Assembly (NCBI RefSeq): GCF_003626755.1
Contig: NZ_RBCJ01000004.1
Span: 186,001 to 250,000, forward strand
Reading direction: 5' to 3'
Length of the DNA: 64,000 nucleotides
Source: Ulvibacterium marinum
Lineage (GTDB): Bacteria; Bacteroidota; Bacteroidia; Flavobacteriales; Flavobacteriaceae
The notes beneath the pieces were generated by a model that was not told the origin of the DNA, did no database searches, and was given only the letters and a program-made list of their open reading frames with translations. The first letter of the stretch is position 1. Every line of letters starts with the position of its first letter. This document shows, piece by piece, positions 1-64,000 of this stretch. A program made the translations under genes and the position numbers.

Positions 1-318
1 TTAATGCGCTGGCTACCTGCAAGAGCCTATGACAATGGAGTTTATTATGCGTTTACCAACCCGATCGGCTATGATGGCGAACATCTTAAAAATGGGAATT
101 CGATGATCATCGACCCTTATGGAGAAGTTTTGTCCGAAATAAAATCCTTTGAAGACGAAATCACGATTTCAAAAATCACAAAGGAGAAAATCCAACTTTC
201 GGGAGGTTGGCGCTACAAAAATGCAAGAAGACCGGAATTGTACAAGCATATCATCGGTGGTAATCACAAATCGGAAACAACCCCTGTGTGGATGAAGGAG
301 AAAACGGCCAAAGATTAA
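1..318 (+). CDS. Nitrilase-superfamily carbon-nitrogen hydrolase, C-terminal part
   Basis: The frame is open from base 1 and ends at TAA 316-318, so only the last 105 codons are present and the start lies outside the window. The visible part matches the end of the nitrilase fold: RAYDNGVYYAFTNPIG, the stretch that follows the active-site cysteine in this family, then GNSMIIDPYGEVLSE, the usual strand pair with the G-S..-dp-G-e pattern. The catalytic Glu, Lys and Cys lie upstream and cannot be seen, so the substrate (amide or nitrile) is not assignable. The next gene is on the opposite strand and converges on it, so this gene ends its own transcription unit. Confidence 0.75.
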   Translation, partial: LMRWLPARAYDNGVYYAFTNPIGYDGEHLKNGNSMIIDPYGEVLSEIKSFEDEITISKITKEKIQLSGGWRYKNARRPELYKHIIGGNHKSETTPVWMKEKTAKD

Positions 319-367
319 GAAAATGCCTGTGCCTAATGATTGCTATTGCAAATAGTCATGTTCCTTT

Positions 368-829
368 TTACCGATGTGGCGGTGGTGGTCCACCTCGTCC
401 TGGGCCCGGAGGTCTAAGCGCTCGGCGAACGATACGCTTGAGCTTTCTTTTTTGTTCGGCATCGCACATACGCTCCAGTGTATTGAAAAAGGAGAAGATT
501 TCCTTTTCCCTTTCCTGGCTCAAATTGCCGATAGTGGAGGTTATGGAATCCAGTTCTTGGTCTGAAAAATCGGTTGAGCCCAAATTGGAAAAAAGCAATT
601 CCTTCAATTCCTGGGTACGCTCATCAATGGCTCGCATTTTACGATGGTGTTCCGCATTCACCTCTTGAAACTTCATCTGCTGTTCTTCGGTAAAATTCAA
701 TTCCTTGAAAATAAAATCCCGAGGTGGTCTTGGTTTTTTGTTCGGTTCCTTAAAAGTCAAATAAAGCAGTACACCGTTCATGACCATTAGGAAAATCAAT
801 AACAGGGTAAGGAGTAGATTTTTCTTCAT
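368..829 (-). CDS. Spy/CnrX-like periplasmic metal-sensor family protein
   Basis: A 153-residue protein with an N-terminal membrane anchor (about residues 2-24) followed by a periplasmic, helix-rich, strongly charged domain. FTEEQQMKFQEVNAEHH and the following Arg/Glu-rich helices resemble the LTxxQ-type helices of the Spy/CpxP/CnrX family; the C-terminus is Pro/Gly-rich and ends PPPPHR. ATG at 829-827 is chosen as start; a TTG at 838 overlapping the upstream stop is possible. It is the last gene of a sigma factor / membrane protein / sensor operon. By analogy with CnrY-CnrX-CnrH it probably belongs to a signalling unit that controls the sigma factor, but metal binding itself is inference. 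Confidence 0.6.
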   Translation of the reverse strand: MKKNLLLTLLLIFLMVMNGVLLYLTFKEPNKKPRPPRDFIFKELNFTEEQQMKFQEVNAEHHRKMRAIDERTQELKELLFSNLGSTDFSDQELDSITSTIGNLSQEREKEIFSFFNTLERMCDAEQKRKLKRIVRRALRPPGPGRGGPPPPHR

Positions 830-834
830 AACGG

Positions 835-1152
835 TCAATTTAGCATAGATTCATCTTGAGCCGATGACAGGCCATAGGCCTCGGCAAAGGTTTGAATTTC
901 TTCTTCCCGGTTGGAATCGCTATAGGTATAGAGCACGAGCCCGTTTAAAAGGATAAAAAGGAAAAGGGCCGCCATCTGATATTTAGGCGTAAACCAAGGG
1001 AGCCAACCCAACTGTGGTTGGGAATCCCGGGTTTGGGAAAGCCTGTTCAATACCTTGTCCTTAAAAAAGGGAGGTGTAGAAACCGCCTCGATACCCGAAG
1101 CCGAGTCTATAAGTTCATCAATGCGTTGGGAAGTATTCTTTTTCTCATTCAT
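835..1152 (-). CDS. Small single-pass membrane protein, putative anti-sigma factor
   Basis: A 105-residue protein with a cytoplasmic-looking N-terminal half, one transmembrane segment at about residues 59-77 and a short acidic periplasmic tail. It sits between the ECF sigma factor gene (49 nt upstream) and the Spy/CnrX-like gene, whose ATG begins 5 nt after this stop. The size, topology and position fit a small Bacteroidota anti-sigma factor, with the N-terminal segment holding the sigma factor and the tail reading the periplasm. No zinc-finger anti-sigma motif (HxxxCxxC) is present, so the role is inferred from context only. Confidence 0.5.
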   Translation of the reverse strand: MNEKKNTSQRIDELIDSASGIEAVSTPPFFKDKVLNRLSQTRDSQPQLGWLPWFTPKYQMAALFLFILLNGLVLYTYSDSNREEEIQTFAEAYGLSSAQDESMLN

Positions 1153-1201
1153 GGTTATTGGTATTCCTAGATTTAGATGCCGATTTGCAACAAAACTTGC
1201 G

Positions 1202-1783
1202 TTACCGGCCTTCTTTTTTGTAATATGTTGTTAAAATTTTTCTTAGGTTCCTTTTCGCCCTAAAAAGCAGGGACTCCACAGAGGAGATACTTTTTTGGGA
1301 AATTGCACTGACCTCCTTATAGCTTAATCCGTCTATATTATGCAAGGTAAACACTATTCTTTGGGCTTCGGGCAATCGATCTATGGCTCGGAACAAGATT
1401 TCCTTTTTTTCCTTTTCCTCCAACTGTACCCCCGGATGGTCGAACTCCGTAAAATACCTAGATTTGTCCAGAGGAACCTTATTTCCGGTAAGCGATTGCT
1501 TAAAGCCAAATCTTTTTTGGGTATTTTTCCTGCGAATAAATTCCAAACTTTTGTTTACCGAAATCCTATAGATCCATGTGGAAAGCGTAGAATTCCCCTT
1601 AAACTTTCCAATGGAATTGTAGACCTCCACAAACACCTCTTGAGCAATATCCTCGGCATCCTCAACATTGGGCACAAAAGAGAGACAGGTATTAAAAACC
1701 TTCTTTTGATATAGGTCCAAAAGTCGGGCATAGGCGGACTGCCTTTGTGCCTTTAACTCCATTAAAAATTGACTTTCGTCCAA
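1202..1783 (-). CDS. RNA polymerase sigma factor, ECF subfamily
   Basis: A 193-residue sigma-70-family protein. Region 2 covers about residues 18-90 with the signature EDAEDIAQEVFVEVY and the -10 recognition helix STWIYRISVNKSLEFIRR. Region 4 covers about residues 128-182 with LPEAQRIVFTLHNIDGLSY and the helix-turn-helix VSAISQKSISSVESLLFRAK. There is no region 3, as expected for the extracytoplasmic-function group. It heads a leftward operon with a small membrane protein and a Spy/CnrX-like protein. The divergent EF-hand/YHYH/SCO1 genes begin 115 nt away and are likely, though not proven, targets. Confidence 0.92.
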   Translation of the reverse strand: MDESQFLMELKAQRQSAYARLLDLYQKKVFNTCLSFVPNVEDAEDIAQEVFVEVYNSIGKFKGNSTLSTWIYRISVNKSLEFIRRKNTQKRFGFKQSLTGNKVPLDKSRYFTEFDHPGVQLEEKEKKEILFRAIDRLPEAQRIVFTLHNIDGLSYKEVSAISQKSISSVESLLFRAKRNLRKILTTYYKKEGR

Positions 1784-1898
1784 AAGGAAATAGGTGCGTT
1801 AGTGTGCCTACAAAGTAACGAGATTTAAAAATAATGACTCCAAGCGCAAGTTTTTTTGGGATTCCTCATCTAAACCTAAAAACAAACAATAGAAGAAT
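1784..1898. promoter_or_regulatory. Divergent intergenic region between sigma-factor and EF-hand operons
   Basis: These 115 nt separate the divergently transcribed sigma factor gene and EF-hand gene, so they must hold both promoters. The sequence is AT-rich, with a poly-T/poly-A tract near 1849-1856. I see no clear inverted repeat or convincing TAnnTTTG box, so exact promoter positions are not called. Confidence 0.4.
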
Positions 1899-2198
1899 AT
1901 GAATCGTAAACATGTAAAACTAGGAACCGCACTGATCGCTTTGGGATTCTTAAGCGCTTATTCGCTGGAGGCCCAATCTAGGGAAGGCAGGCGCGAAAAT
2001 AGAACCCCGCCCACCATAGAACAACTGTTCGAGGATCTGGATGCCAACGAAGACGGGAAGCTTTCCTCAAAAGAAGTAAAAGGACCTCTAAAAAAGGATT
2101 TTGCCAAAATAGATGCCAACGAAGACGGCTACCTGTCCTGGGAAGAATTGGAAAAAGCGCCCAAACCAGAAAGAAACGGATCCCAAAAAAGAGAGTAA
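1899..2198 (+). CDS. Exported EF-hand calcium-binding protein
   Basis: A 99-residue protein with a signal peptide (about residues 1-26, ending near LEAQ) and two EF-hand loops: residues 48-59 (DANEDGKLSSKE) and 72-83 (DANEDGYLSWEE). Each has the calcium-ligand pattern D-x-N-x-D-G-x-L-x-x-x-E. The linker and tail are rich in Lys, Arg and Pro. It is the first gene of a rightward group with the YHYH protein 17 nt downstream, then a MORN-repeat protein and a SCO1-like protein. It is probably a periplasmic calcium-binding protein; its partner is unknown. Confidence 0.85.
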   Translation: MNRKHVKLGTALIALGFLSAYSLEAQSREGRRENRTPPTIEQLFEDLDANEDGKLSSKEVKGPLKKDFAKIDANEDGYLSWEELEKAPKPERNGSQKRE

Positions 2199-2215
2199 TC
2201 CCTAAAAAAACAATC

Positions 2216-2992
2216 ATGAAAAGAAATCCCATTGTATTAGGCACAGCATTGTTATTCATTGTTTTTATCGCCTGTAGCTCGGACAACGATACGACTATAG
2301 ACGATGAAGGCATAGACTTGACGGACGACGATGGTTTTACCGGAGACGTAACCTTGAGTGCGGCATTCGCCGAATTTGATGAAGATGAGACCGATATTTA
2401 TTTGGACGGCTCCAATGTGGTCATTGAAACCACGGGTTTTCCCAACCATAGGTCGGTATATTGGGGAGAGGGCCATCCGCTATATCAAGAGGAGCCCGGC
2501 GTAGCCCTCACTCCAAGTATTATCCCCAATTTTGACGGTTCCGCTACCTTGACCGTTCCGGCCAATCCCGAATTGGCAGCGACCACTACCTCTACCAGTT
2601 TGGGTGCCATCGGTATCGCGGTCAGCGGCGCGGCCATTTTTAACGATCAGGAGGGAAACGGTCCCTTGCAAGGTGCCGCGGCCAGTCTGGATTATACCGG
2701 TGCCCATATAGGCCCTTCGGTATATCACTATCATTTGGAGCCTACCGCATGGTCCGAGGATGATGAGGCGTTGATCGGTATTTTAGCCGATGGCTTCCTT
2801 ATTTACGGGAGAAAATGTAATGCTACGGGGGCCTATCCTACGGATTTGGATGCCTCGGGCGGCCATACCTCAATTACGCAGCATTCCGATGAGGCCTTGT
2901 ACCACTATCATATTGAAAACGAGCTTTATTTGAATGCCTACTATATTATTTTTCCAGGAGATTATCAAGGAACGCCCAATGCCATCAATTAA
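2216..2992 (+). CDS. YHYH-domain lipoprotein
   Basis: A 258-residue protein with a lipoprotein signal peptide (lipobox FIAC, Cys20) followed by an acidic linker. The diagnostic YHYH tetrapeptide occurs twice, at about residues 169-172 and again near residue 228, defining the YHYH family of exported bacterial proteins of unknown biochemical role. The His-rich motifs suggest metal binding, and the neighbourhood (EF-hand protein, SCO1-like copper protein, metal-sensor-type sigma operon) agrees. The gene overlaps the start of the next gene by 14 nt, indicating translation coupling. Confidence 0.85.
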   Translation: MKRNPIVLGTALLFIVFIACSSDNDTTIDDEGIDLTDDDGFTGDVTLSAAFAEFDEDETDIYLDGSNVVIETTGFPNHRSVYWGEGHPLYQEEPGVALTPSIIPNFDGSATLTVPANPELAATTTSTSLGAIGIAVSGAAIFNDQEGNGPLQGAAASLDYTGAHIGPSVYHYHLEPTAWSEDDEALIGILADGFLIYGRKCNATGAYPTDLDASGGHTSITQHSDEALYHYHIENELYLNAYYIIFPGDYQGTPNAIN

Positions 2993-3566
2993 GGCTTTTA
3001 ATTGGCTTCTGCTCCTTTTCATTTTCTTGGCGGGCGGTAATAAAAATAACGGTAAGGCCATCAAAATTTTGGATTTCGAGGTACACCAAAGTGAATTACG
3101 ATTATACCCCAATACCGGGCAATGGTTGTATAAAGGCCATCCCTTTAATGGTTTTGCCTTGGCCTATCACCCCAATGGGGCACTTGCCGAAAAAATCGGG
3201 TTCCACGAGGGAAAAAAGCAAGGTATAGCACTAAAATGGTATGCCGATGGTGCTTTGGCGGGTAAAAAAAACTATGTGGAAAATCGTTTGGAAGGTGTCA
3301 CCAGAACCTGGTGGCCCAACGGTGCATTGAGCTCGGAATCCCATTATGTAAACCGACAACGCCATGGAAAGCAGATAAAATGGTACCCAAGCGGACAGAT
3401 GGCCCGAATGATGCATTTTGACCAAGGGAAGGAAGAAGGCTTACAACAGGCCTGGTTGCGGACCGGAAAATTGTATGCCAATTATGAAGCCAAGAACGGG
3501 CGTTTTTTTGGCCTTAAACGATCCAATCTATGTTATCAATTAGAAGATGAAACCATCCAGAGATAA
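2979..3566 (+). CDS. MORN-variant (YwqK-like) repeat protein
   Basis: A 195-residue protein with a hydrophobic N-terminal segment (about residues 8-20) and a series of MORN-variant repeats. Repeated cores such as YHPNGALAEK, WYADGALAGK, WWPNGALSSE and WYPSGQMARM alternate with EGxxxG turns, about 23 residues apart. This is the repeat found in proteins annotated YwqK antitoxin-like, a label that says little about function. ATG at 2979 lies inside the end of the YHYH gene and is preferred over an upstream in-frame ATG at 2934 because a hydrophobic signal follows. It overlaps the SCO1-like gene by 20 nt, so the cluster is one operon. Confidence 0.75.
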   Translation: MPSIKAFNWLLLLFIFLAGGNKNNGKAIKILDFEVHQSELRLYPNTGQWLYKGHPFNGFALAYHPNGALAEKIGFHEGKKQGIALKWYADGALAGKKNYVENRLEGVTRTWWPNGALSSESHYVNRQRHGKQIKWYPSGQMARMMHFDQGKEEGLQQAWLRTGKLYANYEAKNGRFFGLKRSNLCYQLEDETIQR

Positions 3567-4218
3567 ACTAATCTTGCTTTTGGCATTGATCTTCGCTACG
3601 CTGGGATGCCGTACCGAAACCAAAAAAGAAGTCGTTAGTCGGGTTGAAACCCTACCCTATTATGATAACCCTTCATTTACCCCTAAATGGTTGCCCCAGA
3701 ACAGTGATTCCATCTTTGGGTTGCATAAAGTGGCCCCTTTTCAATTGGTAAATCAATTGGGGGATACCATTACCCAAAAGACCTTTGCCGACAAAATTTA
3801 TGTAGCGGACTTCTTTTTTACCTCTTGCCCAGGTATCTGTCCCAAAATGACTGCGAATATGGCCCTGGTACAGGAAGCATTTAAAGATGATAAGGGCATT
3901 TTGTTATTGTCCCATTCCGTTACACCGGAATATGATTCGGTTCCCGTTTTAAAGAAATATGCAGATACCAAAGGGGTTATCCCCAATAAGTGGCATTTGG
4001 TAACCGGGGAACGTAAAACCATCTATGACCTGGGACGTTATGCGTATTTTGTGGAGGAAGATCTAGGAGTTCCCAAGGGAGGGGACGATTTTTTACATAC
4101 GGAAAACTTTATCCTTGTGGATAAAAACAGGCATATCCGTGGCATTTACAATGGGTTGAACAAAACGGCCATAGCGCAATTGATCGCCGATATCAAAACA
4201 TTGCAGGAGGAGGGGTAA
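3547..4218 (+). CDS. SCO1/SenC-family copper chaperone / thioredoxin-fold lipoprotein
   Basis: A 223-residue protein with a lipoprotein signal (ATLGC). The thioredoxin-like fold carries the SCO copper motif C-P-G-I-C (Cys94 and Cys98) and the distal histidine of the family (His184 in LHTENFILVD), so all three expected copper ligands are present. SCO proteins help load copper into the CuA centre of cytochrome c oxidase or act as thiol oxidoreductases. Here it closes an EF-hand / YHYH / MORN operon and overlaps the preceding gene by 20 nt. No oxidase gene is nearby, so the partner is unknown. Confidence 0.92.
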   Translation: MKPSRDKLILLLALIFATLGCRTETKKEVVSRVETLPYYDNPSFTPKWLPQNSDSIFGLHKVAPFQLVNQLGDTITQKTFADKIYVADFFFTSCPGICPKMTANMALVQEAFKDDKGILLLSHSVTPEYDSVPVLKKYADTKGVIPNKWHLVTGERKTIYDLGRYAYFVEEDLGVPKGGDDFLHTENFILVDKNRHIRGIYNGLNKTAIAQLIADIKTLQEEG

Positions 4219-4439
4219 CAGTGTTCTTATCCCTAAAAAGCTGATTTTTCATTTGTTATTGTATGGCCCTGCCACCCACTTATGGGAATCTGTGGCGTTG
4301 GCTTGAGGCGTATACATGTACTATCAGGACCTGGTTAGAGCAAAATGACAGAAATACATCCCCAAGTGGTAATAAATACTTTTGAAAACCCCAAAAATCC
4401 GGTAGATTAGCAGTACTAACCAGTACGAGATATAGGTAC
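4219..4439. other. Non-coding stretch before the first cassette
   Basis: No credible gene. Towards the right end there is a short direct repeat, CAGTAC at 4411 and again in CCAGTACG near 4420, then TAGGTACGTT at 4433-4442. That ten-base word also occurs at 42101-42110, just left of the large cassette array. The last G (4440) is the first base of the left box of the toxin-antitoxin cassette. This may be the remaining right half of an attC or attI-like site. Confidence 0.4.
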
Positions 4440-4440
4440 G

Positions 4441-4471
4441 TTAGGCACATTAAAATCAACTCGTATCTTTG
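4441..4471 (+). promoter_or_regulatory. Likely promoter of the antitoxin-toxin cassette
   Basis: TATCTTTG at 4464-4471 matches the Bacteroidota -7 box TAnnTTTG, and a TTA at 4441-4443 lies 20 nt upstream where the -33 element (TTG) is expected. The antitoxin ATG is at 4488. The -33 element coincides with the first bases of the cassette, so the cassette would carry its own promoter. Confidence 0.5.
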
Positions 4472-4487
4472 TATCAAACCGTTAGAA

Positions 4488-4676
4488 ATGACAACAAAAC
4501 AGATTAAATCGAGAATACAGAGAGCCCTTGACAATGTCCCGGAGAATGTTCTAGAGGAAATTCTAAATTACCTAGAGGAAATCCAAGGAAAGTCGGCGGA
4601 TAAAGTTGTCATGTCCCAACGAATTCGTAAAATTCTTTCCGAGGACAAAGAGTTACTCGAAAAGCTTGCACAATGA
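4488..4676 (+). CDS. Putative antitoxin of a Doc-type toxin-antitoxin pair
   Basis: A 62-residue charged, largely helical protein (NVPENVLEEILNYLEEIQ), resembling DUF2281-type small proteins. Its stop overlaps the toxin start as ATGA (4673-4676), the usual antitoxin-first arrangement with translation coupling. The N-terminal half could bind DNA, but no clear ribbon-helix-helix or AbrB motif is visible. The antitoxin role comes from its position before a Doc toxin, not from sequence recognition. The pair sits in a cassette bounded by complementary boxes. Confidence 0.7.
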   Translation: MTTKQIKSRIQRALDNVPENVLEEILNYLEEIQGKSADKVVMSQRIRKILSEDKELLEKLAQ

Positions 4677-5047
4677 TAGACCTAAAGCAGGCTTTAAGTA
4701 TTCATCAAATACTAATAGAAAGATTTGGGGGAGCCGATGGAATCAAAGATCAAGGTGGATTGGAATCAGCTTTGAACAGGCCATATGCCACATTCGACCA
4801 AAGAGAGCTGTACCCTACTCCAGTTGAGAAAGCAGCGGCTGTTCTGGAAAGTATTTTAATTAATCATCCTTTTGTAGACGGCAATAAGCGCACCGGTTAT
4901 GTATTAATGAGGCTTACCTTAATGGAAGGAGGTCTGGATATTGAGACAAGTCAAGCCGATAAATATGAATTTGTCATAAAGGTGACGGAAGGAAAACTTG
5001 ACATCGACCAAATCAAGGGTTGGATTTCAAGCCGACTTAAAAAATAA
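4673..5047 (+). CDS. doc: Doc (death-on-curing) family toxin, Fic fold
   Basis: A 124-residue Fic-fold protein with the active-site loop HPFVDGNKRTG (His65 to Gly75), fitting the Doc form H-x-F-x-D-G/A-N-K-R. The Lys in place of the Gly of AMP-transferring Fic proteins is what makes P1 Doc a kinase of elongation factor Tu. The upstream PTPVEKAAAVLESILIN helix is also typical. The length matches the family (about 120-130 residues). By family knowledge it would phosphorylate EF-Tu and stop translation when the antitoxin is lost. The gene ends two bases before the right box of its cassette. Confidence 0.9.
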   Translation: MIDLKQALSIHQILIERFGGADGIKDQGGLESALNRPYATFDQRELYPTPVEKAAAVLESILINHPFVDGNKRTGYVLMRLTLMEGGLDIETSQADKYEFVIKVTEGKLDIDQIKGWISSRLKK

Positions 5048-5048
5048 T

Positions 5049-5273
5049 GTGCCCTAACAATGCCTACATTCAGCTTGTCCCCTATGCTTAAGAAGAAGAA
5101 AAATCCCTAAATTCCAACTTAAAATAATCCGGAAAGGAATTCCGGCTTCGGCCCAACTCGCCGAAAAATCCAGCCAAAGGCGGACAGGTACACTGGCCAA
5201 CGTCGTCGTATACCAGCCGTCAAAAAACTGAAATCGCAGCAGGCGGAATCGTCGTCTGCAAACGAAAGACAAA
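5049..5273. repeat. attC-like intergenic region after the Doc cassette
   Basis: It begins with the right box of the Doc cassette (5049-5058), followed by AATGCC as in other left halves of such sites. It contains a small hairpin (TCCGGAAAGGAATTCCGG near 5129) and several GC-rich segments between 5140 and 5250. I find no right-hand GTT box before the GNAT gene that would match that gene's own end box, so the right boundary is lost or altered. No gene is supported here. Confidence 0.4.
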
Positions 5274-5759
5274 ATGTACATAAACATAGAAACGGAAAGG
5301 CTTAGAATAAGACCAATCAAATTGATAGATGCAGAATTCATTATGCAATTGGTGAATTCCGAGGGGTGGCTGAGATTTATTGGAAACAGAAACATCTCCA
5401 ATACAATTGATGCTAAAAAGTATATTCAAAAGATACTTGACAACACAAAAATTTTTTACAATGTTTTTGAACTAAAAGAATCGCAAAAGGCCATAGGAAG
5501 TGTAACCTTTCTTGAGCGAGAAGGTGAAAGATTTCCCGATATCGGTTTCGCCCTATTGCCCGAATTCGAAAAAAATGGATATACCATTGAAGCGAGCAAA
5601 GCGTATCTTAAGGAAATTGATACATTAAATGAATACGAGAACATCATTGCAATTACGCTACCCGATAATCAAAAGTCGATACGTGTATTGAGGAAACTCG
5701 GTCTAAAATATCAAGGTGATTACAAAAAAGGGTTGAAACCTTATCATACCATAGTCTAA
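5274..5759 (+). CDS. GNAT-family N-acetyltransferase (RimJ/RimL-like)
   Basis: A 161-residue acetyltransferase. MYINIETERLRIRPIKLIDAEF is the typical start of the RimJ/RimL group; the central IGSVTFLEREGERFPDIGFALLP strand and helix and the late NQKSIRVLRKLGLKYQG (the N..S..v.kKLGF signature that contacts acetyl-CoA) are present. The usual R/Q-x-x-G-x-G/A loop is degenerate. The substrate could be a protein N-terminus or a small amine and cannot be told. An attC-like site lies directly downstream at 5775-5851, so this gene is probably a cassette too, although its left boundary is not recognisable. Confidence 0.85.
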   Translation: MYINIETERLRIRPIKLIDAEFIMQLVNSEGWLRFIGNRNISNTIDAKKYIQKILDNTKIFYNVFELKESQKAIGSVTFLEREGERFPDIGFALLPEFEKNGYTIEASKAYLKEIDTLNEYENIIAITLPDNQKSIRVLRKLGLKYQGDYKKGLKPYHTIV

Positions 5760-5774
5760 AGAAATTAAAGGAAA

Positions 5775-5851
5775 CCAATTGGTAACAAAGTGTGCGGTAT
5801 TCATAGCTGGTAAAAGCTGTTACGCCTCACATACTTAACGTTAAGGTTTAC
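5775..5851 (+). repeat. Compact attC-like site after the GNAT gene
   Basis: The left half is CCAATTGGTAAC (5775-5786) followed by AAAGTGTGCGG; the right half is CCTCACATACTTAAC joined to GTTAAGGTTTAC (5840-5851). The arms AAGTGTG and CACATACTT pair with a small bulge, and AGCT repeats lie in the loop. AAC and GTT sit at the two ends as in integron attC sites. Confidence 0.5.
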
Positions 5852-5944
5852 TATTTAAAAAATGATAATTAGAGTTTTTAAGGCATCATACCTAAGGAAT
5901 TGTACAGTGAATTTGAAATACAATTCAAACAAATAGACCTTAAC
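5841..5944 (+). mobile_element. Very short integron-like cassette
   Basis: GTTAAGGT (5840-5847) and ACCTTAAC (5937-5944) are perfect reverse complements and enclose about 100 nt holding a 24-codon reading frame that stops immediately before the right box. This is the same geometry as the larger cassettes (a private start box, a gene, a stop, the complementary box). With only eight matching bases, chance is not excluded. Confidence 0.4.
5862..5936 (+). CDS. 24-codon reading frame in the mini-cassette
   Basis: ATG at 5862 opens a 24-residue frame ending TAG 5934-5936, directly abutting the cassette's right box. The predicted peptide is basic (starts MIIRVFKASYLRN). No family is recognisable and there is no strong ribosome-binding site. 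It is listed because its ends coincide with the cassette boundaries; it may be non-coding. Confidence 0.2.
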   Translation: MIIRVFKASYLRNCTVNLKYNSNK

Positions 5945-6056
5945 GATTGATGGTGCACATTAAACCCAACAGTGGCCGTAATCATGTTGATAACATATGT
6001 TGGGACGGGCAGCGGTAAGAACGGTTGGCTATCTTCTATAACCTGAATTGGCAAAA

Positions 6057-6995
6057 ATGAACGATAAGGACTATTTTTTGAATTTATATGAAATAGCGAG
6101 TCACCTAAATAAGGAATTCTCCCTACACTCCGCACTCCGTAAATCTTTAGAGAAGACTGTGGAAATCCTTGATTTGGAAACAGGTTGGTTCTGGCTTACC
6201 GAACCTGATAACAAATCCGTTTATCTAGCCGCTTCCCACAATCTACCACCAGCTTTAGGCAATCATCCGGAACGCTTATCGGGTTGGTGTTATTGCATAA
6301 AACAATATTTGGCGGATGATATTGACCAGGCGATGAATATCAGTGAGATTACATGTTCCAGGTTAAAGGATATCGGCACAGGCACAAAAGGGTTGAAATT
6401 TCACGCCATAATCCCAATAACGATTAACGGCCAAAAGGTAGGGCTTATGAATTTGCTCAGTAAGGAGACGCGGCAACTAAACGAAAAGGAATTGGCCATT
6501 CTTAACACCATTAGTGAGTTGATCGGAACTGCAATTCAGCGTACTAGATTGCAACAATCCCATAGTAGTAAGGTCATTGGAGCGGATACGGCCATAAGCA
6601 AAGTGTTGGAGCGGGTTTTTCATCCAAAAATAGAGGCCCTAATTTCTTGCCTCGATAATCCCCGGCAGGATAAGGACAAAATAAATAAGGCACTCAATAA
6701 AGCGAAGGAACTTCAGCAGCAACTAACGATGCTATGTAAAGAAACGAAAAAACATGACAGAGCCGAGGCTAATGTAAAGGAGTTGCTATATCCTGACCTG
6801 CCCTTAACAAACCGCGAATTGGAAGTACTTGGCGCTATAAAAAAAGGGCTTACCAACGGTCAGATCGGCGAACAACTATTCATAACCGAACGTACCGTAA
6901 AATTTCACGTTACAGCAATTCTCTCCAAACTTAACGCAAAAACCAGAACCGAGGCCGTTGATATCAGTTTGAAGAGAGGTTTTCTGGGTATGTGA
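6057..6995 (+). CDS. GAF-domain LuxR-type transcriptional regulator
   Basis: A 312-residue protein. The N-terminal two-thirds (about residues 5-165) is a GAF-type sensor domain (DLETGWFWL, FHAIIPITINGQKVGLMNLLS). A helical linker follows, then a LuxR-type helix-turn-helix at about residues 245-310 with the full signature LTNRELEVLGAIKKGLTNGQ ... ITERTVKFHVTAILSKL. ATG at 6057 is preferred to a TTG nine bases upstream. The signal sensed by the GAF domain is unknown. A perfect 16-nt palindrome lies just downstream (7019-7034), before the next gene, and could be a binding site. Confidence 0.88.
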   Translation: MNDKDYFLNLYEIASHLNKEFSLHSALRKSLEKTVEILDLETGWFWLTEPDNKSVYLAASHNLPPALGNHPERLSGWCYCIKQYLADDIDQAMNISEITCSRLKDIGTGTKGLKFHAIIPITINGQKVGLMNLLSKETRQLNEKELAILNTISELIGTAIQRTRLQQSHSSKVIGADTAISKVLERVFHPKIEALISCLDNPRQDKDKINKALNKAKELQQQLTMLCKETKKHDRAEANVKELLYPDLPLTNRELEVLGAIKKGLTNGQIGEQLFITERTVKFHVTAILSKLNAKTRTEAVDISLKRGFLGM

Positions 6996-7018
6996 CCCTA
7001 TTTGGGCCTCTTGCTTAC

Positions 7019-7034
7019 CTGTACCATGGTACAG
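7019..7034. promoter_or_regulatory. 16-nt palindrome resembling a LuxR-type operator
   Basis: CTGTACCATGGTACAG is a perfect palindrome between the GAF-LuxR gene and the VOC gene. With two flanking bases it reads ACCTGT...ACAGTG, close to the lux-box pattern ACCTGT-N8-ACAGGT. A LuxR-family HTH protein is encoded immediately upstream. Binding is inferred. Confidence 0.4.
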
Positions 7035-7111
7035 TGGCATTTCTGTACTTAAGCCCGTTTTATTGCTCCTACGCTATTCTGATATTTGTTTCAAACTAAA
7101 AACAAAATAGT

Positions 7112-7534
7112 ATGAAAACACAGCATATATATTTGGAACATGCCAATATTACGGTAAATGACCTACAGGAAGCCATCAAGTTCTTCCAAACCGCTTTTCC
7201 CCAATTCAAGATAAGAGGTGGTGGCAAAAATATTAGGGAATGGGTCCATTTTGGTGATGACCATACTTACATCGCACTTAATCAGGCTACACAAAATGAT
7301 GTAAAAACTAAAAAAAACTATGACAAAGCTGGAATAAATCACATCGGTTTTGTTGTACAAGATGTAGAAGAGATTGCCAATAACCTTTTAATGAACGGAT
7401 ACAAACGAGACTACCCAAAACAAGTGGGGCCATTTAGGATTCGGGACTATTTTGCCGATGCCGATGGTAATCAATATGAATTCGTGCAGTACCTTAGCGA
7501 GATACCAGAAGAAAAAAACAGTTACAACGATTAA
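7112..7534 (+). CDS. VOC-family (glyoxalase/bleomycin-resistance fold) protein
   Basis: A 140-residue protein made of two beta-alpha-beta-beta-beta modules. The first starts LEHANITVNDLQEAIKFFQTAF; the second has GINHIGFVVQDVEEIANNLL and ends FADADGNQYEFVQYL. His and Glu residues at the family metal positions (LEHANI, NHIGF, YEFVQ) are present, so a metal site is plausible. Members act as glyoxalases, dioxygenases or drug-binding proteins; nothing here picks one. It lies 14 nt upstream of a GH16 gene and may be co-transcribed with it. Confidence 0.85.
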   Translation: MKTQHIYLEHANITVNDLQEAIKFFQTAFPQFKIRGGGKNIREWVHFGDDHTYIALNQATQNDVKTKKNYDKAGINHIGFVVQDVEEIANNLLMNGYKRDYPKQVGPFRIRDYFADADGNQYEFVQYLSEIPEEKNSYND

Positions 7535-7548
7535 ATACATATCTAAAA

Positions 7549-8427
7549 ATGGGAAAAAAAACAGCGGCCTTTATTTTATTGATTACAGGGGTATTCCTTT
7601 TTTCATACCTCATTACCGTAGGTACCAATAAGGTGACATTCGATTCAAAGCGTATTACAGCTATGAGCGTTCCAAGTCCTGAATTTAAATCTTTGGTTTG
7701 GTCGGATGAATTTGCGGGTAGCGGAGCAATTAACCCCGAAAAATGGTTTCATCAAACACAACTGCCGCCAGGAGGTAGTTGGTGGGGCGGTTTGGTACAG
7801 CATTATACAGACAGAGCTTCTAATTCTTACGTAAAAAATGGTTATTTGAATCTGGTCGCCAAAAAAGAAAAATTCGAGGATCAAGGCGAGATTAAAAATT
7901 ATACCGCGGCCAGGTTAAACTCAAAATTTGCCTTTACTTATGGGCGAATAGAAATTCGTGCAAAACTACCAGCAGGTACAGGTACTTGGCCGGCCATTTG
8001 GTTGCTCAACAAAAATATTGACGAAGATGGCGCGTATTGGGACAATCAAGGTTTTGGGACGACCAAGTGGCCCATATGTGGTGAGATAGACATATTGGAA
8101 CATTGGGGCAAGAATCAAGATTATGTATCAAGTGCCGTTCATAATGCATCCAGCTATGGGAGCGAAGTCAAAAATCTTGGCGGTCAAAAAATAGATGACG
8201 TTTCAAATGAGTTTCACATATATACTCTTGATTGGACTAAGGAAAAAATGGTATTCACTGTAGACGGAGTGGAACATTTTCAATACCAACCGTCGCTTAA
8301 GAATTCTGATACCTGGCCTTATGATTCCGATTATTATTTACTATTGAATATAGCTATAGAACCGGATATTGACCCTAATTTTGTTGAAAGCCCAATGGTA
8401 GTGGATTATATTCGGATTTATCAATAG
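7549..8427 (+). CDS. Glycoside hydrolase family 16 (laminarinase/beta-glucanase type)
   Basis: A 292-residue secreted or membrane-anchored enzyme: hydrophobic N-terminus (about residues 6-24), then a concanavalin-like jelly roll. The GH16 catalytic motif is EIDILEHW with nucleophile Glu179, Asp181 and acid/base Glu184, in the E-x-D-x-x-E form typical of laminarinases. YGRIEIRAKLPAGTGTWPAIW is the conserved preceding strand pair. Family knowledge suggests cleavage of beta-1,3 (or mixed) glucans such as laminarin, or a related algal galactan; the exact linkage cannot be read. No SusCD or sulfatase genes are adjacent, so it is not in a classical polysaccharide utilisation locus. Confidence 0.93.
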   Translation: MGKKTAAFILLITGVFLFSYLITVGTNKVTFDSKRITAMSVPSPEFKSLVWSDEFAGSGAINPEKWFHQTQLPPGGSWWGGLVQHYTDRASNSYVKNGYLNLVAKKEKFEDQGEIKNYTAARLNSKFAFTYGRIEIRAKLPAGTGTWPAIWLLNKNIDEDGAYWDNQGFGTTKWPICGEIDILEHWGKNQDYVSSAVHNASSYGSEVKNLGGQKIDDVSNEFHIYTLDWTKEKMVFTVDGVEHFQYQPSLKNSDTWPYDSDYYLLLNIAIEPDIDPNFVESPMVVDYIRIYQ

Positions 8428-8529
8428 TCGATGAATTACATCTTAAAAATAAAGGTAAGATAGGTAGTGTACGGCTTCCAAATATCTGCCAGTCCCTCAT
8501 ATCCTATCATTGGAAACAAATGGCACAAA

Positions 8530-9108
8530 ATGACCGAAATTATTTTGATAAATCACATAAAGACTTATCTAACCCTTTCAGAAAAGGAGTTATCCGAAAT
8601 TGTACTTTTTTTCGATTGCCATTCGTACAACAAAAAGGAAACACTGCTTTTTGCAGAAAAACGGTGTGATAGGTTGTTCTTTGTTGCAGATGGGTGTCTG
8701 CAACTATACTTTATCGATAGTTTGGGCAACCCAAAAACCTCTCAATTCGCTATAGAAAATTGGTGGTTGACCGATTTTTTGGCATTTCAAGACCAGAGAC
8801 CATCCAACTTCTACATTGAAACCGTTGAGCGCTCAACGGTTTTATCCATTTCTTTTTCAAAGTATCAGGAGCTTTTGGATAAATTCCCCAAAATGGAAAA
8901 GTACTTTAGGATTATTTACGAAACGGCTTACGGCTCGGCATTAATGCGCTTAAAATACGTACACAGCCTTTCCAAAGAAGAAATGTTTTTTAGGTTTCGC
9001 GATAGTTTTCCCGAATTTGTACAACGCGTACCGCAATATCTTTTGGCCAGCTTTCTGGGTCTGACTCCCGAATATCTGAGCGAAATTAAGGGAAAGCAGC
9101 TTTCTTAA
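8530..9108 (+). CDS. Crp/Fnr-family transcriptional regulator
   Basis: A 192-residue protein with a cyclic-nucleotide-binding-type beta barrel (about residues 25-110; ETLLFAEKRCDRLFFVADGC) and a C-terminal winged helix (about 160-190; YLLASFLGLTPEYLSEIKG). There is no Cys cluster for an iron-sulfur centre and the cAMP-binding R-S-A motif is not evident, so the ligand is unknown. ATG at 8530 is used; an in-frame ATG at 8467 would add 21 residues with no family match. It is one of three Crp/Fnr paralogues in the window (also at 29430 and 39162). Confidence 0.85.
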   Translation: MTEIILINHIKTYLTLSEKELSEIVLFFDCHSYNKKETLLFAEKRCDRLFFVADGCLQLYFIDSLGNPKTSQFAIENWWLTDFLAFQDQRPSNFYIETVERSTVLSISFSKYQELLDKFPKMEKYFRIIYETAYGSALMRLKYVHSLSKEEMFFRFRDSFPEFVQRVPQYLLASFLGLTPEYLSEIKGKQLS

Positions 9109-9276
9109 ACCAGTTTAATTTTTGCTACAATCGATTTGACCACCTTTGTTCCATAGTAAATAAAGGGCTGGTTCAACTATGATCTAGGTAATAAGAACAC
9201 TGTATAACTACAGGCCAATTACCATTTTAGAATGATGGTCAAACCAACCAAAGGGAATAACGAATAACACTTGGTC

Positions 9277-10032
9277 ATGAAAAATTTAAGGATTATTACG
9301 ACACTATTTTTTGCAACCTTTTTTATTGGTTGTACTACCGAGAAATCAAAAACCAACCAAAAAACTGGAAATGCCAATCTTGTAGCCTCACCATCTGACA
9401 CGCTTACAAAACACTTAAAACCGTTCAGGCCGGAATTACCCACAATAGGCCTTCTAATGTTCAATGGCGTCCTGCAAGGAGAAGTTGTAGCTACATCCGA
9501 TGTTTTTGGGAAACCTGATAAAAACATGGAACAAATCTTTAACGTAATCACCATAGCAGGAACGGAAAAACCGATCACAACCGAAGAAGGTATGCGATTT
9601 ATCCCCGATTACACTTTTGAGAATTGTCCCAAGTTGACCGCTTTGTTCGTGCCGAGTGGCTATGATATGTATGCCCAGGTCCATAACGAAAAAATGGTGG
9701 AATTCATTAAAAGGAAAAACCAAGAAACCGAATACATTGTGAGCAATTGTGCCGGGGCACAGCTTATTGGGAAGTCCGGAATAGCAGATGGACATAAAAT
9801 CGTGACCTATATTGGTGGTGGGAAACAACTGCAAAAGGATTATCCCAATCTAAAAGTTCAAGATGATAGTTTAGTAACCTTTGTGGAGGATGGAAAATTT
9901 AGTTCATCCAACGGAAACTTAACGAGCTACATTTCGGCCCTCAATTTATTGGAAAAAATGACGAGTGCCGAACACAGAAAATTTATAGAGAGTTATTTGT
10001 ATATTGACCGACTTCAAAATTGGACAAAGTAA
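9277..10032 (+). CDS. DJ-1/PfpI-family lipoprotein
   Basis: A 251-residue protein with a lipoprotein signal (FFIGC, Cys19) and a DJ-1/PfpI flavodoxin-like domain from about residue 55. The nucleophile elbow is YIVSNCAGAQLIGKSGI with Cys158; the conserved upstream strand is LTALFVPSGYDMYA. Most DJ-1/PfpI proteins are cytoplasmic, so an exported lipidated form is less common. Family activities include glyoxalase, chaperone and protease; none can be chosen. ATG at 9277 is used rather than a TTG six bases upstream. Confidence 0.82.
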   Translation: MKNLRIITTLFFATFFIGCTTEKSKTNQKTGNANLVASPSDTLTKHLKPFRPELPTIGLLMFNGVLQGEVVATSDVFGKPDKNMEQIFNVITIAGTEKPITTEEGMRFIPDYTFENCPKLTALFVPSGYDMYAQVHNEKMVEFIKRKNQETEYIVSNCAGAQLIGKSGIADGHKIVTYIGGGKQLQKDYPNLKVQDDSLVTFVEDGKFSSSNGNLTSYISALNLLEKMTSAEHRKFIESYLYIDRLQNWTK

Positions 10033-10334
10033 ATATGGTGCCAACTACATATCCCATGAAAAGCTTTTTTCAAATCTCCCAGACCTACAGGAATTCAGAT
10101 ATCTATTTTTTATCCTTGAATTAAGTAACTTGTTTATGAAAATTGGTACTCAAAAACGGCTACTATACAAATACGAAACCCTTAAAAACAAGCAGATAAC
10201 ACATTGCAGGAGGAACAATACAAAATGTTAATTGTTCAGCTATAGACAAAAAAAATTAAATTCATGTCCAATTTCCAGGTTTTCAATCATTATGTATATG
10301 AACGTTTACTATTTATTCATTAAAAACAAAAGAC
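10033..10334. other. Non-coding stretch
   Basis: About 300 nt without a convincing gene. It is AT-rich towards the right end (poly-A and ATTTATTCATT near 10310), which probably holds the promoter of the YciI-like gene. No inverted repeat or RNA gene is apparent. Confidence 0.4.
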
Positions 10335-10685
10335 ATGAAAGATTTTATGATGTTATTCCACAGCGAACCCGATCCCGATTTTAACCCTACTCCCGATCAA
10401 ATACAGGAGGAGGTGAAAGCTTGGCAAGATTGGATGGAAGGAATTGGTGCACAGGGCAAACTCAAAAATCCTGGAGAGGCCCTGGGCTTTGAAGGAAAGA
10501 CCATGCATGCCAATGGATCCATTACGGACGGTCCATATGCCGAAATCAAAGAAATTATAGGAGGTTTTATTATCGTCTCTGCAAATTCCATCGAAGAAGC
10601 TATCCAACTAGGCAAAGGTTGTCCCGTATTAGCCAGCGGCGGCAAAGTAGAAGTGCGGGACATCATGATTTTTGATGGCATGTAA
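10335..10685 (+). CDS. YciI-like (YCII/DGPF domain) protein
   Basis: A 116-residue single-domain protein of the YCII-related dimeric alpha-beta-barrel family: MKDFMMLFHSEPD at the start, the DGPYAEIKEIIGGFIIV core that gives the DGPF name, and a C-terminal GGKVEVRDIMIF strand. Such proteins often accompany ECF sigma factors in other bacteria, but no sigma factor is adjacent here. Its enzymatic role is unknown. It stands alone, with a strong hairpin 55 nt downstream. Confidence 0.85.
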   Translation: MKDFMMLFHSEPDPDFNPTPDQIQEEVKAWQDWMEGIGAQGKLKNPGEALGFEGKTMHANGSITDGPYAEIKEIIGGFIIVSANSIEEAIQLGKGCPVLASGGKVEVRDIMIFDGM

Positions 10686-10739
10686 CATTCCGTTTAGCTC
10701 GGAAACAGGGCAGATGACAGACAACTTTCCGAGATAGTT

Positions 10740-10778
10740 AAGTTGGAGTATAGCAATCAGTATGCTATACTCGAACTT
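10740..10778. repeat. Strong 15-bp imperfect hairpin
   Basis: GAGTATAGCA (10746-10755) and TGCTATACTC (10763-10772) form a perfect 10-bp stem with a 7-nt loop. After a G/G mismatch it extends by AAGTT/AACTT on the outside (10740-10744 with 10774-10778). No T-run follows on either side, so it is not a standard terminator. It lies between the YciI-like gene and the HEAT-like gene. Confidence 0.6.
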
Positions 10779-10897
10779 ATCATGGATTGACCGATTTGCA
10801 ATTCGCTGAGGACATTATTGAGCAAAAGACTATTCCGAAATCACCTACTTTACCTATATTCACCATTGCTCTATTAAGGAACAAATAGTATCACCAA

Positions 10898-11422
10898 ATG
10901 AAAAATTTTGAAGATCGACTTAAGGGTGGACATCCAAACTCATTGGGAAATACCGTAGAAGTCGTTGAAGCCGTATTAGCGGAAAATGGGCTCTTTAACG
11001 AATTGTTCAATTGCTATTTTAGTGAGGATGAAGTGGTACGATTACGAACTTCAAATGCCATGAAACGGATTTGCAAATCGAAAAAGCAAATTCTAATCCC
11101 ATACATTGACCGATTTCTGACCGATATTGCCGAAATTGACCAAGCATCCACCCAGTGGACCTTGGCCCAACTTTTCGGAATGATGGAAAAAGAAATGACC
11201 GAAAAGCAAATTGAACAGGCGAAAAAGATCATGAAGAACAATCTTGCATGTCATAATGACTGGATCGTGCTTAACCAGACCATGGATACTTTAGCAAATT
11301 GGTCTACAAAAGATTTGGATTTGAAAGCATGGATACTACCACATTTGGAACGTTTATCTTCGGATGAAAGGAAATCGGTTTCAGGTCGGGCGAAAAAGAT
11401 GATCAACAAATTAACCCAATGA
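10898..11422 (+). CDS. Helical (HEAT-like) protein of unknown function
   Basis: A 174-residue, entirely helical protein without a signal peptide. Segments such as FSEDEVVRLRTSNAMKRICK and ILIPYIDRFLTDIAEIDQAS, followed by WTLAQLFGMM, have the spacing of HEAT-type alpha-alpha repeats. The C-terminal part (WILPHLERLSSDERKSVSGR) continues this. Proteins of this sort act as scaffolds; no catalytic motif is visible. It stands alone; the next gene starts about 150 nt downstream. Confidence 0.65.
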   Translation: MKNFEDRLKGGHPNSLGNTVEVVEAVLAENGLFNELFNCYFSEDEVVRLRTSNAMKRICKSKKQILIPYIDRFLTDIAEIDQASTQWTLAQLFGMMEKEMTEKQIEQAKKIMKNNLACHNDWIVLNQTMDTLANWSTKDLDLKAWILPHLERLSSDERKSVSGRAKKMINKLTQ

Positions 11423-11569
11423 AATCCCAGTGTGCTGCCTATGGGCAGCCAAAACCCTTCAGAATGACCCGGATGAGCTGTCGGGAATTGCCAAAAGTGG
11501 CAGTCAAAACGAGGAATTTATGTGTAGCCTATAAATGAATGGTACACCTAACCGTTGAGCGTAATCTGA

Positions 11570-12508
11570 ATGAACGAAAACCAAATCATAACATGGTTGC
11601 TTAAGGGTGATATTGCGCTACAGTATCAAGTCCACCGTGATTTGTTGGGGGATGACCGCAAAGATCTACAGCAGTGCATAGCCCTAACGGGATGGGCCAA
11701 ACAGTTTTTGTCCAAACGTAAACCAAATGGCCATTGGGGGGATCGGTTCTATCAGCCCAAATGGATCTCTACCCATTACACGCTGCTCGATCTTCGCAAT
11801 CTGAATCCAGACCCGGATAATGAAACGATAAAAGAGACGATTGAATTGGTTTTGGATATGGGAAAAGCCGAGGATGGAGGTATTCCATTGGGACCTTCCA
11901 CAGTAAAGCATAGCGACGTTTGCGTAAATGGCATGTTTTTGAATTATGCTTCATATTTCAATACCGCGGAAAAGAGATTGTGCTCCATTGTGGATAGCAT
12001 TCTCAATGAGAGAATGCCCGATGGCGGTTTTAACTGTAGAACAACGAGAAGTGGTGCAAAACATAGTTCCTTACACTCCACCATCTCCGTACTTGAAGGA
12101 TTGTATGAATTTCGGAAATCGGGATATAGCTATCGATTGGATGATATTTTAAATGCCAAAGGGAGTGCCGAGGAATTTATTTTGCTACATCGGTTGTTCC
12201 TTTCGGACCGAACAGGGGAAATCATCAACAAGGACTTTTTAAAGCTGTCCTACCCAAGCCGATGGCGATATGATATTCTTCGTACGTTGGACTATTTTCA
12301 ATATGCCGGAAAAAAGTGGGACGATAGAATGAAGGAGGCTTTTGATGTAATCCAGAAAAAGAGAAATAAGAATGGTACATGGAATATGCAGGCGTCACAT
12401 CCGGGGCAAGTACACTTTATAATGGAAAAAGCCGGTAAACCAAGCCGATGGAGTACGCTAAGGGCAATGCGGGCAATAAAACATTTTGAAACAGAAAAAC
12501 AACCATAA
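11570..12508 (+). CDS. Alpha/alpha-toroid (prenyltransferase-like repeat) protein, function unknown
   Basis: A 312-residue cytoplasmic-looking protein with repeated G-x-W/F turns spaced as in terpene-cyclase or squalene-cyclase toroids: KPNGHWGDRF, EDGGIPLGP, MPDGGFNCR and KNGTWNMQ. The helices between these turns fit an alpha/alpha barrel. It has no DxDD cyclase motif and no CxxC prenyltransferase zinc motif, so it is probably not an active cyclase. Related proteins are annotated only as hypothetical. It is followed 64 nt downstream by a frameshifted NTF2-like gene. Confidence 0.6.
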   Translation: MNENQIITWLLKGDIALQYQVHRDLLGDDRKDLQQCIALTGWAKQFLSKRKPNGHWGDRFYQPKWISTHYTLLDLRNLNPDPDNETIKETIELVLDMGKAEDGGIPLGPSTVKHSDVCVNGMFLNYASYFNTAEKRLCSIVDSILNERMPDGGFNCRTTRSGAKHSSLHSTISVLEGLYEFRKSGYSYRLDDILNAKGSAEEFILLHRLFLSDRTGEIINKDFLKLSYPSRWRYDILRTLDYFQYAGKKWDDRMKEAFDVIQKKRNKNGTWNMQASHPGQVHFIMEKAGKPSRWSTLRAMRAIKHFETEKQP

Positions 12509-12572
12509 AAAGGTAATGCATATTAAAAGATGCCGTATCCAAACCGTTGTAACAAAACAAAAAAAAGCTTAC

Positions 12573-13042
12573 ATGAAAAAAATAACACTTCTTTTAGTAC
12601 TGATTTTTGCTTTTAGTTCCTACTCACAAGATTCGAAAATTACCGACGAACAAAAAATCAAACATGTAATATATCAATTTTTTGAATCCCTGGAAAAAAA
12701 GGACGCCGCACTTATGCAAAAGGCCACAATGGATGAAGCCCAAATCTGGCGTAGGTATAACAATAAAAAACCTATTGAAATGGACATGCGCTTTTCAAAG
12801 GACGACCTTCCGAAAATGCAGGCCTTACCTGATGTAAAGGAGGTTGCCCTGCAATTTGAAATTTCCTTGGGAGATGGAATTGCCACGGCATGGGTACCTA
12901 TGAATTCTGGGTAGAGGATAAGTTTTCGCACTGTGGTGTAGATGCCTTTACCCTGTTTGAAGTGGACGGAAAATGGAAAATTATCAGTGCGGCCTATACC
13001 GTGGAAAAGCAGAAATGTAAAAGATTAACCCAGAAAAAATAG
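12573..13042 (+). pseudogene. NTF2/SnoaL-like exported protein gene with a frameshift
   Basis: ATG 12573 opens a signal peptide (KKITLLLVLIFAFSSYSQ) and an NTF2-like domain (IKHVIYQFFESLEKKDAALM). The frame stops at TAG 12912 after WVPMNSG. A single missing base near 12897-12899 would restore WVPYEFWVEDKFSHCG and carry on through DAFTLFEVDGKWKIISAAYT to TAG 13040-13042, the normal end of a SnoaL-like lumazine/nuclear-transport-factor fold (about 156 residues). The two parts are clearly one gene. It is either a recent pseudogene or a sequencing error. The downstream GNAT gene starts 17 nt later. Confidence 0.75.
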
Positions 13043-13059
13043 AGCTCATTAAGAAGAAA

Positions 13060-13512
13060 ATGAAAATAATATCGGTAAGGGAAAACCCAAGCTATAAAAA
13101 CAAGGCCATAGCTTATTTTCAAAGAAGCTGGAAAAGTGTCCTCCCGATCATATATGAAGATTGCATTACGCATAGCATAGGCGCAAGGAACTCATTACCC
13201 CAATGGTATGTATTGGAAAAAAACGCTGAGATCATAGGTTGTGCCGGACTTATAACCAATGATTTTATAAGTAGAGGAGATCTATATCCCTGGGTTTGTG
13301 CATTATTTATTGGAGAGAAGCATCGAGGCAACGCCTATAGTTCACTACTGTTGGAGAAGGCAAAGCAGGATACCAAAAAAGCAGGATTCGAATATTTATA
13401 TTTATGTACGGAACATATTGGATATTATGAAAAGTATGGGTTTAACTATATCGGGCAAGGATACCATCCTTGGGGAGAGGAATCCAGGATTTATGAATTG
13501 AAATTAGATTAA
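13060..13512 (+). CDS. GNAT-family N-acetyltransferase
   Basis: A 150-residue acetyltransferase with the acetyl-CoA loop region ALFIGEKHRGNAYSSLLLEKA (motif A form R-G-x-A/G) and the late YEKYGFNYIGQGYHPWGEES strand typical of the family. WYVLEKNAEIIGCAGLITND is the central strand pair. The substrate is unknown. Its TAA (13510-13512) is followed without a gap by the ATG of the epimerase gene, so the two are co-translated. Confidence 0.85.
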   Translation: MKIISVRENPSYKNKAIAYFQRSWKSVLPIIYEDCITHSIGARNSLPQWYVLEKNAEIIGCAGLITNDFISRGDLYPWVCALFIGEKHRGNAYSSLLLEKAKQDTKKAGFEYLYLCTEHIGYYEKYGFNYIGQGYHPWGEESRIYELKLD

Positions 13513-14475
13513 ATGAAGGTAGTCGTAATTGGGGGCACGGGTCATATTGGCACCTATTTGGTTCCTCGGTTGGTCCAGGCAGGCCATGATGTTATCTGCG
13601 TGAGTCGCCAGCGGGGCAATCCATATACTGCCCATGAATCTTGGAAACAAGTCAAGCATGTTGATATTGACCGACAGAAGTCCGAACGAAATGGGGATTT
13701 TGGAACTCAAATTGCATCCCTTGGTGGAGATATCGTTATCGACCTAATTTGCTTTACACCTCAAAGTGCCCAAAAGCTTGCCGAAGTACTTAAGGGAAGG
13801 GTACAACATTTTCTGCATTGTGGAACTATGTGGGTCCATGGTCATAGCGAACAAGTGCCTACTTCTGAAAATCAAAGGCGAAATCCATTCGGTTTATATG
13901 GTATCAACAAGGCCAAAATCGAGACATATCTACATGCTATTTATCAAGAAAACGGATTTCCAATCACCATACTACATCCCGGTCATATTACCGGACCTGG
14001 CTGGTTGCCCGTTAATCCCGTTGGGAATCTTAATCCAGAAATATTTGTACGATTGTCCAAAGGAGAAGAAATTACCTTGCCCAATCTTGGAATGGAAACC
14101 GTTCATCATGTCCATGCCGATGATGTCGCTCAAGCCTTCGTTAAAGCCATCGAAAATCATCAAAATTCTATTGGAGAAAGTTTTCATGTGGTTTCGGAAC
14201 AGGCACTTACCTTAAGGGGTTATGCGGAAGAAATGGCAAGGTGGTTTGGAAAGGAACCTAAATTAAGGTTTCTTCCTTGGGAAAAATGGCAAAAGAACGT
14301 TACCCAAAGAGACCAGGAATTAACTTGGGATCATATAGCGCATAGTCCCTGTGGAAGTATTGCAAAAGCGAAACAATTACTGAATTATACCCCGAACTAT
14401 AGCTCGTTACAAGCCGTTCAGGAATCTATAGAACATTATTTCGAAAAGGAGGGAATACCGGTCAATCGCTTATAA
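13513..14475 (+). CDS. NAD-dependent epimerase/dehydratase (extended SDR)
   Basis: A 320-residue extended short-chain dehydrogenase/reductase. The Rossmann motif is GGTGHIGTYL at residues 8-17, the active-site Tyr and Lys lie in GLYGINKAKIE (Y-x-x-x-K), and ILHPGHITGPGW and VHHVHADDVAQAF are the usual substrate-domain motifs. It most likely acts on a sugar nucleotide or similar hydroxy compound. It starts directly after the acetyltransferase stop, and the two may act on the same substrate; that is inference. Confidence 0.88.
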   Translation: MKVVVIGGTGHIGTYLVPRLVQAGHDVICVSRQRGNPYTAHESWKQVKHVDIDRQKSERNGDFGTQIASLGGDIVIDLICFTPQSAQKLAEVLKGRVQHFLHCGTMWVHGHSEQVPTSENQRRNPFGLYGINKAKIETYLHAIYQENGFPITILHPGHITGPGWLPVNPVGNLNPEIFVRLSKGEEITLPNLGMETVHHVHADDVAQAFVKAIENHQNSIGESFHVVSEQALTLRGYAEEMARWFGKEPKLRFLPWEKWQKNVTQRDQELTWDHIAHSPCGSIAKAKQLLNYTPNYSSLQAVQESIEHYFEKEGIPVNRL

Positions 14476-14607
14476 CCGGTATACCAATGACCCAATCTCA
14501 TTGATGATTTTTTCGACCAATTTCCTATCTTACAATTCTGATACGTTAAACACGCCACACGGCAGTGATTATATAAAAAAGACCGATAACTTTCTTGGAC
14601 AGAGACT

Positions 14608-15786
14608 ATGAAAAAGACTTTTTATTTACTAATGATTTTGTTCTTGGCAAATGCCTGTATGAAGCCCAATGAAAAAGGGACATTTGGTCATGATCTACAT
14701 TTTTTGAATACGAACAAAAAAACAATTGTACTTAAAAACAATAACGACAAATGTCAATTGGTAGTCATACCCGATTATCAAGGTCGGGTAATGACAAGTA
14801 CTTCCAACGGTTTGAATGGGAAGAGCTACGGATGGATCAATTATGACCTCATTGCATCCCAAAAATTCGAGGAACAAATCAATGTTTTTGGAGGAGAGGA
14901 TAGGTTTTGGCTAGGGCCTGAAGGAGGGCAATATTCAATCTTTTTTGAAAAAGGGGACGAATTCACAATGGAAAATTGGTCTACGCCAAAATCAATTGAC
15001 ACGGAACCCTTCTCGTTAGTTGAAAACACGGAAACCTCAGCTGTGTTTAACAAGGACATACAATTAACCAATTATCAGGAGTATGAATTTAGCATCAACA
15101 TAAGAAGAGAAGTATCGCTACTAGATGAAGCGCAAATCAAAAAGAACCTAAAGCTCGATTTTGATGATGAAATGTTATTCGTAGGATTTCAATCCGAAAA
15201 CACAATGACGAATACAGGTCCCTCGGCTTGGACGAAAGCTAACGGACTACTTTCCATTTGGATACTGGGTATGTTTACGCCATCGGAAAATACAACGGTT
15301 ATCATCCCATATAAAGATTCCCTAAAACTCAATACCGATTATTTCGGAGAGATCGATCCGGATAGATTAAAAATTAACGAAAAGACCATACTTTTCAAAG
15401 GAGATGGAAAATATCGATGTAAGATCGGGGTTCCTTTTCAAAATGCCCTACCTATTTTTGGCAGTTATGATTCGGAAAACAATGTTCTTACCCTAGTGGA
15501 GTATTCTACAACGGAGGTAACTTCTTATGTAAATTCCTTATGGAAACATCAAGATGACCCATATGAAGGTGATGTTATCAATTCCTATAATGATGGCCCT
15601 TTAGAAACCGGTAAGCAAATGGGGCCATTTTATGAGTTGGAATCGTCATCCGCGGCCAAAGAATTAGAACAGGGGGATTCCATCCAGCATGTCCATAAAA
15701 CCTATCACTTTGAAGGAGCATATGAAAGCCTGAACAGCATAGCCAAACAAACCTTGAATATAGACCTTGATGAAATTAAGTTTTAA
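14608..15786 (+). CDS. Lipoprotein of the DUF6786 / mutarotase-like type
   Basis: A 392-residue protein with a lipoprotein signal (FLANAC). The body looks like a large beta-sandwich of the galactose-mutarotase type: VVIPDYQGRVMTSTSNG, GGEDRFWLGPEGGQYSIFF, MTNTGPSAWTKANG and YNDGPLE are motifs I associate with the Bacteroidota family DUF6786. Such proteins are thought to bind or modify carbohydrate, but no activity is established. The His/Glu residues of true aldose epimerases are not clear here. Confidence 0.6.
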   Translation: MKKTFYLLMILFLANACMKPNEKGTFGHDLHFLNTNKKTIVLKNNNDKCQLVVIPDYQGRVMTSTSNGLNGKSYGWINYDLIASQKFEEQINVFGGEDRFWLGPEGGQYSIFFEKGDEFTMENWSTPKSIDTEPFSLVENTETSAVFNKDIQLTNYQEYEFSINIRREVSLLDEAQIKKNLKLDFDDEMLFVGFQSENTMTNTGPSAWTKANGLLSIWILGMFTPSENTTVIIPYKDSLKLNTDYFGEIDPDRLKINEKTILFKGDGKYRCKIGVPFQNALPIFGSYDSENNVLTLVEYSTTEVTSYVNSLWKHQDDPYEGDVINSYNDGPLETGKQMGPFYELESSSAAKELEQGDSIQHVHKTYHFEGAYESLNSIAKQTLNIDLDEIKF

Positions 15787-15921
15787 CACCAATAGGTGAA
15801 AATCAATACTATAGGAACAGTATTAAAGCACCGTTTAGCCCCAACCTTTCCATTTTAATCCTTGGATTCTCCTATCGCCCATTACATTCAAAGCATTGTA
15901 GTCAATACCGCAAAAAAATAC

Positions 15922-15929
15922 TATCTTTC
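15922..15929 (+). promoter_or_regulatory. Possible -7 box of the EthD-like gene
   Basis: TATCTTTC resembles the Bacteroidota -7 consensus TAnnTTTG and lies 25 nt before the ATG at 15954. A TTG at 15896-15898 is 23 nt upstream, slightly further than the usual -33 spacing. Confidence 0.3.
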
Positions 15930-15953
15930 AACAAATCATTAAATTCCAACAAA

Positions 15954-16358
15954 ATGAAAACCAAAATTATTGCTTTGATCCTTGGTGCGGTAATCCTCAC
16001 CGCTTTTCAGCAGAATACCTCTGCCGACGCCAAAACCAAAAAAGGAATGATAAAAGTAACCATCCTATATCCCAACGGTGATGGGAAAACGTTTGACATG
16101 GACTACTATTCAAATAAGCACATGCCCATGCTCAAGACCTTAATGGGCGACTCGCTAAAACTGTTGGAAATAGATAAGGGAATTTCGGGCCGGACACCCG
16201 ATGAACCCATTCCCTATTTGGCTATTGGATATTTATACTTTGATAAGCTTTCGGCCTATCAAAATTCCTTTGGACCAAATGCGGAGAAAATTGTAGGTGA
16301 CATCCCGAACTATACCAACATTCAACCCATAGTGCAAATTAGTGAGGTATTGCAATAA
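15954..16358 (+). CDS. Exported EthD-family (dimeric alpha-beta barrel) protein
   Basis: A 134-residue protein with a signal peptide (about residues 1-24) and an EthD-type domain: KVTILYPNGDGKTFDMDYYS followed by NKHMPMLKTLMGDSLK, the usual Y-x-x-x-H-x-P motif near its start, and a closing strand before IVQISEVLQ. EthD-like proteins are usually cytoplasmic and of unclear enzymology; an exported one is unusual. It lies 6 nt before a TolB-like lipoprotein gene and probably shares its transcript. Confidence 0.75.
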   Translation: MKTKIIALILGAVILTAFQQNTSADAKTKKGMIKVTILYPNGDGKTFDMDYYSNKHMPMLKTLMGDSLKLLEIDKGISGRTPDEPIPYLAIGYLYFDKLSAYQNSFGPNAEKIVGDIPNYTNIQPIVQISEVLQ

Positions 16359-16364
16359 TGACAA

Positions 16365-17561
16365 ATGAAGTATTGTGTTCCCCTCATTTTGTTATTGCTT
16401 TTCTCGTGTACTACCAAAAAGAATCACGAGGACCAAAGATTTAAATATTTGGGGCAAGAAACCCCGGATACTATTCCTCGAGTTTTTGGAGAAGGTATCA
16501 TATCTGTCAAGGGCAGATTCGATATGGGTTTGACTATTTCCCCAGATGGTAAGAGCATAGCCTTTGGGGTAGCCCATGAATCCGATCCCGAGGAAACCTG
16601 TATCTACCTTATCAATTATGTAGACGGAAAATGGAGCTCTCAGGATAAGTCCTTTCTTCCAGAGAATAGCAATACCTTCTTTCCAATGTTCGGTCCTACC
16701 GGAAAGGAACTCTATTTTGCAAAATCGGTGAATAACTCGGAAACGGATTTATGGGTCGCTCAATTTTTGGACAATAAGGCAATAAACCCAAAATCTCTGG
16801 ATTCTATAATTAATTCCAAATCCAGGGAGGCCGGACACGGTAAGGCAAAAAGTGGATCTCTGTATTTCACCTCCAACCGAGATGATCAAAACCAATGTTG
16901 TGGCGACATCTATTTCTCTCAACTTAATTCGGATGGGTATTCATCAATTCAAAAATTGGATGAATTAAATTCTAGTTCAGACGAGGAAAGTCTGTTTTTG
17001 TCCCCCAACGAGGATTATATCATTATTCAGGCATGGAAAAACGAGTTCGAATCCAAACATGACCTATACATAAGTTATCAAACTAAAGAAGGATCCTGGA
17101 CGATTCCAGAAAGGCTAAACACCAACATAAACGGTAAAGAAATTGAGCAACGACCATTTGTATCCCCGGATAATAGGTTCTTGTTTTTTAGTAGAATGCA
17201 TATAACCCAAGAAAAAGGGAAGGATATATATGATTCCGATATCTATTGGGTAAGTACAAAGTCGATCTTTAAGCCTTATGCCTATAATACCAAAATTGAA
17301 GCTACGGTAAAATACAATAAAAAATTTGAGATAAACTTTCCGCACGATTTATTTAAGGACATCGATGATAGTAAGTTGTTATATGAGGTATCTATGGAAA
17401 ATGATTCCGAATTACAGGAATGGATCAAATTCGATTCCAGTAGTTTAGCCCTAAATGGGGTTTGGAAATCCAAAGTGCCCTTAACCATTAAGGTGACCGG
17501 AACCGATAGTTCGGGGAATTCAGGAGCATTTAAAATTAAACTCGGGGAAAAAGATAATTAA
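16365..17561 (+). CDS. TolB-like beta-propeller (PD40 repeats) lipoprotein
   Basis: A 398-residue protein with a lipoprotein signal (LLLLFSC) and PD40 (WD40-like) blades: TISPDGKSIAFGV, FFPMFGPTGKELYFAK, SGSLYFTSNRDDQ, LSPNEDYIIIQ and VSPDNRFLFFSR. The C-terminal about 90 residues form a non-repeat beta domain (FEINFPHDLF ... TIKVTGTDSSGNSG). It is likely periplasmic or surface exposed and a binding protein rather than an enzyme. It resembles three further propellers in the window (19116, 21811, 37694). Confidence 0.8.
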   Translation: MKYCVPLILLLLFSCTTKKNHEDQRFKYLGQETPDTIPRVFGEGIISVKGRFDMGLTISPDGKSIAFGVAHESDPEETCIYLINYVDGKWSSQDKSFLPENSNTFFPMFGPTGKELYFAKSVNNSETDLWVAQFLDNKAINPKSLDSIINSKSREAGHGKAKSGSLYFTSNRDDQNQCCGDIYFSQLNSDGYSSIQKLDELNSSSDEESLFLSPNEDYIIIQAWKNEFESKHDLYISYQTKEGSWTIPERLNTNINGKEIEQRPFVSPDNRFLFFSRMHITQEKGKDIYDSDIYWVSTKSIFKPYAYNTKIEATVKYNKKFEINFPHDLFKDIDDSKLLYEVSMENDSELQEWIKFDSSSLALNGVWKSKVPLTIKVTGTDSSGNSGAFKIKLGEKDN

Positions 17562-17896
17562 TCCCATATTTGGACATGGCCGTTAAGAGCGGCTGCATCC
17601 CATACCTATGCTTCATTGGGCTTTACTTAGAAAAAGACAGAATATGTCCCTATCATTCTATCTTTTCAAATTGTATCTTCAGTGATTCGGAGCTCTTTCA
17701 AATCTAAAAAGGGTAACCTATTTTGATTTCCCTAAAATTAAGAAAAAGAATTCTGTATAACTTCCCGCGTTGTTCGGAATATATGTCCATTTAGATCTAG
17801 CCATACACAACCATAAGGGTTTTTCCATCCACCAATCCGAGATTCAAATATTTTTAATCATTGAATGTTCTGCATTCTATTCAGACATATTTAAAG
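17562..17896. other. Non-coding stretch
   Basis: About 335 nt without a supported gene. GCCGTTAAGAGCGGC near 17580 can form a short stem but has no T-run. AT-rich sequence near 17700-17760 and 17840-17860 probably holds the promoter of the TPR lipoprotein gene. Confidence 0.35.
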
Positions 17897-19015
17897 ATGA
17901 AAATTCATTTCCTTCTCGCACTGGTAGTACAGACTATGCTATTAGGCACATGTTCCAAGTCCAGCAAAGGTTCCATGGTTCAAAAAAACGAAGCCGATCT
18001 GCTTATAGATAGCCTTGCCAACACCGATTTACCTAAAAGTGACAAGATCAGTTCCATTAGGAACGCAGGTTTCTCCTATTACTATAACGGTGATATCGAT
18101 TCGGCCCATACAATGTTCACGTATACTTATCAGCAAGACTCTACCGACATTGAAAACATGTATGCCGTAGCCTTGGTCAATTCTATCCATGGTAATTATA
18201 ACAGGTCCTTGGAGCTTTTAAACAAGATTATACACAGGGATTCTCTCGCCAAGTTGAGTGCCTATGGATCCGTGGCATTGATCTATTCTTTTAGGGGCGA
18301 GGAGGAAAAAGCTAGAAACCTTGTCGATACGATGCTAAAAAGCAATCACGACAAAATCCGAAGGGAAGCCTATTCCATTGCATCGGTTTTATCTATTAAA
18401 AAGGACTCCATAGCCCAGGCCATAGATTTCATGAAATTAAGGATTCCCGTATCCAAAAAACTATATACCCCATCTTCCCCAAGATTGGAACATCCATATT
18501 GGGATTATCACTTGATCGGAAATATTTACCTTACTGAGCACCTACCTGACTCGGCGGCACGGTACTTTGACGAAGGCCTCGCGTCGGTGGATCCAACCGA
18601 TAAACCGAAGACCATAGACGTCATCAAAGATGATTATACCTACTTTAAGAGCATGTATCTTCTTCAAAAAGGATCCTATGACGATTCCTATACTAATTTC
18701 AAGCCGGACTTTGAGAGCAACAAAAATGGATATGGCGGAATTTGGGCACGAATACTAATTGAAAAGAACCTTCCGGATAGCGCATTAACCATATTGCATA
18801 CGTATAGCCGTAATGGGTACTATAAAAAATTTCTGGAAGGAAAAGCATATCTCAAGTCGGGTAAGTTTAAAAAGGCCGATACTTTTTTTAAAGAGGTCCT
18901 TGGATTCCATCAGGTGGGCGAATGGTATTGGCAACATGAATATGCATTGATCTGCAAAGAAATACGAGATGTCTACTCCGATTCCAAGATAAAACGTAAC
19001 GGTTCGCAGAATTGA
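17897..19015 (+). CDS. Tetratricopeptide-repeat lipoprotein
   Basis: A 372-residue protein with a lipoprotein-like signal ending LLGTC and several TPR-type helix pairs: AGFSYYYNGDIDSAHTMFTY, ALVNSIHGNYNRSLELLNKI, ALIYSFRGEEEKARNLVDTM, IYLTEHLPDSAARYFDEGL and YLKSGKFKKADTFFKEVL. It is probably a periplasmic or outer-membrane scaffold. ATG at 17897 is chosen because the signal peptide starts there; an in-frame ATG at 17861 would bury the signal. It is followed about 100 nt downstream by a propeller gene. Confidence 0.78.
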   Translation: MKIHFLLALVVQTMLLGTCSKSSKGSMVQKNEADLLIDSLANTDLPKSDKISSIRNAGFSYYYNGDIDSAHTMFTYTYQQDSTDIENMYAVALVNSIHGNYNRSLELLNKIIHRDSLAKLSAYGSVALIYSFRGEEEKARNLVDTMLKSNHDKIRREAYSIASVLSIKKDSIAQAIDFMKLRIPVSKKLYTPSSPRLEHPYWDYHLIGNIYLTEHLPDSAARYFDEGLASVDPTDKPKTIDVIKDDYTYFKSMYLLQKGSYDDSYTNFKPDFESNKNGYGGIWARILIEKNLPDSALTILHTYSRNGYYKKFLEGKAYLKSGKFKKADTFFKEVLGFHQVGEWYWQHEYALICKEIRDVYSDSKIKRNGSQN

Positions 19016-19115
19016 TTATGCTCTGAATGATACCAGTCCCTTGAACCAATCAGATGAAGCAACAAACCCATGCAATATGACTCATTTAGTATCCCAACTT
19101 TCATACGTGTTACCC

Positions 19116-19997
19116 ATGGCAAAATACAATGCAATAATCATCCTGTTATTGGTGCCGACACTTTTGGGATTCCGGGAGGTTCGTGCACAAAAAAAAGCCC
19201 CTGAAGTATTTAATGGCCGTCCGGCATGGTCGCCCGATGGAAAAAAAATAGCTTTTGTATCCCGAGGTAAGGTGGATGTAAAGGTCAATGAACTATATGT
19301 AATGAATGCCAATGGTACCGATGTAAAACAATTGACCAGTGACGGGTACTACAAAAAAGGGGTTTGTTGGTCCCCGGACGGTAGGTGGTTGGCCTTTGCG
19401 GGGGGTAAGGATGACCAATGGCAACTATTTATGATACAATCCAATGGATCAAAGCAGACACAACTTACCACTTTTGATGGCCATGAACCCAGTTGGTCCC
19501 CAGATGGTAAAAAAATTATATATAATTCCTCACGTAACGGAGATGCGGAATTGTTCATCTATGATTTGGAAACCGATAGGGAGTCAAAATTTAAGACCGG
19601 TAGGCCCAATTCATGGGAGCCCACATGGACCAAGGACAATAAAATTCTCTTCATCTCCCCATTGTTTACCGATAAACAGGAATTCTACCTCATCGACTTG
19701 AAGAACGAAGACCTAGAACAAATAACCCATAATGGGATAAGGGAATTTGGCGGAACTTTCTCTCCCGATCAAAGCCAGTTGGCCTATGCCTCCCAGAAAA
19801 ATGGCAACTGGGACATTTATGTGCTAGATTTGGAAACCACAAAAGAATGTAGACTAACTTTCCATGAGGACAATGATATATATCCTGACTGGTCGCCTGA
19901 TGGAAAAAAAATAGTTTTTCAATCGGACAGAGGCCCCGGAAGAAGTATTTTCATTATCAATCCTGATGGTACGGATTTAAGAAAAATTGACAATTAA
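19116..19997 (+). CDS. TolB-like beta-propeller, exported
   Basis: A 293-residue protein with a signal peptide (about residues 1-25, ending VRAQ) and six PD40 blades with the repeated W-S-P-D-G-K-x-I-x-F core: AWSPDGKKIAFVS, CWSPDGRWLAFAG, SWSPDGKKIIYNS, FSPDQSQLAYAS, DWSPDGKKIVFQS. The number of blades fits a complete six-bladed TolB propeller without the TolB N-terminal domain. ATG at 19116 is preferred over 19041 because the signal starts there. Ligand unknown. Confidence 0.88.
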   Translation: MAKYNAIIILLLVPTLLGFREVRAQKKAPEVFNGRPAWSPDGKKIAFVSRGKVDVKVNELYVMNANGTDVKQLTSDGYYKKGVCWSPDGRWLAFAGGKDDQWQLFMIQSNGSKQTQLTTFDGHEPSWSPDGKKIIYNSSRNGDAELFIYDLETDRESKFKTGRPNSWEPTWTKDNKILFISPLFTDKQEFYLIDLKNEDLEQITHNGIREFGGTFSPDQSQLAYASQKNGNWDIYVLDLETTKECRLTFHEDNDIYPDWSPDGKKIVFQSDRGPGRSIFIINPDGTDLRKIDN

Positions 19998-20148
19998 CCT
20001 CTCATCTATAGGGTGAAGCTGGTAAACCTATTCCATAGCCCAGTACGGTAAATTTCCAAAACTACCGAGCCGGGAAATCCAATACAAAAAGGCTATCTTA
20101 GTGTTATAACGGAATAGACCGTTGGTGGTAATTTCCAAAACTACAACT

Positions 20149-20886
20149 ATGAAAACATTAAAATTATTTACTGGACTCTTAGTCATTTTTGTAACATTTG
20201 GTTGGAAAACGAATAATCCCAACTGCAAAAACAGTACTTACATCCTAAACCAAGTACAAGAAAAATACGATAGTAACCAGAAATGGGGAACATCCGAAAT
20301 AAAGTTACACATCCAGGAACCTCGGGTAAACAACCCGCAAAGATATACCAAATTGAACCTTAAGAATTCAGATGACTATTTTGAAATGGAAAGGTTCAGG
20401 GAAGACGGAATCGTTAAAAGGATACTAACCGGAAATGGGGAAAGTAAAATATTCCTCAACGGAGAGTCGGAGCTCTCCAAAGCTATTATAGAGCAATATA
20501 GGTTAAATGTAGAGAGAAGTTTAGGACATAAAAAATTTTACAAGTTAATGTACGGCCTTCCAATGTCCCTATCCAATAACTTCTGGGAGCAGATAAGACC
20601 GGCCCAAAAAGCGGAATATAAAGGTAGGGACGTGTATAGGGTTGCCATGGAATTAAAAGATGAAATGATAAGCAAACATTGGACATTAATAATTGAGGTC
20701 GAAACGTATACTTTATTGGCCATTGAATTTAATCATCCCGAAGATCCGGGAAAAGAAGAAGAGATCATTACGTTTGAAGGTGAATTTGATATTAATGGAA
20801 TGAAGATTCCTAGAATTAGAAATTGGTATATAAAAGGAACCAATGAATATCTGGGAACGGATATCATTGTAGAAGAGTTGAAATAA
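20149..20886 (+). CDS. Exported protein resembling outer-membrane lipoprotein-sorting factors
   Basis: A 245-residue protein with an N-terminal signal (KLFTGLLVIFVTFGW). The body is a beta-rich domain (DDYFEMERFREDGIVKR, YRVAMELKDEMISKHWTLII) and EVETYTLLAIEF then FEGEFDINGMKIPRIRNWYI, the LolA-like half-barrel pattern. No lipobox Cys is placed correctly. It may bind a lipid or a small ligand; this is inference. It stands between a propeller gene and a membrane protein gene. Confidence 0.55.
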   Translation: MKTLKLFTGLLVIFVTFGWKTNNPNCKNSTYILNQVQEKYDSNQKWGTSEIKLHIQEPRVNNPQRYTKLNLKNSDDYFEMERFREDGIVKRILTGNGESKIFLNGESELSKAIIEQYRLNVERSLGHKKFYKLMYGLPMSLSNNFWEQIRPAQKAEYKGRDVYRVAMELKDEMISKHWTLIIEVETYTLLAIEFNHPEDPGKEEEIITFEGEFDINGMKIPRIRNWYIKGTNEYLGTDIIVEELK

Positions 20887-20971
20887 GTACAACTGCCAAT
20901 AAGGGCTAAGACTTCAATTGCCCCATGATTAGTCACCATACCTGACAAGACCATTACACCTGACATAAATT

Positions 20972-21682
20972 ATGGAACACGTTAAAAATCAGGATTACTT
21001 CTTAATATCAACGGCCATTTGTTCTTTCCTCGGAGCTCTGACCACGGTCTTGCTCATCTTTCTTCCCAATCCGGATGCACCTGATTTTGAAACCAGGTCG
21101 TCCCTTTACGACAACGGCCTTTACCTCGGCAAACTATGGATTCTTTTTATCCACCCACAGGTAAACATATTGGCCAGCCTTGGAGTGGCCTATTTGCTAT
21201 TCAAAAAATACCCTTTACAAATAGTTTTCGGAACACTTTTCCTATTGGTCTGGGCCTATACGGAAATGGCCCAACAATCGCTATTAATAGATACGTTGAA
21301 CCAAATTTGGCGACCAGGATATGTGGAAGCGGACAATGAAGTTTCAAAAAACATGTTCGAAACCTTGATCAAGGCCGCAAACGGCATCTCCGATAGCCAA
21401 TATTTTTTGGTCATTTATGGTTTTGGCCTCGGTTCCTTATTTTATGGGTTGGCATTGGCACAGGAGGGTGGATTGGGAAAATGGATAGGAATAGCCCTAT
21501 TGTTTATTGGTATTCTTAGTTTGTCCTCATTTGCAAGATACTATCTAGGGGTAACATCCCTTAATGAAATTGTCAACTGGTCCTATAAATGGATTTATAC
21601 GTATTTACAACCCTTGGTCAGAATAGCCATCGGGGTTTGGATTTTAATGGAAATCAAAAAAAGGTACAACACTACTACGTAG
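20972..21682 (+). CDS. Multi-pass membrane protein (DUF4386-like)
   Basis: A 236-residue protein with about six or seven hydrophobic segments (near residues 11-31, 55-75, 80-100, 140-160, 168-190, 208-224). The short charged loops and overall look resemble DUF4386-type bacterial membrane proteins, of unknown function. No transporter signature or catalytic motif is visible. It appears to be a single-gene unit. Confidence 0.6.
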   Translation: MEHVKNQDYFLISTAICSFLGALTTVLLIFLPNPDAPDFETRSSLYDNGLYLGKLWILFIHPQVNILASLGVAYLLFKKYPLQIVFGTLFLLVWAYTEMAQQSLLIDTLNQIWRPGYVEADNEVSKNMFETLIKAANGISDSQYFLVIYGFGLGSLFYGLALAQEGGLGKWIGIALLFIGILSLSSFARYYLGVTSLNEIVNWSYKWIYTYLQPLVRIAIGVWILMEIKKRYNTTT

Positions 21683-21810
21683 AATTCCGCAATAACATGT
21701 CAAAATACACCTTATCTGGATAAGCACACTGTTGTGTACATTCTTCCATTCGAACATCCCAAATTGAATTCAAGCCAATAAAAGAATTACATTGGTGAAA
21801 ATCCAAATCC

Positions 21811-22749
21811 ATGGTCAGTGTCAAAATCAATCAAATCTTTTTCGTCATCCTTTTGGTAAACGGATGTCTGACATCAGGACAGGAATGTGATCTTAGCGAA
21901 AAATCCTATTTTTCACCAAGGTGGTCCAAAGACGGAAAGTGGATAGCATTTCATAGCAATGTAACGGGCAACCGGGAAATTTATCGGTTTGATTATGTGC
22001 AATCCAAAGTTGAAAGACTTACAACTACGGCACATCAAGAACGGGTACCGGTAATTTCACCTGATGGAAAAAGCGTTCTCTTCTTCAGAACTGAAAAGGG
22101 CAAAAAATATTCGGCATTGTTTACTATGAATCTGGATAATCAAAAGGAAGTGCCCTTAACAGATTTACAGGGCAAAAATTTAGATCCGGATTGGTCCCCG
22201 GATATGGACCGATTGACTTATGTTTCAACTTCGGACGGAAACTGGGAAATTTATGTTATGGACCAAAATGGCGCTACCAATACAAGGCTTACGTATAACG
22301 ATGTATTGGATTATTCCCCACATTGGTCTCCCAATGGGCAACAAATAGCCTTTATTTCAGGGGAATCCGGTCAGGAGGATATTTGGCTCATGAACTCCGA
22401 TGGGACGGAAAAAAGGAATCTTACTCCGGATAACAGGGAGGAGATTTCCCTTAGTTGGTCTCCGGACGGTAATCAAATCGTGTTCTCATCAAGAAAGTCC
22501 AAAACAGAATTTTCAAACACAAGCGAAAAGGAAAGATCAAAAAAATCCAACAATAGTTCTGAGATATTCATTTTAGATTTAAAATCGGGCCAAACAAGCC
22601 AAATCACATCCAATACCCATTTAGATGTATATCCAAGTTGGTCGCCGGATGGAAGTAAAATCGTATTCTGTAGTTGTAAAAACGGCCATCTGGAACTTTA
22701 TACCATGAAGGTGGATGGAAGTTCCCAAACAAAGTTGAACCTAAACTAG
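21811..22749 (+). CDS. TolB-like beta-propeller, exported
   Basis: A 312-residue protein with a weak signal peptide (IFFVILLVNGCLTSGQ) and PD40 blades: RWSKDGKWIAFHS, VISPDGKSVLFF, DWSPDMDRLTYVS, HWSPNGQQIAFIS, SWSPDGNQIVFSS and SWSPDGSKIVFCS. A Ser/Lys/Asn-rich insertion (around residues 230-250) interrupts the fifth blade. It is most like the propeller at 19116, and the two are probably paralogues. Confidence 0.88.
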   Translation: MVSVKINQIFFVILLVNGCLTSGQECDLSEKSYFSPRWSKDGKWIAFHSNVTGNREIYRFDYVQSKVERLTTTAHQERVPVISPDGKSVLFFRTEKGKKYSALFTMNLDNQKEVPLTDLQGKNLDPDWSPDMDRLTYVSTSDGNWEIYVMDQNGATNTRLTYNDVLDYSPHWSPNGQQIAFISGESGQEDIWLMNSDGTEKRNLTPDNREEISLSWSPDGNQIVFSSRKSKTEFSNTSEKERSKKSNNSSEIFILDLKSGQTSQITSNTHLDVYPSWSPDGSKIVFCSCKNGHLELYTMKVDGSSQTKLNLN

Positions 22750-22959
22750 TTTTCGCTATGTGAAGGGTACAAATTGCCATTAAAGCCAATACTTCACCCC
22801 CTTTTGAAAACCGGAATTTGCCTACCTTTAAACCTCGCTATTTCCTATCTTGAATATATGCCTGTAAATTTGGGAAAAAACGTGGTCCTGTCCTTTGGTA
22901 TTCTGATAAAAAAAGTCCATTTACCTAATGAATTTAATCTTTGAAAATCGAATAATACA

Positions 22960-23934
22960 ATGAAGGCCTTTACTAAAAATAGTTACGGGGGACCTGAAAT
23001 TCTGCAGCTGGAAGAAGTCGAAAAACCCGTCTTGAAGGAAAATCACATTTTGGTTAAGGTAATGGCAAATTCAGCGAATCCGGCAGACTGGCATATTCTT
23101 CGTGGAAAACCTTTTTTTGCACGATTCTCCTCAGGTTTGTTTAAACCCAAAGACAAAATTCTAGGGGCTGATTTTTCAGGTATCGTAGAAGAAATAGGAA
23201 ATAACGTAGCCCATTTTAAGGTGGGGGACTGCGTATTTGGTGAGACTCTTATGGGAGGTTCTTTTGCAGAATACATTTCTGCACCATCAAGTGTTTGTGC
23301 CATCATGCCCAAAGAAACGGATTTTCCTATAATGGCAAGTGTCCCCATAGCCGGATTAACGGCACTGCAAGCACTTGTGGAACATGGACGACTTAAAAAG
23401 GGAGAATCGGTTTTGATCAATGGTTCCTCAGGAGGTGTCGGTCATTTCGCGGTCCAAATTGCAAAGGCATATGGCGCCAAGGTAACCGCTGTCTGTTCTG
23501 ATAGAAACATCGACTTCGTAAAAGGTTTGGGTGCCGATAAGGTTATTGCCTATGACAAAGAGAGTATTCATAAACATGATGGCAAATACGACCTTATTGT
23601 GGACACGAACGGTAACCTTTTTTTACAGGATTTTGAACGTATGGGAAAACGAGGAGTGCTCGTAGGTTTTACCACTTTGAAACATATGATATGGTTGCTC
23701 ATAAAAGCAGGTTTTAGCAAATTCCCCTTAGTTCAATTTACGGCCGAAGCCAATACCAAAGACCTAGAGACATTGGCAACTTTGATACGGAACGGAAAAA
23801 TTAAGGTCCATATTGACAAGACCTACCCATTTCATAAAATTCCGGATGCCATAGCATATATTGAAGCGATGCGAACCAGAGGAAAAGTGGCTATGGTTTG
23901 GAAAAGTGTTGATGGGAAAGAAAATAGCAATTAA
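22960..23934 (+). CDS. NAD(P)H:quinone oxidoreductase-like MDR protein
   Basis: A 324-residue medium-chain dehydrogenase/reductase of the zeta-crystallin/quinone oxidoreductase group. GADFSGIVEEIGNNV and VGDCVFGETL form the substrate domain; INGSSGGVGHFAVQIAKAYG (about residues 152-171) is the cofactor-binding segment with the S-GGVG pattern. The zinc-binding Cys cluster of alcohol dehydrogenases is absent, so it is a zinc-free reductase. MKAFTKNSYGGPE is the standard start. Substrates are small quinones or enones by family knowledge. Confidence 0.9.
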   Translation: MKAFTKNSYGGPEILQLEEVEKPVLKENHILVKVMANSANPADWHILRGKPFFARFSSGLFKPKDKILGADFSGIVEEIGNNVAHFKVGDCVFGETLMGGSFAEYISAPSSVCAIMPKETDFPIMASVPIAGLTALQALVEHGRLKKGESVLINGSSGGVGHFAVQIAKAYGAKVTAVCSDRNIDFVKGLGADKVIAYDKESIHKHDGKYDLIVDTNGNLFLQDFERMGKRGVLVGFTTLKHMIWLLIKAGFSKFPLVQFTAEANTKDLETLATLIRNGKIKVHIDKTYPFHKIPDAIAYIEAMRTRGKVAMVWKSVDGKENSN

Positions 23935-23999
23935 ATGGACAAACGTTAAATAGTACTGGTTTAAATAAAATGGGGAACGATCATTAACTAGTGGTTGTT

Positions 24000-24809
24000 C
24001 TACAATTCTAAAAAATCCCCCAGGGATTTTCCCGATCGATAAACCTCTTGGATCATTTCTTCAGGAAGGAAACTATCGAGAATAAAAAAATCGTCTATCC
24101 TTCCTTTGAATCCGAGACCAATACGGATTTCCCAATCATCTATGTTCCAGTCCAACGTATGATCGAAGCCTTTGACCTCACCGACAAGGACACCATCAAA
24201 ATACACATGGATCACTCCCTTTTTACCAGAACTGTTCAGGTTTTTCCAAGTGCCTACAACATGATGCCAGCTATCGCCACTGAAATCGATATGCGGAACG
24301 GTTACCACATATTCTTTGTTTGGGCCACCCCTACTCCCAGGCAAGTCGCGACGCCCAGTGGTACCAAAACGGAAAATTGGGGTGTCCGGCAGCTCGCTGG
24401 TTACAAAATCCATCCAAATTTTACCATTGTCACGGTCGCTCTCCGCAAGCAAATGGACCGGATCCAACCAGATGAGCGAACGTTCTTTTAGATTTTCCAT
24501 ATCAATTTGTAGCCACATCCCAATAGCACCGTCAAATGCCTCCCCACGGTTATAGGGAAAATTTCCTTTTGCCGGATAGCGTACAACATCCTTTGTCCAA
24601 ATCGTTTCCAGTTTATCTTCATAAATGAATTCCGCGGCCTCTCCAAATTTGCCCTTGTTCCCAGAAGTAATGAACGGCCCATACCGATCCACTTCTATTT
24701 GGGCTTTCCCGTTTCCTACACTGAAAGTTGCATTGAACGACTCGTCAAAATCTGCATAAAACAGAAGAGAGGCAAGAATAAGTGCAATTTCAGCGGATGG
24801 ATTTATCAT
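24000..24809 (-). CDS. Exported LamG/concanavalin-like jelly-roll protein
   Basis: A 269-residue protein with an N-terminal hydrophobic segment and a LamG-like fold: GAIGMWLQIDMENLKERSLI, DSWHHVVGTWKNLN, GVIHVYFDGVLVGEVKGF and the closing KGRIDDFFILDSFLPEEMI match the LamG_3 pattern (W-H-H-v-v-g-t-w ... g-r-i-D-d). ATG at 24809 with AAAGGAAAA upstream is preferred to 24845. It is divergent from the DUF1549/DUF1553 gene at 25028. LamG proteins beside such genes often bind polysaccharide; that link is inference here. Confidence 0.75.
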   Translation of the reverse strand: MINPSAEIALILASLLFYADFDESFNATFSVGNGKAQIEVDRYGPFITSGNKGKFGEAAEFIYEDKLETIWTKDVVRYPAKGNFPYNRGEAFDGAIGMWLQIDMENLKERSLIWLDPVHLLAESDRDNGKIWMDFVTSELPDTPIFRFGTTGRRDLPGSRGGPNKEYVVTVPHIDFSGDSWHHVVGTWKNLNSSGKKGVIHVYFDGVLVGEVKGFDHTLDWNIDDWEIRIGLGFKGRIDDFFILDSFLPEEMIQEVYRSGKSLGDFLEL

Positions 24810-25027
24810 GATATACTTTTCCTTTGTTTGAGTCGCACTTTCCATGGAGTCATGAAGATATTCCGGAAAATGAAATTTAAACCTAATATACCGAAAATTG
24901 GATTCATACTAAAGAGGACAAGCGAATGGCCGGAGGAGAAACCGATGTATTTGGATTTATGCAGGTTTACCAATGGACTTCACAAAGATAACCGCAGGTT
25001 TCTTTAAAAATATGCTTATTTTCAAGC

Positions 25028-27880
25028 ATGGAAGAAAATGCATGGACTTGGCTGTTTCAATTATTGGGTCGGCTACACCCGTTAATCGTTCACTTTCCTA
25101 TAGGGCTATTGGTCGTTGCACTCTTTTTGGAAGTACTTACTATAAAGGGAAAGCGACCTGGACTTCGGGAGGGAATCAACTGGATGGTTTATCTCGGGGC
25201 CCTTTTCGCCATATTGGCTACCCTCTTAGGTTGGTTGCTCCGAACGTTTGATGATTATTCCGGAGAACTGGTACAGATCCATCAGAATTTGGGCATACTT
25301 ACGGCTGTGCTAAGTCTCATTGCCGCCTTCCTCTTACGGCAGACACTAGCAGGAAAATTAAACAGCTTAGTGGCCTATCGATCCGTCTTGCTACTATCCG
25401 TTATTGCCCTCTCCATTACGGGTCATTTGGGTGCCAGCCTTACGCATGGTGAAGATTTTTTGACCAGTGCCCTCCCCGGAAACCGGAATTCTTATGACGA
25501 TAGCAAGGCTGAGGCATTATTGGCCCAATTGAATCAACAGGACTCGTTATCAGAAACCCAACTGGACGATCTTAACTTAGAGGTACGTGCCATTTTTGCA
25601 CACAACTGCTATCAATGCCATAGTGAAAACAAGCAAAAGGGGGAACTGGTCCTGGAAAACAAAAGAGGCGTCTTTAAAGGAGGGGAATCCGGAGCAGTGA
25701 TTATTGCGGGAAAACCCAAAGAAAGCGAAATCTATAGAAGAATAACCTTACCTCCCAATGCGGACGGGGTAATGCCAAAAAAGGGAAAGGTATTGAAGGG
25801 CAATGAAATTGCACTAATTCGGTTATGGATCGAAAAAGGGGCACACTGGTCCGATCGGGCACTTAAAGTATTCCCTGAGGCACCCCTAGCCTTGACCAAA
25901 CCGGATTTACCAAAATCGACTGGGGAAGAACATCCTATAGATAAGTGGGTCGATGCCTATTTTGAAAAAAATGCTGTTGACTGGCCACAGGTAGTAGATG
26001 ATAAAACGTTTATACGGAGATCCTATTTGGATATTATTGGACTACTCCCCCAACCAGAGTCAATTGACCGATTTGTGACCAATTTAGATCCGAACAAACG
26101 AAGTAACCTGATTGATAGCCTGTTAAACGATACCCATAATTACACCCAACACTGGTTAAGCTTTTGGAACGACTTATTGCGTAATGATTATTCGGGGACC
26201 GGTTTTATTACTGGTGGAAGGAAACAAATTACGGATTGGCTCTACAAATCCCTATTGGAAAATAAGCCCTACGATACCATGATCAAGGAATTGGTAAATC
26301 CAACTCCCGAATCCGAAGGGTTTATTAAAGGCATACAATGGCGGGGAGTTGTAAATGCCAGTCAACGGACCGAGATGCAGGCTGCCCAGAATATTGGTCA
26401 ATCCCTAATGGGAGTAAATGTTAAATGTGCTTCGTGTCATAACAGCTTTGTAAGTAACCTAACCCTAGATCAGGCGTATGGCTTCGCCTCCATATTTGCC
26501 GATTCTGTATTGGAACTAAATCGATGTGATAAACCTATTGGAAAAATGGCCAAGGTCAATTTCCTGTATCCAGAGTTGGGATCAGTGGAAGCGGATAGCT
26601 TAGAGGGACGCTTATCAAAACTTTCAGAACTTATGGTAAAGCCCGAGAACGGGCGATTGTACCGCACTATTACCAATAGAATTTGGGAAAGACTCATGGG
26701 AAGGGGCATTATAGAGCCGTTGGATGAGATGGACAATACACCTTGGGACGGGGCTTTGCTTGACTGGTTGGCTGCGAATTTCATCGATTCAGGATATGAC
26801 CTGGAACAGTTGATAAGAACCATTATGACCTCAAAAACTTATCAGTTACCAGGTGTAAACTATAAAAAATTGGAACAAATAAAATCCCCCGAATATGTAT
26901 TTAACGGGCCAGTAATCCGGCGAATGAGCGCCGAACAATTTACGGATGCCGTAAGCCAGATTATAGCCCCGGTATACTATGCCGCGGCCTATGACCCTGT
27001 TGAAGAAGAGGTGTCATCAAATAGAATCTGGCATAGGGAAAGGAAGTCGGAACGAGATGTACTCCCAGATCCCGGTAAACGATATTTCCGTCACACCTTT
27101 ACCCTTGCCGATAATGAAATCATAAAGGCCAAAACTTTAATTTCCGTTGATCATTCCTATACATTTTATCTAAATGGCCAAAAGGTCTCTTCGGGCACAG
27201 ATTGGAGAAAAGTGGACAAACTGGAGGTAACGCGGTTCCTTAATCCCGGAAAAAATGTAATCGCCATAGAGGGGTCCAATGAAGGGAATATTGCTAACCC
27301 GGCCGGAATATTGTTCCAAATGAGAATCCATCAAAAGGATAGTCTTGAAACCATGGTAGAATCCGGCAATGGCCAGAACTGGAAAAGTACAGATACAGCT
27401 CCACATGGAGATTGGCGGGACAAAACATTTGATGATGAACATTGGGAAGAGGTACGGAATTACGGTTCCAAGCATTGGGATATGTTGTTGAGTTTCAAGT
27501 TTGGGGACAGTATCCCTTCCTTTGCCCGAGCCAGTTTGGTTAGACAACATCCTTTTATGAAGGCCCTAGGACGCCCAAGCAGGGAAAATGTGGCTACCTC
27601 TAGGGATAATCAGGCTACCTTATTACAAGCTCTTGAACTTACCAATGGAGCCTATTTTAACAAGGTTTTGGAAGAAGGTGCAGGCACTTGGTTGGCGGAA
27701 TATGACACGAATACAGAAAATATGGTAACTTCCTTATATCTAAAATCCCTTGGTAGAAAGCCCACAAAAGAAGAAAAGGATATTATGGTAGCTGCCTTGG
27801 GAAATTCACCGGATAAAGAAGCAGTACAAGACCTGTTTTGGGCCACTTTGCTTTTGCCTGAATTTCAGTTCATCTATTAA
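25028..27880 (+). CDS. Planctomycete-type cytochrome c / DUF1549 / DUF1553 membrane protein
   Basis: A 950-residue protein. Four or so membrane segments occupy about residues 10-145 (LHPLIVHFPIGLLVVALFLE starts a DUF2231-like module). A haem-binding motif C-Y-Q-C-H follows at residues 194-198 within a PSCyt1-type domain (FAHNCYQCHSENKQKGEL, HW-containing end). Then come DUF1549 (IDKWVDAYFEKN, RRSYLDIIGLLPQPESIDRF) and DUF1553 (RMSAEQFTDAV, LGRKPTKEEKDIM), with a jelly-roll-like insertion at about residues 690-780. The downstream DUF1501 gene is its usual partner. Their biochemical role is unsettled; polysaccharide or sulfated-glycan processing has been suggested. Confidence 0.88.
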   Translation: MEENAWTWLFQLLGRLHPLIVHFPIGLLVVALFLEVLTIKGKRPGLREGINWMVYLGALFAILATLLGWLLRTFDDYSGELVQIHQNLGILTAVLSLIAAFLLRQTLAGKLNSLVAYRSVLLLSVIALSITGHLGASLTHGEDFLTSALPGNRNSYDDSKAEALLAQLNQQDSLSETQLDDLNLEVRAIFAHNCYQCHSENKQKGELVLENKRGVFKGGESGAVIIAGKPKESEIYRRITLPPNADGVMPKKGKVLKGNEIALIRLWIEKGAHWSDRALKVFPEAPLALTKPDLPKSTGEEHPIDKWVDAYFEKNAVDWPQVVDDKTFIRRSYLDIIGLLPQPESIDRFVTNLDPNKRSNLIDSLLNDTHNYTQHWLSFWNDLLRNDYSGTGFITGGRKQITDWLYKSLLENKPYDTMIKELVNPTPESEGFIKGIQWRGVVNASQRTEMQAAQNIGQSLMGVNVKCASCHNSFVSNLTLDQAYGFASIFADSVLELNRCDKPIGKMAKVNFLYPELGSVEADSLEGRLSKLSELMVKPENGRLYRTITNRIWERLMGRGIIEPLDEMDNTPWDGALLDWLAANFIDSGYDLEQLIRTIMTSKTYQLPGVNYKKLEQIKSPEYVFNGPVIRRMSAEQFTDAVSQIIAPVYYAAAYDPVEEEVSSNRIWHRERKSERDVLPDPGKRYFRHTFTLADNEIIKAKTLISVDHSYTFYLNGQKVSSGTDWRKVDKLEVTRFLNPGKNVIAIEGSNEGNIANPAGILFQMRIHQKDSLETMVESGNGQNWKSTDTAPHGDWRDKTFDDEHWEEVRNYGSKHWDMLLSFKFGDSIPSFARASLVRQHPFMKALGRPSRENVATSRDNQATLLQALELTNGAYFNKVLEEGAGTWLAEYDTNTENMVTSLYLKSLGRKPTKEEKDIMVAALGNSPDKEAVQDLFWATLLLPEFQFIY

Positions 27881-27893
27881 GAATTTAAAGGTT

Positions 27894-29327
27894 ATGGAAG
27901 AGCATATGGAAAATTCGCGTAGGGAGTTTATGAAGAAAATGGGAGCGGCCAGCCTGGCAGCGGCGGCCACAAGTATTCCCACTGCTAGTTTCTTGAGCTC
28001 CTGTAACGGTGCCCCCAAAATTACATCCAAAGCGGACACCGTAATTCTACTTTGGATGGCCGGAGGCATGGCACATACCGAAACTTTTGACCCCAAGGCC
28101 TATGCCCCTTATGAAAAAGGAATGGAGAGCAAAAGGGTCTTGAGTTCATTTCCCAAAGTTCCTACCGTTGTGGACGGTCTGGATTTCTCCAAAGGCCTAG
28201 AATCCATAGGCAGCGTTATGGACAAGGGAGCTATTATTCGATCTTATAAATCCGCTGATCTTGGCCACATCCTTCATACACGGCATCAATATCATTGGCA
28301 TACATGCTATGAACCGCCACAATCCGTTCAAGCTCCGCATATTGGAGCTTGGATTGCCAAGGAACTGGGGTCTGTAAATCCGGTTATCCCTCCTTTTATT
28401 GCCATGGGCCAACGTTTTACCGTTGGAGAGGGCGAGGAGTTGAAAGCCTTTCATTCCGCTGGATTCTTAGGTAGCGAGTACGGCCCATTTTTGATTCCAG
28501 ATCCGTCAAGCGGTCTTGATAGTGTAAGACCACCTCAAGGCATGTCCGCCAAAAGGTTTGAAGCTAGATATAAACTCTATACCGAATTGGCCAATAAGAA
28601 CACCATAATGGAACAAGGCAGTGATTACCAGAGAGAATCCTTAATGCGGTCCATGGAGCAATCCTATCGGTTGTTGAATTCACCCGAGTCCCAAGTATTC
28701 GATCTTACACAAGAACCCAAAGAGAAGTATGATATTTATAATACCGGTAGATTTGGTTTGGGGTGCCTCACCGCCAAAAGGTTGGCCATGAACGGAGCCA
28801 GGTTTGTTAGCGTTTCTACGGAATATGAACCATTTCTTGGATGGGACACCCATGAAAATGGACATACCCGGGTAGTAAAAATGAAGGAACTCATAGACGG
28901 TCCCGTAGCCCAACTCGTTAAAGATTTGGATGAATCGGGACATTTGGAAAGGACGCTTATTGTGTTGGCAAGTGAATTTAGCCGAGATGCCCTACTCGAA
29001 GGTCGTCCCGGGAAAAAAGTGAAAGATCAAGTAGATCAACCGGATATTATCGAGGACGAAAAATTCTATGGTATGCATAGACATTTTACCGATGGTAGTT
29101 CCATATTACTATGGGGAGGCGGAATCAAAAAAGGGCTGGTCTATGGGAAAACCGCGGATGAAAGGCCATGCTCCTCCATAGAAAATACTGTGGTAATCGA
29201 TCAGGTACATCAATCCATATACCATGCTTTGGGCATACACCCTGAAACAAATTATGTCATAGAAGGAAGACCTTTCTATACCACTCCGGATGGGCAAGGA
29301 AAACCTATCTTGGATTTGTTTGCGTAA
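27894..29327 (+). CDS. DUF1501 family protein with a Tat signal
   Basis: A 477-residue protein starting with a twin-arginine signal, SRREFMKKMGAASLAAAA (Arg9, Arg10), so it is exported folded, and with a lipobox-like SSC at the cleavage site. The body is DUF1501, an alkaline-phosphatase/sulfatase-like fold: DTVILLWMAGGMAHTETFDP near the start, LGWDTHENGHTRVVKMKEL and TLIVLASEFSRDA in the middle, and HRHFTDGSSILLWGGGIKKG towards the end. It follows the DUF1549/1553 gene by 13 nt, as in planctomycetes and other Bacteroidota, and surely works with it. Confidence 0.9.
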   Translation: MEEHMENSRREFMKKMGAASLAAAATSIPTASFLSSCNGAPKITSKADTVILLWMAGGMAHTETFDPKAYAPYEKGMESKRVLSSFPKVPTVVDGLDFSKGLESIGSVMDKGAIIRSYKSADLGHILHTRHQYHWHTCYEPPQSVQAPHIGAWIAKELGSVNPVIPPFIAMGQRFTVGEGEELKAFHSAGFLGSEYGPFLIPDPSSGLDSVRPPQGMSAKRFEARYKLYTELANKNTIMEQGSDYQRESLMRSMEQSYRLLNSPESQVFDLTQEPKEKYDIYNTGRFGLGCLTAKRLAMNGARFVSVSTEYEPFLGWDTHENGHTRVVKMKELIDGPVAQLVKDLDESGHLERTLIVLASEFSRDALLEGRPGKKVKDQVDQPDIIEDEKFYGMHRHFTDGSSILLWGGGIKKGLVYGKTADERPCSSIENTVVIDQVHQSIYHALGIHPETNYVIEGRPFYTTPDGQGKPILDLFA

Positions 29328-29429
29328 ACCCGCTTTTTTTGAATGAATTTGAGATTAAAAATAGTAGTTAGTATCCCACCTAAATCAGTATTATAGGTTT
29401 AGGAGAAGTGCCAAGAAAATTGCGGACAA

Positions 29430-30008
29430 ATGGATAAAAACCGGGACTTGCTCATAAATTTCATCCTGAATATTGTTTCCATTTCAAGGGAAGATGCCTC
29501 GGAAATTGCCAACTCCTTTCACCCATTGCGGCTTAAAAAAGGTGAACTTCTGGTAGTGCAAAATCAGACTAGCGATGATTATTTCTACCTCCAACAGGGA
29601 TTAATGCGTACTTTTTTGTACGATTTAAAAGGTAATGAAATAACTACGGATTTTTTTACGGAGAACAATGTAGTTTTTGAGGTCACCTCGTTCTTCAACC
29701 GTATTCCATCAGAGGCAAACATTCAAGCCGTTACGGATTGCTTTGGATTTAGGATTTCCTACCAAGAGCTCAATGGGCTTTTTCATAACAGGGTTGCTTT
29801 TAGGGATTTCGGACGAGCGATTTTGGTAAAGGAATTCATCTCCTCCAAAAAAAGAAATTATGGGATGATCAACCGTACTGCCGAACAACGCTACCAGGAT
29901 CTATTGTCTTCAAAACCAAAAATTTTACAATATTCGCCATTAAAATATGTAGCTTCCTATTTGGGTATTACAGATAGCACATTGAGTAGATTGCGAAAAA
30001 AATTGTAA
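29430..30008 (+). CDS. Crp/Fnr-family transcriptional regulator
   Basis: A 192-residue protein with a cNMP-binding-type barrel (FHPLRLKKGELLVVQNQTSD, YFYLQQGLMRTFLYDLKGNE) and a C-terminal helix-turn-helix (LKYVASYLGITDSTLSRLRK). It looks like the short Bacteroidota Crp/Fnr form without iron-sulfur cysteines. The neighbouring membrane protein gene starts 72 nt downstream and may be its target. Ligand unknown. Confidence 0.88.
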   Translation: MDKNRDLLINFILNIVSISREDASEIANSFHPLRLKKGELLVVQNQTSDDYFYLQQGLMRTFLYDLKGNEITTDFFTENNVVFEVTSFFNRIPSEANIQAVTDCFGFRISYQELNGLFHNRVAFRDFGRAILVKEFISSKKRNYGMINRTAEQRYQDLLSSKPKILQYSPLKYVASYLGITDSTLSRLRKKL

Positions 30009-30080
30009 CCCTTCCCATTTCTTGCCTTTTGTCAATTGACAACTATGAATTTCATCGGAACTTTGCCTTAAAATCATGAG

Positions 30081-30761
30081 ATGGCAGAAATATCAATTTT
30101 CATAACAATTGGGTTTATTCTTACCACCATAGCCACTATCTGGTTATTTTTTAAGGCATCAGGAAATAGAAGGGTGGTACTATTTATTCTTTTATGGAGT
30201 AGTATCGTTGGCATTTTAGGACTCAATGGTTTTTATCAAAAATTGGATGCTGTGCCTCCTCGGTTTATTTTCCTACTGGGACCGGTACTTCTTTTTGTGC
30301 TGTTACTGTCCATGACCAAAAAAGGCAAAAAGTTTATGGGCAGTCTGGATTTAAAATGGCTAACACTGTTACACTGCATCAGGGTACCGGTTGAATTGGT
30401 ATTGTACTTTGTATTTCTAGAAGGTCTCGTACCGGAATTGATGACCTTTGAAGGCTATAATTTTGATATTCTTTCTGGACTCACGGCACCGATATTGTAT
30501 TACTTGGTTTTTGTAAAGAAGAAAGTGGGGGTCAATGGTCTTTTGCTTTGGAACATAATTTGTTTAGGCTTACTACTGAACATCCTTACCATTGCCGTTC
30601 TAAGTGCGCAAACACCGATTCAAAAGATGGCCTTTGATCAACCGAACATTGGGGTGACCTATTTTCCATTGGTCTGGCTTCCAACGGTTGTCGTTCCTAT
30701 TGTATTCCTCTCGCATTTGGCAAGTATTGCGCAAATTCTATCTTTACGCAAGAAAAATTAG
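30081..30761 (+). CDS. Multi-pass membrane protein, function unknown
   Basis: A 226-residue protein with about seven hydrophobic segments (residues 5-25, 32-50, 58-78, 92-115, 126-145, 153-175, 197-220). The loops are short and no known motif is visible. Its place between a Crp/Fnr regulator and a methyltransferase suggests a small locus, but the gaps (over 50 nt) make a shared transcript uncertain. Confidence 0.6.
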   Translation: MAEISIFITIGFILTTIATIWLFFKASGNRRVVLFILLWSSIVGILGLNGFYQKLDAVPPRFIFLLGPVLLFVLLLSMTKKGKKFMGSLDLKWLTLLHCIRVPVELVLYFVFLEGLVPELMTFEGYNFDILSGLTAPILYYLVFVKKKVGVNGLLLWNIICLGLLLNILTIAVLSAQTPIQKMAFDQPNIGVTYFPLVWLPTVVVPIVFLSHLASIAQILSLRKKN

Positions 30762-30814
30762 TAGAACCTGGTTAAGCGATTGGAAACCAGAATACAAGGG
30801 AATCCAAAATAGGG

Positions 30815-31384
30815 ATGGAAAGAGAATATTATAAAACCAAGGAATCCGTTGAGGAATACATCCGTTTGGCAAAGGATGTTAATGGGAGGCAACTTATTGA
30901 AAAACTTAAACAAGTTTTAGCACCCAAATCCACTTTACTAGAAATAGGTTCAGGTCCAGGATCGGATTGGAAAATCCTGAATAAATCCTTTCAAGTTATG
31001 GGATCTGATAACTCCATTGAATTTTTAAATCACTTGAGGGCCGAAAACCCGAACGGAAAATTCCTAGAGCTGGATGCAATTACCCTACAGACTGATAAAA
31101 AGTTTGACGGCATATATTCGAACAAGGTACTGCACCATCTAAATGACCATGAATTAGTCAATTCGATCAAAAAGCAATATGAAGTTTTGAATACCCAGGG
31201 TGTAATCTGTCATTCCTTTTGGAAAGGGGAAGGTTCAGAAATTTTCAAGGGTCTTTTTGTAAAGTATCACACCGAAAAAAGTCTTAAAGAAGTCTTTGGG
31301 CAGCACTTTAAGATTCTTTCTATTGAAAGTTATGCCGAATTTGAGCAAGGAGATTCCCTGCTATTGCTCGGTATCAAAAAATGA
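30815..31384 (+). CDS. Class I SAM-dependent methyltransferase
   Basis: A 189-residue protein with the SAM-binding motif I LLEIGSGPGSDWKIL (about residues 42-56), an acidic ribose-binding residue in VMGSDNSIEFL, and the post-motif FDGIYSNKVLHHLNDHELV. It is short but has the whole Rossmann core. The substrate, probably a small molecule, cannot be read from sequence. It converges with the response regulator gene, with a 44-nt gap. Confidence 0.88.
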   Translation: MEREYYKTKESVEEYIRLAKDVNGRQLIEKLKQVLAPKSTLLEIGSGPGSDWKILNKSFQVMGSDNSIEFLNHLRAENPNGKFLELDAITLQTDKKFDGIYSNKVLHHLNDHELVNSIKKQYEVLNTQGVICHSFWKGEGSEIFKGLFVKYHTEKSLKEVFGQHFKILSIESYAEFEQGDSLLLLGIKK

Positions 31385-31428
31385 TATGGAAGAACATACT
31401 CCCAAAGGGAATATGATTTTTAAGAAAA

Positions 31429-31821
31429 TTATAGGGAGTAGGATCCGGTCATAATCTCGACCAAGTTTTCAATTTGAAGGGGTTTTTGAACAAAGCCCTT
31501 TACAAACTGGGGATACTTTTCCGCTAAGATTTTATCCGCATACTCCGTTGAAGAGGTCACCATAATGACATCAATATTCAACGGAAATTCTTCGAGGGCC
31601 ATGAATTCCAAAAATTCAAACCCGTTCATTTCCGGCATATTAATATCCAATAATACCAGTTTTGGTGCCATGTTTGATTTGTTGAACCGCAAATCGTCCA
31701 AAGCTTCTTCCGGATTTGTAAAGGACTTTACCTTATCCTCCAGATGAAGCTGACGTAAAAGCACTTGATGCATTAGGTTTGTCATTTCTAAATCGTCTAC
31801 TAAATAAATTTCTGAGTACAT
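31429..31821 (-). CDS. Single-domain response regulator (CheY-like)
   Basis: A 130-residue receiver domain without an output domain. The acidic pair is Asp9-Asp10, the phospho-acceptor Asp59 lies in LVLLDINMPEMNGFEFL, the Thr/Ser switch is in VIMVTSSTEYADK and the Lys in VKGFVQKPLQ. All active-site residues are therefore present. No histidine kinase is adjacent, so it receives phosphate from an unlinked kinase. Such stand-alone receivers act by protein-protein contact. Confidence 0.92.
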   Translation of the reverse strand: MYSEIYLVDDLEMTNLMHQVLLRQLHLEDKVKSFTNPEEALDDLRFNKSNMAPKLVLLDINMPEMNGFEFLEFMALEEFPLNIDVIMVTSSTEYADKILAEKYPQFVKGFVQKPLQIENLVEIMTGSYSL

Positions 31822-32145
31822 TGCTTTGTAGTTTTATGAATTTGGATTACAAGGTAAAAGAGCAAAGAACGGCAAGAAAATACTTGTTGCAAACCCTTTG
31901 TTTTTTATGGTAAAACAAAAAGAACATGTGGTTTTTATTTTATAATTTGAACGAATCCTCTTATTTAAAACGTATGTTATACGTCTTCAAGTATAAATGA
32001 TTTCTTAATTTTTCTGAAGTATTTTTGAGTATCGCTCTCAAGCTTGGGGCTCTGGGGGTATTCTTTAAATAGTGGGTTTGCCCCTGATTATAACTCAAAG
32101 GAGATATTCGTCATCATAAACGCTACTTAATAAAAAGAAGGTTCC
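31822..32145. other. Non-coding stretch
   Basis: Holds the promoter of the response regulator at its left end (leftward transcription) and the 3' region of the LRR gene at its right. It is AT-rich and I see no clear terminator, RNA gene or repeat. Confidence 0.4.
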
Positions 32146-33036
32146 CTAATCGTCTACATCCTCGAACTTGGTGTCGGCAGTACCAATTTTCGCATCTGGG
32201 GTAAATTGCCTAAAATCCCTCTTTTTGAAGTCTTGGCCGTTTCCATCAAAATCGAAAATGGCCAAATTTTCCCGCATGGTATTGATGTTCTTAAGGTCGA
32301 AAACATCCAAAAGGTTACGTTGAACCTGTAATTGTGCAAGTTGTGGCAATGATAAAATCCCTTCGGGAATTCTACCGGAAAATTCATTTTCCGAAAGAAC
32401 CAGGGTATTGAGATTTTTAAGTTTGGCCATGTTCTTAGGAATACCTCCTTTTATATGGTTGTCCGAAAGTTCCAAACGTTCCAATGATTCCATATTTCCC
32501 AATTCATCGGGAAGCGAACCTCTGAATTCGTTATTCGAGAGATAGAGCCATTTCATTTTTTTCAACTTTCCCAAGCCCTTGGGTATTTCTCCGGAAAGCG
32601 TATTGTCAAATAGGTCCAATACCTCTAAATTTGAAAGAGTTCCGATAGCCTTGGGTATGGTGCCTGTAAAGTGGTTCTTTCCCAATCGCAGTACCTTTAA
32701 TGCCTTTAAATGCACAATGTTCTCCGGAATAGTTCCTCCAATATGGTTAAAGGCCAGATTCAATACTTCCAAATGCTTCAGTTCACCCAAGGAAAGAGGC
32801 AAGGTTCCTCCAAGGTTGTTATTGAAAAGTGAAAGGGATACCACTTTGTTGTTCTTTAATTCTACACCCTGCCATGTAGAAACCGGCTTGGATAAATCCC
32901 AGTTGACCATCCAGTTTTCGCCTTGGGTACTCTTGTAAAAATCGATAAGTATTTCCTTCTCTTTTTTGGAGACCCCGGCAAAAAGTGTTGCAGAAGTACA
33001 TATCAAAGCTAGTACGAGGTAGAGACGTTTTTGCAT
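32146..33036 (-). CDS. Exported leucine-rich-repeat protein
   Basis: A 296-residue protein with a signal peptide (about residues 1-20), a cap region with the W-M-V-N-W-D motif (WQGVELKNNKVVSLSLFNN), then seven or eight plant-type LRRs of 24 residues with the x-L-x-x-N-x-L-x-G-x-I-P core: NNLGGTLPLSLGELK, NHIGGTIPENIVHLK, NHFTGTIPKAIGTLS, NTLSGEIPKGLGKLK, NEFRGSLPDELGNME, NHIKGGIPKNMAKLK and NEFSGRIPEGILSLP. Repeats are nearly uniform. It is a surface or periplasmic binding protein; the target is unknown. Confidence 0.93.
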   Translation of the reverse strand: MQKRLYLVLALICTSATLFAGVSKKEKEILIDFYKSTQGENWMVNWDLSKPVSTWQGVELKNNKVVSLSLFNNNLGGTLPLSLGELKHLEVLNLAFNHIGGTIPENIVHLKALKVLRLGKNHFTGTIPKAIGTLSNLEVLDLFDNTLSGEIPKGLGKLKKMKWLYLSNNEFRGSLPDELGNMESLERLELSDNHIKGGIPKNMAKLKNLNTLVLSENEFSGRIPEGILSLPQLAQLQVQRNLLDVFDLKNINTMRENLAIFDFDGNGQDFKKRDFRQFTPDAKIGTADTKFEDVDD

Positions 33037-33365
33037 AGGCTAAGAAATATAGGTTCTAGTACTAAGGGCAAAATATAATTTTGTACAGAATTTACTTACA
33101 AAAAAGTTATGTTTTCGGAAAAAGTACAAAATTAATCGATGAAATGCAGTTCAAAAGTCTCCTTTTGTTGTGAAACCAAAAGATATTGTGGTGAGGAAAC
33201 AGTTGTCATATCTCGGCATTGTTGCATCCTCGAGAATAAGAAAGAAGGAAACTTATTTGATTTCAAGAACTTCATTTAGCTTTTCCCCATCAAAATAGTT
33301 GTGTCCGACCTTATTTCAATTTGGAATTCTTTAGTATTTTTTACCTCCAAAGTATGTTCAGGGCA
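33037..33365. other. Non-coding divergent region
   Basis: About 330 nt between the leftward LRR gene and the rightward AraC gene. It must hold both promoters. It has poly-A/T tracts near 33100 and 33125 and no convincing inverted repeat. An in-frame ATG at 33354 could add four residues to the AraC protein. Confidence 0.4.
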
Positions 33366-34286
33366 ATGCAGCACTTTTCAACATTAGACGCCTATTGTAA
33401 AGGCATAGGTATCTCAAGGCCAAGGTGGGATTCTTTTGATATCCGAAGTTTTGAGGAGAATATGGGAAAGGTAAAGTCACAAATGCCTGGTTTTAAGCAC
33501 GAATTTTATGCCCTGGCCCTTAAACTGGGCGGCGGCGGGTACGCCAAATCAGGAAACTATACCACGGAAAACAAAAAGGCAACGTTATTTTTCAATTCGC
33601 CCTACCAAATCATACAATGGGATATAGCGCCCAATTGGGAGGGTTTTTATATCATTTTTTCAGAAGACTTCTATCGTGGGACCCTTTCCAGAAAACGTAT
33701 AACGGAAACTTTTCCCTTTCTGCTTATAGACAATACTATTCCCATAGAAATAAGCGAGTCAGATGCGCATTTGTTTGTGGATCTTTTTAAGGATATGTAT
33801 AAGGAGCATCGCTCGGATAAGGCCAATGCCGAGGAAATCATTAGACACTACGTTCATATTGCATTGCATAAGGTAGCTCGACTTTACGACTATTCCGTGG
33901 ACAAATCCTTGGTAACTATGGCGCAGCGCTCACAGGACTTGGCGGTATTTAGTCGTTTTAAGACAAAATTGGATCTTGCCTTTCATCCCGGACAACACTA
34001 TCCCCACGCTTTGCCCAGCCAGGTACAGTTTTATGCCGAGCAACTGAATTTACATCCCAACCATTTTAACGCGATAGTAAAACGGATTACAGATCGGTCG
34101 GCATCGGATATCATTTATGCCCATGTTTTAAACCTTGCCAAATCCAAGCTTTCCCATACCGATAAGAGTATAAAGGAGATTGCCTTTGATCTGTATTACA
34201 ACTATCCCAATCATTTTGCGAACTTCTTTAAAAGCAGAATGAAAATGACCCCTTCGCAATTTAGAAAAACCTTAAAAGAGGGGTAA
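33366..34286 (+). CDS. AraC-family transcriptional regulator
   Basis: A 306-residue protein with an N-terminal cupin-like sensing domain and a C-terminal double helix-turn-helix (about residues 200-303). The second HTH carries KSIKEIAFDLYYNYPNHFAN followed by FFKSRMKMTPSQFRKTL, the conserved end of the family. The start MQHFSTLDAYCKGIGIS is typical. The sensed ligand is unknown. A pair of direct repeats 21 bp apart lies just downstream, before the NTF2-hydrolase fusion gene, and is a plausible binding site. Confidence 0.9.
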   Translation: MQHFSTLDAYCKGIGISRPRWDSFDIRSFEENMGKVKSQMPGFKHEFYALALKLGGGGYAKSGNYTTENKKATLFFNSPYQIIQWDIAPNWEGFYIIFSEDFYRGTLSRKRITETFPFLLIDNTIPIEISESDAHLFVDLFKDMYKEHRSDKANAEEIIRHYVHIALHKVARLYDYSVDKSLVTMAQRSQDLAVFSRFKTKLDLAFHPGQHYPHALPSQVQFYAEQLNLHPNHFNAIVKRITDRSASDIIYAHVLNLAKSKLSHTDKSIKEIAFDLYYNYPNHFANFFKSRMKMTPSQFRKTLKEG

Positions 34287-34312
34287 ATCCCATCTATTTT
34301 TCCAACTCCTTT

Positions 34313-34374
34313 GAATTCCGTACTTCTTACTTCGAATTCCGTAGTACACTAGGCTCCCAACGCCCATAGTTTTG
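34313..34374 (+). promoter_or_regulatory. Likely AraC-type operator and promoter
   Basis: GAATTCCGTA occurs at 34313-34322 and again at 34334-34343, each preceded by CTT plus one base. The starts are 21 bp apart, two helical turns. TAGTTTTG at 34367-34374 fits the -7 box TAnnTTTG, with no TTG at the -33 position. The right repeat lies about 23 nt before it, as for an AraC-type activator contacting polymerase. The next ATG is at 34406. Confidence 0.55.
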
Positions 34375-34405
34375 TGGTATCAAATTAAAAAAAACAAGAA
34401 ATACT

Positions 34406-36319
34406 ATGAAAACATGGATACTCGCAGGATTGATAATGGGATTATTGGCCTGCACGAACGGAATTCAAAAAAGTAAAAATGAAAAAGTTATGAATACCAC
34501 AGAGACACAACAAATGGATATAGCAAACGAAAAGACGGGCATCCAAACCGTAGCGGAACGTCTTTTTAGTGCCACAGATCAGAGGGATTGGGAAACGGTA
34601 AAATCTGTTATGACGGATTCGGTATACGTAGATTATACCTCTTTGGGCGGTGACGCCGGATTTAAAACCCCAGACACCATTGTCAACGGTTGGCAACAAT
34701 TATTGCCTGGTTTTGACAAAACCGTACACCAGATACACAACTTTGCGATTTGGATTGCGGGCAATCGGGCCACGGCTACTTTTGATGGTATCGCCATACA
34801 TTATTTGGAAAACAGGGATTGGACCGTCTTTGTAGGCTATGATACCGAATACATCAAGGAAAATGGGGCATGGAAATTGGCACGTATCGATGTCTCGCTC
34901 TATGATCAGGCCGGCGATACCTTGTTACCGCAATTGGCCCTAAATCACGTTCAGGAAGGGAATAGCAATGCTTTTGCCAAGGCAGACCCCCAAAGGATAA
35001 CTGCAATCCAAGACTTCTTTAGAGCACTTGAAGCCCGAAAATTGGAAAATGTCCTATCCTCCTTTACAACCGATGCAGCGCAAACAATGCCCCTGGCTCC
35101 TGGCAATTTTCCAAAGCAACTGACGGGAATAGCTGCCATCAAAAATCAGTACACTGGCGTAATGGGTTATGAGCAGTCCTATGATATCGAATATTTCACC
35201 ACTCAAAATCCCGATGTTTACATAGCCAAGTATCAGGGCACCATCACCACCAACGAAGGCAAACCCTACAATAATAGCTATGTGGGGATATTTACCTTGG
35301 AAGATGATAAAATCGCGAACTTTGTGGAATACTTCAATCCCAATATTCTCCTCAACGGATGGCCCGGATTAAAGCCTGCACATTATTCTGTACATCAAGC
35401 GGGTGCCGCCTCGGACAGCGGGGTAACCTTGAAGGAAATCACCTTTAATAGTAACGGTGCAAACTTGAAAGGGCATCTATTCCTACCCCCCAACTTTGAT
35501 GCTACCCAAAAATACCCAGCGGCCATAGTTGCCGGAAGTTGGACAAGTATCAAGGAACAAATGCCCGATGAATACGCAAGTGTAATGGCCAAGGATGGTT
35601 TTATTACCATGACTTTTGATTTCACTGGATTTGGTGAAAGTGAAGGGCAGCCTAGGCAAGTTGAGGATTACCGTCTTAAAATAGCGGATATTAAGGCAGC
35701 CGTAGATTATTTGGAGACCCACTCCAATATTGATATGGATAAACTATCCGCCCTAGGTGTTTGTGCCAGTTCCGGGTATATGGCACATGCTACTGCCCAA
35801 GATACCCGTATTAAAAAATTGGTGTTGGTAGCTCCTTGGTTACACAACCCGGCCATAGCCAAAAGCATCTACGACATGCGTCCTGGGGGCACCGCTGGTT
35901 TACTGGAAGCTTCCAAAGAAGCAAAGCGGAAGTACGCGGAAACCGGTATAATGGAATATGTTCTGGCCGCCAGTGAACTAGATTCCCTAAGCGCCATGTA
36001 TGTTCCCCAAGGTGCCTTTGATTACTACTTGAGCCCCGCCAAGGCCGCCGGACCAAAATACGATAATCGTTTTGCGGTGAGCAGTTGGGAACCCTGGTTG
36101 ACCTTTGACGGTATCTCCATAGGTAAGGACATTACACAACCAGTGTTCATCGTACATAGCGAAAGTGGTGCAGTACCCCAAGGAACCAAGGAGTTCTATG
36201 AACTGATAAAAGGGGAAAAGGACATTAAATGGCTGAATGAATACAACCAACAACAATTGTATTTTGAGGAAGACGCCGTACAGGCCGCTATGAACGAAGC
36301 TGTAAACTATTTGAAATAA
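34406..36319 (+). CDS. Lipoprotein fusing two NTF2-like domains and an alpha/beta hydrolase
   Basis: A 637-residue protein with a lipoprotein signal (GLLAC, Cys16). Two SnoaL/NTF2-like domains follow (about residues 45-170, TVAERLFSATDQRDWETVKS; and 190-310, ITAIQDFFRALEARKLENVL), then an alpha/beta hydrolase (about 330-637). Its nucleophile elbow is LGVCASSGYM with Cys453 where most relatives have Ser, as in the YcjY-like group. FTGFGESEG is the preceding loop. Substrate unknown. It lies 27 nt upstream of an aldo/keto reductase and behind the AraC-type promoter, so the two are likely an AraC-controlled pair. Confidence 0.85.
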   Translation: MKTWILAGLIMGLLACTNGIQKSKNEKVMNTTETQQMDIANEKTGIQTVAERLFSATDQRDWETVKSVMTDSVYVDYTSLGGDAGFKTPDTIVNGWQQLLPGFDKTVHQIHNFAIWIAGNRATATFDGIAIHYLENRDWTVFVGYDTEYIKENGAWKLARIDVSLYDQAGDTLLPQLALNHVQEGNSNAFAKADPQRITAIQDFFRALEARKLENVLSSFTTDAAQTMPLAPGNFPKQLTGIAAIKNQYTGVMGYEQSYDIEYFTTQNPDVYIAKYQGTITTNEGKPYNNSYVGIFTLEDDKIANFVEYFNPNILLNGWPGLKPAHYSVHQAGAASDSGVTLKEITFNSNGANLKGHLFLPPNFDATQKYPAAIVAGSWTSIKEQMPDEYASVMAKDGFITMTFDFTGFGESEGQPRQVEDYRLKIADIKAAVDYLETHSNIDMDKLSALGVCASSGYMAHATAQDTRIKKLVLVAPWLHNPAIAKSIYDMRPGGTAGLLEASKEAKRKYAETGIMEYVLAASELDSLSAMYVPQGAFDYYLSPAKAAGPKYDNRFAVSSWEPWLTFDGISIGKDITQPVFIVHSESGAVPQGTKEFYELIKGEKDIKWLNEYNQQQLYFEEDAVQAAMNEAVNYLK

Positions 36320-36346
36320 AAATGAATAACCTTAAAAATTAAAAAG

Positions 36347-37381
36347 ATGAACTATAAATTATTGGGAAATACAGGATTGCGCGTATCGGAAATCGCCTTG
36401 GGAACCATGACCTTTGGTACAGAGGCAGGCTGGGGTGCGGACAAGGAAACAAGCCAACAGATGTATGATGCCTTCATAAAGGCGAGTGGAAACTTCATTG
36501 ATACGGCCAACGAAATATACACCGGAGGAACCAGCGAGAAATTTGTTGGTGAGTTTATTAAAAGTGAGAGGGACTCCATTGTATTGGGCACCAAGTATAC
36601 GGACGCTATGCCGGGAACAGACCCCAATAGGGCCGGAAACAGCAGAAAAAGTATGATGCAGTCCCTACATAGAAGCCTTAAACGCTTGGATACTGAATAC
36701 ATAGATATCTTTTGGCTTCACTCCTGGGATTTTATGTCCCCGGTGGAAGAGGTTATGCAATCACTGAACGATATGATACGACAAGGTAAGGTATTGTACC
36801 TAGGAATTTCGGACGCCCCCGCCTGGGTTATCAGCAAGGCCAATATGTATGCAAGGCAAAATGGATTGACCCCATTTGAAGCTTCCCAGATCGAATACAG
36901 TTTAATACAACGAACCGGGGAACGTGAATTGTTGCCCATGGCAAAGGATGAAGGGATGACCACCTTGGCCTGGTCTCCCTTATCCTCCGGAATCTTGACC
37001 GGAAAGTACAATACGGATGATGAGAAGGGAACCCGGAGGTTGGATGTGTCGGAATTTGCCGCACTTTCCGAACGCAACCTGGGCATAGCTGCAAAGGTCA
37101 TCGAAATTGCAAGAAAAAATGAGGTAAGCCCAGCAACTGTGGCCATAAGTTTTGTAAAACAACAAGGGCTGATTCCCATCTTGGGTGGCACCAAATTACG
37201 TCATATCGAATCAAATTTGGAAAGCATCGACTTTGAGCTCAATTCCGATGACATAGCCTTACTTCAAGGGGAAAGCACTATTGAAATGGGATTCCCCCAC
37301 GACTTTCTGAAGGCGACACAAGCCGTGACCTATGGAGGCCAATTGGAAAACATAATTCATACCAGGCCAAATATCTATTAA
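36347..37381 (+). CDS. Aldo/keto reductase
   Basis: A 344-residue (alpha/beta)8-barrel NADPH reductase. The start MNYKLLGNTGLRVSEIALGTM is typical; the catalytic tetrad is Asp in NFIDTANEIY, Tyr in the same motif, Lys in VLGTKYTD and His in FWLHSWD. GGTKLRHIESNLES is the cofactor-binding end. ANEIYTGG replaces the common ANxYGxG. It probably reduces a small carbonyl compound. Its stop is followed 24 nt later by a strong terminator, which ends the operon started at 34406. Confidence 0.93.
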   Translation: MNYKLLGNTGLRVSEIALGTMTFGTEAGWGADKETSQQMYDAFIKASGNFIDTANEIYTGGTSEKFVGEFIKSERDSIVLGTKYTDAMPGTDPNRAGNSRKSMMQSLHRSLKRLDTEYIDIFWLHSWDFMSPVEEVMQSLNDMIRQGKVLYLGISDAPAWVISKANMYARQNGLTPFEASQIEYSLIQRTGERELLPMAKDEGMTTLAWSPLSSGILTGKYNTDDEKGTRRLDVSEFAALSERNLGIAAKVIEIARKNEVSPATVAISFVKQQGLIPILGGTKLRHIESNLESIDFELNSDDIALLQGESTIEMGFPHDFLKATQAVTYGGQLENIIHTRPNIY

Positions 37382-37405
37382 GTTTCGTTAAATCACTTTT
37401 ATAAA

Positions 37406-37436
37406 GTAGGACCGCTTACTGCGGTCCTACTTTTTT
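37406..37436 (+). terminator. Rho-independent terminator
   Basis: GTAGGACCGC (37406-37415) and GCGGTCCTAC (37421-37430) form a perfect 10-bp stem with a 5-nt loop, followed by six T (37431-37436). It ends the NTF2-hydrolase / aldo-keto reductase operon. Confidence 0.95.
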
Positions 37437-37693
37437 CTGGATACCGAAAAAGGATGTCTTTAACAAAACCGTTGGTAATTAACCCTAATCACCTAAGATC
37501 GCCATAGGGCTTGATAACCAAGGAAAAAGTGTAAATTAGGCTGGATATAAAACTTTTGTCAACATCCAAGAAATCAAAGTTACAAATAGGGTGTTGTAAG
37601 AGCACAGGCTACCATGCCACGCCGAAATGGTTTGTCATGCTGGCATTCGGTAAATTGGAAATCAAGGACACGATTATTATCGTTATTTCAAAA
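37437..37693. other. Non-coding stretch before the ankyrin-propeller gene
   Basis: No supported gene after the terminator at 37406-37436. An in-frame open stretch from 37556 runs into the ankyrin gene but has no signal peptide at its start, so it is treated as upstream sequence. Confidence 0.4.
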
Positions 37694-39076
37694 ATGAACA
37701 ATAAAAAGATACTACTCATACTACTGTTGCTAACAAGCCTTCCTACGATGGCCCAAAATCTATTTAGAACAACATGCCAGGGAAATCTGGATAAATTGGA
37801 TTCACTGCTTGCCCATCAAGACGTTAATCTACAAGATGATAGGGGCAGGTCGTTACTACACTGGGCCCTAGGCTGCAAAAAGAAAGAAGCTTTTGACTTT
37901 CTAATCGAGAAGGGAATTGACATCAACCTGGAGGATAATGAAAAACGCACACCGATGTACGTTGCCGTTAATTTCAATGATGAATATTCTTTTGATCGAC
38001 TTCAAAAACTGCAACCCAATAACTCATGGATCCAAAACTATGGAACGGCACTTTTGGAACGTGCCGTATTAAACAAGGATACACGGTTCGTTGAAAAACT
38101 GGTACGATTAGGTATCGATAGCAACACAAAAAATGAACGCGGAAGCACCCCATTGGAAATAGCAAAACGATTGGGTGCAGATGATATCTATGGATTGTTA
38201 CTGTCCTTAGGTGCCGATGAAAGCGAAGTACGAAGTATTGTAATAAAGGGTGAATATATGGGGCAAAAACCTCCGGGAACCGTACCGAAGTTGTTTGCCC
38301 CGAATTTTATATCGACCGAAGAATCCGAATTTGGTTCTGTTTTTAATACGGAGGGTGCCGAATTTTATTTCGGGGTAGATGTAAACGGAAAAAGTGAGAT
38401 TCGGTATTCCAAAGTGACAAACAATCAATGGAGCAAACCCGAAACCATATTCTCGCACGAGCGATACGGTTACAATGACCCCTTTCTTTCAAATGATGAA
38501 AACAGATTGTACTTTATTTCCAAAAGGGCCTTGGACGGCATAGGGGAACCAAAGGACGTGGACATCTGGTATGCGGAAAAAGAAAAGAAAGGATGGTCGC
38601 AACCCATTAATGCCGGTACGAATATCAACACAAAAGGAAACGAATACTATATTTCCTTTACCAAGGAAGGTTCCCTATATTTTTCATCAAACGGCCACAA
38701 TCCAAACAAAACAGACTACGATATCTATTATTCTAGAAATGTAAATGGTACCTATCAAAAACCGGTTGTATTAAATGACAATATCAATACAGCGGACTAT
38801 GAAGCGGATGTGTTTGTTTCACCGGATGAGTCCTATATCATTTTCTGTTCCACACGCGTAAGTGGATATGGACGCGGCGATCTCTATATAAGTTTTAAAG
38901 ACGAAGATGGCACTTGGACAAAGGCTGTAAATATGGGTGAAGCGATAAACACTAAAAATTATGAATATTGTCCTTTTGTGACCAAGGACGGGAAATATCT
39001 ATTTTACACCAGCAATCAGGATATTTACTGGGTGAGCACTGAAGTGATTCATGAAATCAAAGAAAATAGCAGGTAA
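37694..39076 (+). CDS. Ankyrin-repeat plus PD40 propeller protein, exported
   Basis: A 460-residue protein with a signal peptide (KILLILLLLTSLPTMAQ). Ankyrin repeats cover about residues 25-175 (DDRGRSLLHWALGCKKKEAF, DNEKRTPMYVAVNFN, NERGSTPLEIAKRLGADDIY). PD40 blades follow (FGSVFNTEGAEFYFGV, YNDPFLSNDENRLYFISK, YISFTKEGSLYFSSNG, VFVSPDESYIIFCSTR, CPFVTKDGKYLFYTS). The C-terminal half is like the lipoprotein at 16365. Fusion of ankyrin repeats to a TolB-like propeller is not common and suggests a binding scaffold in the periplasm. Confidence 0.85.
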   Translation: MNNKKILLILLLLTSLPTMAQNLFRTTCQGNLDKLDSLLAHQDVNLQDDRGRSLLHWALGCKKKEAFDFLIEKGIDINLEDNEKRTPMYVAVNFNDEYSFDRLQKLQPNNSWIQNYGTALLERAVLNKDTRFVEKLVRLGIDSNTKNERGSTPLEIAKRLGADDIYGLLLSLGADESEVRSIVIKGEYMGQKPPGTVPKLFAPNFISTEESEFGSVFNTEGAEFYFGVDVNGKSEIRYSKVTNNQWSKPETIFSHERYGYNDPFLSNDENRLYFISKRALDGIGEPKDVDIWYAEKEKKGWSQPINAGTNINTKGNEYYISFTKEGSLYFSSNGHNPNKTDYDIYYSRNVNGTYQKPVVLNDNINTADYEADVFVSPDESYIIFCSTRVSGYGRGDLYISFKDEDGTWTKAVNMGEAINTKNYEYCPFVTKDGKYLFYTSNQDIYWVSTEVIHEIKENSR

Positions 39077-39161
39077 TACTCACAAGGGGCAATCCAGCTT
39101 TTACCCATAATTGCATACAAACAACAATGTAAGTCATTACAGAAACAGGTACGCTAAACAC

Positions 39162-39755
39162 ATGATGAAGAAAAACTATGAAAGCTATCTTAATTCCTAC
39201 CTAAAAAATTTGAGTCATTCCACTCCTCGGGAAATCGATGCTATTAGACCTGATCTTACGATCAAGGAGTATCGCAAACGGGATTTTTTCCTAAAACGAG
39301 GCGACGTCCAAAAGGAAATGGGGTTCATTTCTGTGGGTTTGGTTCGCAGATACTACATTAATGAAAAAGGCAATCAAATAACAACTGGCTTTGCCAAGGA
39401 GAACGAATATCTTACGGACTATCCGGCGTTTATAAAACAGAGGCCGACCAAATACTTTCTGCAATGTATAGAGCCCTCCGTAATCATTGGTGTACCCTAT
39501 AGCATTATTCAGTTAAGCTACGAGAAATTCACGAACGGGCAATTATACGGTCGATTGATGGCCGAACAGACCCTCACGATCCTAAACGATCGCATTGAGG
39601 GCTTTCTATTCAATACCGCAGAAGAAAGGTATTTGAAATTCGTTAAGGAGCATCCGGAATTAATGAATCGCGTAAGCCTTACGCATTTATCTTCCTTCCT
39701 GGGAATTGAAAGGCAATCCTTGAGTAGAATTAGAAAAAGAATTACCAAAAAATGA
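39162..39755 (+). CDS. Crp/Fnr-family transcriptional regulator
   Basis: A 197-residue protein (start ATG 39162 or 39165). The cNMP-type barrel has IKEYRKRDFFLKRGDVQKEM and the C-terminal helix-turn-helix has LTHLSSFLGIERQSLSRIRKR. It closely resembles the other short Crp/Fnr proteins at 8530 and 29430, which lack cysteines for an iron-sulfur centre. The amidohydrolase gene starts 82 nt downstream and may be controlled by it. Confidence 0.88.
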   Translation: MMKKNYESYLNSYLKNLSHSTPREIDAIRPDLTIKEYRKRDFFLKRGDVQKEMGFISVGLVRRYYINEKGNQITTGFAKENEYLTDYPAFIKQRPTKYFLQCIEPSVIIGVPYSIIQLSYEKFTNGQLYGRLMAEQTLTILNDRIEGFLFNTAEERYLKFVKEHPELMNRVSLTHLSSFLGIERQSLSRIRKRITKK

Positions 39756-39837
39756 TTTTGTCACAAAGGTGTCAGGTTTTGGTCAACTTAGAAAACCATC
39801 TTCGCATTATCTTCTTACGTACTTAAAAAGGCATGTT

Positions 39838-41382
39838 ATGAATTGGAAAAAAATATGGAAATACATACTTATGCTGCTAGCCGTAGGATTCGTACTCCTT
39901 TGGTATTTTTCAGAACGCAAAATAAGTAGAATATATGGAGATCTCACAGAGAAAGTCGGCGCTGATAGCTTCCTCCTTGATGCACAGCCTGTCTTGATCA
40001 AAAATATCAGTGTCCTCTCTCAAGATGGAAAACGATTTGTACCCCATCAATCCGTATTGGTAGAAGAAGGCTTAATAGTTTCCATTGACTCAATTATAGA
40101 CGATTCCCCAGACGTAAAAATCATCAACGGAGCAGATAAATTTTTAATCCCCGGCCTTATAGACTCCCACGTGCACTTGTTGAAGAGCCCTAACGACTTA
40201 TTGCTATATATCGCCAATGGGGTTACGGAAATTCGAGAAATGATGGGTGATGAAGTTCATTTGCAATGGAGACGAGAGATTGAGCAAGGGAAACGGATCG
40301 GGCCGGACATGTACATTGCCTCACCAAGAATAGGGAGCTTTGGAAAGGTTGAGGGCTGGTTTATGAATTGGACCCAAGGATTTGAATCGGTCAAGAATGA
40401 AAAAGAGGCAAAGCGGCTTGTTGAGGAGATGGCAGAAAAGGGTTATGATGGCATTAAGATTTATTCTCAATTAAATGCGGACGGTTACAAGTCTATAAAC
40501 GAGCTCGCACCAAAAAGCGATCTGGATGTTATAGGCCATATTCCGTTTAGTGTGGACCTTGAGGACTTTTTAATGTCCAACCAAGAGGAAGTAGCCCACT
40601 TGGAAGAACTCATGAAACCGATACTGTGGGAAAATGGGGGGTTTGATGGCATAAAGAACCAAACAGACGCCAATGATTTTCTAGCCGCTGTGGACAAAAA
40701 GACCAAGGAACTTGCGCCAGGGTTGGCTGAAAAAGATATCGTCGTAACCACTACCCTTTGGCTTATGGAAAGCTTTGTAAAACAAAAATTCAGTATAGAC
40801 CAGATCTTAAGCGAAGTAGAACTGACCTATGTAAATCCCGGTTTAAGTGAGTGGGACGAAAATATACCCGGCCTGGGATGGTTACCGACCGTGAATCGGT
40901 ATCGAATCTTAGATGTCGAAACCTTTACTCCCTCCCAGTTGGAGCGAATAAAAATCTTTTGGGCAGCTTATGCCGAGGCATGCAGGATTACACTACGTAA
41001 CCTAAATGAAAACGGCGTAAGAATACTGGCCGGAACCGATGCAAATGTACCTTGTGCGGTACCGGGCTTTTCGCTACATGACGAATTAGTAAGTTTAAGG
41101 GACGCGGGAATGTCCCCCGCCGAAGTACTGCAATCCGTTACAAGCACACCAGGGGAATGGCTAGGTAAAAATACCGGTATACTTAAGCAGGGGGCCAAGG
41201 CCAACCTGATTATACTGGATAAGAATCCCCTGATGGACATCGCCAACACCCGAAGCATAAACTCGGTTATGGTCAATGGGCGGTATTATAAAAAATCGGT
41301 ACTAAACGATATGCTCAATGCTGTCAAAAACAACAACGAAGCAAGCAGGACGGTAGATATTACAAAATACACGAAAGAATAA
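39838..41382 (+). CDS. Membrane-anchored amidohydrolase
   Basis: A 514-residue protein with an N-terminal membrane segment (about residues 8-26) and an amidohydrolase TIM barrel. The metal-binding H-x-H is in LIPGLIDSHVHLLKS, the distal His is in DLDVIGHIPFSVD, and the barrel-end Asp is in RILAGTDANVPCAVPG. TPGEWLGKNTGILKQGAKAN and LIILDKNPL are the usual C-terminal composite domain. It is of the imidazolonepropionase/prolidase-like class; the amide or ester cleaved is unknown. ATG at 39838 is used as the membrane segment follows. Confidence 0.88.
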   Translation: MNWKKIWKYILMLLAVGFVLLWYFSERKISRIYGDLTEKVGADSFLLDAQPVLIKNISVLSQDGKRFVPHQSVLVEEGLIVSIDSIIDDSPDVKIINGADKFLIPGLIDSHVHLLKSPNDLLLYIANGVTEIREMMGDEVHLQWRREIEQGKRIGPDMYIASPRIGSFGKVEGWFMNWTQGFESVKNEKEAKRLVEEMAEKGYDGIKIYSQLNADGYKSINELAPKSDLDVIGHIPFSVDLEDFLMSNQEEVAHLEELMKPILWENGGFDGIKNQTDANDFLAAVDKKTKELAPGLAEKDIVVTTTLWLMESFVKQKFSIDQILSEVELTYVNPGLSEWDENIPGLGWLPTVNRYRILDVETFTPSQLERIKIFWAAYAEACRITLRNLNENGVRILAGTDANVPCAVPGFSLHDELVSLRDAGMSPAEVLQSVTSTPGEWLGKNTGILKQGAKANLIILDKNPLMDIANTRSINSVMVNGRYYKKSVLNDMLNAVKNNNEASRTVDITKYTKE

Positions 41383-41414
41383 TCTAGGGTACATTAAGGC
41401 ACATGATGAATTAA

Positions 41415-41445
41415 TAGCCGGATTTCCAACGAGAAATTCCGGCTA
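41415..41445. terminator. Hairpin after the amidohydrolase gene
   Basis: TAGCCGG (41415-41421) pairs with CCGGCTA (41439-41445), and the inner ATTTC pairs with GAAAT with one bulged T. The stem is strong but no T-run follows on the + strand. It may end amidohydrolase transcription or act as a processing stem. Confidence 0.45.
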
Positions 41446-41498
41446 TCAGTTATCTTTACAAAGGCTTTAAAACCGGCCGACATTTTTCCAGAAACCAA

Positions 41499-41966
41499 AT
41501 GAAGTCTTCAATTCAGCTCGCCAATCGGTTCAGGGAAGTAATTCTGAACGGAAAATGGATTGCAAATACAAACGTACAAGATCAACTCCGTAATGTCACC
41601 TTGGAACAGGCCGTGACCGAGATTGACAACTTGAATACTATTGCCAAACTAACATTTCACTTAAACTATTATATTTCCGGGGTATTGAACGTATTTGAAG
41701 GAGGTAATCTGGAAATTCGGGATAAATTTAGTTTTGACCTCCCAAAAATGAATTCGGAACAGGAATGGAGCGACCTTACCACTAATCTTTTTTCAAATGC
41801 GGAAAAATTTGCAAACCATGTTGAACATATGTCGGAAGAAAAACTCAATGCGGAATTTGTGAATACGGACTATGGTGATTTTCGAAGAAACATTGAAGGT
41901 ATGATCGAACACTCTTACTATCATCTGGGGCAAATTGTATTGTTAAGGAAAATGCTTGACCAATAA
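41499..41966 (+). CDS. DinB-like / DUF1572 four-helix protein
   Basis: A 155-residue helical protein of the DinB/YfiT superfamily. His in LTFHLNYYISGVLN and paired His in MIEHSYYHLGQIVLLRK (H-x-x-x-H) sit at the positions of the family's metal ligands. Such proteins bind a divalent metal and may act as thiol-dependent transferases. It appears to be a single-gene unit. The integron-like cassette array begins about 150 nt downstream, so this is the left chromosomal neighbour of the array. Confidence 0.8.
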   Translation: MKSSIQLANRFREVILNGKWIANTNVQDQLRNVTLEQAVTEIDNLNTIAKLTFHLNYYISGVLNVFEGGNLEIRDKFSFDLPKMNSEQEWSDLTTNLFSNAEKFANHVEHMSEEKLNAEFVNTDYGDFRRNIEGMIEHSYYHLGQIVLLRKMLDQ

Positions 41967-42090
41967 AATGCTGCACACGGCAAAGTGTATACCTAATTGT
42001 GCCTAAACTGCCGAAATCTATACCCGCGTGGCAAGAACCTCGTTCAAAGGGATCCAAAATCTCTTATCTTAGTTCTGCATATAAAAGAAA

Positions 42091-42112
42091 TAAACGTACC
42101 TAGGTACGTTTA
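42091..42112. repeat. 22-nt perfect palindrome at the left edge of the cassette array
   Basis: Half-site TAAACGTACCT (42091-42101) is followed by its exact reverse complement (42102-42112). The inner word TAGGTACGTT (42101-42110) also occurs at 4433-4442, at the left edge of the Doc cassette. The first cassette's start box begins 8 nt further on (42120). It may be an operator or part of an attI/attC-like entry site. Confidence 0.5.
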
Positions 42113-42153
42113 TACAATTGTTATGTGTAATTGAGGAAAAGCCGATAAACCAA

Positions 42154-42507
42154 ATGAATAAACCCAAGATAGAAAACCGTCAATTAAAAAATGATTTTTT
42201 GGACGAACACATCTTTGTTGGTCTAAAAAACCTGAATGATGGATTTGACACTGAATCAATTAAATATTTTTCGGAATCAGACTTTCGTATTGTACTAGAA
42301 CGTGTTGAAAAATTTGGATTGGGAATTTATGGCATTGAACCTTGGCAAAATGGAACTTATTATGACGTGTATGGTTTTGAAGATTATGCGAAAACTCCAA
42401 CAGATTCGAGATGGTATAATACAGCATTTGACGACTTTATTGCATCAGGTGAAGAGCTTCTTTATACAGCAACTTATCATATGCCAAAATATGATGATCA
42501 ATTATGA
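42154..42507 (+). CDS. Cassette 1, first gene: protein of unknown function
   Basis: A 117-residue acidic protein with no signal peptide or membrane segment (MNKPKIENRQLKNDFLDEHI; WQNGTYYDVYGFEDYAKTP). I recognise no family. ATG at 42154 is chosen, 34 nt after the cassette start box; an in-frame TTG at 42118 overlaps the box and would be implausible. The stop overlaps the next start as ATGA (42504-42507), so the two proteins are made together and probably work together. The gene is more AT-rich than the neighbouring chromosomal genes. Confidence 0.75.
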   Translation: MNKPKIENRQLKNDFLDEHIFVGLKNLNDGFDTESIKYFSESDFRIVLERVEKFGLGIYGIEPWQNGTYYDVYGFEDYAKTPTDSRWYNTAFDDFIASGEELLYTATYHMPKYDDQL

Positions 42508-42812
42508 AAGAATTATGGTGTTGGAGATGTAAAATGACGGTTCCCATGCTTGATAAAGACGAGTTTGAGATTGCGAAGAAATTATATAACCAAGGATTTA
42601 AAACCAACGGAATCAATATAAAAGAAAGATTTAAACCCTTGCTAGATTATTATACCGGATTGACTGGGTTTGATGAAACCGTGCCAAACGCTATAATGCA
42701 TCATGCTATTCATCAATACGGACCACCATGCGGAAAATGTGGTAAACCATATAGAACGCCAAAAGCATCATACTGTCCAGCTTGTGGGAACAAACGAAAA
42801 GAAAACACATAA
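42504..42812 (+). CDS. Cassette 1, second gene: zinc-ribbon protein
   Basis: A 102-residue protein with two or three CxxC pairs: WCWRC near the start (residues 6-9), then CGKCGKPYRTPKASYCPACG near the C-terminus (two CxxC knuckles about 16 residues apart), a classic zinc ribbon. The middle is helical. It could bind nucleic acid or a protein. Its TAA (42810-42812) lies inside the right box of the cassette (42805-42813), so the gene and the recombination site share bases. Confidence 0.78.
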   Translation: MKELWCWRCKMTVPMLDKDEFEIAKKLYNQGFKTNGINIKERFKPLLDYYTGLTGFDETVPNAIMHHAIHQYGPPCGKCGKPYRTPKASYCPACGNKRKENT

Positions 42813-42876
42813 CACTGTATATGAAATCATAGCACCCTGCGGTATGCTACGCTTCATATACTGACCGTTGTAGCAC
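42805..42876 (+). repeat. attC-like site between cassettes 1 and 2
   Basis: Right box ACACATAAC (42805-42813) and next start box GTTGTAGCAC (42867-42876). GTATATGAA (42817-42825) pairs perfectly with TTCATATAC (42853-42861), and TAGCA (42830-42834) with TGCTA (42845-42849). The two outer boxes pair only at AAC/GTT, because each matches its own cassette instead. Confidence 0.75.
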
Positions 42877-42952
42877 ATTAAAAGAATGAGGCAATCGGTG
42901 GAAGTTAAAAACCTAATAACAAAAATATTTTTAACGTGTTCAGATACATGGG

Positions 42953-43576
42953 ATGAATAAAAGGGCTTTTAAAATTGTTGGACTTTATTTAGTTGGCTTA
43001 ATCTGTATTTTCTGCCATTACTTGATGAACAATAACAACATAATAAATGTACTCTTTCAAAAAACGAATAGATTTCCTCAAGATGGATTTGTAGTACTTC
43101 TTGTTGCAGGATTATTTCAATACGGATTATTAACAGTGGGAATATCCATAATCGCAATTCTGAGTTTTTTCTTAATCAAAAAAAGGAAAACACCTAAAAA
43201 ATATAAAAACAAACATGGAAATGAAATTATTGAAGAAGGACATGAATCTTATATGATTCCTGACGAATATTTGAAAACTGGAGCTTCATATAAAATATTT
43301 CTATGGAATAACACAGACAAAATTGTAACTATCAAAGATAAATTTACCTTGAGGCCAAATGAAGATAAAGTATTCCAGTTTGTAGATACAGACTCTATTT
43401 CATTTGACATAGGACCAAAAATTTATTTCGGAGAATTTGGACTTGAAATCAGCGACAAAAAAAGCCAAATAGCTGGAATTGGAGGAGAGTATTGGGAAAA
43501 GTATAACGTTCCAAATAATGTGGAATACGGATTTGTGATAGTACCACCAGGTGAAGGTGATATTGCTACTAAATAA
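42953..43576 (+). CDS. Cassette 2: two-helix membrane protein of unknown function
   Basis: A 207-residue protein with two membrane segments (about residues 7-25 and 45-73), then a soluble, probably beta-rich domain (YMIPDEYLKTGASYKIFLWN, KDKFTLRPNEDKVFQF). No family is recognised. The gene fills the cassette except for about 85 nt upstream, where a promoter could lie, and it ends 3 nt before the right box at 43580. It is visibly AT-richer than chromosomal neighbours. Confidence 0.72.
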   Translation: MNKRAFKIVGLYLVGLICIFCHYLMNNNNIINVLFQKTNRFPQDGFVVLLVAGLFQYGLLTVGISIIAILSFFLIKKRKTPKKYKNKHGNEIIEEGHESYMIPDEYLKTGASYKIFLWNNTDKIVTIKDKFTLRPNEDKVFQFVDTDSISFDIGPKIYFGEFGLEISDKKSQIAGIGGEYWEKYNVPNNVEYGFVIVPPGEGDIATK

Positions 43577-43579
43577 AAC

Positions 43580-43695
43580 GTGCTACAACAATGGCTATAA
43601 CCCATGCCTATCGCTTGGCCATTTTTTCCTAACTTGAATGTAATAAAAAACGTCCGGCGCTGGCCACGGGGCCATAGCCGGGACCGTTGTGCATA
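43580..43695 (+). repeat. attC-like site between cassettes 2 and 3
   Basis: Right box GTGCTACAAC (43580-43589), continuing AATGGCTAT, and the next start box GTTGTGCATA (43686-43695), preceded by ATAGCCGGGACC. GGCTAT and ATAGCC pair, and GGCC words occur near both inner ends. 116 nt in total. Confidence 0.75.
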
Positions 43696-43706
43696 ATTGA
43701 AGAAAA

Positions 43707-44360
43707 ATGTGGTTCCAAAAGAAAATTAAACCCGAAAAAATAAAGGATAGGAATACAAAGCAATTGCGTTCGAACGGAATTGAGGTAATTGAACATTTAC
43801 CTTATTTGGACAATCCTGAGTTTAGAGAACCAGAAGAAATAGCTCGTAGAACAATGGTTCTAACTGCATTATTTCAGTTACACCTTCAAGCACCAAGAGA
43901 CATAATCAAAAAGTATCTTGAGGAAAATAGACTTATAGACTATTTGAACGAAGAAGAATTGGAATATTTGGAAACGGAATATTCGGAATTACCTGAACAG
44001 AATCAAATAGACATTTATTGGTATGTAGAAGCCATTTGGACTTTTGCTTGGATTGGCGGATTTCACAATAATCTGACTTTAAATACTGGCGTGGAAGATT
44101 CACTTGCTTCGTTGATTCCGAACATTGCGAAAAATGAATCAGCCGAAAAATTCATATCTGAATTCAAATTGAGAAATCAAGTAGAAATATTTGAAATGTT
44201 GGATAAGTTCTATCGTGCTCATTGGTTCGCTCGAAATAACAATTTGACTGGAAAACAAACGGATAAAGTTGATTTGGACATAATAATGGAAAGAAGAAAA
44301 GCATTGGAATATACAGTTTACAAAGAATTTGACTGGAATGAAATTTCACTTGACACGTAA
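43707..44360 (+). CDS. Cassette 3: DUF4272-like protein
   Basis: A 217-residue soluble protein matching DUF4272 as I know it: RNTKQLRSNGIEVIEHLPYL at the start, EIARRTMVLTALFQLHLQAP, and the W-x-x-E-x-x-W-x-x-x-W-x-x-G core in IYWYVEAIWTFAWIGGFHNN. Late helices (LDKFYRAHWFARNNN) also fit. The domain has no known function; it turns up in scattered bacterial genes, some near toxin or immunity loci. It starts 12 nt after the cassette's start box, so there is no room for a separate promoter; transcription must come from upstream. Confidence 0.8.
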   Translation: MWFQKKIKPEKIKDRNTKQLRSNGIEVIEHLPYLDNPEFREPEEIARRTMVLTALFQLHLQAPRDIIKKYLEENRLIDYLNEEELEYLETEYSELPEQNQIDIYWYVEAIWTFAWIGGFHNNLTLNTGVEDSLASLIPNIAKNESAEKFISEFKLRNQVEIFEMLDKFYRAHWFARNNNLTGKQTDKVDLDIIMERRKALEYTVYKEFDWNEISLDT

Positions 44361-44368
44361 AAAACAAC

Positions 44369-44506
44369 TATGCACAACAATGTATAACCGCAATTACGGC
44401 GGATTCGACTACGTCCGAATCCACTCGGAATTGCTAAAGTCTGTGCTAAACCGAAAATTAAAGCATATTAACCCGTAACTGATGGTTATACGAGACCGTT
44501 ACCACC
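44369..44506 (+). repeat. attC-like site between cassettes 3 and 4
   Basis: Right box TATGCACAAC (44369-44378), continuing AATGTATAACC, and the next start box GTTACCACC (44498-44506), preceded by GGTTATACGAGACC. GTATAACC and GGTTATAC pair perfectly, and CAATT/AATTG provide an inner pair. 138 nt in total. Confidence 0.75.
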
Positions 44507-44517
44507 AATTGGAAAAA

Positions 44518-45309
44518 ATGAAGAAGCTAACAAAACTTTCACTTCTGATACTAACCATATCACTTCTTACAAGCTGCGATTTCATTAATAACGCTTTTAC
44601 TTACAAAGACACTACTGAGGGGTTTGTAGAAGCTCTGATAGAAGAAGATTATGAAAAAAGCTTAACCTATATGGCAACCGAACACGATGGATTCAAAAAC
44701 ACAAATCTTGACACTCTGAAAGTGGGTTTAGCAAATTTCCGTCAACTAATTGTAAAAAATTTTGGAATTGAATTGGACTACAAGTTTATGACCGCGAATA
44801 AGACTTTTTCAACGGTCGAAGGAGAAAGTACACCTCCTAATACAACTAAAGCCCAAATCGAATTCTCTAACGACACAGAGTTCGGAGTTTTCGAAATAAT
44901 TTTTGACGACAATTCAAATAAGATATACAACATCCAAACTCTTGATATAAAAGAACCAATTCCGAATATGATGATATTTTGGCTATTTGGAATATTAGCT
45001 ATTTGTGTACCTGTCTTCAATATTTGGATAATTAGAAAAATAAAAAAAAGTGATCTAAAGAAAAAGTGGTTGAAATATATTGCTGTCATTTGCCTTAATG
45101 TACCCGCTATAACTTATAGTGCTGTAAATGGACTTTCATTTAGCCTATTGAGTTTTCAAATCCTATTGGGTATTAGTTTTAGTTATATGGGCTACCTGAG
45201 TTCAGCTTGGACCTTTGGAATACCATTAGGTGGTATATATTGGTTATGGAAACTTAGCACGAGAACAGTTGACAAGGAAGATGTAGAAAATGAAATTTTA
45301 ACTGAATAA
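44518..45309 (+). CDS. Cassette 4: membrane lipoprotein of unknown function
   Basis: A 263-residue protein with a lipoprotein signal (ISLLTSC, Cys20), a soluble domain (about 25-135; GFVEALIEEDYEKSLTYMAT is NTF2- or DUF4878-like) and then three or four membrane segments from about residue 141 to 245. The combination of a lipid anchor and a multi-helix tail is unusual. ATG at 44518 lies 11 nt after the start box; an in-frame ATG upstream (44482) lies inside the site and is rejected. It ends 5 nt before its right box. Confidence 0.72.
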   Translation: MKKLTKLSLLILTISLLTSCDFINNAFTYKDTTEGFVEALIEEDYEKSLTYMATEHDGFKNTNLDTLKVGLANFRQLIVKNFGIELDYKFMTANKTFSTVEGESTPPNTTKAQIEFSNDTEFGVFEIIFDDNSNKIYNIQTLDIKEPIPNMMIFWLFGILAICVPVFNIWIIRKIKKSDLKKKWLKYIAVICLNVPAITYSAVNGLSFSLLSFQILLGISFSYMGYLSSAWTFGIPLGGIYWLWKLSTRTVDKEDVENEILTE

Positions 45310-45314
45310 AAAAA

Positions 45315-45471
45315 GGTGGTAACACTGTATATAGCAAATAAGGCGTTCGGTGGTTTGCGAAAGTTCAGTGCTATTTACTAACACCGCCAAATCGTTGATT
45401 TGGCTCAGTACAAACTTGAAAGGATATCGCTTTTTTCAGCCCTACTTGCCATATACTAATCGTTAGCAATA
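45315..45471 (+). repeat. attC-like site between cassettes 4 and 5
   Basis: Right box GGTGGTAAC (45315-45323), continuing ACTGTATATAGCAA, and the next start box GTTAGCAATA (45462-45471), preceded by TTGCCATATACTAATC. GTATAT and ATATAC pair, with TTGC opposite GCAA. Inside lies the hairpin GCCAAATC-GTT-GATTTGGC (45386-45404), shared with the next site. 157 nt in total. Confidence 0.75.
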
Positions 45472-45488
45472 ATTATGAAAAAGAAATT

Positions 45489-46286
45489 GTGACTAAGGAA
45501 AAACCTCTGTTTCGGACTATATTTCTTGCTTCAGTTATTCTACTGCTGATTAATGACCTTTACCTTAAATACGAGTATCATAACTTTTTTACTGGGAAAC
45601 TATCCGATTTCGCCGGACTATTTGCCTTCCCTTATTTTTTTAGTTGTTTCTTTTCAAAAAGGATAAAATCTATTTACATTTTTAGCGGAATTTTGTTCAT
45701 AATCTGGAAATCGGAATATTCACAGCCGTTTTTTGATTTTGCTCACTCATACGGAATTGGGATTGACCGAACAGTTGATTATACGGACTTAGTTTCTCTA
45801 CTAATTTTACCAATTTCATATGCATACTGGAATTCAGAATTTAGACAATTGATTCAACCAAAAAAGATTCTCAAACCATTCATAATCGGTATTTGCTGTT
45901 TTGCATTTATAGCGACTTCGGTTCCAAATAAAGAAGGAGCTCTTAATTTAAAATCCAATTATCGAGTTGAATTAAAATCCGATTTAAAAAAAGCTCGGGC
46001 TGCTGGACTTATATATTACTCTTTGGAAAATGACAAGTATATTTCAATGTTAAGGATTCCTGAGAAAAATGCAGAAATTGAATTGTCTTTAATGGTTAAA
46101 GAAAAAGAGAAAGGTATTTTGAGCATCAAACTTGATAGTATTCTTAACTACTATGTTGAAGGGAGTACATTCATTTTCTCGGGCGGTGTTGACGAAGATG
46201 ATGTGAATTTCGTAAAACAAATGACCTTGGAAGACTTTGAAAAACTGTTTGTGGAACAAAAGATTAAGCCACTTATGGAAAAATAA
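45489..46286 (+). CDS. Cassette 5: multi-pass membrane protein of unknown function
   Basis: A 265-residue protein with five hydrophobic segments (about residues 8-25, 40-57, 62-77, 102-118, 132-148) and a C-terminal soluble domain of about 110 residues. HNFFTGKLSDFAGLFAFPYF is a motif I have met in hypothetical membrane proteins; the function is unknown. The best start is GTG at 45489, since no in-frame ATG lies upstream. A five-codon frame (ATG 45475) ends in TGA overlapping this GTG, so start by coupling is possible. It ends 1 nt before the right box. Confidence 0.7.
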   Translation: MTKEKPLFRTIFLASVILLLINDLYLKYEYHNFFTGKLSDFAGLFAFPYFFSCFFSKRIKSIYIFSGILFIIWKSEYSQPFFDFAHSYGIGIDRTVDYTDLVSLLILPISYAYWNSEFRQLIQPKKILKPFIIGICCFAFIATSVPNKEGALNLKSNYRVELKSDLKKARAAGLIYYSLENDKYISMLRIPEKNAEIELSLMVKEKEKGILSIKLDSILNYYVEGSTFIFSGGVDEDDVNFVKQMTLEDFEKLFVEQKIKPLMEK

Positions 46287-46287
46287 C

Positions 46288-46488
46288 TATTGCTAACAAT
46301 ACCTATAAATAATACGGGCTTAGCTACTTAAGTTATAAACCCGGAATATCAACGAACACCGCCAAATCTTTTGGATTTGGCATTAAATAAACAAAGAAAA
46401 AGCAAAACAAAAGGGTTTGGCTATTTGTCTGGCGGAAAGTAAACGCCAGTTTGCCCCCGTACTGTTCATAGCTCTACCGTTGTAGGTA
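46288..46488 (+). repeat. attC-like site between cassettes 5 and 6
   Basis: Right box TATTGCTAAC (46288-46297), continuing AATACCTATAAATAATACGGGC, and the next start box GTTGTAGGTA (46479-46488), preceded by GCCCCCGTACTGTTCATAGC. The outer arms pair imperfectly (CTATnAAnAnTACGGGC against its complement). An inner hairpin GCCAAATC...GATTTGGC (46361-46381) is shared with the preceding site, preceded in both by AACACC. At 201 nt it is the longest site. Confidence 0.75.
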
Positions 46489-46497
46489 ATTAAATAA

Positions 46498-47511
46498 ATG
46501 AATAAAATAGTATACTTATTTGGAGCAGGTGCAAGCAGAAATGCTTTGCCAATAGTTGATGAAATTCCTGATAGAATTCAAGAACTGATTGAATTGCTTA
46601 AATCAGACGATTTGCAACTATCTAACAAAGACAAATATGATGATTTAACATCTAATGCTCCTGAAAGTAAAAGCCACTACCAATTAGAATTGATAAAGAA
46701 TCTTGAATGGCTATTAACTGAAAGCTCTAATCATGCAAGCGTTGACACATTTGCGAAAAAATTAACGATTAAAGGAAATCGTAAGGAACTTGAAAAGTTG
46801 AAAGTTGCTTTATCAATATTCTTTGTATTTCAACAGGCACTGAATAAACCCGACAAGAGGTATGACACTTTTTTTGCTTCGATTCACAATAGTTTATATC
46901 GCTTCCCAGACAACTTAAGGATACTTTCGTGGAACTACGACTATCAATTTGAACTTTCGTATTCGGAGTATTCAAGTCAACAAGATGTATCATCTAATCA
47001 AAGTTCACTAAATGTTAAACATAAATATGGAGATAATGATACAGATGAAAGATTTGGGATTTATAAATTAAACGGAACGACTGGACTTTATTCTGATGGT
47101 GGTTGGCGACAATATATGTTTGCTCCTAACCTCAAAGTTCCAGTAGATTTATCTTTCGTTGATCGAGTGGTGAGAAACTTTACAGCTGTAACATACTTTG
47201 GGAATCTATACTCTAACTTTTCTTTTGCTTGGGAAAGAGAAAATCCAGATAAAAGCATAGTTGACTTGGCTATTAAAAACACCGAGGATTGTTTAGCATT
47301 GGTAATAATTGGCTACTCATTTCCATTCTTCAATCGAGATATTGACAGGAAGATTATTGGGGCAATGAAAAATCTTAAATCGGTTTACTTCCAGGCACCT
47401 GACGCTGACGTTCTTATAGAAAGATTCAAGGCTATTAAAGACAATACAAGTGAAATCAATTTGATACCTAAATATGATACAGGACAATTTGTTTTACCAA
47501 ATGAATTATAA
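46498..47511 (+). CDS. Cassette 6: SIR2-like protein, possible anti-phage NADase
   Basis: A 337-residue protein with the SIR2/Rossmann hallmarks in order: YLFGAGASRNALP at the start (G-A-G-A-S, residues 9-13), SWNYDYQFEL near residue 144 (the T/S-x-N-Y-D motif of SIR2-like proteins), KLNGTTGLY near 190 (usually K-L-H-G), and VIIGYSFPFFNRDID near 272 (G-Y-S). The zinc-binding cysteines of classical sirtuins are absent, as in bacterial defence SIR2 proteins that destroy NAD+ on phage infection. Asn replacing the catalytic His in KLNG is notable and could mean altered activity. It ends 5 nt before its right box. Confidence 0.78.
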   Translation: MNKIVYLFGAGASRNALPIVDEIPDRIQELIELLKSDDLQLSNKDKYDDLTSNAPESKSHYQLELIKNLEWLLTESSNHASVDTFAKKLTIKGNRKELEKLKVALSIFFVFQQALNKPDKRYDTFFASIHNSLYRFPDNLRILSWNYDYQFELSYSEYSSQQDVSSNQSSLNVKHKYGDNDTDERFGIYKLNGTTGLYSDGGWRQYMFAPNLKVPVDLSFVDRVVRNFTAVTYFGNLYSNFSFAWERENPDKSIVDLAIKNTEDCLALVIIGYSFPFFNRDIDRKIIGAMKNLKSVYFQAPDADVLIERFKAIKDNTSEINLIPKYDTGQFVLPNEL

Positions 47512-47516
47512 AAAAC

Positions 47517-47734
47517 TACCTACAACAATGGCTCCTATGAACAGCCCTGGTCCAGTCCTTTAAACCTGCCTACGGCAAGCAGGCTATGTGTAATCCGCCC
47601 TTTTTGGGGTTCACCAGCATCAGTATGATCATACGTTATAAAAACTTGGCCACTTGCTATAAACATGTTGTCCGTCTCCTTTACGGGGCCACAAACGTTG
47701 TTTTGTGATACGGTTCTTGCCGGAATTGTGGGGT
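47517..47734 (+). repeat. Right end of the array: attC left half and non-coding tail
   Basis: Right box TACCTACAAC (47517-47526), continuing AATGGCTCCTATGAACAG as in the other sites. The expected partner arm and a new GTT start box are not found before the convergent SDR gene; nearby GTT words (e.g. 47697) lack the arm. The array therefore ends here with a site whose right half is lost or diverged. No gene is supported in this stretch. Confidence 0.5.
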
Positions 47735-48619
47735 TCAACAGTTTTTAGTACATCGGCGCTCAATCACCTTGTTTCCCTTGAAATGAATAGTAAGGTCAAA
47801 TCTGGATTTTAGCCTGCGCCACCTACGCATAGGATGATTTTTTATGATATAGTGTCCCAATCCCGGAGCAATTCTATTGATGGACAACAAATACACCTCA
47901 AACTTACCAACTGCAATTTGCTTTCTTTTCTTTTGCAATCCTTTGATAATATCCTGGGCACATTCAGCAGGCGTCATACCCAAGCGATGGGAGGTCTCTA
48001 CCTTACCATAGGGGGTTCCATCACCACATAGTCCCTTGGCCGTTATAGCTGTATTGATAAAGCCCGGGAGGATAAAACTGACATTGAGCTTACAACCCAT
48101 GTGCTCCGCCTTTAAGGATTCGAAAAAACCATGTAGCGCATGTTTTGAAGCCGAGTAGGCCGATCTTCCGGGGATGCCCATGACACCGGCAAAACTCGAA
48201 ACAATTCCAAACCCACCATAGCCTTGTTGCAAATACATGGGCATGATTGCCTTGGTCAAAGCTACCGTACCGAAATAGTTGGTTTCCATAACCTTACGAT
48301 CTACATCCAGTTCAGTTTCAATGACCAATCCTTTTTGGGCAATACCGGCATTATGGAGGACCAAATCCAAGCGACCCAGTTGCCGAACCTGCGCCACTGA
48401 TTTTTGGATAGATTGCGAATCTGTAATGTCCAAGGGAAGTACCATAAAATTTTGAAGATCAGCACACTTCTCCCTTAACTCGATTAATTTTTCCGTCCTT
48501 CTTGCTGAGGCAATTACGGTTGCTCCCAAGTTGTTCAATTGCATGGCCAAAGATGCACCGATACCAGAGGAAGCCCCCGTAATCCATATCACCTTGCCCT
48601 TGAAATTCATTTTTCTCAT
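47735..48619 (-). CDS. Short-chain dehydrogenase/reductase
   Basis: A 294-residue classical SDR. The cofactor motif is TGASSGIGASLAMQ (T-G-x-x-x-G-x-G), the N-A-G motif is in LVLHNAGIAQKG, and the catalytic Ser, Tyr and Lys are in GIVSSFAGVMG and SAYSASKHALHGF. It is longer than the 250-residue norm because of a basic C-terminal extension, as in the DhrS7-like/YqjQ group. Starts at 48619 (MRKM) and 48610 (MNFK) are both possible. The substrate is unknown. It converges with the cassette array. Confidence 0.9.
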   Translation of the reverse strand: MRKMNFKGKVIWITGASSGIGASLAMQLNNLGATVIASARRTEKLIELREKCADLQNFMVLPLDITDSQSIQKSVAQVRQLGRLDLVLHNAGIAQKGLVIETELDVDRKVMETNYFGTVALTKAIMPMYLQQGYGGFGIVSSFAGVMGIPGRSAYSASKHALHGFFESLKAEHMGCKLNVSFILPGFINTAITAKGLCGDGTPYGKVETSHRLGMTPAECAQDIIKGLQKKRKQIAVGKFEVYLLSINRIAPGLGHYIIKNHPMRRWRRLKSRFDLTIHFKGNKVIERRCTKNC

Positions 48620-48970
48620 AAACCTAAATTTTAGTAAGGAAACTCGATTATAAATTGTTGAACCAAACCTATCCGAAAAAAATAGGTTGGATGTCCGAAA
48701 TCCCGTATCCTAGATAAATCCGGACACCTTTTATGTTACTATAGAAGAAGGACTACCTAATATTGTGGAAAGGAAAGGTCCGTGCCGTACACCTGTTTCA
48801 GCGTCTTATTTTTTAGAGTTGAATCGGGTATGCCGAAACGGTACCGTCGGACCCTTTGGGAAAGCTGTGCATACCATTGGCTCTAAGTACATAGAATAGA
48901 CTTATAAAAGGTCTCCAGATAGGAGGTCTTTGGTCGGTGATCGAGAAAGGATTTGCGAACGTATATCCTT
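48620..48970. other. Non-coding stretch upstream of the SDR gene
   Basis: Holds the promoter of the leftward SDR gene near its left end. I see no gene; a 70-codon frame on the minus strand at 48813-49025 runs through the hairpin repeat and is not supported. Confidence 0.4.
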
Positions 48971-49182
48971 CAATGCTCCGCTTTGAAAATAGTTCAAACA
49001 AAAAATGCTCAAGCATGCTTGGCATTTTTTCTTGTCGAACTATTCATTCGTGACCGCGGAGGGATTATCTTCGATTTTCCCAACAACGCTCCGCGTTGAA
49101 AATCAAAAAGCCGCAATTACAAATTCAAGCAAACTTGTTTTGCCATACGACTTTTTGATTCATTCGTGACCGCGGAGGGATT
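48971..49182. repeat. Tandem hairpin repeats containing copies of the tRNA-Arg 3' end
   Basis: Two units of about 97 nt lie in tandem. Each begins CAAYGCTCCGC-K-TTGAAAAT (48971-48990 and 49084-49103; two differences in 20), continues with a hairpin, and ends in an identical 25-nt segment (49042-49066 and 49158-49182) whose last 16 bases (TGACCGCGGAGGGATT) are the 3' end of the tRNA-Arg gene in the right-hand copy. The left hairpin (AGTTC...GAACT, with AAAAAATGC...GCATTTTTT inside) and the right hairpin (AATCAAAAAG...CTTTTTGATT, 49101-49160) differ in sequence. Confidence 0.75.
48991..49041. terminator. Strong hairpin with A/T tracts, likely terminator
   Basis: Outer arms AGTTC/GAACT (48991-48995, 49037-49041), inner arms AAAAAATGC (49000-49008) and GCATTTTTT (49022-49030), and a central CAAGC-AT-GCTTG stem. 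A-run and T-run border the inner stem, so it can work as a terminator in either direction, most plausibly for the leftward tRNA-Arg transcript. Confidence 0.6.
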
Positions 49183-49240
49183 CAAACCCCCAACCCTCAG
49201 AGCCGAAATCTGATGCGCTATTCAGTTGCGCCACGCGGCC
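49167..49240 (-). tRNA. tRNA-Arg (anticodon TCG)
   Basis: Read on the minus strand it starts GGCCGCGTGGCGCAACTGAA and ends with GGTTTGAATCCC and CGCGGTCA. Acceptor arms GGCCGCG and CGCGGTC pair over 7 bp (one G-T pair), the anticodon stem TCAGA/TCTGA encloses the loop TTTCGGC with anticodon TCG, and the T-loop holds TTTGAAT. The length is 74 nt with discriminator A; CCA is not encoded. A copy of its 3' end lies 116 nt further downstream at 49051-49066. Confidence 0.93.
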
Positions 49241-49247
49241 AAAGTAA

Positions 49248-49266
49248 TTTTAGCATACTGCTAAAA
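49248..49266. terminator. Short perfect stem between yqeY and the tRNA gene
   Basis: TTTTAGCA (49248-49255) and TGCTAAAA (49259-49266) form an 8-bp stem with a 3-nt loop, 5 nt after the yqeY stop on the minus strand. It may end yqeY transcription; the T-run is short. Confidence 0.4.
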
Positions 49267-49271
49267 GCGCG

Positions 49272-49721
49272 CTAAGATAACTTATTTTTCACTATAGTAG
49301 AAATGGTTTTTGCATCTGCCTGTCCGGCCAATTCCTTGGAAACGATTCCCATGACCTTTCCCATATCCTTCATCCCCGAAGCACCGATAGCATCTATGGT
49401 CTGTACCACCACTTTTTCTATTTCTTCCTCGGTCAGTTGTTCCGGAAGGAATTGTTCAATAACAGCGGCCTGTGCCAGTTCCGGTTCGGCCAAATCCTCC
49501 CTACCTTGTTCCGTATAAATGGATGCGCTATCCTTGCGTTGCTTCACCAACTTCTGTACCAGTTTTATTTCATCGGCTTCCGAAAGATTACCTCCTGCCC
49601 CGCTTTCGGTCTGTGCCAATAACAAGGCCGACTTAATGGCCCTTAGAGATTCCAAAGCTACCGAATCCTTGGATTTCATAGCCGTTTTCATTTGCTCCAT
49701 TACCTGTTGTTGTAGGCCCAT
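49272..49721 (-). CDS. yqeY: GatB/YqeY-domain protein
   Basis: A 149-residue helical protein with the YqeY pattern: MGLQQQVMEQMKTAMKSKDS, LESLRAIKSALLLAQTE, KLVKQRKDSASIYTEQGREDL and the end MGKVMGIVSKELAGQAD. This is the domain that in GatB binds the tRNA acceptor-T arm; the free-standing protein's role is not established. It lies downstream of ftsZ, separated by a strong terminator, and upstream of tRNA-Arg. That location next to the division cluster is common in Flavobacteriia. Confidence 0.92.
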   Translation of the reverse strand: MGLQQQVMEQMKTAMKSKDSVALESLRAIKSALLLAQTESGAGGNLSEADEIKLVQKLVKQRKDSASIYTEQGREDLAEPELAQAAVIEQFLPEQLTEEEIEKVVVQTIDAIGASGMKDMGKVMGIVSKELAGQADAKTISTIVKNKLS

Positions 49722-49757
49722 AACTTCTGATTTTTTCGAAATGCAAAGATAAAAAAT

Positions 49758-49788
49758 AAACCCGAAAATAATGGTTATTTTCGGGTTT
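49758..49788 (-). terminator. Terminator of the division/cell-wall operon
   Basis: A 14-bp perfect stem: AAACCCGAAAATAA (49758-49771) and TTATTTTCGGGTTT (49775-49788) around a 3-nt loop, 23 nt after the ftsZ stop. On the minus strand it is followed by ATTTTTTATC, giving a good T-run. Confidence 0.92.
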
Positions 49789-49811
49789 GGAATGTTTGGG
49801 GAAAATGGCAG

Positions 49812-51737
49812 CTAATCCACGTTATCATTTAAAAATGAATTGTTGGAGCGTAATTGGATCTCTCCATTACTATCTTCACTTAGGCTGGTTCTAGAAACCT
49901 TGGCCTGTCTTGGGTTTTCGTTCAAATCCACACCTTGCCGCTTATAGGCCGGTTCTTTTTCTATCTCATCTATGTTGCTGAGACCGTTCTGGAATTTATA
50001 GTTGAAATCCTTTAATTTTCTTCTTCTTTCATCTGCCCTTGCCTTTAACAATTCCTCAATAGGAATTTCCATGGGGTCTATTTCCTTGGAAGGGTTTTTC
50101 GGTTTTAGGTCCCTATCCTTATCGGATATCGTCTTTTTCTCAAAAACTAGCTCATCCTCAATTATTTTGGGGTCATATTCCTCTGCTTTGGACTTGGCTC
50201 CGGTAAGTTTATTCTCCAGTTCCATATAATCGTCCAAACTGTAACGGGTTTCACCATCTTTATTGTATTCCAATACGGGGACTACTTCAATATGGTCGTT
50301 TACATCTATTTCCTTAACCTCTTCATCCAAACTAAATGTGATTACATTTTCTTTTTCTTCATCTTCTTCACTGGACAAAGGCATATCAAAACTCATGGCA
50401 ATCTGTTCCTTTTTGGACGAGACCACTTCAGGGTCGACCACTTCAATGTCATTAAGGGTATCCTTGGAATCTATAATGATAAAATCGTCCTCGGAAACTT
50501 CTCCTGGTACCACGCCTTCGATTACCTCTTCATAAAAGACATTGAAATTTTTGATATAGTTGGTGGTAGGAATCAAATCCATTCCCAATTCCTCCTCTTC
50601 TGGAAGACTATAGGTTTTTTCGGGTTCTTCGCTCTCTTCTTCCAGCAATTGATGTACAACGGGCTTTGAGGTCAAATCCTGTTCAGCCTTCTGTCCTTCT
50701 TCCAAGTTATGGATGATTTTTTTGGATTCCGTATTTACGATATCATCTTGCTGATCTACATTAAACCCCGTGGCGATAACGGTAACGGCAATAGCCTCGC
50801 CTAAATTTTCATCCTCTCCGACTCCCATAATGATATTGGCTCCATAACCTGCCTCTATTTGGATGTGGTCATTGATTTCGCCTATTTCATCAATGGTAAT
50901 CTCCTGGGAACCGGAAACAATCAACAATAGTACATTTTTGGCCCCAGTAATTTTATTGTCGTTCAGCAAGGGAGAATCCAGGGCCTTTACAATGGCTTCA
51001 TGAGCTCTGGAGGAACCCGATGCCATTGCGGATCCCATAATAGCCGTACCACTATTTGAAAGTACGGTTTTGGCATCCCTAAGGTCTATATTCTGAGTAT
51101 AGTGATGTGTAATAACCTCTGCAATACCTCGGGCTGCAGTGGCTAAAACCTCATCAGCCTTGGAAAAACCAGCCTTAAAACCTAAATTTCCGTAAACTTC
51201 ACGTAATTTATTGTTATTGATAACTATGAGCGAATCTACATTGGAGCGTAATTTTTCAATCCCAACCTGAGCCTGTTGGCAACGCATTTTACCTTCAAAC
51301 TGAAAGGGCATGGTCACTATGCCCACGGTAAGCACGTCCATTTCCTTTGCTTGTTTTGCAATGACAGGAGCGGCACCAGTACCCGTTCCTCCGCCCATAC
51401 CGGCGGTAATGAAAATCATCTTTGTTGTGGTATCCAGCATACCCTTAATGTCCTCCATACTTTCCAATGCGGCCTGCTCTCCCACCTCAGGATTGGCTCC
51501 TGCACCAAGTCCTTCCGTTAAGGAAACGCCCAACTGGATCTTATTTGGTACGGCACTGTTCTGAAGCGCTTGTTGATCGGTATTGCAGATAACAAAATCC
51601 ACTCCGTTTATGCCGGCCTGGAACATGTGATTAATGGCGTTGCTCCCACCACCACCTACGCCAATGACCTTTATAACGTTACTTTGATTTTTGGGCAAAT
51701 CAAAAGCTATGTTTTCAAATTCCGTGTTCTTGCTCAT
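49812..51737 (-). CDS. ftsZ: Cell division protein FtsZ
   Basis: A 641-residue tubulin-like GTPase that forms the division ring. The GTP-binding signature GMGGGTGTGAAP is at residues 113-124; IKVIGVGGGGSNAINHM (about 22-38) and NTDQQAL are further nucleotide contacts, and the T7-loop region lies near residues 200-215 (NVDSLIVINN is upstream). The core ends near residue 330. A long, acidic, low-complexity tail of about 300 residues follows, typical of Flavobacteriia, ending in a basic segment before LRSNNSFLNDN. It is the last gene of the operon, 44 nt after ftsA. Confidence 0.98.
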   Translation of the reverse strand: MSKNTEFENIAFDLPKNQSNVIKVIGVGGGGSNAINHMFQAGINGVDFVICNTDQQALQNSAVPNKIQLGVSLTEGLGAGANPEVGEQAALESMEDIKGMLDTTTKMIFITAGMGGGTGTGAAPVIAKQAKEMDVLTVGIVTMPFQFEGKMRCQQAQVGIEKLRSNVDSLIVINNNKLREVYGNLGFKAGFSKADEVLATAARGIAEVITHHYTQNIDLRDAKTVLSNSGTAIMGSAMASGSSRAHEAIVKALDSPLLNDNKITGAKNVLLLIVSGSQEITIDEIGEINDHIQIEAGYGANIIMGVGEDENLGEAIAVTVIATGFNVDQQDDIVNTESKKIIHNLEEGQKAEQDLTSKPVVHQLLEEESEEPEKTYSLPEEEELGMDLIPTTNYIKNFNVFYEEVIEGVVPGEVSEDDFIIIDSKDTLNDIEVVDPEVVSSKKEQIAMSFDMPLSSEEDEEKENVITFSLDEEVKEIDVNDHIEVVPVLEYNKDGETRYSLDDYMELENKLTGAKSKAEEYDPKIIEDELVFEKKTISDKDRDLKPKNPSKEIDPMEIPIEELLKARADERRRKLKDFNYKFQNGLSNIDEIEKEPAYKRQGVDLNENPRQAKVSRTSLSEDSNGEIQLRSNNSFLNDNVD

Positions 51738-51781
51738 ATTCTTTTTATTACTGGTTATTATATTCTTCTACTATTCTATTT

Positions 51782-53107
51782 CTATTCCGCGTTGTCCAAG
51801 AAATCCTTTAGTTTTTCCGACCATTTATCAAAAACGGATTTTCTTTCTTTTTTGACCTTGGTGGCTCCTACAGTCTCTGGTTCATGACCTGCATAGGCCA
51901 TTTCTTCTTCATTTTCAATGTTTTGAGATACTGATTTCTCCTTATACTGATTTTTTAAGGCATTCATTAAAAGACCAACTGCGGTGGCATACAAAGGGCT
52001 GGCAATAGCTTCTTCCGAGTCTCCGGCAAGGTGTTCATTAGGGTAGCCGATACGGGTATCCATGCCGGTAATGTATTCCACCAATTGCTTCAGGTGCTTT
52101 AACTGACTTCCCCCTCCAGTAAGCACGATACCTGCAATGAGTTTCTTTTTCTGCTCTTCATGCCCATAGTTCTTTATCTCAACATATACCTGCTCAATAA
52201 TTTCGACTACCCTGGCATGAATGATCTTGGAAAGGTTCTTTAGGGTAATTTCCTTCGGCTCCCTACCGCGAAGCCCGGGAATGGATACAATTTCATTGTC
52301 CCGATTCTCCCCCGGCCATGCCGAGCCAAACTTTATTTTCAGTAATTCTGCCTGCTTTTCTATAATGGAACACCCCTCTTTGATATCCTCGGTTATAACA
52401 CCTCCTCCAAATGGAATTACAGCGGTATGGCGGATAATGCCATCCTTAAAAATGGCCAAATCCGTGGTTCCCCCACCAATATCAATTAGGGCAACTCCCG
52501 CTTCTTTCTCTTCTTGGCTCAATACGGCATCTGAAGAGGCCAAAGGCTCCAAAGTAATATTGCCCAAATCCAGACCGGCGCTCTTTATACACCTCCCCAC
52601 ATTTTTTATGGACGAAACCTGCCCGACCACCACATGGAAATTAGCCTCCAAACGTCCTCCGTACATTCCTATGGGTTGCTTGATCTCGGCCTGCCCATCT
52701 ACCTTATACTCCTGTGGCAATACATGAATAATTTCTTCCCCGGGCAGCATAACCAGTTTATAGACCTGATTACACAATTGATCCAAATCATCTTCATTAA
52801 TTACCTCTTCCGAGTCCGAACGCGTAATATAATCGCTATGCTGAAGGCTTCTAATATGCTGGCCTGCTATCCCAACGACAACCGAGGCGATTTTTAGTCC
52901 GGAATTGGCCTCGGCCTCCTCAACGGCCTGTTGAATAGACTTAATGGTTTGGGTAATATTGTTGACCACACCTCGATGTACGCCCAAACTTTTGGATCGT
53001 CCAATACCGAGAACCTCAATTTTTCCATATTCGTTTTCCCTACCGATTATGGCCACGATCTTGGTTGTCCCTATGTCCAACCCTACTGAATAGCTACCTT
53101 GTTCCAT
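51782..53107 (-). CDS. ftsA: Cell division protein FtsA
   Basis: A 441-residue actin-like ATPase that links FtsZ to the membrane. YSVGLDIGTTKIVAIIG (about residues 6-22) is phosphate loop 1, ALIDIGGGTTDLAIFKDG is phosphate loop 2, and GIVLTGGGSQLKHLKQLVEY the adenosine region. The C-terminus (SVFDKWSEKLKDFLD) is an amphipathic helix that can insert into the membrane, as expected. ATG at 53107 is chosen as it sits 8 nt after the ftsQ stop; an ATG at 53131 would overlap ftsQ. Confidence 0.97.
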   Translation of the reverse strand: MEQGSYSVGLDIGTTKIVAIIGRENEYGKIEVLGIGRSKSLGVHRGVVNNITQTIKSIQQAVEEAEANSGLKIASVVVGIAGQHIRSLQHSDYITRSDSEEVINEDDLDQLCNQVYKLVMLPGEEIIHVLPQEYKVDGQAEIKQPIGMYGGRLEANFHVVVGQVSSIKNVGRCIKSAGLDLGNITLEPLASSDAVLSQEEKEAGVALIDIGGGTTDLAIFKDGIIRHTAVIPFGGGVITEDIKEGCSIIEKQAELLKIKFGSAWPGENRDNEIVSIPGLRGREPKEITLKNLSKIIHARVVEIIEQVYVEIKNYGHEEQKKKLIAGIVLTGGGSQLKHLKQLVEYITGMDTRIGYPNEHLAGDSEEAIASPLYATAVGLLMNALKNQYKEKSVSQNIENEEEMAYAGHEPETVGATKVKKERKSVFDKWSEKLKDFLDNAE

Positions 53108-53115
53108 TGTTATCC

Positions 53116-53835
53116 CTAAATTTTGGTGCATACTACCTGATTATTAAATTCCAAGTTTACCATGGCATATTCCTCCAACGTTTTGTCCCGATTTGCTTTG
53201 GCATAGAACGCCTTGAAATTGTTAAACTTCTCTTCTAGATTGTCTATACCGCCCAAATGGACTACAAACTGTTCCATCCGAAACTTCAATTGATATCTTT
53301 CCTCCTCCTCAATATGGATACCAATTACATTTTTACGGAGAAAATCGTCCTGGTTTATATACTTCAGAATTTCATAAACATCCTCTAAACCTTTGCCTGT
53401 AATCTTACCTGTGATTATAGGAACCCTAGCAGAATGACTCATGGACAACGGCATACGTTTCCCTTCATCATCTAGATAAAACTTTGAATTCCCCTCTATG
53501 CGTCCGATTGGCTTGCGTTGAACAATTTTAGACGTAAGTTCACCATTTACAGTAAGATAAACTTGGGCACTTTTCACCATTTCATTGGCCTCGATGACCT
53601 TTTCTATAGTATTCAAAACTAATTTTTCTTTAGGCACATTTATGATGGGCCCATAATTTTGTATTAACAATTTATTAACCACGCTTTGTGTAATATAGAG
53701 ATTTTGATCTCCGACAAATTCGATGTTAATACCTGCCACTTTTCTCTTTTCGTTCCTTTGGTTGGAAAATGCGTAAAGCCCCATTAATACAAGGCTAAGC
53801 GCACCTATCTTGATGTAGTTCCAATTAATTCGCAT
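53116..53835 (-). CDS. ftsQ: Cell division protein FtsQ/DivIB
   Basis: A 239-residue bitopic protein with one N-terminal membrane segment (about residues 7-22) and a periplasmic part that begins with a POTRA-like domain (VVNKLLIQNYGPIINVPKEK, LVLNTIEKVIEANEMVKSAQ) and continues with the FtsQ beta domain. Sequence conservation is low, as usual; the assignment rests on topology and position between murC and ftsA. It overlaps the end of murC by 11 nt. It would form the FtsQLB complex with FtsL. Confidence 0.9.
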   Translation of the reverse strand: MRINWNYIKIGALSLVLMGLYAFSNQRNEKRKVAGINIEFVGDQNLYITQSVVNKLLIQNYGPIINVPKEKLVLNTIEKVIEANEMVKSAQVYLTVNGELTSKIVQRKPIGRIEGNSKFYLDDEGKRMPLSMSHSARVPIITGKITGKGLEDVYEILKYINQDDFLRKNVIGIHIEEEERYQLKFRMEQFVVHLGGIDNLEEKFNNFKAFYAKANRDKTLEEYAMVNLEFNNQVVCTKI

Positions 53836-55177
53836 ACTCCAGTTCGCTTTTAATTTTAGATACTTCCAATCCTATATCCCCAGCTCCCAGGGTTACGAGG
53901 ATCTCAGGATTTTGATCTCTTATTTCGTGAATTAAATTTGATTTTTTAATTAATTTTTTGTTTGGATTTTCAATTTTCCCCAGTAACCACTCCGAAGAAA
54001 TTCCCGACATAGGTTTCTCTCGTGCCGGGTAAATATCCAGAAGTAAAACCGTGTCGAATTTAGACAGGCTTTCCGCAAAATCATCCGCAAAATCCTTTGT
54101 CCTTGAAAACAAATGAGGTTGAAAAACGGCGGTAATACTTTTTCTTGGGTGCATTTCCCGAATCGCATCGTAAACCGCATTGATTTCCGTAGGATGATGT
54201 GCGTAATCATCAATAAATATGAAATCCTTCGATTTGATCTGATATGAAAACCTTCGCTGCACGCCTTTAAAGGTTGCTAATGCCAGTGCCAATTCATCCA
54301 AGGAATTTCCGGACTGTCCCGCCATGGCAAAAGCCGCCAATCCATTAAGCAAATTATGCCTGCCGGGCTTGTTGAACTTAACTCCCGTAATCGTAGTAAG
54401 GGGAGTTACTACATCAAATATATAGGTCTCCCCCTCTATCCGCAGATTACGGATACAATAGTCCGACCCATCTTCAATACCATAGGTAGTGCCCTGTAAG
54501 GGAAGGCCATTCCTTATGAAAAGTTGTCCTCCGGGCTTTAAACGCTCCGCAAATTCTTGAAAGGATTTCCGTAGCGAGGCACTATCCCCGTAAATGTCAA
54601 GATGATCGGCGTCCATTGAGGTTACACAGGCCACATCCGGATACAGCTTAAGGAAGGAACGATCAAATTCATCCGCTTCTACCACAGAATATTGCGCTCC
54701 ACGAAACAAAAAATTACTGTCAAAATCCTCCGATATCCCACCTAAAAATGCAGTAAGCGGGGTTCCGGTTTCATTGAGCAAGTGGGCCAGAATACTTGAT
54801 GTTGTAGTCTTGCCATGTGTACCGGCCACAGCGAAACAAAAGGTATCCTTGGTAATAAGACCCAGGACCTCGGAACGTTTTTTTATGTCAAAACCTCTCT
54901 TTAGAAAGTATTGATACTCGGAGTGCTCCGAGGGAACCGCGGGCGTATAGACCACAAGGGTATTCTCCATTTCCAAAAACAAGTTGGGAATTCTATTCGT
55001 ATCATCTTCATAATGTACCGATATACCCAAATTTTCCAGTTCCTTGGTCAAAGGCGTTTCCGTTTTGTCATACCCCGCCACGTTCTTATGGATGAACTTG
55101 AAATATCGCGCCAAGGCGGACATGCCTATGCCTCCTATTCCGATAAAATAAACGTTATGTATGTTCGTCAAGTTCAA
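53825..55177 (-). CDS. murC: UDP-N-acetylmuramate--L-alanine ligase MurC
   Basis: A 450-residue ATP-dependent ligase adding L-Ala to UDP-MurNAc. The Rossmann start VYFIGIGGIGMSALARYFK binds UDP, the ATP loop is AVAGTHGKTTTSSILAHLL (about residues 114-132), and SVVEADEFDRSFLKL, DADHLDIYGD and DDYAHHPTEI are the conserved Mur motifs. Length fits the family. It follows murG by 28 nt and overlaps ftsQ by 11 nt. Confidence 0.98.
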   Translation of the reverse strand: MNLTNIHNVYFIGIGGIGMSALARYFKFIHKNVAGYDKTETPLTKELENLGISVHYEDDTNRIPNLFLEMENTLVVYTPAVPSEHSEYQYFLKRGFDIKKRSEVLGLITKDTFCFAVAGTHGKTTTSSILAHLLNETGTPLTAFLGGISEDFDSNFLFRGAQYSVVEADEFDRSFLKLYPDVACVTSMDADHLDIYGDSASLRKSFQEFAERLKPGGQLFIRNGLPLQGTTYGIEDGSDYCIRNLRIEGETYIFDVVTPLTTITGVKFNKPGRHNLLNGLAAFAMAGQSGNSLDELALALATFKGVQRRFSYQIKSKDFIFIDDYAHHPTEINAVYDAIREMHPRKSITAVFQPHLFSRTKDFADDFAESLSKFDTVLLLDIYPAREKPMSGISSEWLLGKIENPNKKLIKKSNLIHEIRDQNPEILVTLGAGDIGLEVSKIKSELEYAN

Positions 55178-55205
55178 AATTATATTTCAGGTTTGTTTTG
55201 ATATA

Positions 55206-56306
55206 TTATGTGTCCAATGTCCCTAACAATTTTTCTATTTCGTCCACAATATGCTTTGTTGCATTGGGCATAGCCTCATTCTTTAGATTTGCACCCAGCT
55301 CTTCTTGCTTATCCCTGGATTGATGCAAGTCCGAAAAAACGGTTTCAAACCTCTCATCCAACTCGGTTTCCCGTAACATCAAAGCGGCATTTTGTGTGAC
55401 CAAGGCCACAGCATTTTTGGTCTGGTGATCCTCCGCCACATTGGGCGAAGGAATAAATAGCGTTGGTTTGCCTACAATACACAGTTCGGATACCGAACTG
55501 GCTCCTGACCTTGAAATGATGTAGTCCGCAGCCGCATAGGCCAAATCCATTTTGTCCAAAAAATCAAAAACCTTGACGTCCTCCTTTGCGTGATTTTTAT
55601 ACTGCTCAAAATACAGTTTGCCACATTGCCATACTACCTGTAGGTCTTTGGATGCAAAATATTCCAGTTCCTTTTCAATCAACTCATTAATACGCCTTGC
55701 TCCCAAGCTTCCACCTAAAACCAGAACTACCTCTTTCTTGGGATCCAACTGAAAAAAGGTCTTTGCCTCGGGTCCCGTTACCTCCGTATTCACTAAATCT
55801 TCCCGTACCGGGTTGCCGGTCTTTACAATTTTTGAGACCGGAAAAAACCTTTCCATACCATCGTAGGCCACGCAGATTTTAGCCACTTTATCCTTCAGCA
55901 GTTTGTTGGTAATACCCGCATAGGAATTCTGCTCTTGAAGCACACAGGGAATAGCTCGTCCAGAAGCCACCTGTAGCAATGGCCCACTGGCAAACCCTCC
56001 TGTTCCTATGACGACATCAGGTTTAAATTGGGATACTATTTTTCGCGATTTCAGCAAACTACTTATCAATTTAAAGGGAAACATCAAATTTTTAAGGGTT
56101 AGTTTCCGCTGTAACCCGGTAATCCATAATCCTTCAATTTTATATCCCGCTTGGGGTACTTTCTCCATTTCCATTCGATCCTTTGCGCCTACAAATAAAA
56201 AATCGGCTTCCGGAAACCTCCTTTTCAATTCATTGGCTATGGCAATGGCCGGATATATATGTCCTCCGGTACCGCCCCCGGAAAGTATGAACCTATAATT
56301 GCCCAC
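55206..56306 (-). CDS. murG: UDP-GlcNAc transferase MurG
   Basis: A 366-residue GT28 glycosyltransferase that adds GlcNAc to lipid I on the inner face of the membrane. The N-terminal [19 protein letters not shown] (residues 8-26) is the donor/acceptor glycine-rich loop; [30 protein letters not shown] and [18 protein letters not shown] are the other conserved loops. It overlaps ftsW by 14 nt and is followed by murC. Confidence 0.98.
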
Positions 56307-57498
56307 TCAACACTTGTAAAGGGTTTGAATCATCAATATCCAATGTCTTCCTTTCTATGTCATTGTCCTTATTGCTTGCACTTAATATGATGCCAATGGC
56401 CAAACATGTCATCCAACTGGAAGTCCCGCCACTACTTATCAAGGGTAGGGTCTGGCCTGTAACAGGAAACAGTTCAACCGCAACCGCCATATTGATCAAA
56501 GCCTGAAAAACAATCGGCAGACCGACTCCCAAAACCAACAATTTTCCAAAAATGGTTCCATTGCCATTGGCCACAACCACGATTCGGAACAGTAAAAACA
56601 GATAGAAAAACATCAAAACAAAGCCACCCACAAGACCATATTCCTCAACAATTATGGCATAAATGAAATCCGAGGAGCTCTGGGGCAAAAAATTCTTCTG
56701 TACGCTTTTGCCAGCCCCTTTACCGACAATTCCTCCAGAAGCAATGGCAATCTTGGCCTTCTCTATTTGATAATCAGCTTCGGTATCCTCAGGATTCCAG
56801 AAACTCTCTACCCGACTTATCCATGTATCCACACGATTGGGAAAAAGATCGGGTGCGGCTTTTGCCGTGAGTATAAAAAATGTAAGGCAAACCATTCCTG
56901 TACCTACTATTCCAAAAATATATTTCAAGGGATATCCCCCTAAAAAACAAAGCAAAAGCACCATGGAAAATAAGATGGCGGCCGTAGAAAAATTGGCAGG
57001 TAATATCAATAGAACTACCAAAAAAACAGGAACCCATAAGGGCAGGATACTTTCTTTAAACCTAATGGTCTTATCCTTGATCTTGGTCAAATACCTGGCA
57101 ACATAAATCATTAGGACCACCGTAGCTAGGTTTGAAGTTTGGAACGTTATGCCCACAAAAGGAATCCGAATCCATCTACTGGCATTGGCCCCCGCAATAG
57201 TATCGCCTTGCGCCAGGGTAAAAACCAATAACACAAGAACTATGGGCATAGCTATAATAGATAGCCCTTTAAAAAAATGGGAAGGAATCCGGTGCACCCC
57301 GAAAATAATCCCAAAACCTAAAAACAAAAGCAAAGCGTGTTTGATCAAGTGTCCCGTAGTGGTGCCATTGCCCACAACATAGACCAAGTTACTACTGGCA
57401 CTGTAAACCGGCAGAAAGGAAAATACGGCCAATAAGGCCACGACGGCCCAAATAGCTTTATCTCCTTTGATATTTTTAAACACCCGTAGCATGGTCAT
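56293..57498 (-). CDS. ftsW: Peptidoglycan glycosyltransferase FtsW (SEDS family)
   Basis: A 401-residue SEDS polymerase with about ten membrane segments. [20 protein letters not shown] is the conserved loop after the fourth helix; [16 protein letters not shown] and [20 protein letters not shown] are the family's late signatures. It works with the class B PBP encoded as ftsI in the same operon. Its start overlaps the murD stop (ATGA, 57495-57498). Confidence 0.96.
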
Positions 57499-58829
57499 AG
57501 ATTCTTTATAGCTTCCTTAAATTGATCGCCCCTATCCTCATAATTCTTAAAAAGATCAAAACTGGCACAGGCGGGAGACAGCAAAACCGCATCCCCGCGT
57601 TCGGCAATTTTATAGGCCACCTTTACCGCTTCCTCCATGGCAAAAGTCTCCACCATTAAATCCACCACATTGCCAAAAACATCCTTAATTTTTGTATTGT
57701 CCAGACCTAGACAAACAATAGCCTTTACTTTTTCACGCACTAAGGGCATCAAGGCCTTATAGTCGTTTCCCTTATCAATGCCCCCTACGATCCATACGGT
57801 AGGAGCACTCATGCTGTCTAGCGCAAAATAAGTAGCATTAACATTGGTAGCCTTTGAATCGTTGATGTATTGCACATGATGTATTTTTAACACCTTTTCC
57901 AACCGATGGGGAGCCCCCTGGAAATTGGCTATACTTTCCCGAATGGTCTCCTTTCGGATACCTATAAGTTTTGCGGCCATAGCAGCAGCCATGGTGTTCT
58001 TTAAGTTATGCTTTCCTTCCAGTGCCAAAGTGTCCGTTTTCATCGCGATTGCATTGTTTTGTGTACGAATTTGTATTTCGTTATTCTCTATATAAGCACC
58101 TTCCTCCAACTCTTTTTGAATTGAAAAGGGTAGTAATCGGGATTTGACCGGGTGCTCGGTTAACCAATCCATAATCGTATCATCGTCCGCATCATGGATG
58201 AAATGATTTTCCTCACCTTGGTTTTTGGTAATCCTGAATTTTGAGGCGACATAATTTTCAAACTTATAATCGTAGCGGTCCAAATGATCCGGTGTTATAT
58301 TCGTAATCATTGCAATTTCCGGTCTAAAATCCACTATACCGTCCAGTTGAAAACTGCTGATTTCCAAAACGTAATATTCATAATCATGTTCGGCTACCAT
58401 CCTCGCGAAACTATCCCCAATGTTACCGGCCATGCCCACGTTAAGCCCTTCTTCCTTAAGAATATGGTAGGTTAACATGGTGGTGGTGGTCTTTCCGTTG
58501 CTTCCGGTAATACCAATAATCTTGGCATCCGTATAGCGTGCAGCAAATTCAATTTCCGAAATTACCGGGATGCCCTTCCCCCTTAATTTTACTACCAAGG
58601 AAACGGTATCCGGAATACCCGGACTTTTCATGACCAAATCTGCGTTTAGGATAGCTGCCTCGGTATGACCGCCTTCCTCCCAATCAATCCCAAAATGTTC
58701 AAGAGCGTTTCTATATTTTGTCTTTATTTTTCCTGAATCGGATACAAAAACCCCGTATCCTTTCTGTTTTCCCAAAATTGCGGTACCGATACCGCTCTCA
58801 CCACCACCCAACACGACCAATCGCCCCAT
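57495..58829 (-). CDS. murD: UDP-MurNAc-L-Ala--D-glutamate ligase MurD
   Basis: A 444-residue ligase adding D-Glu. GRLVVLGGGESGIGTAILGK is the N-terminal uracil-binding domain, IIGITGSNGKTTTTMLTYHI the ATP loop (about residues 107-126), NITPDHLDRYDYKFENYVAS and YINDSKATNVNATYFALDSM are Mur-family motifs, and LLSPACASFDLFKNYEDRGD is the C-terminal signature. It lies 1 nt after mraY and overlaps ftsW by 4 nt. Confidence 0.98.
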   Translation of the reverse strand: MGRLVVLGGGESGIGTAILGKQKGYGVFVSDSGKIKTKYRNALEHFGIDWEEGGHTEAAILNADLVMKSPGIPDTVSLVVKLRGKGIPVISEIEFAARYTDAKIIGITGSNGKTTTTMLTYHILKEEGLNVGMAGNIGDSFARMVAEHDYEYYVLEISSFQLDGIVDFRPEIAMITNITPDHLDRYDYKFENYVASKFRITKNQGEENHFIHDADDDTIMDWLTEHPVKSRLLPFSIQKELEEGAYIENNEIQIRTQNNAIAMKTDTLALEGKHNLKNTMAAAMAAKLIGIRKETIRESIANFQGAPHRLEKVLKIHHVQYINDSKATNVNATYFALDSMSAPTVWIVGGIDKGNDYKALMPLVREKVKAIVCLGLDNTKIKDVFGNVVDLMVETFAMEEAVKVAYKIAERGDAVLLSPACASFDLFKNYEDRGDQFKEAIKNL

Positions 58830-58830
58830 G

Positions 58831-60051
58831 CTAGCGCACCTTTAATGTCACAAAGCTTACTATGGCCAACAATATTCCTATAATCCAAAAACGGGTAACT
58901 ATCTTGCTTTCATGGTACCCTTTCTTTTGATAATGATGGTGCAGGGGGGCCATCAAAAAAATGCGCTTCCCTTCACCCAATCTCTTTTTGGTGTATTTGA
59001 AATAACCGACCTGTAACATCACGGAAATGGATTCGGCAAAGAATATTCCACAGAGTATGGGAATAAGCAGTTCTTTCCGTACAATGATGGCGATTACGGC
59101 AATGACCCCTCCAATCGTTAAACTTCCTGTATCTCCCATGAAAACCTGTGCCGGGTACGCATTGTACCATAAGAAACCTACCAAAGCACCAACGAAAGCA
59201 GTTATAAATATTAAAAGCTCACCCGCTTTCGGAATGTAGAAAATATCCAAATAGTCGGAAAAAATGATGTTCCCGGAGACCCATGCAAAAATTCCCAGTG
59301 TCATGACTATAATAGCCGAAGTACCGGCAGCCAAACCATCAATACCATCCGTTAGATTGGCACCATTGGATACCGCAGTTATGATAAAAATTACTATAGG
59401 GATAAAAAGCAACCACGCATACTTTTCCGCGCCATCACCCATCCAGGAAACAAAATCGGCATAATCCAGCTCGTTATTCTTAAAGAAGGGAATATTGGTC
59501 TTAATGGATTTTATCTCCTTGCCCTCTACCTCCATAACTTCATATTGTTGTGTTATAAGGGTATTGTCCTTTTCCTTCATGGTAACCTCTGGGTGAAAAT
59601 AGAGTGTGGCCCCTACAATAAGGCCCAGGACTACCTGTCCCAAAACTTTAAATCTGCCCTTTAGGCCTTTTTTATCCTTTTTGAATATTTTGATATAGTC
59701 ATCCACAAAACCGATAATGCCCATCCAAATAATGGTGACTATCAGCAGAATAATATAGATGTTTAGGATATCGGCGAATAACAACACAGGAACCAAAGTG
59801 GACATGATAATAATCAATCCGCCCATAGTAGGGGTTCCGGCCTTTTGCTCCTGCCCCTCCAAACCTAAGTCACGTATGGTCTCCCCAATCTGTTTGCGCC
59901 GAAGAAAAAGTATAATGCGCTTCCCATAAGTGGTGGCCAGGATCAGGGAAAGCAGTACCGCCATGGCCGCCCTAAATGTTTGGAATTGGAAAAGACTGGC
60001 ACCGGGTACCTGATATTCTTTTTCCAAATATTCAAACAAATAATATAACAT
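58831..60051 (-). CDS. mraY: Phospho-MurNAc-pentapeptide transferase MraY
   Basis: A 406-residue membrane enzyme that makes lipid I from UDP-MurNAc-pentapeptide and undecaprenyl phosphate. About ten membrane helices; the catalytic Asp pair lies in [15 protein letters not shown], followed by [39 protein letters not shown] and the His-rich [18 protein letters not shown]. It is about 45 residues longer than the E. coli enzyme, with an insertion after [12 protein letters not shown] (about residues 155-190), a feature of Bacteroidota MraY. Confidence 0.98.
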
Positions 60052-60075
60052 GGTCAGGTTTTGGGTTTTTAAACT

Positions 60076-61539
60076 TTATTTGTCCATACTGTTCAATGTA
60101 TCCTTTACCACTTTAAAATCATCAAAGTCTATCCGCTTTCCATTGGTTTCCTGATAAGTTTCATGCCCTTTCCCGGCAACCAAAATGATATCGTCCTTAA
60201 CGGCCAACTTACAGGCTGTTTTAATCGCCTGCTCCCTATTTTCTATGGACAAGGTTTTTTTTTTGTTTTGAGGTTCCACCCCTGCTTCCATTTCTTTAAT
60301 GATTGTCTCCGGGGGTTCCGACCGGGGGTTGTCCGAAGTGAAAATAGCGGTGTTGCTCATGGCCGATGCGATATAGCCCATTACCGGACGCTTAGACTTG
60401 TCTCTGTCGCCACCACACCCCACAATAGTGATGACGTTTTCATTTCCAGTCCTCAACGTGTTGATAGTATCAAGCACGTTTTTAAGTGCGTCCGGCGTAT
60501 GGGCATAATCAACAATGGCCGTTATATTTTTTTTTGATTTATAATATTGGAATCTCCCATTTACATTTTCCAATTCGCTCAATAACCGAAGTGTTTCCAG
60601 TTTCTCCAGCCCCAAAAGATCCGCTGTAGCATATATGGCGAGCATATTGTACGCGTTAAAATCACCAATAAGCTTGGACCATACTTCGTTATCCTCAATT
60701 TTTAATAATTGCCCATCAAACTGATTCTCCAAAATCTGGGCCCTGTAATTCGCATAGGTCTTTAGGGCATAGGTATATTTTTTGGCCTTTGTGTTCTGTA
60801 ACATGTATAGACCATTTTTATCATCAATATTGGTCAGGGTGAATGCCTTTTTGGGCAGGTCATCAAACAATTTTTTCTTGGTATCCCGATATTCCGCAAA
60901 AGTCTTGTGATAATCCAAATGATCGTGGGATAGGTTAGTAAACAGGGCTCCCTCAAAGACCAGTCCTTCCGATCTTTTTTGATGGATACCGTGTGAACTG
61001 ACCTCCATAAAACAGAATTCCACCCCCGCATCGTTCATATAGGCCAAATGCTTGTTTATCGTAAGGGCGTCCGGGGTGGTCAAGGAAGTAGGATACTCCT
61101 TATCATCCACCATAATTTTAATGGTAGAAATCAATCCTACTTTGTAACCGGCCTTTTTGAACAATTGATACAAAAGGCTGCTCACGGTAGTCTTTCCATT
61201 GGTACCCGTAATTCCTACCAGTTTCAGGTTCTTGGATGGGTTGTCAAAATAATTGGCCGCCATTATGGCCAAAGCACTATTCCCATTTTTTACCTCCACA
61301 TAGGTCACCTCATTGACGATATTCTTGGGAAGCTCCTCACAGATTATGGCTCGGGCACCGGCTGCCAAGGCTTTATCAATAAAGCGATGACCATCCACGA
61401 CTGAACCCCTAATAGCGACAAAAACATCATCTTTACCTACTTTCCTGGAATCAAAGCAAATAGCATTGACTTTAATATGGGTACTTCCACTAACTGCCGT
61501 TAGCCCTACTCCGTACAATATGTCTTTAAGTAGTTTCAT
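60076..61539 (-). CDS. murE: UDP-MurNAc-tripeptide synthetase MurE (meso-DAP type)
   Basis: A 487-residue ligase adding the third amino acid of the stem peptide. LVGITGTNGKTTVSSLLYQL is the ATP loop (about residues 105-124), ALFTNLSHDHLDYHKTFAEY and IVDYAHTPDALKNVLDTI are Mur motifs, and TSDNPRSEPPETI carries D-N-P-R, the signature of enzymes specific for meso-diaminopimelate. A Gram-negative meso-DAP wall is therefore predicted. Its start overlaps the ftsI stop (ATGA). Confidence 0.98.
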   Translation of the reverse strand: MKLLKDILYGVGLTAVSGSTHIKVNAICFDSRKVGKDDVFVAIRGSVVDGHRFIDKALAAGARAIICEELPKNIVNEVTYVEVKNGNSALAIMAANYFDNPSKNLKLVGITGTNGKTTVSSLLYQLFKKAGYKVGLISTIKIMVDDKEYPTSLTTPDALTINKHLAYMNDAGVEFCFMEVSSHGIHQKRSEGLVFEGALFTNLSHDHLDYHKTFAEYRDTKKKLFDDLPKKAFTLTNIDDKNGLYMLQNTKAKKYTYALKTYANYRAQILENQFDGQLLKIEDNEVWSKLIGDFNAYNMLAIYATADLLGLEKLETLRLLSELENVNGRFQYYKSKKNITAIVDYAHTPDALKNVLDTINTLRTGNENVITIVGCGGDRDKSKRPVMGYIASAMSNTAIFTSDNPRSEPPETIIKEMEAGVEPQNKKKTLSIENREQAIKTACKLAVKDDIILVAGKGHETYQETNGKRIDFDDFKVVKDTLNSMDK

Positions 61540-63542
61540 GAAAGTTCCAACACTATTTTATCCACTGTATTTAGGTCTGTACCCTGGGAGACGGATTGCC
61601 TCTTAACCTTCCCGTTCCCTTTGACCTCTACTTCTATTCCCAAGTTTTCCAAGATGGACACGGCGTCCATTCCGCACATACCTTTTACATTGGGCACTTT
61701 GTTATACTTTTTTTGCGCTTCCGCGAAGTACTTTTGATAGGACTTTTCTAAAGTTTGATCTTCTACCTTTTCCATATCCACCTCATCGATCAATGGAGAG
61801 GAAGTGTAAACCTTTTGGGCAATGGATTTGAATACCGGACCGGAAACATCGGCTCCATAGTAGCCCACACTTTTATCTGGTTCGTGTATCACTACAATGC
61901 AGGAGTATTTGGGGTTTTCTGCCGGGAAATATCCAGCAAAGGAGGAAATGTAGCGAAGCTTATCCGGATCTTTGGACGCGTAATTCTTTTGTGCCGTACC
62001 CGTTTTTCCCGCCATGGAAAAATTGGTGGAATACAACTTATGGCCTGTACCGTGTTTTTTTGACACTACATTGGCCAGTAGGTGTTGTACTTTTTCAACA
62101 GTTTCCCGGGAACATATAGCGGGATTTATGACTTCTTTATCAAACTTTTGAATGGTCGTATTCCACTCCTTTACTTCTTTTATCAATCGTGGCTTTACCA
62201 TTTCTCCGTCATTGGCAATGGCGTTGTAAAAGGACAGCACTTGCAATGGTGTCATTGAAACCTCATAGCCGTAGGCCATCTGGGCCAAGGAAAGGCCAGA
62301 CCAGCCTTTTTCATCAGGATATCTAATTACAGGGGTGCCCTCGCCCTTTATAGGCAGCCCCAATTCCTGGTTTAATTGCATACTATATAATCGATCCACA
62401 TATTTTTCCGGGTTTTCCTTATAACTTTCGTGAACCATTTTGGCAAAGGCCGTATTGGAGGAGACCTCAAATGCCTTGGCCAAGGAAATTTTGCCATACC
62501 CTCCCCTTTTGGAATCTTTGATCCTATGTCTATAAATGCGCCAATATCCTCTTTCGGTGTCATAAACGTCACTGGTATCGATGACTTTATCCTCAAGTCC
62601 CGCAACCAAATTCATTAATTTGAAGGTTGAACCTGGTTCATGGGACTCTCCAATGGCATAGTTTAGGCGCTCATAGTATTTTCCGGCCTCCGTTCTCCCT
62701 AAATTGGAAATAGCCTTAACTTCTCCCGTCGCCGTTTCCATAACAATGACACAGCCATGATCGGCCTTATATTTTTCCAATTGGCCCAAAAGGGCATGAT
62801 GGGCAATATCCTGTATATTGATATCAATGGTAGACACCACATCATAACCATCCTTGGGTTCTACGATGTTATCAAAGCCGATAGGCTTCCATTGTCCTTT
62901 TGCTATTTTCTGCTTAAGGCGTTTCCCTTCCACCCCGCGGAGGTATTGCCCGAAGGCTCCTTCCAATCCTACACGGGTATAATACCCGTTTTCATCCACA
63001 CGCTCATAGCCCACACTACGCTCGGCAATTTTTCCCAAGGGGTGTTCACGCACTATTTTCTGCTCTATAATCAATCCCCCTTTGTAAGGTCCCTTCCGAA
63101 ACAATGGAAAATCTTTTACGGCCATGTACTCGGAATAATCCAAATTCCGAGCTATTAAGGCATATCTGTTCTTGTTGGCCTTTGCCTTTCTTAAAAGTTG
63201 TTGATAGTGGGAAGATGTCTCACCCAATAATTGAGCAAGGGCATCGGACAAGGGTTTTACATTTTCCTTGAAATCCGCATCTTTTACGGTAAGGGCATCA
63301 AAGCGAATGGTGTATTTGGATACCGAGGTGGCCAACAAACTCCCATCGTCCGAATAGAGGTTGCCTCTATTAGGCTCAATGGTAAATAGTTTTTCCGTGC
63401 GTTTATGGGCCAACTTCCTATACTTTTCGCCTTGCACCATCTGTATGTTCACCAATTTGAACAATACAGCGCCTGCAAACAGAAAAAGAAATCCTGTTAC
63501 AAAATATAGTCGTTTAAGTATGGTCTTATCGGTTACGGCCAC
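61536..63542 (-). CDS. ftsI: Penicillin-binding protein FtsI (class B, with PASTA domain)
   Basis: A 668-residue septal transpeptidase. N-terminal membrane segment (about 12-30), pedestal domain, then the transpeptidase with S-x-x-K at EPGSTFKLM (Ser305), S-x-N in VSSNTAFAKM and K-T-G in MAGKTGTAQK. A single C-terminal PASTA domain (VPNVKGMCGMDAVSILENLG ... VDKIVLEL) is characteristic of Bacteroidota FtsI. Start is GTG at 63542-63540, sharing one base with the ftsL stop (TAGTG), so translation is probably coupled. Confidence 0.96.
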   Translation of the reverse strand: MAVTDKTILKRLYFVTGFLFLFAGAVLFKLVNIQMVQGEKYRKLAHKRTEKLFTIEPNRGNLYSDDGSLLATSVSKYTIRFDALTVKDADFKENVKPLSDALAQLLGETSSHYQQLLRKAKANKNRYALIARNLDYSEYMAVKDFPLFRKGPYKGGLIIEQKIVREHPLGKIAERSVGYERVDENGYYTRVGLEGAFGQYLRGVEGKRLKQKIAKGQWKPIGFDNIVEPKDGYDVVSTIDINIQDIAHHALLGQLEKYKADHGCVIVMETATGEVKAISNLGRTEAGKYYERLNYAIGESHEPGSTFKLMNLVAGLEDKVIDTSDVYDTERGYWRIYRHRIKDSKRGGYGKISLAKAFEVSSNTAFAKMVHESYKENPEKYVDRLYSMQLNQELGLPIKGEGTPVIRYPDEKGWSGLSLAQMAYGYEVSMTPLQVLSFYNAIANDGEMVKPRLIKEVKEWNTTIQKFDKEVINPAICSRETVEKVQHLLANVVSKKHGTGHKLYSTNFSMAGKTGTAQKNYASKDPDKLRYISSFAGYFPAENPKYSCIVVIHEPDKSVGYYGADVSGPVFKSIAQKVYTSSPLIDEVDMEKVEDQTLEKSYQKYFAEAQKKYNKVPNVKGMCGMDAVSILENLGIEVEVKGNGKVKRQSVSQGTDLNTVDKIVLELS

Positions 63543-63865
63543 TAGTCTTCTTTAAGGGAGGTTACCTTTATTTTTTTTGGTGGGACTTCTGATGGATAAA
63601 GCTCTTTCTCCTCTACGATGTTCATTACCGTAGATTCCAATTTTAGGCGTTGTACATCGGACCGAACATCCACAAACTCGCTTCGTAATTCCTTTACTTC
63701 TTCGTTCAATGCGGCAATCTGATGCACCTTTTTATCGGCACTATGGGAGCTTCCGATCATTACCGTAGCTAGGAAGGAGGCAAAAATGATGAATAGCCAA
63801 TTCTTTGGCGCGTCACCACTTACTAAAAATTTCCCTTTTAATATGTCCAGTATTCCTTTTTTCAT
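63542..63865 (-). CDS. ftsL: FtsL-like division protein
   Basis: A 107-residue bitopic protein: one membrane segment (NWLFIIFASFLATVMIGSS, about residues 22-40), then a predicted coiled coil (VHQIAALNEEVKELRSEFVD, VRSDVQRLKLESTVMNIVEE). The sequence is too variable for a family motif, but position between rsmH and ftsI plus topology fit FtsL. It would pair with FtsQ and an FtsB-like partner. Confidence 0.82.
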   Translation of the reverse strand: MKKGILDILKGKFLVSGDAPKNWLFIIFASFLATVMIGSSHSADKKVHQIAALNEEVKELRSEFVDVRSDVQRLKLESTVMNIVEEKELYPSEVPPKKIKVTSLKED

Positions 63866-63893
63866 CAGTGTTCAATAAATTCTTTTCTATGAA

Positions 63894-64000
63894 TCAAATT
63901 CTTTCCGCTATTCGTAATTTGGCACTCCGTGCCCTATTATTCATTCTAATTTCTTCTTTGGATGGAACTACCAGTCCTCCTACTTTTTTAAACGGCTCAC
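63894..64000 (-). CDS. rsmH: RsmH (MraW) 16S rRNA methyltransferase, C-terminal end
   Basis: The minus-strand frame from the window edge reads EPFKKVGGLVVPSKEEIRMN followed by NRARSAKLRIAERI and stops at TGA 63896-63894. S-K-E-E-I ... N-x-R-A-R-S-A-K-L-R is the conserved C-terminus of RsmH, which methylates C1402 of 16S rRNA and heads this cluster in most bacteria. Only about 35 codons lie in the window. The ftsL ATG is 28 nt downstream. Confidence 0.88.
   Translation of the reverse strand, partial: EPFKKVGGLVVPSKEEIRMNNRARSAKLRIAERI

Follow-up and report, generated by a model that had tools for sequence, protein, structure and literature searches.

Cassette array and flanking sequences

The window analysed here, a stretch of 64,000 nucleotides from Ulvibacterium marinum, carries six abutting units at positions 42120–47526, each of which begins with GTT plus 6–7 bases of its own and closes with the exact reverse complement. 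This exact search bears out the pattern described in the initial annotation, whose start at 42121 was one base off the true position. Two features precede the units, the first of them qualifying the earlier statement that the window holds no integrase, which is correct for an intact gene but overlooks a fossil:

42007..42072, plus strand: fossil of an integrase C-terminus, 22 codons in one frame (TAEIYTRVARTSFKGIQNLLS-stop), with the active-site tyrosine codon at 42019–42021
42090..42119, plus strand: attI-like primary site, palindrome ATAAACGTACCTAGGTACGTTTAT and a 6-nt spacer, followed by the GTT of cassette 1
42120..42813, plus strand: cassette unit 1, boxes GTTATGTGT / ACACATAAC; ORFs 42154–42507 and 42504–42812, the end of the latter weakly zinc-ribbon-like
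42867..43589, plus strand: cassette unit 2, boxes GTTGTAGCAC / GTGCTACAAC; ORF 42953–43576, no Pfam family above cut-off
43686..44378, plus strand: cassette unit 3, boxes GTTGTGCATA / TATGCACAAC; ORF 43707–44360, DUF4272 (Pfam, E 4.8e-33)
44498..45323, plus strand: cassette unit 4, boxes GTTACCACC / GGTGGTAAC; ORF 44521–45309, no function assigned
45462..46297, plus strand: cassette unit 5, boxes GTTAGCAATA / TATTGCTAAC; ORF 45489–46286, GTG start, no function assigned
46479..47526, plus strand: cassette unit 6, boxes GTTGTAGGTA / TACCTACAAC; ORF 46498–47511, weakly SIR2-like (PADLOC Aga_SIR2, E 1.2e-5)

Positions 41991–42092 share 79% DNA identity over 102 bp with the congener G002 (E 2.5e-18), and in both G002 and a second congener, G001, homologous integrase remnants lie ahead of the attI-like site, which is palindromic there as well, albeit with different letters. 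The comparison with relatives at the cassette borders thus revealed two congeners in which the fossil and the attI-like site are kept, whereas other cassettes occupy the same place. The layout of palindrome and spacer ahead of the first cassette also occurs in G011, G036, L108 and L112 and in five copies in G021, while other arrays have only an ATATA-like stretch ahead of GTT.

All six units end in AACA (exact search), and ACC or ATC stands ahead of five of the six unit starts, the exception being ATT before unit 1, at the attI-like site. The boxes had been described as private to each cassette, which holds between neighbours; the non-adjacent units 2 and 6, however, have GTTGTAG in common. 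GTT 9-mer pairs are no more than slightly enriched in the 64 kb (12 seen, 10.5 expected from 50 Markov sequences), and even for the 5.8 kb with 6 pairs, as against 1.08 expected, the highest count among 300 Markov sequences was 6 as well. Since single pairs of this kind are common by chance, the box pairs by themselves are weak evidence. The six-unit tandem chain is not: under loose rules, none of 300 Markov sequences of 64 kb gave a chain of more than 4 units, and 2 of them reached that length.

The box consensus RYYYAAC/GTTRRRY fits 11 of 154 boxes, all from a finder that itself accepted only A or G at position 4. None of the six window boxes conforms by eye, a weak test given that the classical IntI array of G346 fits in 1 of 6 boxes (also by eye). 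Long private boxes and the GTTRRRY failure therefore carry little weight as marks of a separate system, the classical G346 boxes being 10–13 nt long themselves.

The seven main ORFs are co-oriented, as annotated before. Homologues of the first ORF of unit 1, 59–60% identical, lie within cassettes of G019 and L150; for the other six cassette proteins of the window, no homologues were found at E 1e-8 in the relatives' stretches compared. Short inverted ends on every unit with hairpins in between could also be expected if small transposons, or hairpin elements resembling IS200/IS605, had inserted independently side by side, bringing their terminal inverted repeats. We regard this as highly improbable, as unit-private ends would be unusable by an end-reading transposase, none of the seven co-oriented ORFs contains a Pfam transposase, and repeated units carry a single site, on their 3' side only (see below).

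Hairpin sites and their inheritance

The sites between the units were searched with R1, a covariance model built from 48 training sites, one of them from the window (site 3). In the window, R1 detected the five internal sites and no other match up to E = 1, missing the eroded end of the array:

42811..42869, minus strand: attC-like site 1, R1 36.9 bits, E 5.4e-6; the folded strand is the bottom strand
43587..43688, minus strand: attC-like site 2, R1 45.5 bits, E 6.9e-8
44376..44500, minus strand: attC-like site 3, R1 78.1 bits (site in the training set); also matched by blastn in 24 of 59 relatives
45321..45464, minus strand: attC-like site 4, R1 46.7 bits, E 3.7e-8
46295..46481, minus strand: attC-like site 5, R1 31.0 bits, E 1.1e-4
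47524..47762, plus strand: eroded terminal half-site and array end, missed by R1; similar sequence follows both arrays of the congener G002

That the spacers fold as hairpins, as first proposed from the window, is supported by covariation in 13 of the 16 inner helix pairs of the site family, with a covariation score of 0.477, whereas shuffles gave 0.124 and none of 500 reached the observed value. In the site alignment, 97.6% of 907 cells were paired, compared with 26–51% in slid versions. By computed energy, the bottom strand was the more stable one in 121 of the 127 sites folded (of 131), but in only 37 of 131 cassette-interior stretches. Two G.T wobble pairs are near-invariant in the family, the spacer of the sites is asymmetric (6 and 3 nt in most cases), and a bulge in the inner helix is absent from 34 of 48 sites, the remainder being bulged at alignment column 22 (12 sites) or 138 (2 sites). 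Outside the array, the same genome has 11 other R1 matches, one of them with an intact unit ending there. Site 3 had no match in plasmid and phage collections.

A hairpin after every unit could likewise be the terminator or an RNA element of an operon-like cluster, with the boxes being coincidental. This explanation is barely conceivable in view of the better folding of the non-coding strand and the conservation of the sites, though not of the genes, across genera; moreover, an Rfam scan of the region gave no attC-type family and only a tRNA at gathering score.

In repeated cassettes, the downstream site was 98.6% identical and the upstream site 71%. The downstream site was the more alike in all 27 pairs having both sites, although in one of them the upstream site was also 99% alike; these belong to 37 repeated pairs, 31 of which come from a single cassette copied within one genome, the total comprising five cassette families from two genomes. 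Among 12 examined pairs, identity extended to GTT or one further base in six, ended after CCGT at an array tail in two and broke off inside the site in four. The cassette border hence appears to lie at GTT (between G and TT or between GT and T), and the cassette carries its site at its 3' end, an inheritance that is the signature of attC-type cassettes. Comparison of the copies shows each cassette to behave as one unit starting from GTT and taking its own downstream hairpin site along.

Integrases at the arrays of relatives

In six genomes, a tyrosine recombinase was found at or near the array start. These array integrases are close to XerA and IntI and lack the IntI insertion, which is present in the four IntI sequences aligned. 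The distance from KDR to HxLRH was 58 or 59 in the first six measured, compared with 100 in the IntI of G602, with L118 (43) and L119 (124) as outliers among the other rows. Five array integrases scored 173–207 bits with the IntI model TIGR02249 (cut-off 265), the match being split in two stretches. The best NCBIfam match of the five scanned was the XerA-type model NF040815 ("site-specific tyrosine recombinase/integron integrase"), with 223.4, 215.2, 214, 185.3 and 181.8 bits (the last from a partial ORF) against a curated cut-off of 220. Among solved structures, the best match by sequence was 4a8e, which represents XerA-type recombinases together with 5hxy. XerA is known for chromosome dimer resolution at dif rather than for cassette arrays, whereas the present enzymes, which form an array branch of the integrase tree with a support of only 90/86, stand at such arrays.

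Chains of at least three units occurred at 8 of 80 named integrase loci and at 0 of 80 Markov controls; none was found at the named loci outside Bacteroidota. R1 sites were present at 18 of these 80 loci and absent from 62, many of which are short contigs or from other phyla. At the 12 places with a clearly insertion-less integrase, eight had strong R1 sites, one a weak site and three none; G427, which does have a strong R1 site, was kept outside this set as its integrase matches are fragmentary. Integrase and site are provisionally paired here by adjacency only. Integrase and cassettes were co-directional at 16 of 18 named loci, in four of the first six stretches and at four of eight insertion-less places, and divergent in the remainder. 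Co-directionality sets these arrays apart from classical integrons, which the divergent cases resemble. It is shared with the reverse-oriented integrons of Treponema, where the integrase gene also runs in the cassette direction, but the integrase is a normal IntI.

The genome of U. marinum itself was searched for intI or another tyrosine recombinase, as had been suggested; IntI matches all stayed below the cut-off, and no insertion-less array integrase was found, so the array of the window is probably inert.

Relation to classical integrons and distribution in Bacteroidota

Taken together, the cassette differences between congeners, 3'-side site inheritance, hairpin covariation and the integrases beside relatives' arrays support the integron-type reading of the initial annotation. 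Its assignment to the classical attC and integron kind, however, was not upheld because the IntI insertion is missing from the related integrases and most sites are without an inner-helix bulge, having two near-invariant G.T wobbles instead. As far as these sequences tell, the window very probably holds an integron-type cassette array that has lost its integrase, belonging to a Bacteroidota integron lineage separate from the IntI class. Likenesses to classical integrons (IntI, attI, attC; see PMC9024848 and PMC8946536) are the co-directional tandem cassettes, inverted AAC/GTT boxes, a better-folding bottom strand, large arrays, an integrase beside the first cassette and the occurrence of integrase-less arrays.

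As a cluster of sites lacking an integrase, the array also resembles a CALIN, and its cassettes could in principle derive from a classical integron and owe their mobility to an IntI encoded elsewhere. Cassette logic and general site plan are the same, IntI genes of the classical type occur in other classes of the phylum, and one classical array from these classes has long private boxes, too. Yet CALINs are defined by classical attC models, and the integrase related to the present array is not an IntI. No IntI above the cut-off was detected in the own genome or in 299 genomes of the family, in many of which only seven candidates were scored, as compared with 5 of 26 other genomes serving as positive control. 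Five classical-IntI stretches gave one weak R1 site, in contrast to the counts at the 12 insertion-less places, and five classical sites of G346 keep, by eye, the extra inner-helix base. An ordinary CALIN is thus quite unlikely.

By analogy with classical integrons, the insertion-less recombinase would act on the bottom strand in its folded form, cutting it between G and TT, and would integrate circular cassettes into the attI-like site as well as excise them between two sites. Strand choice could rest on the two G.T wobbles and the asymmetric spacer, which would replace the classical extrahelical base.

R1 matches were obtained in 265 of 299 genomes of Flavobacteriaceae and in none of 30 genomes from other phyla, a soft control that is, by judgement, mostly of higher G+C. 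One of the large arrays, that of G016, comprises 39 chained units. Insertion-less recombinases coexist with classical IntI in four genomes of other classes, and in G346 the strong R1 sites fall outside the stretches examined. We consider it likely that a second integron class, which combines a XerA/IntI-like integrase lacking the insertion with hairpin sites marked by wobbles, is the normal means of gene capture in Flavobacteriaceae and a large part of Bacteroidota, coexisting with classical integrons in some genomes and missed as tools seek IntI and classical attC. Within this second class, the insertion and the extrahelical base would have been lost in a single co-evolved change of hairpin recognition.

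Parts of PMC9024848 describe integrons as rare in Bacteroidetes, IntegronFinder 2.0 at first giving integrases without cassettes only and later a single complete integron (in Salinibacter), apart from those of Chlorobi and Ignavibacteriae. The open PMC titles and abstracts searched yielded no report on arrays of this kind in Flavobacteriaceae. The "Integron-like" subgroup of tyrosine recombinases includes insertion-less members, which differ from the present enzymes in not being tied to cassette arrays in the sections of PMC8138268 that treat them. A passage of the same source calls the insertion essential for integron function, a claim which would become directly testable with a cassette system lacking it. 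In addition, such a system offers a natural comparison for strand choice in folded DNA. Sites in this share of the genomes of one family would redraw the integron map of Bacteroidetes and probably open thousands of unread cassettes, and a major route of gene exchange in Flavobacteriaceae may have been overlooked.

The cassette chain and its surroundings

Six abutting units occupy 42120–47526, each opening with GTT plus 6–7 bases and closing with the exact reverse complement; an exact search recovered the chain described in the initial annotation. Its further claim that six such matches cannot be chance holds for the chain, but not for the pairs alone. GTT-led 9-mer pairs number 12 in the whole window vs. 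10.5 expected and 6 vs. 1.08 in 5.8 kb, where the maximum among 300 Markov sequences was also 6, while the tandem chain counts 6 units, and under loose rules none of 300 64-kb Markov sequences gave a chain longer than 4. Box pairs as such are not rare; a chain of six is. R1, a covariance model of the attC-like site (19 pairs, 125 positions), found internal sites 1–5 in the window and no others. The features ahead of cassette 1 are:

42007–42072: integrase-end fossil upstream of the palindrome, reading TAEIYTRVARTSFKGIQNLLS-stop, tyrosine codon included
42090–42119: attI-like site, recognized by sequence layout, comprising palindrome ATAAACGTACCTAGGTACGTTTAT and the six-base spacer ahead of GTT

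The window was previously said to hold no integrase, which is true of an intact one, but a C-terminal fossil is present. Among the congeners, G002 has a longer broken integrase copy, followed by an attI-like palindrome that differs in sequence. In G001 the remnant is short, and a full-length integrase match lies on another contig (C9). The same palindrome layout precedes the first cassette in two compared genomes (G011, G036) and two fetched loci (L108, L112), and occurs five times in genome G021. These five copies lie in one contig region (C13; L084 at 153, 2251 and 5485, L069 at 18196, L023 at 2149), each before a different box, and could represent either multiple points of insertion or an attI that is itself mobile.

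The proposed comparison with related genomes revealed other cassettes in both congeners, in G002 at the same place and in G001 past an SDR gene. The array flanks share 94% (37615–41967) and 89% (47510–48737) identity with G002, whereas within the array blastn against G001 and G002 matched site stretches only, with no match to the window's cassette genes. G002 carries a second array past the SDR gene, so that two arrays (L099 9460–11764 and 13509–15101) flank this one gene, with similar array-end sequence behind both. From its sequence, this layout looks like a duplication or translocation, which may also be the reason why the window's array sits on the other side of the SDR gene than that of G001. 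Homologues of ORF 42154–42507 (59–60% identity) were found within cassettes of G019 and of an uncultured Lutibacter. The gene of cassette 6 (46498–47511), possibly a defence gene, has a product with weak similarity to SIR2 (PADLOC Aga_SIR2, E 1.2e-5), and a tRNA-Arg (tcg) lies one gene past the array end (49166–49240).

A family of folded sites inherited with the upstream cassette

With site 3 (44376–44500) as query, blastn gave matches in 25 of 60 genomes, own genome counted, with up to 97% identity among near-full-length matches. Many of these begin at query 6–9 (AAC = 8–10) and stop at 130–133 (GTT = 130–132), excluding the private boxes. A unit finder, run on 20 stretches from 15 genomes including the window, returned 23 chains of at least three units (154 units, 131 sites), distributed over 11 of these genomes; the longest, in G016, has 39 units across 44 kb. 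From AAC to GTT, 112 of the 131 sites span 120–128 nt. Since the finder requires exact 9-mer boxes, A or G after GTT, and AACA, degenerate units escape it; chains of fewer than three units are discarded, and adjacent same-box cassettes may be merged into one unit.

Each site belongs to the cassette preceding it. Among 37 repeated-cassette pairs (query coverage at least 70%), of which 31 represent one cassette family in G016 and all together five families from two genomes, both sites were measurable in 27. Here, mean identity was 98.6% for downstream and 71.4% for upstream sites, and the downstream value was higher in 27/27, although in one pair the upstream sites were also 99% alike. In 12 pairs aligned in detail, identity extends 1–8 bases upstream of GTT; at the downstream end it reaches GTT or one base more in six, ends inside the site in four and stops after CCGT in the two at an array tail. 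The tail site reads CCG-TCAG and the inner copy CCG-TTGG, and the border therefore lies within GTT. Two arrays separated by about 560 kb share one 1560-bp cassette without a single difference.

The spacers had been said to fold as hairpins, which the structural alignment of 48 non-redundant sites (out of 112 with a length of 119–129 nt, taken as bottom strands) corroborates. Pair-keeping changes on both sides occur at 13 of the 16 inner-helix pairs, and 97.6% of 907 cells are paired when the three AAC/GTT pairs are included, vs. 26–51% in slid control structures. The covariation score was 0.477 vs. 0.124 in shuffles; because the sites are related, these counts are not independent. Two positions form G.T wobbles on the bottom strand (40/48 and 46/48 sites), equivalent to A.C mismatches on the top strand. 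Of 127 sites folded with DNA parameters (four of the 131 omitted owing to length), 121 were more stable as the bottom strand (mean 3.75 kcal/mol), vs. 37/131 cassette-interior control stretches. The wobble pairs could play a role in strand choice.

Array-adjacent integrases and classical IntI

The fetched stretches of G011, G036, G016 (beside the smaller of its two arrays), G008, G031 and G027 each carry a tyrosine recombinase at, or close to, the start of an array. In the five of these six covered by domain and profile scans, PF00589 was present throughout (5/5), and scores were 181.8–223.4 bits for NF040815 (cut-off 220) and 173–207 bits for the IntI model (cut-off 265), the latter match being split in two stretches. 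For one query, ranking of solved structures by sequence placed XerA-like 4a8e first and IntI4 2a3v second, the match to 2a3v coming in two pieces that flank IntI4's insertion. In a tree of 99 recombinases, 58 of them unlabelled, a branch with support 90/86 sets apart the 28 labelled array integrases; the five IntI (100/100) and the eight Xer (100/99) are each separated by a further branch. The array is outside the IntI class, because the integrases examined in relatives score below the IntI cut-off and lack the IntI insertion.

In a sample of 80 integrase loci from public genomes, drawn from at least that many matches, 18/80 contain R1 sites (E ≤ 0.01), and chains of at least three units occur in 8/80 vs. 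0/80 Markov controls. The chain-bearing loci are from Flavobacteriaceae bacterium S0862, Seonamhaeicola aphaedonensis, Arundinibacter roseus, Flavobacterium aciduliphilum, Algibacter onchidii, Ichthyenterobacterium magnum, an uncultured Lutibacter and Bacteroidetes bacterium GWF2_41_31. In 16 of the 18 loci with sites, the integrase is followed on its own strand by the cassettes, L144 and L148 being divergent; among the integrase places with sites in the R1-matched genomes described below, 4/8 are divergent. Related recombinases form a Pseudomonadota-dominated clade (L153, L154, L157, L162, L163, L165, L167, L168, L170, L173–L177, L179, L181, L183, L184, L187), in whose loci no cassette chains of the present kind were found. 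Recombinases of a deltaproteobacterium, a member of the Undinarchaeales and a Spirochaetia MAG (L136, L137, L149) are placed close to the array integrases by the tree, with no arrays beside them within the stretches examined.

Among 26 genomes, every one picked for an R1 match, the IntI model scored above cut-off in five, none of which belongs to the window's class. Split, insertion-less matches occur elsewhere in the genome in four of these (G346, G357, G384, G602). R1 gave one weak site (34.7 bits) in five classical-IntI stretches. At 12 clearly insertion-less places, with G427 left out, it gave strong sites at eight and a weak site at G346; G602, G382 and G599 yielded no site. The classical array of G346 comprises six units with boxes of 10–13 nt, and its site differs from the R1 family, e.g., by an extra base in the inner helix (5/5, by eye). 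In stretch L218 (12783–17520), from a different class of the phylum, the private boxes of a classical IntI array measure 10–13 nt, longer than the textbook seven.

Distribution and implications

R1 matches 265 of 299 genomes of the window's family (E 0.001; up to 11 candidates scored per genome) and 89 of 296 across the phylum at 1e-6 (19 from the family, 1 from its order, 11 from its class and 58 from other classes), with 0/30 genomes matched outside Bacteroidota. Judging by the named integrase loci, the family in question is probably Flavobacteriaceae. The integrase profile matches 195/299 family genomes at 1e-55, some of which may not be array integrases, and has no match at this level in the own genome, where other R1 sites are scattered and mostly eroded.

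We found no report of such cassette arrays in Flavobacteriaceae in the open PMC literature, and other papers may describe the system. In addition to integrons of Chlorobi and Ignavibacteriae, IntegronFinder 2.0 names a complete one in Salinibacter (PMC9024848), a review names Bacteroidota among the phyla with integrons (PMC8618304), and the IntI insertion is called not fully conserved in an integron-like subgroup (PMC8138268). Moreover, NF040815 bears the NCBI name 'site-specific tyrosine recombinase/integron integrase', and the enzyme family is therefore already loosely labelled integron integrase. This name and the statement in PMC8138268 count against full novelty of the system.

The array of the window works like an integron. 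The data show its anatomy, the inheritance of the site with its cassette, the differing content of the congeners' arrays and the adjacency of integrases in relatives, and from these the cutting, the strand choice and a role for the wobble pairs are inferred. Most likely, an insertion-less integrase would recombine the bottom-strand hairpin, presumably cutting it between G and TT, and cassettes would most likely have been inserted by such an enzyme at the attI-like site.
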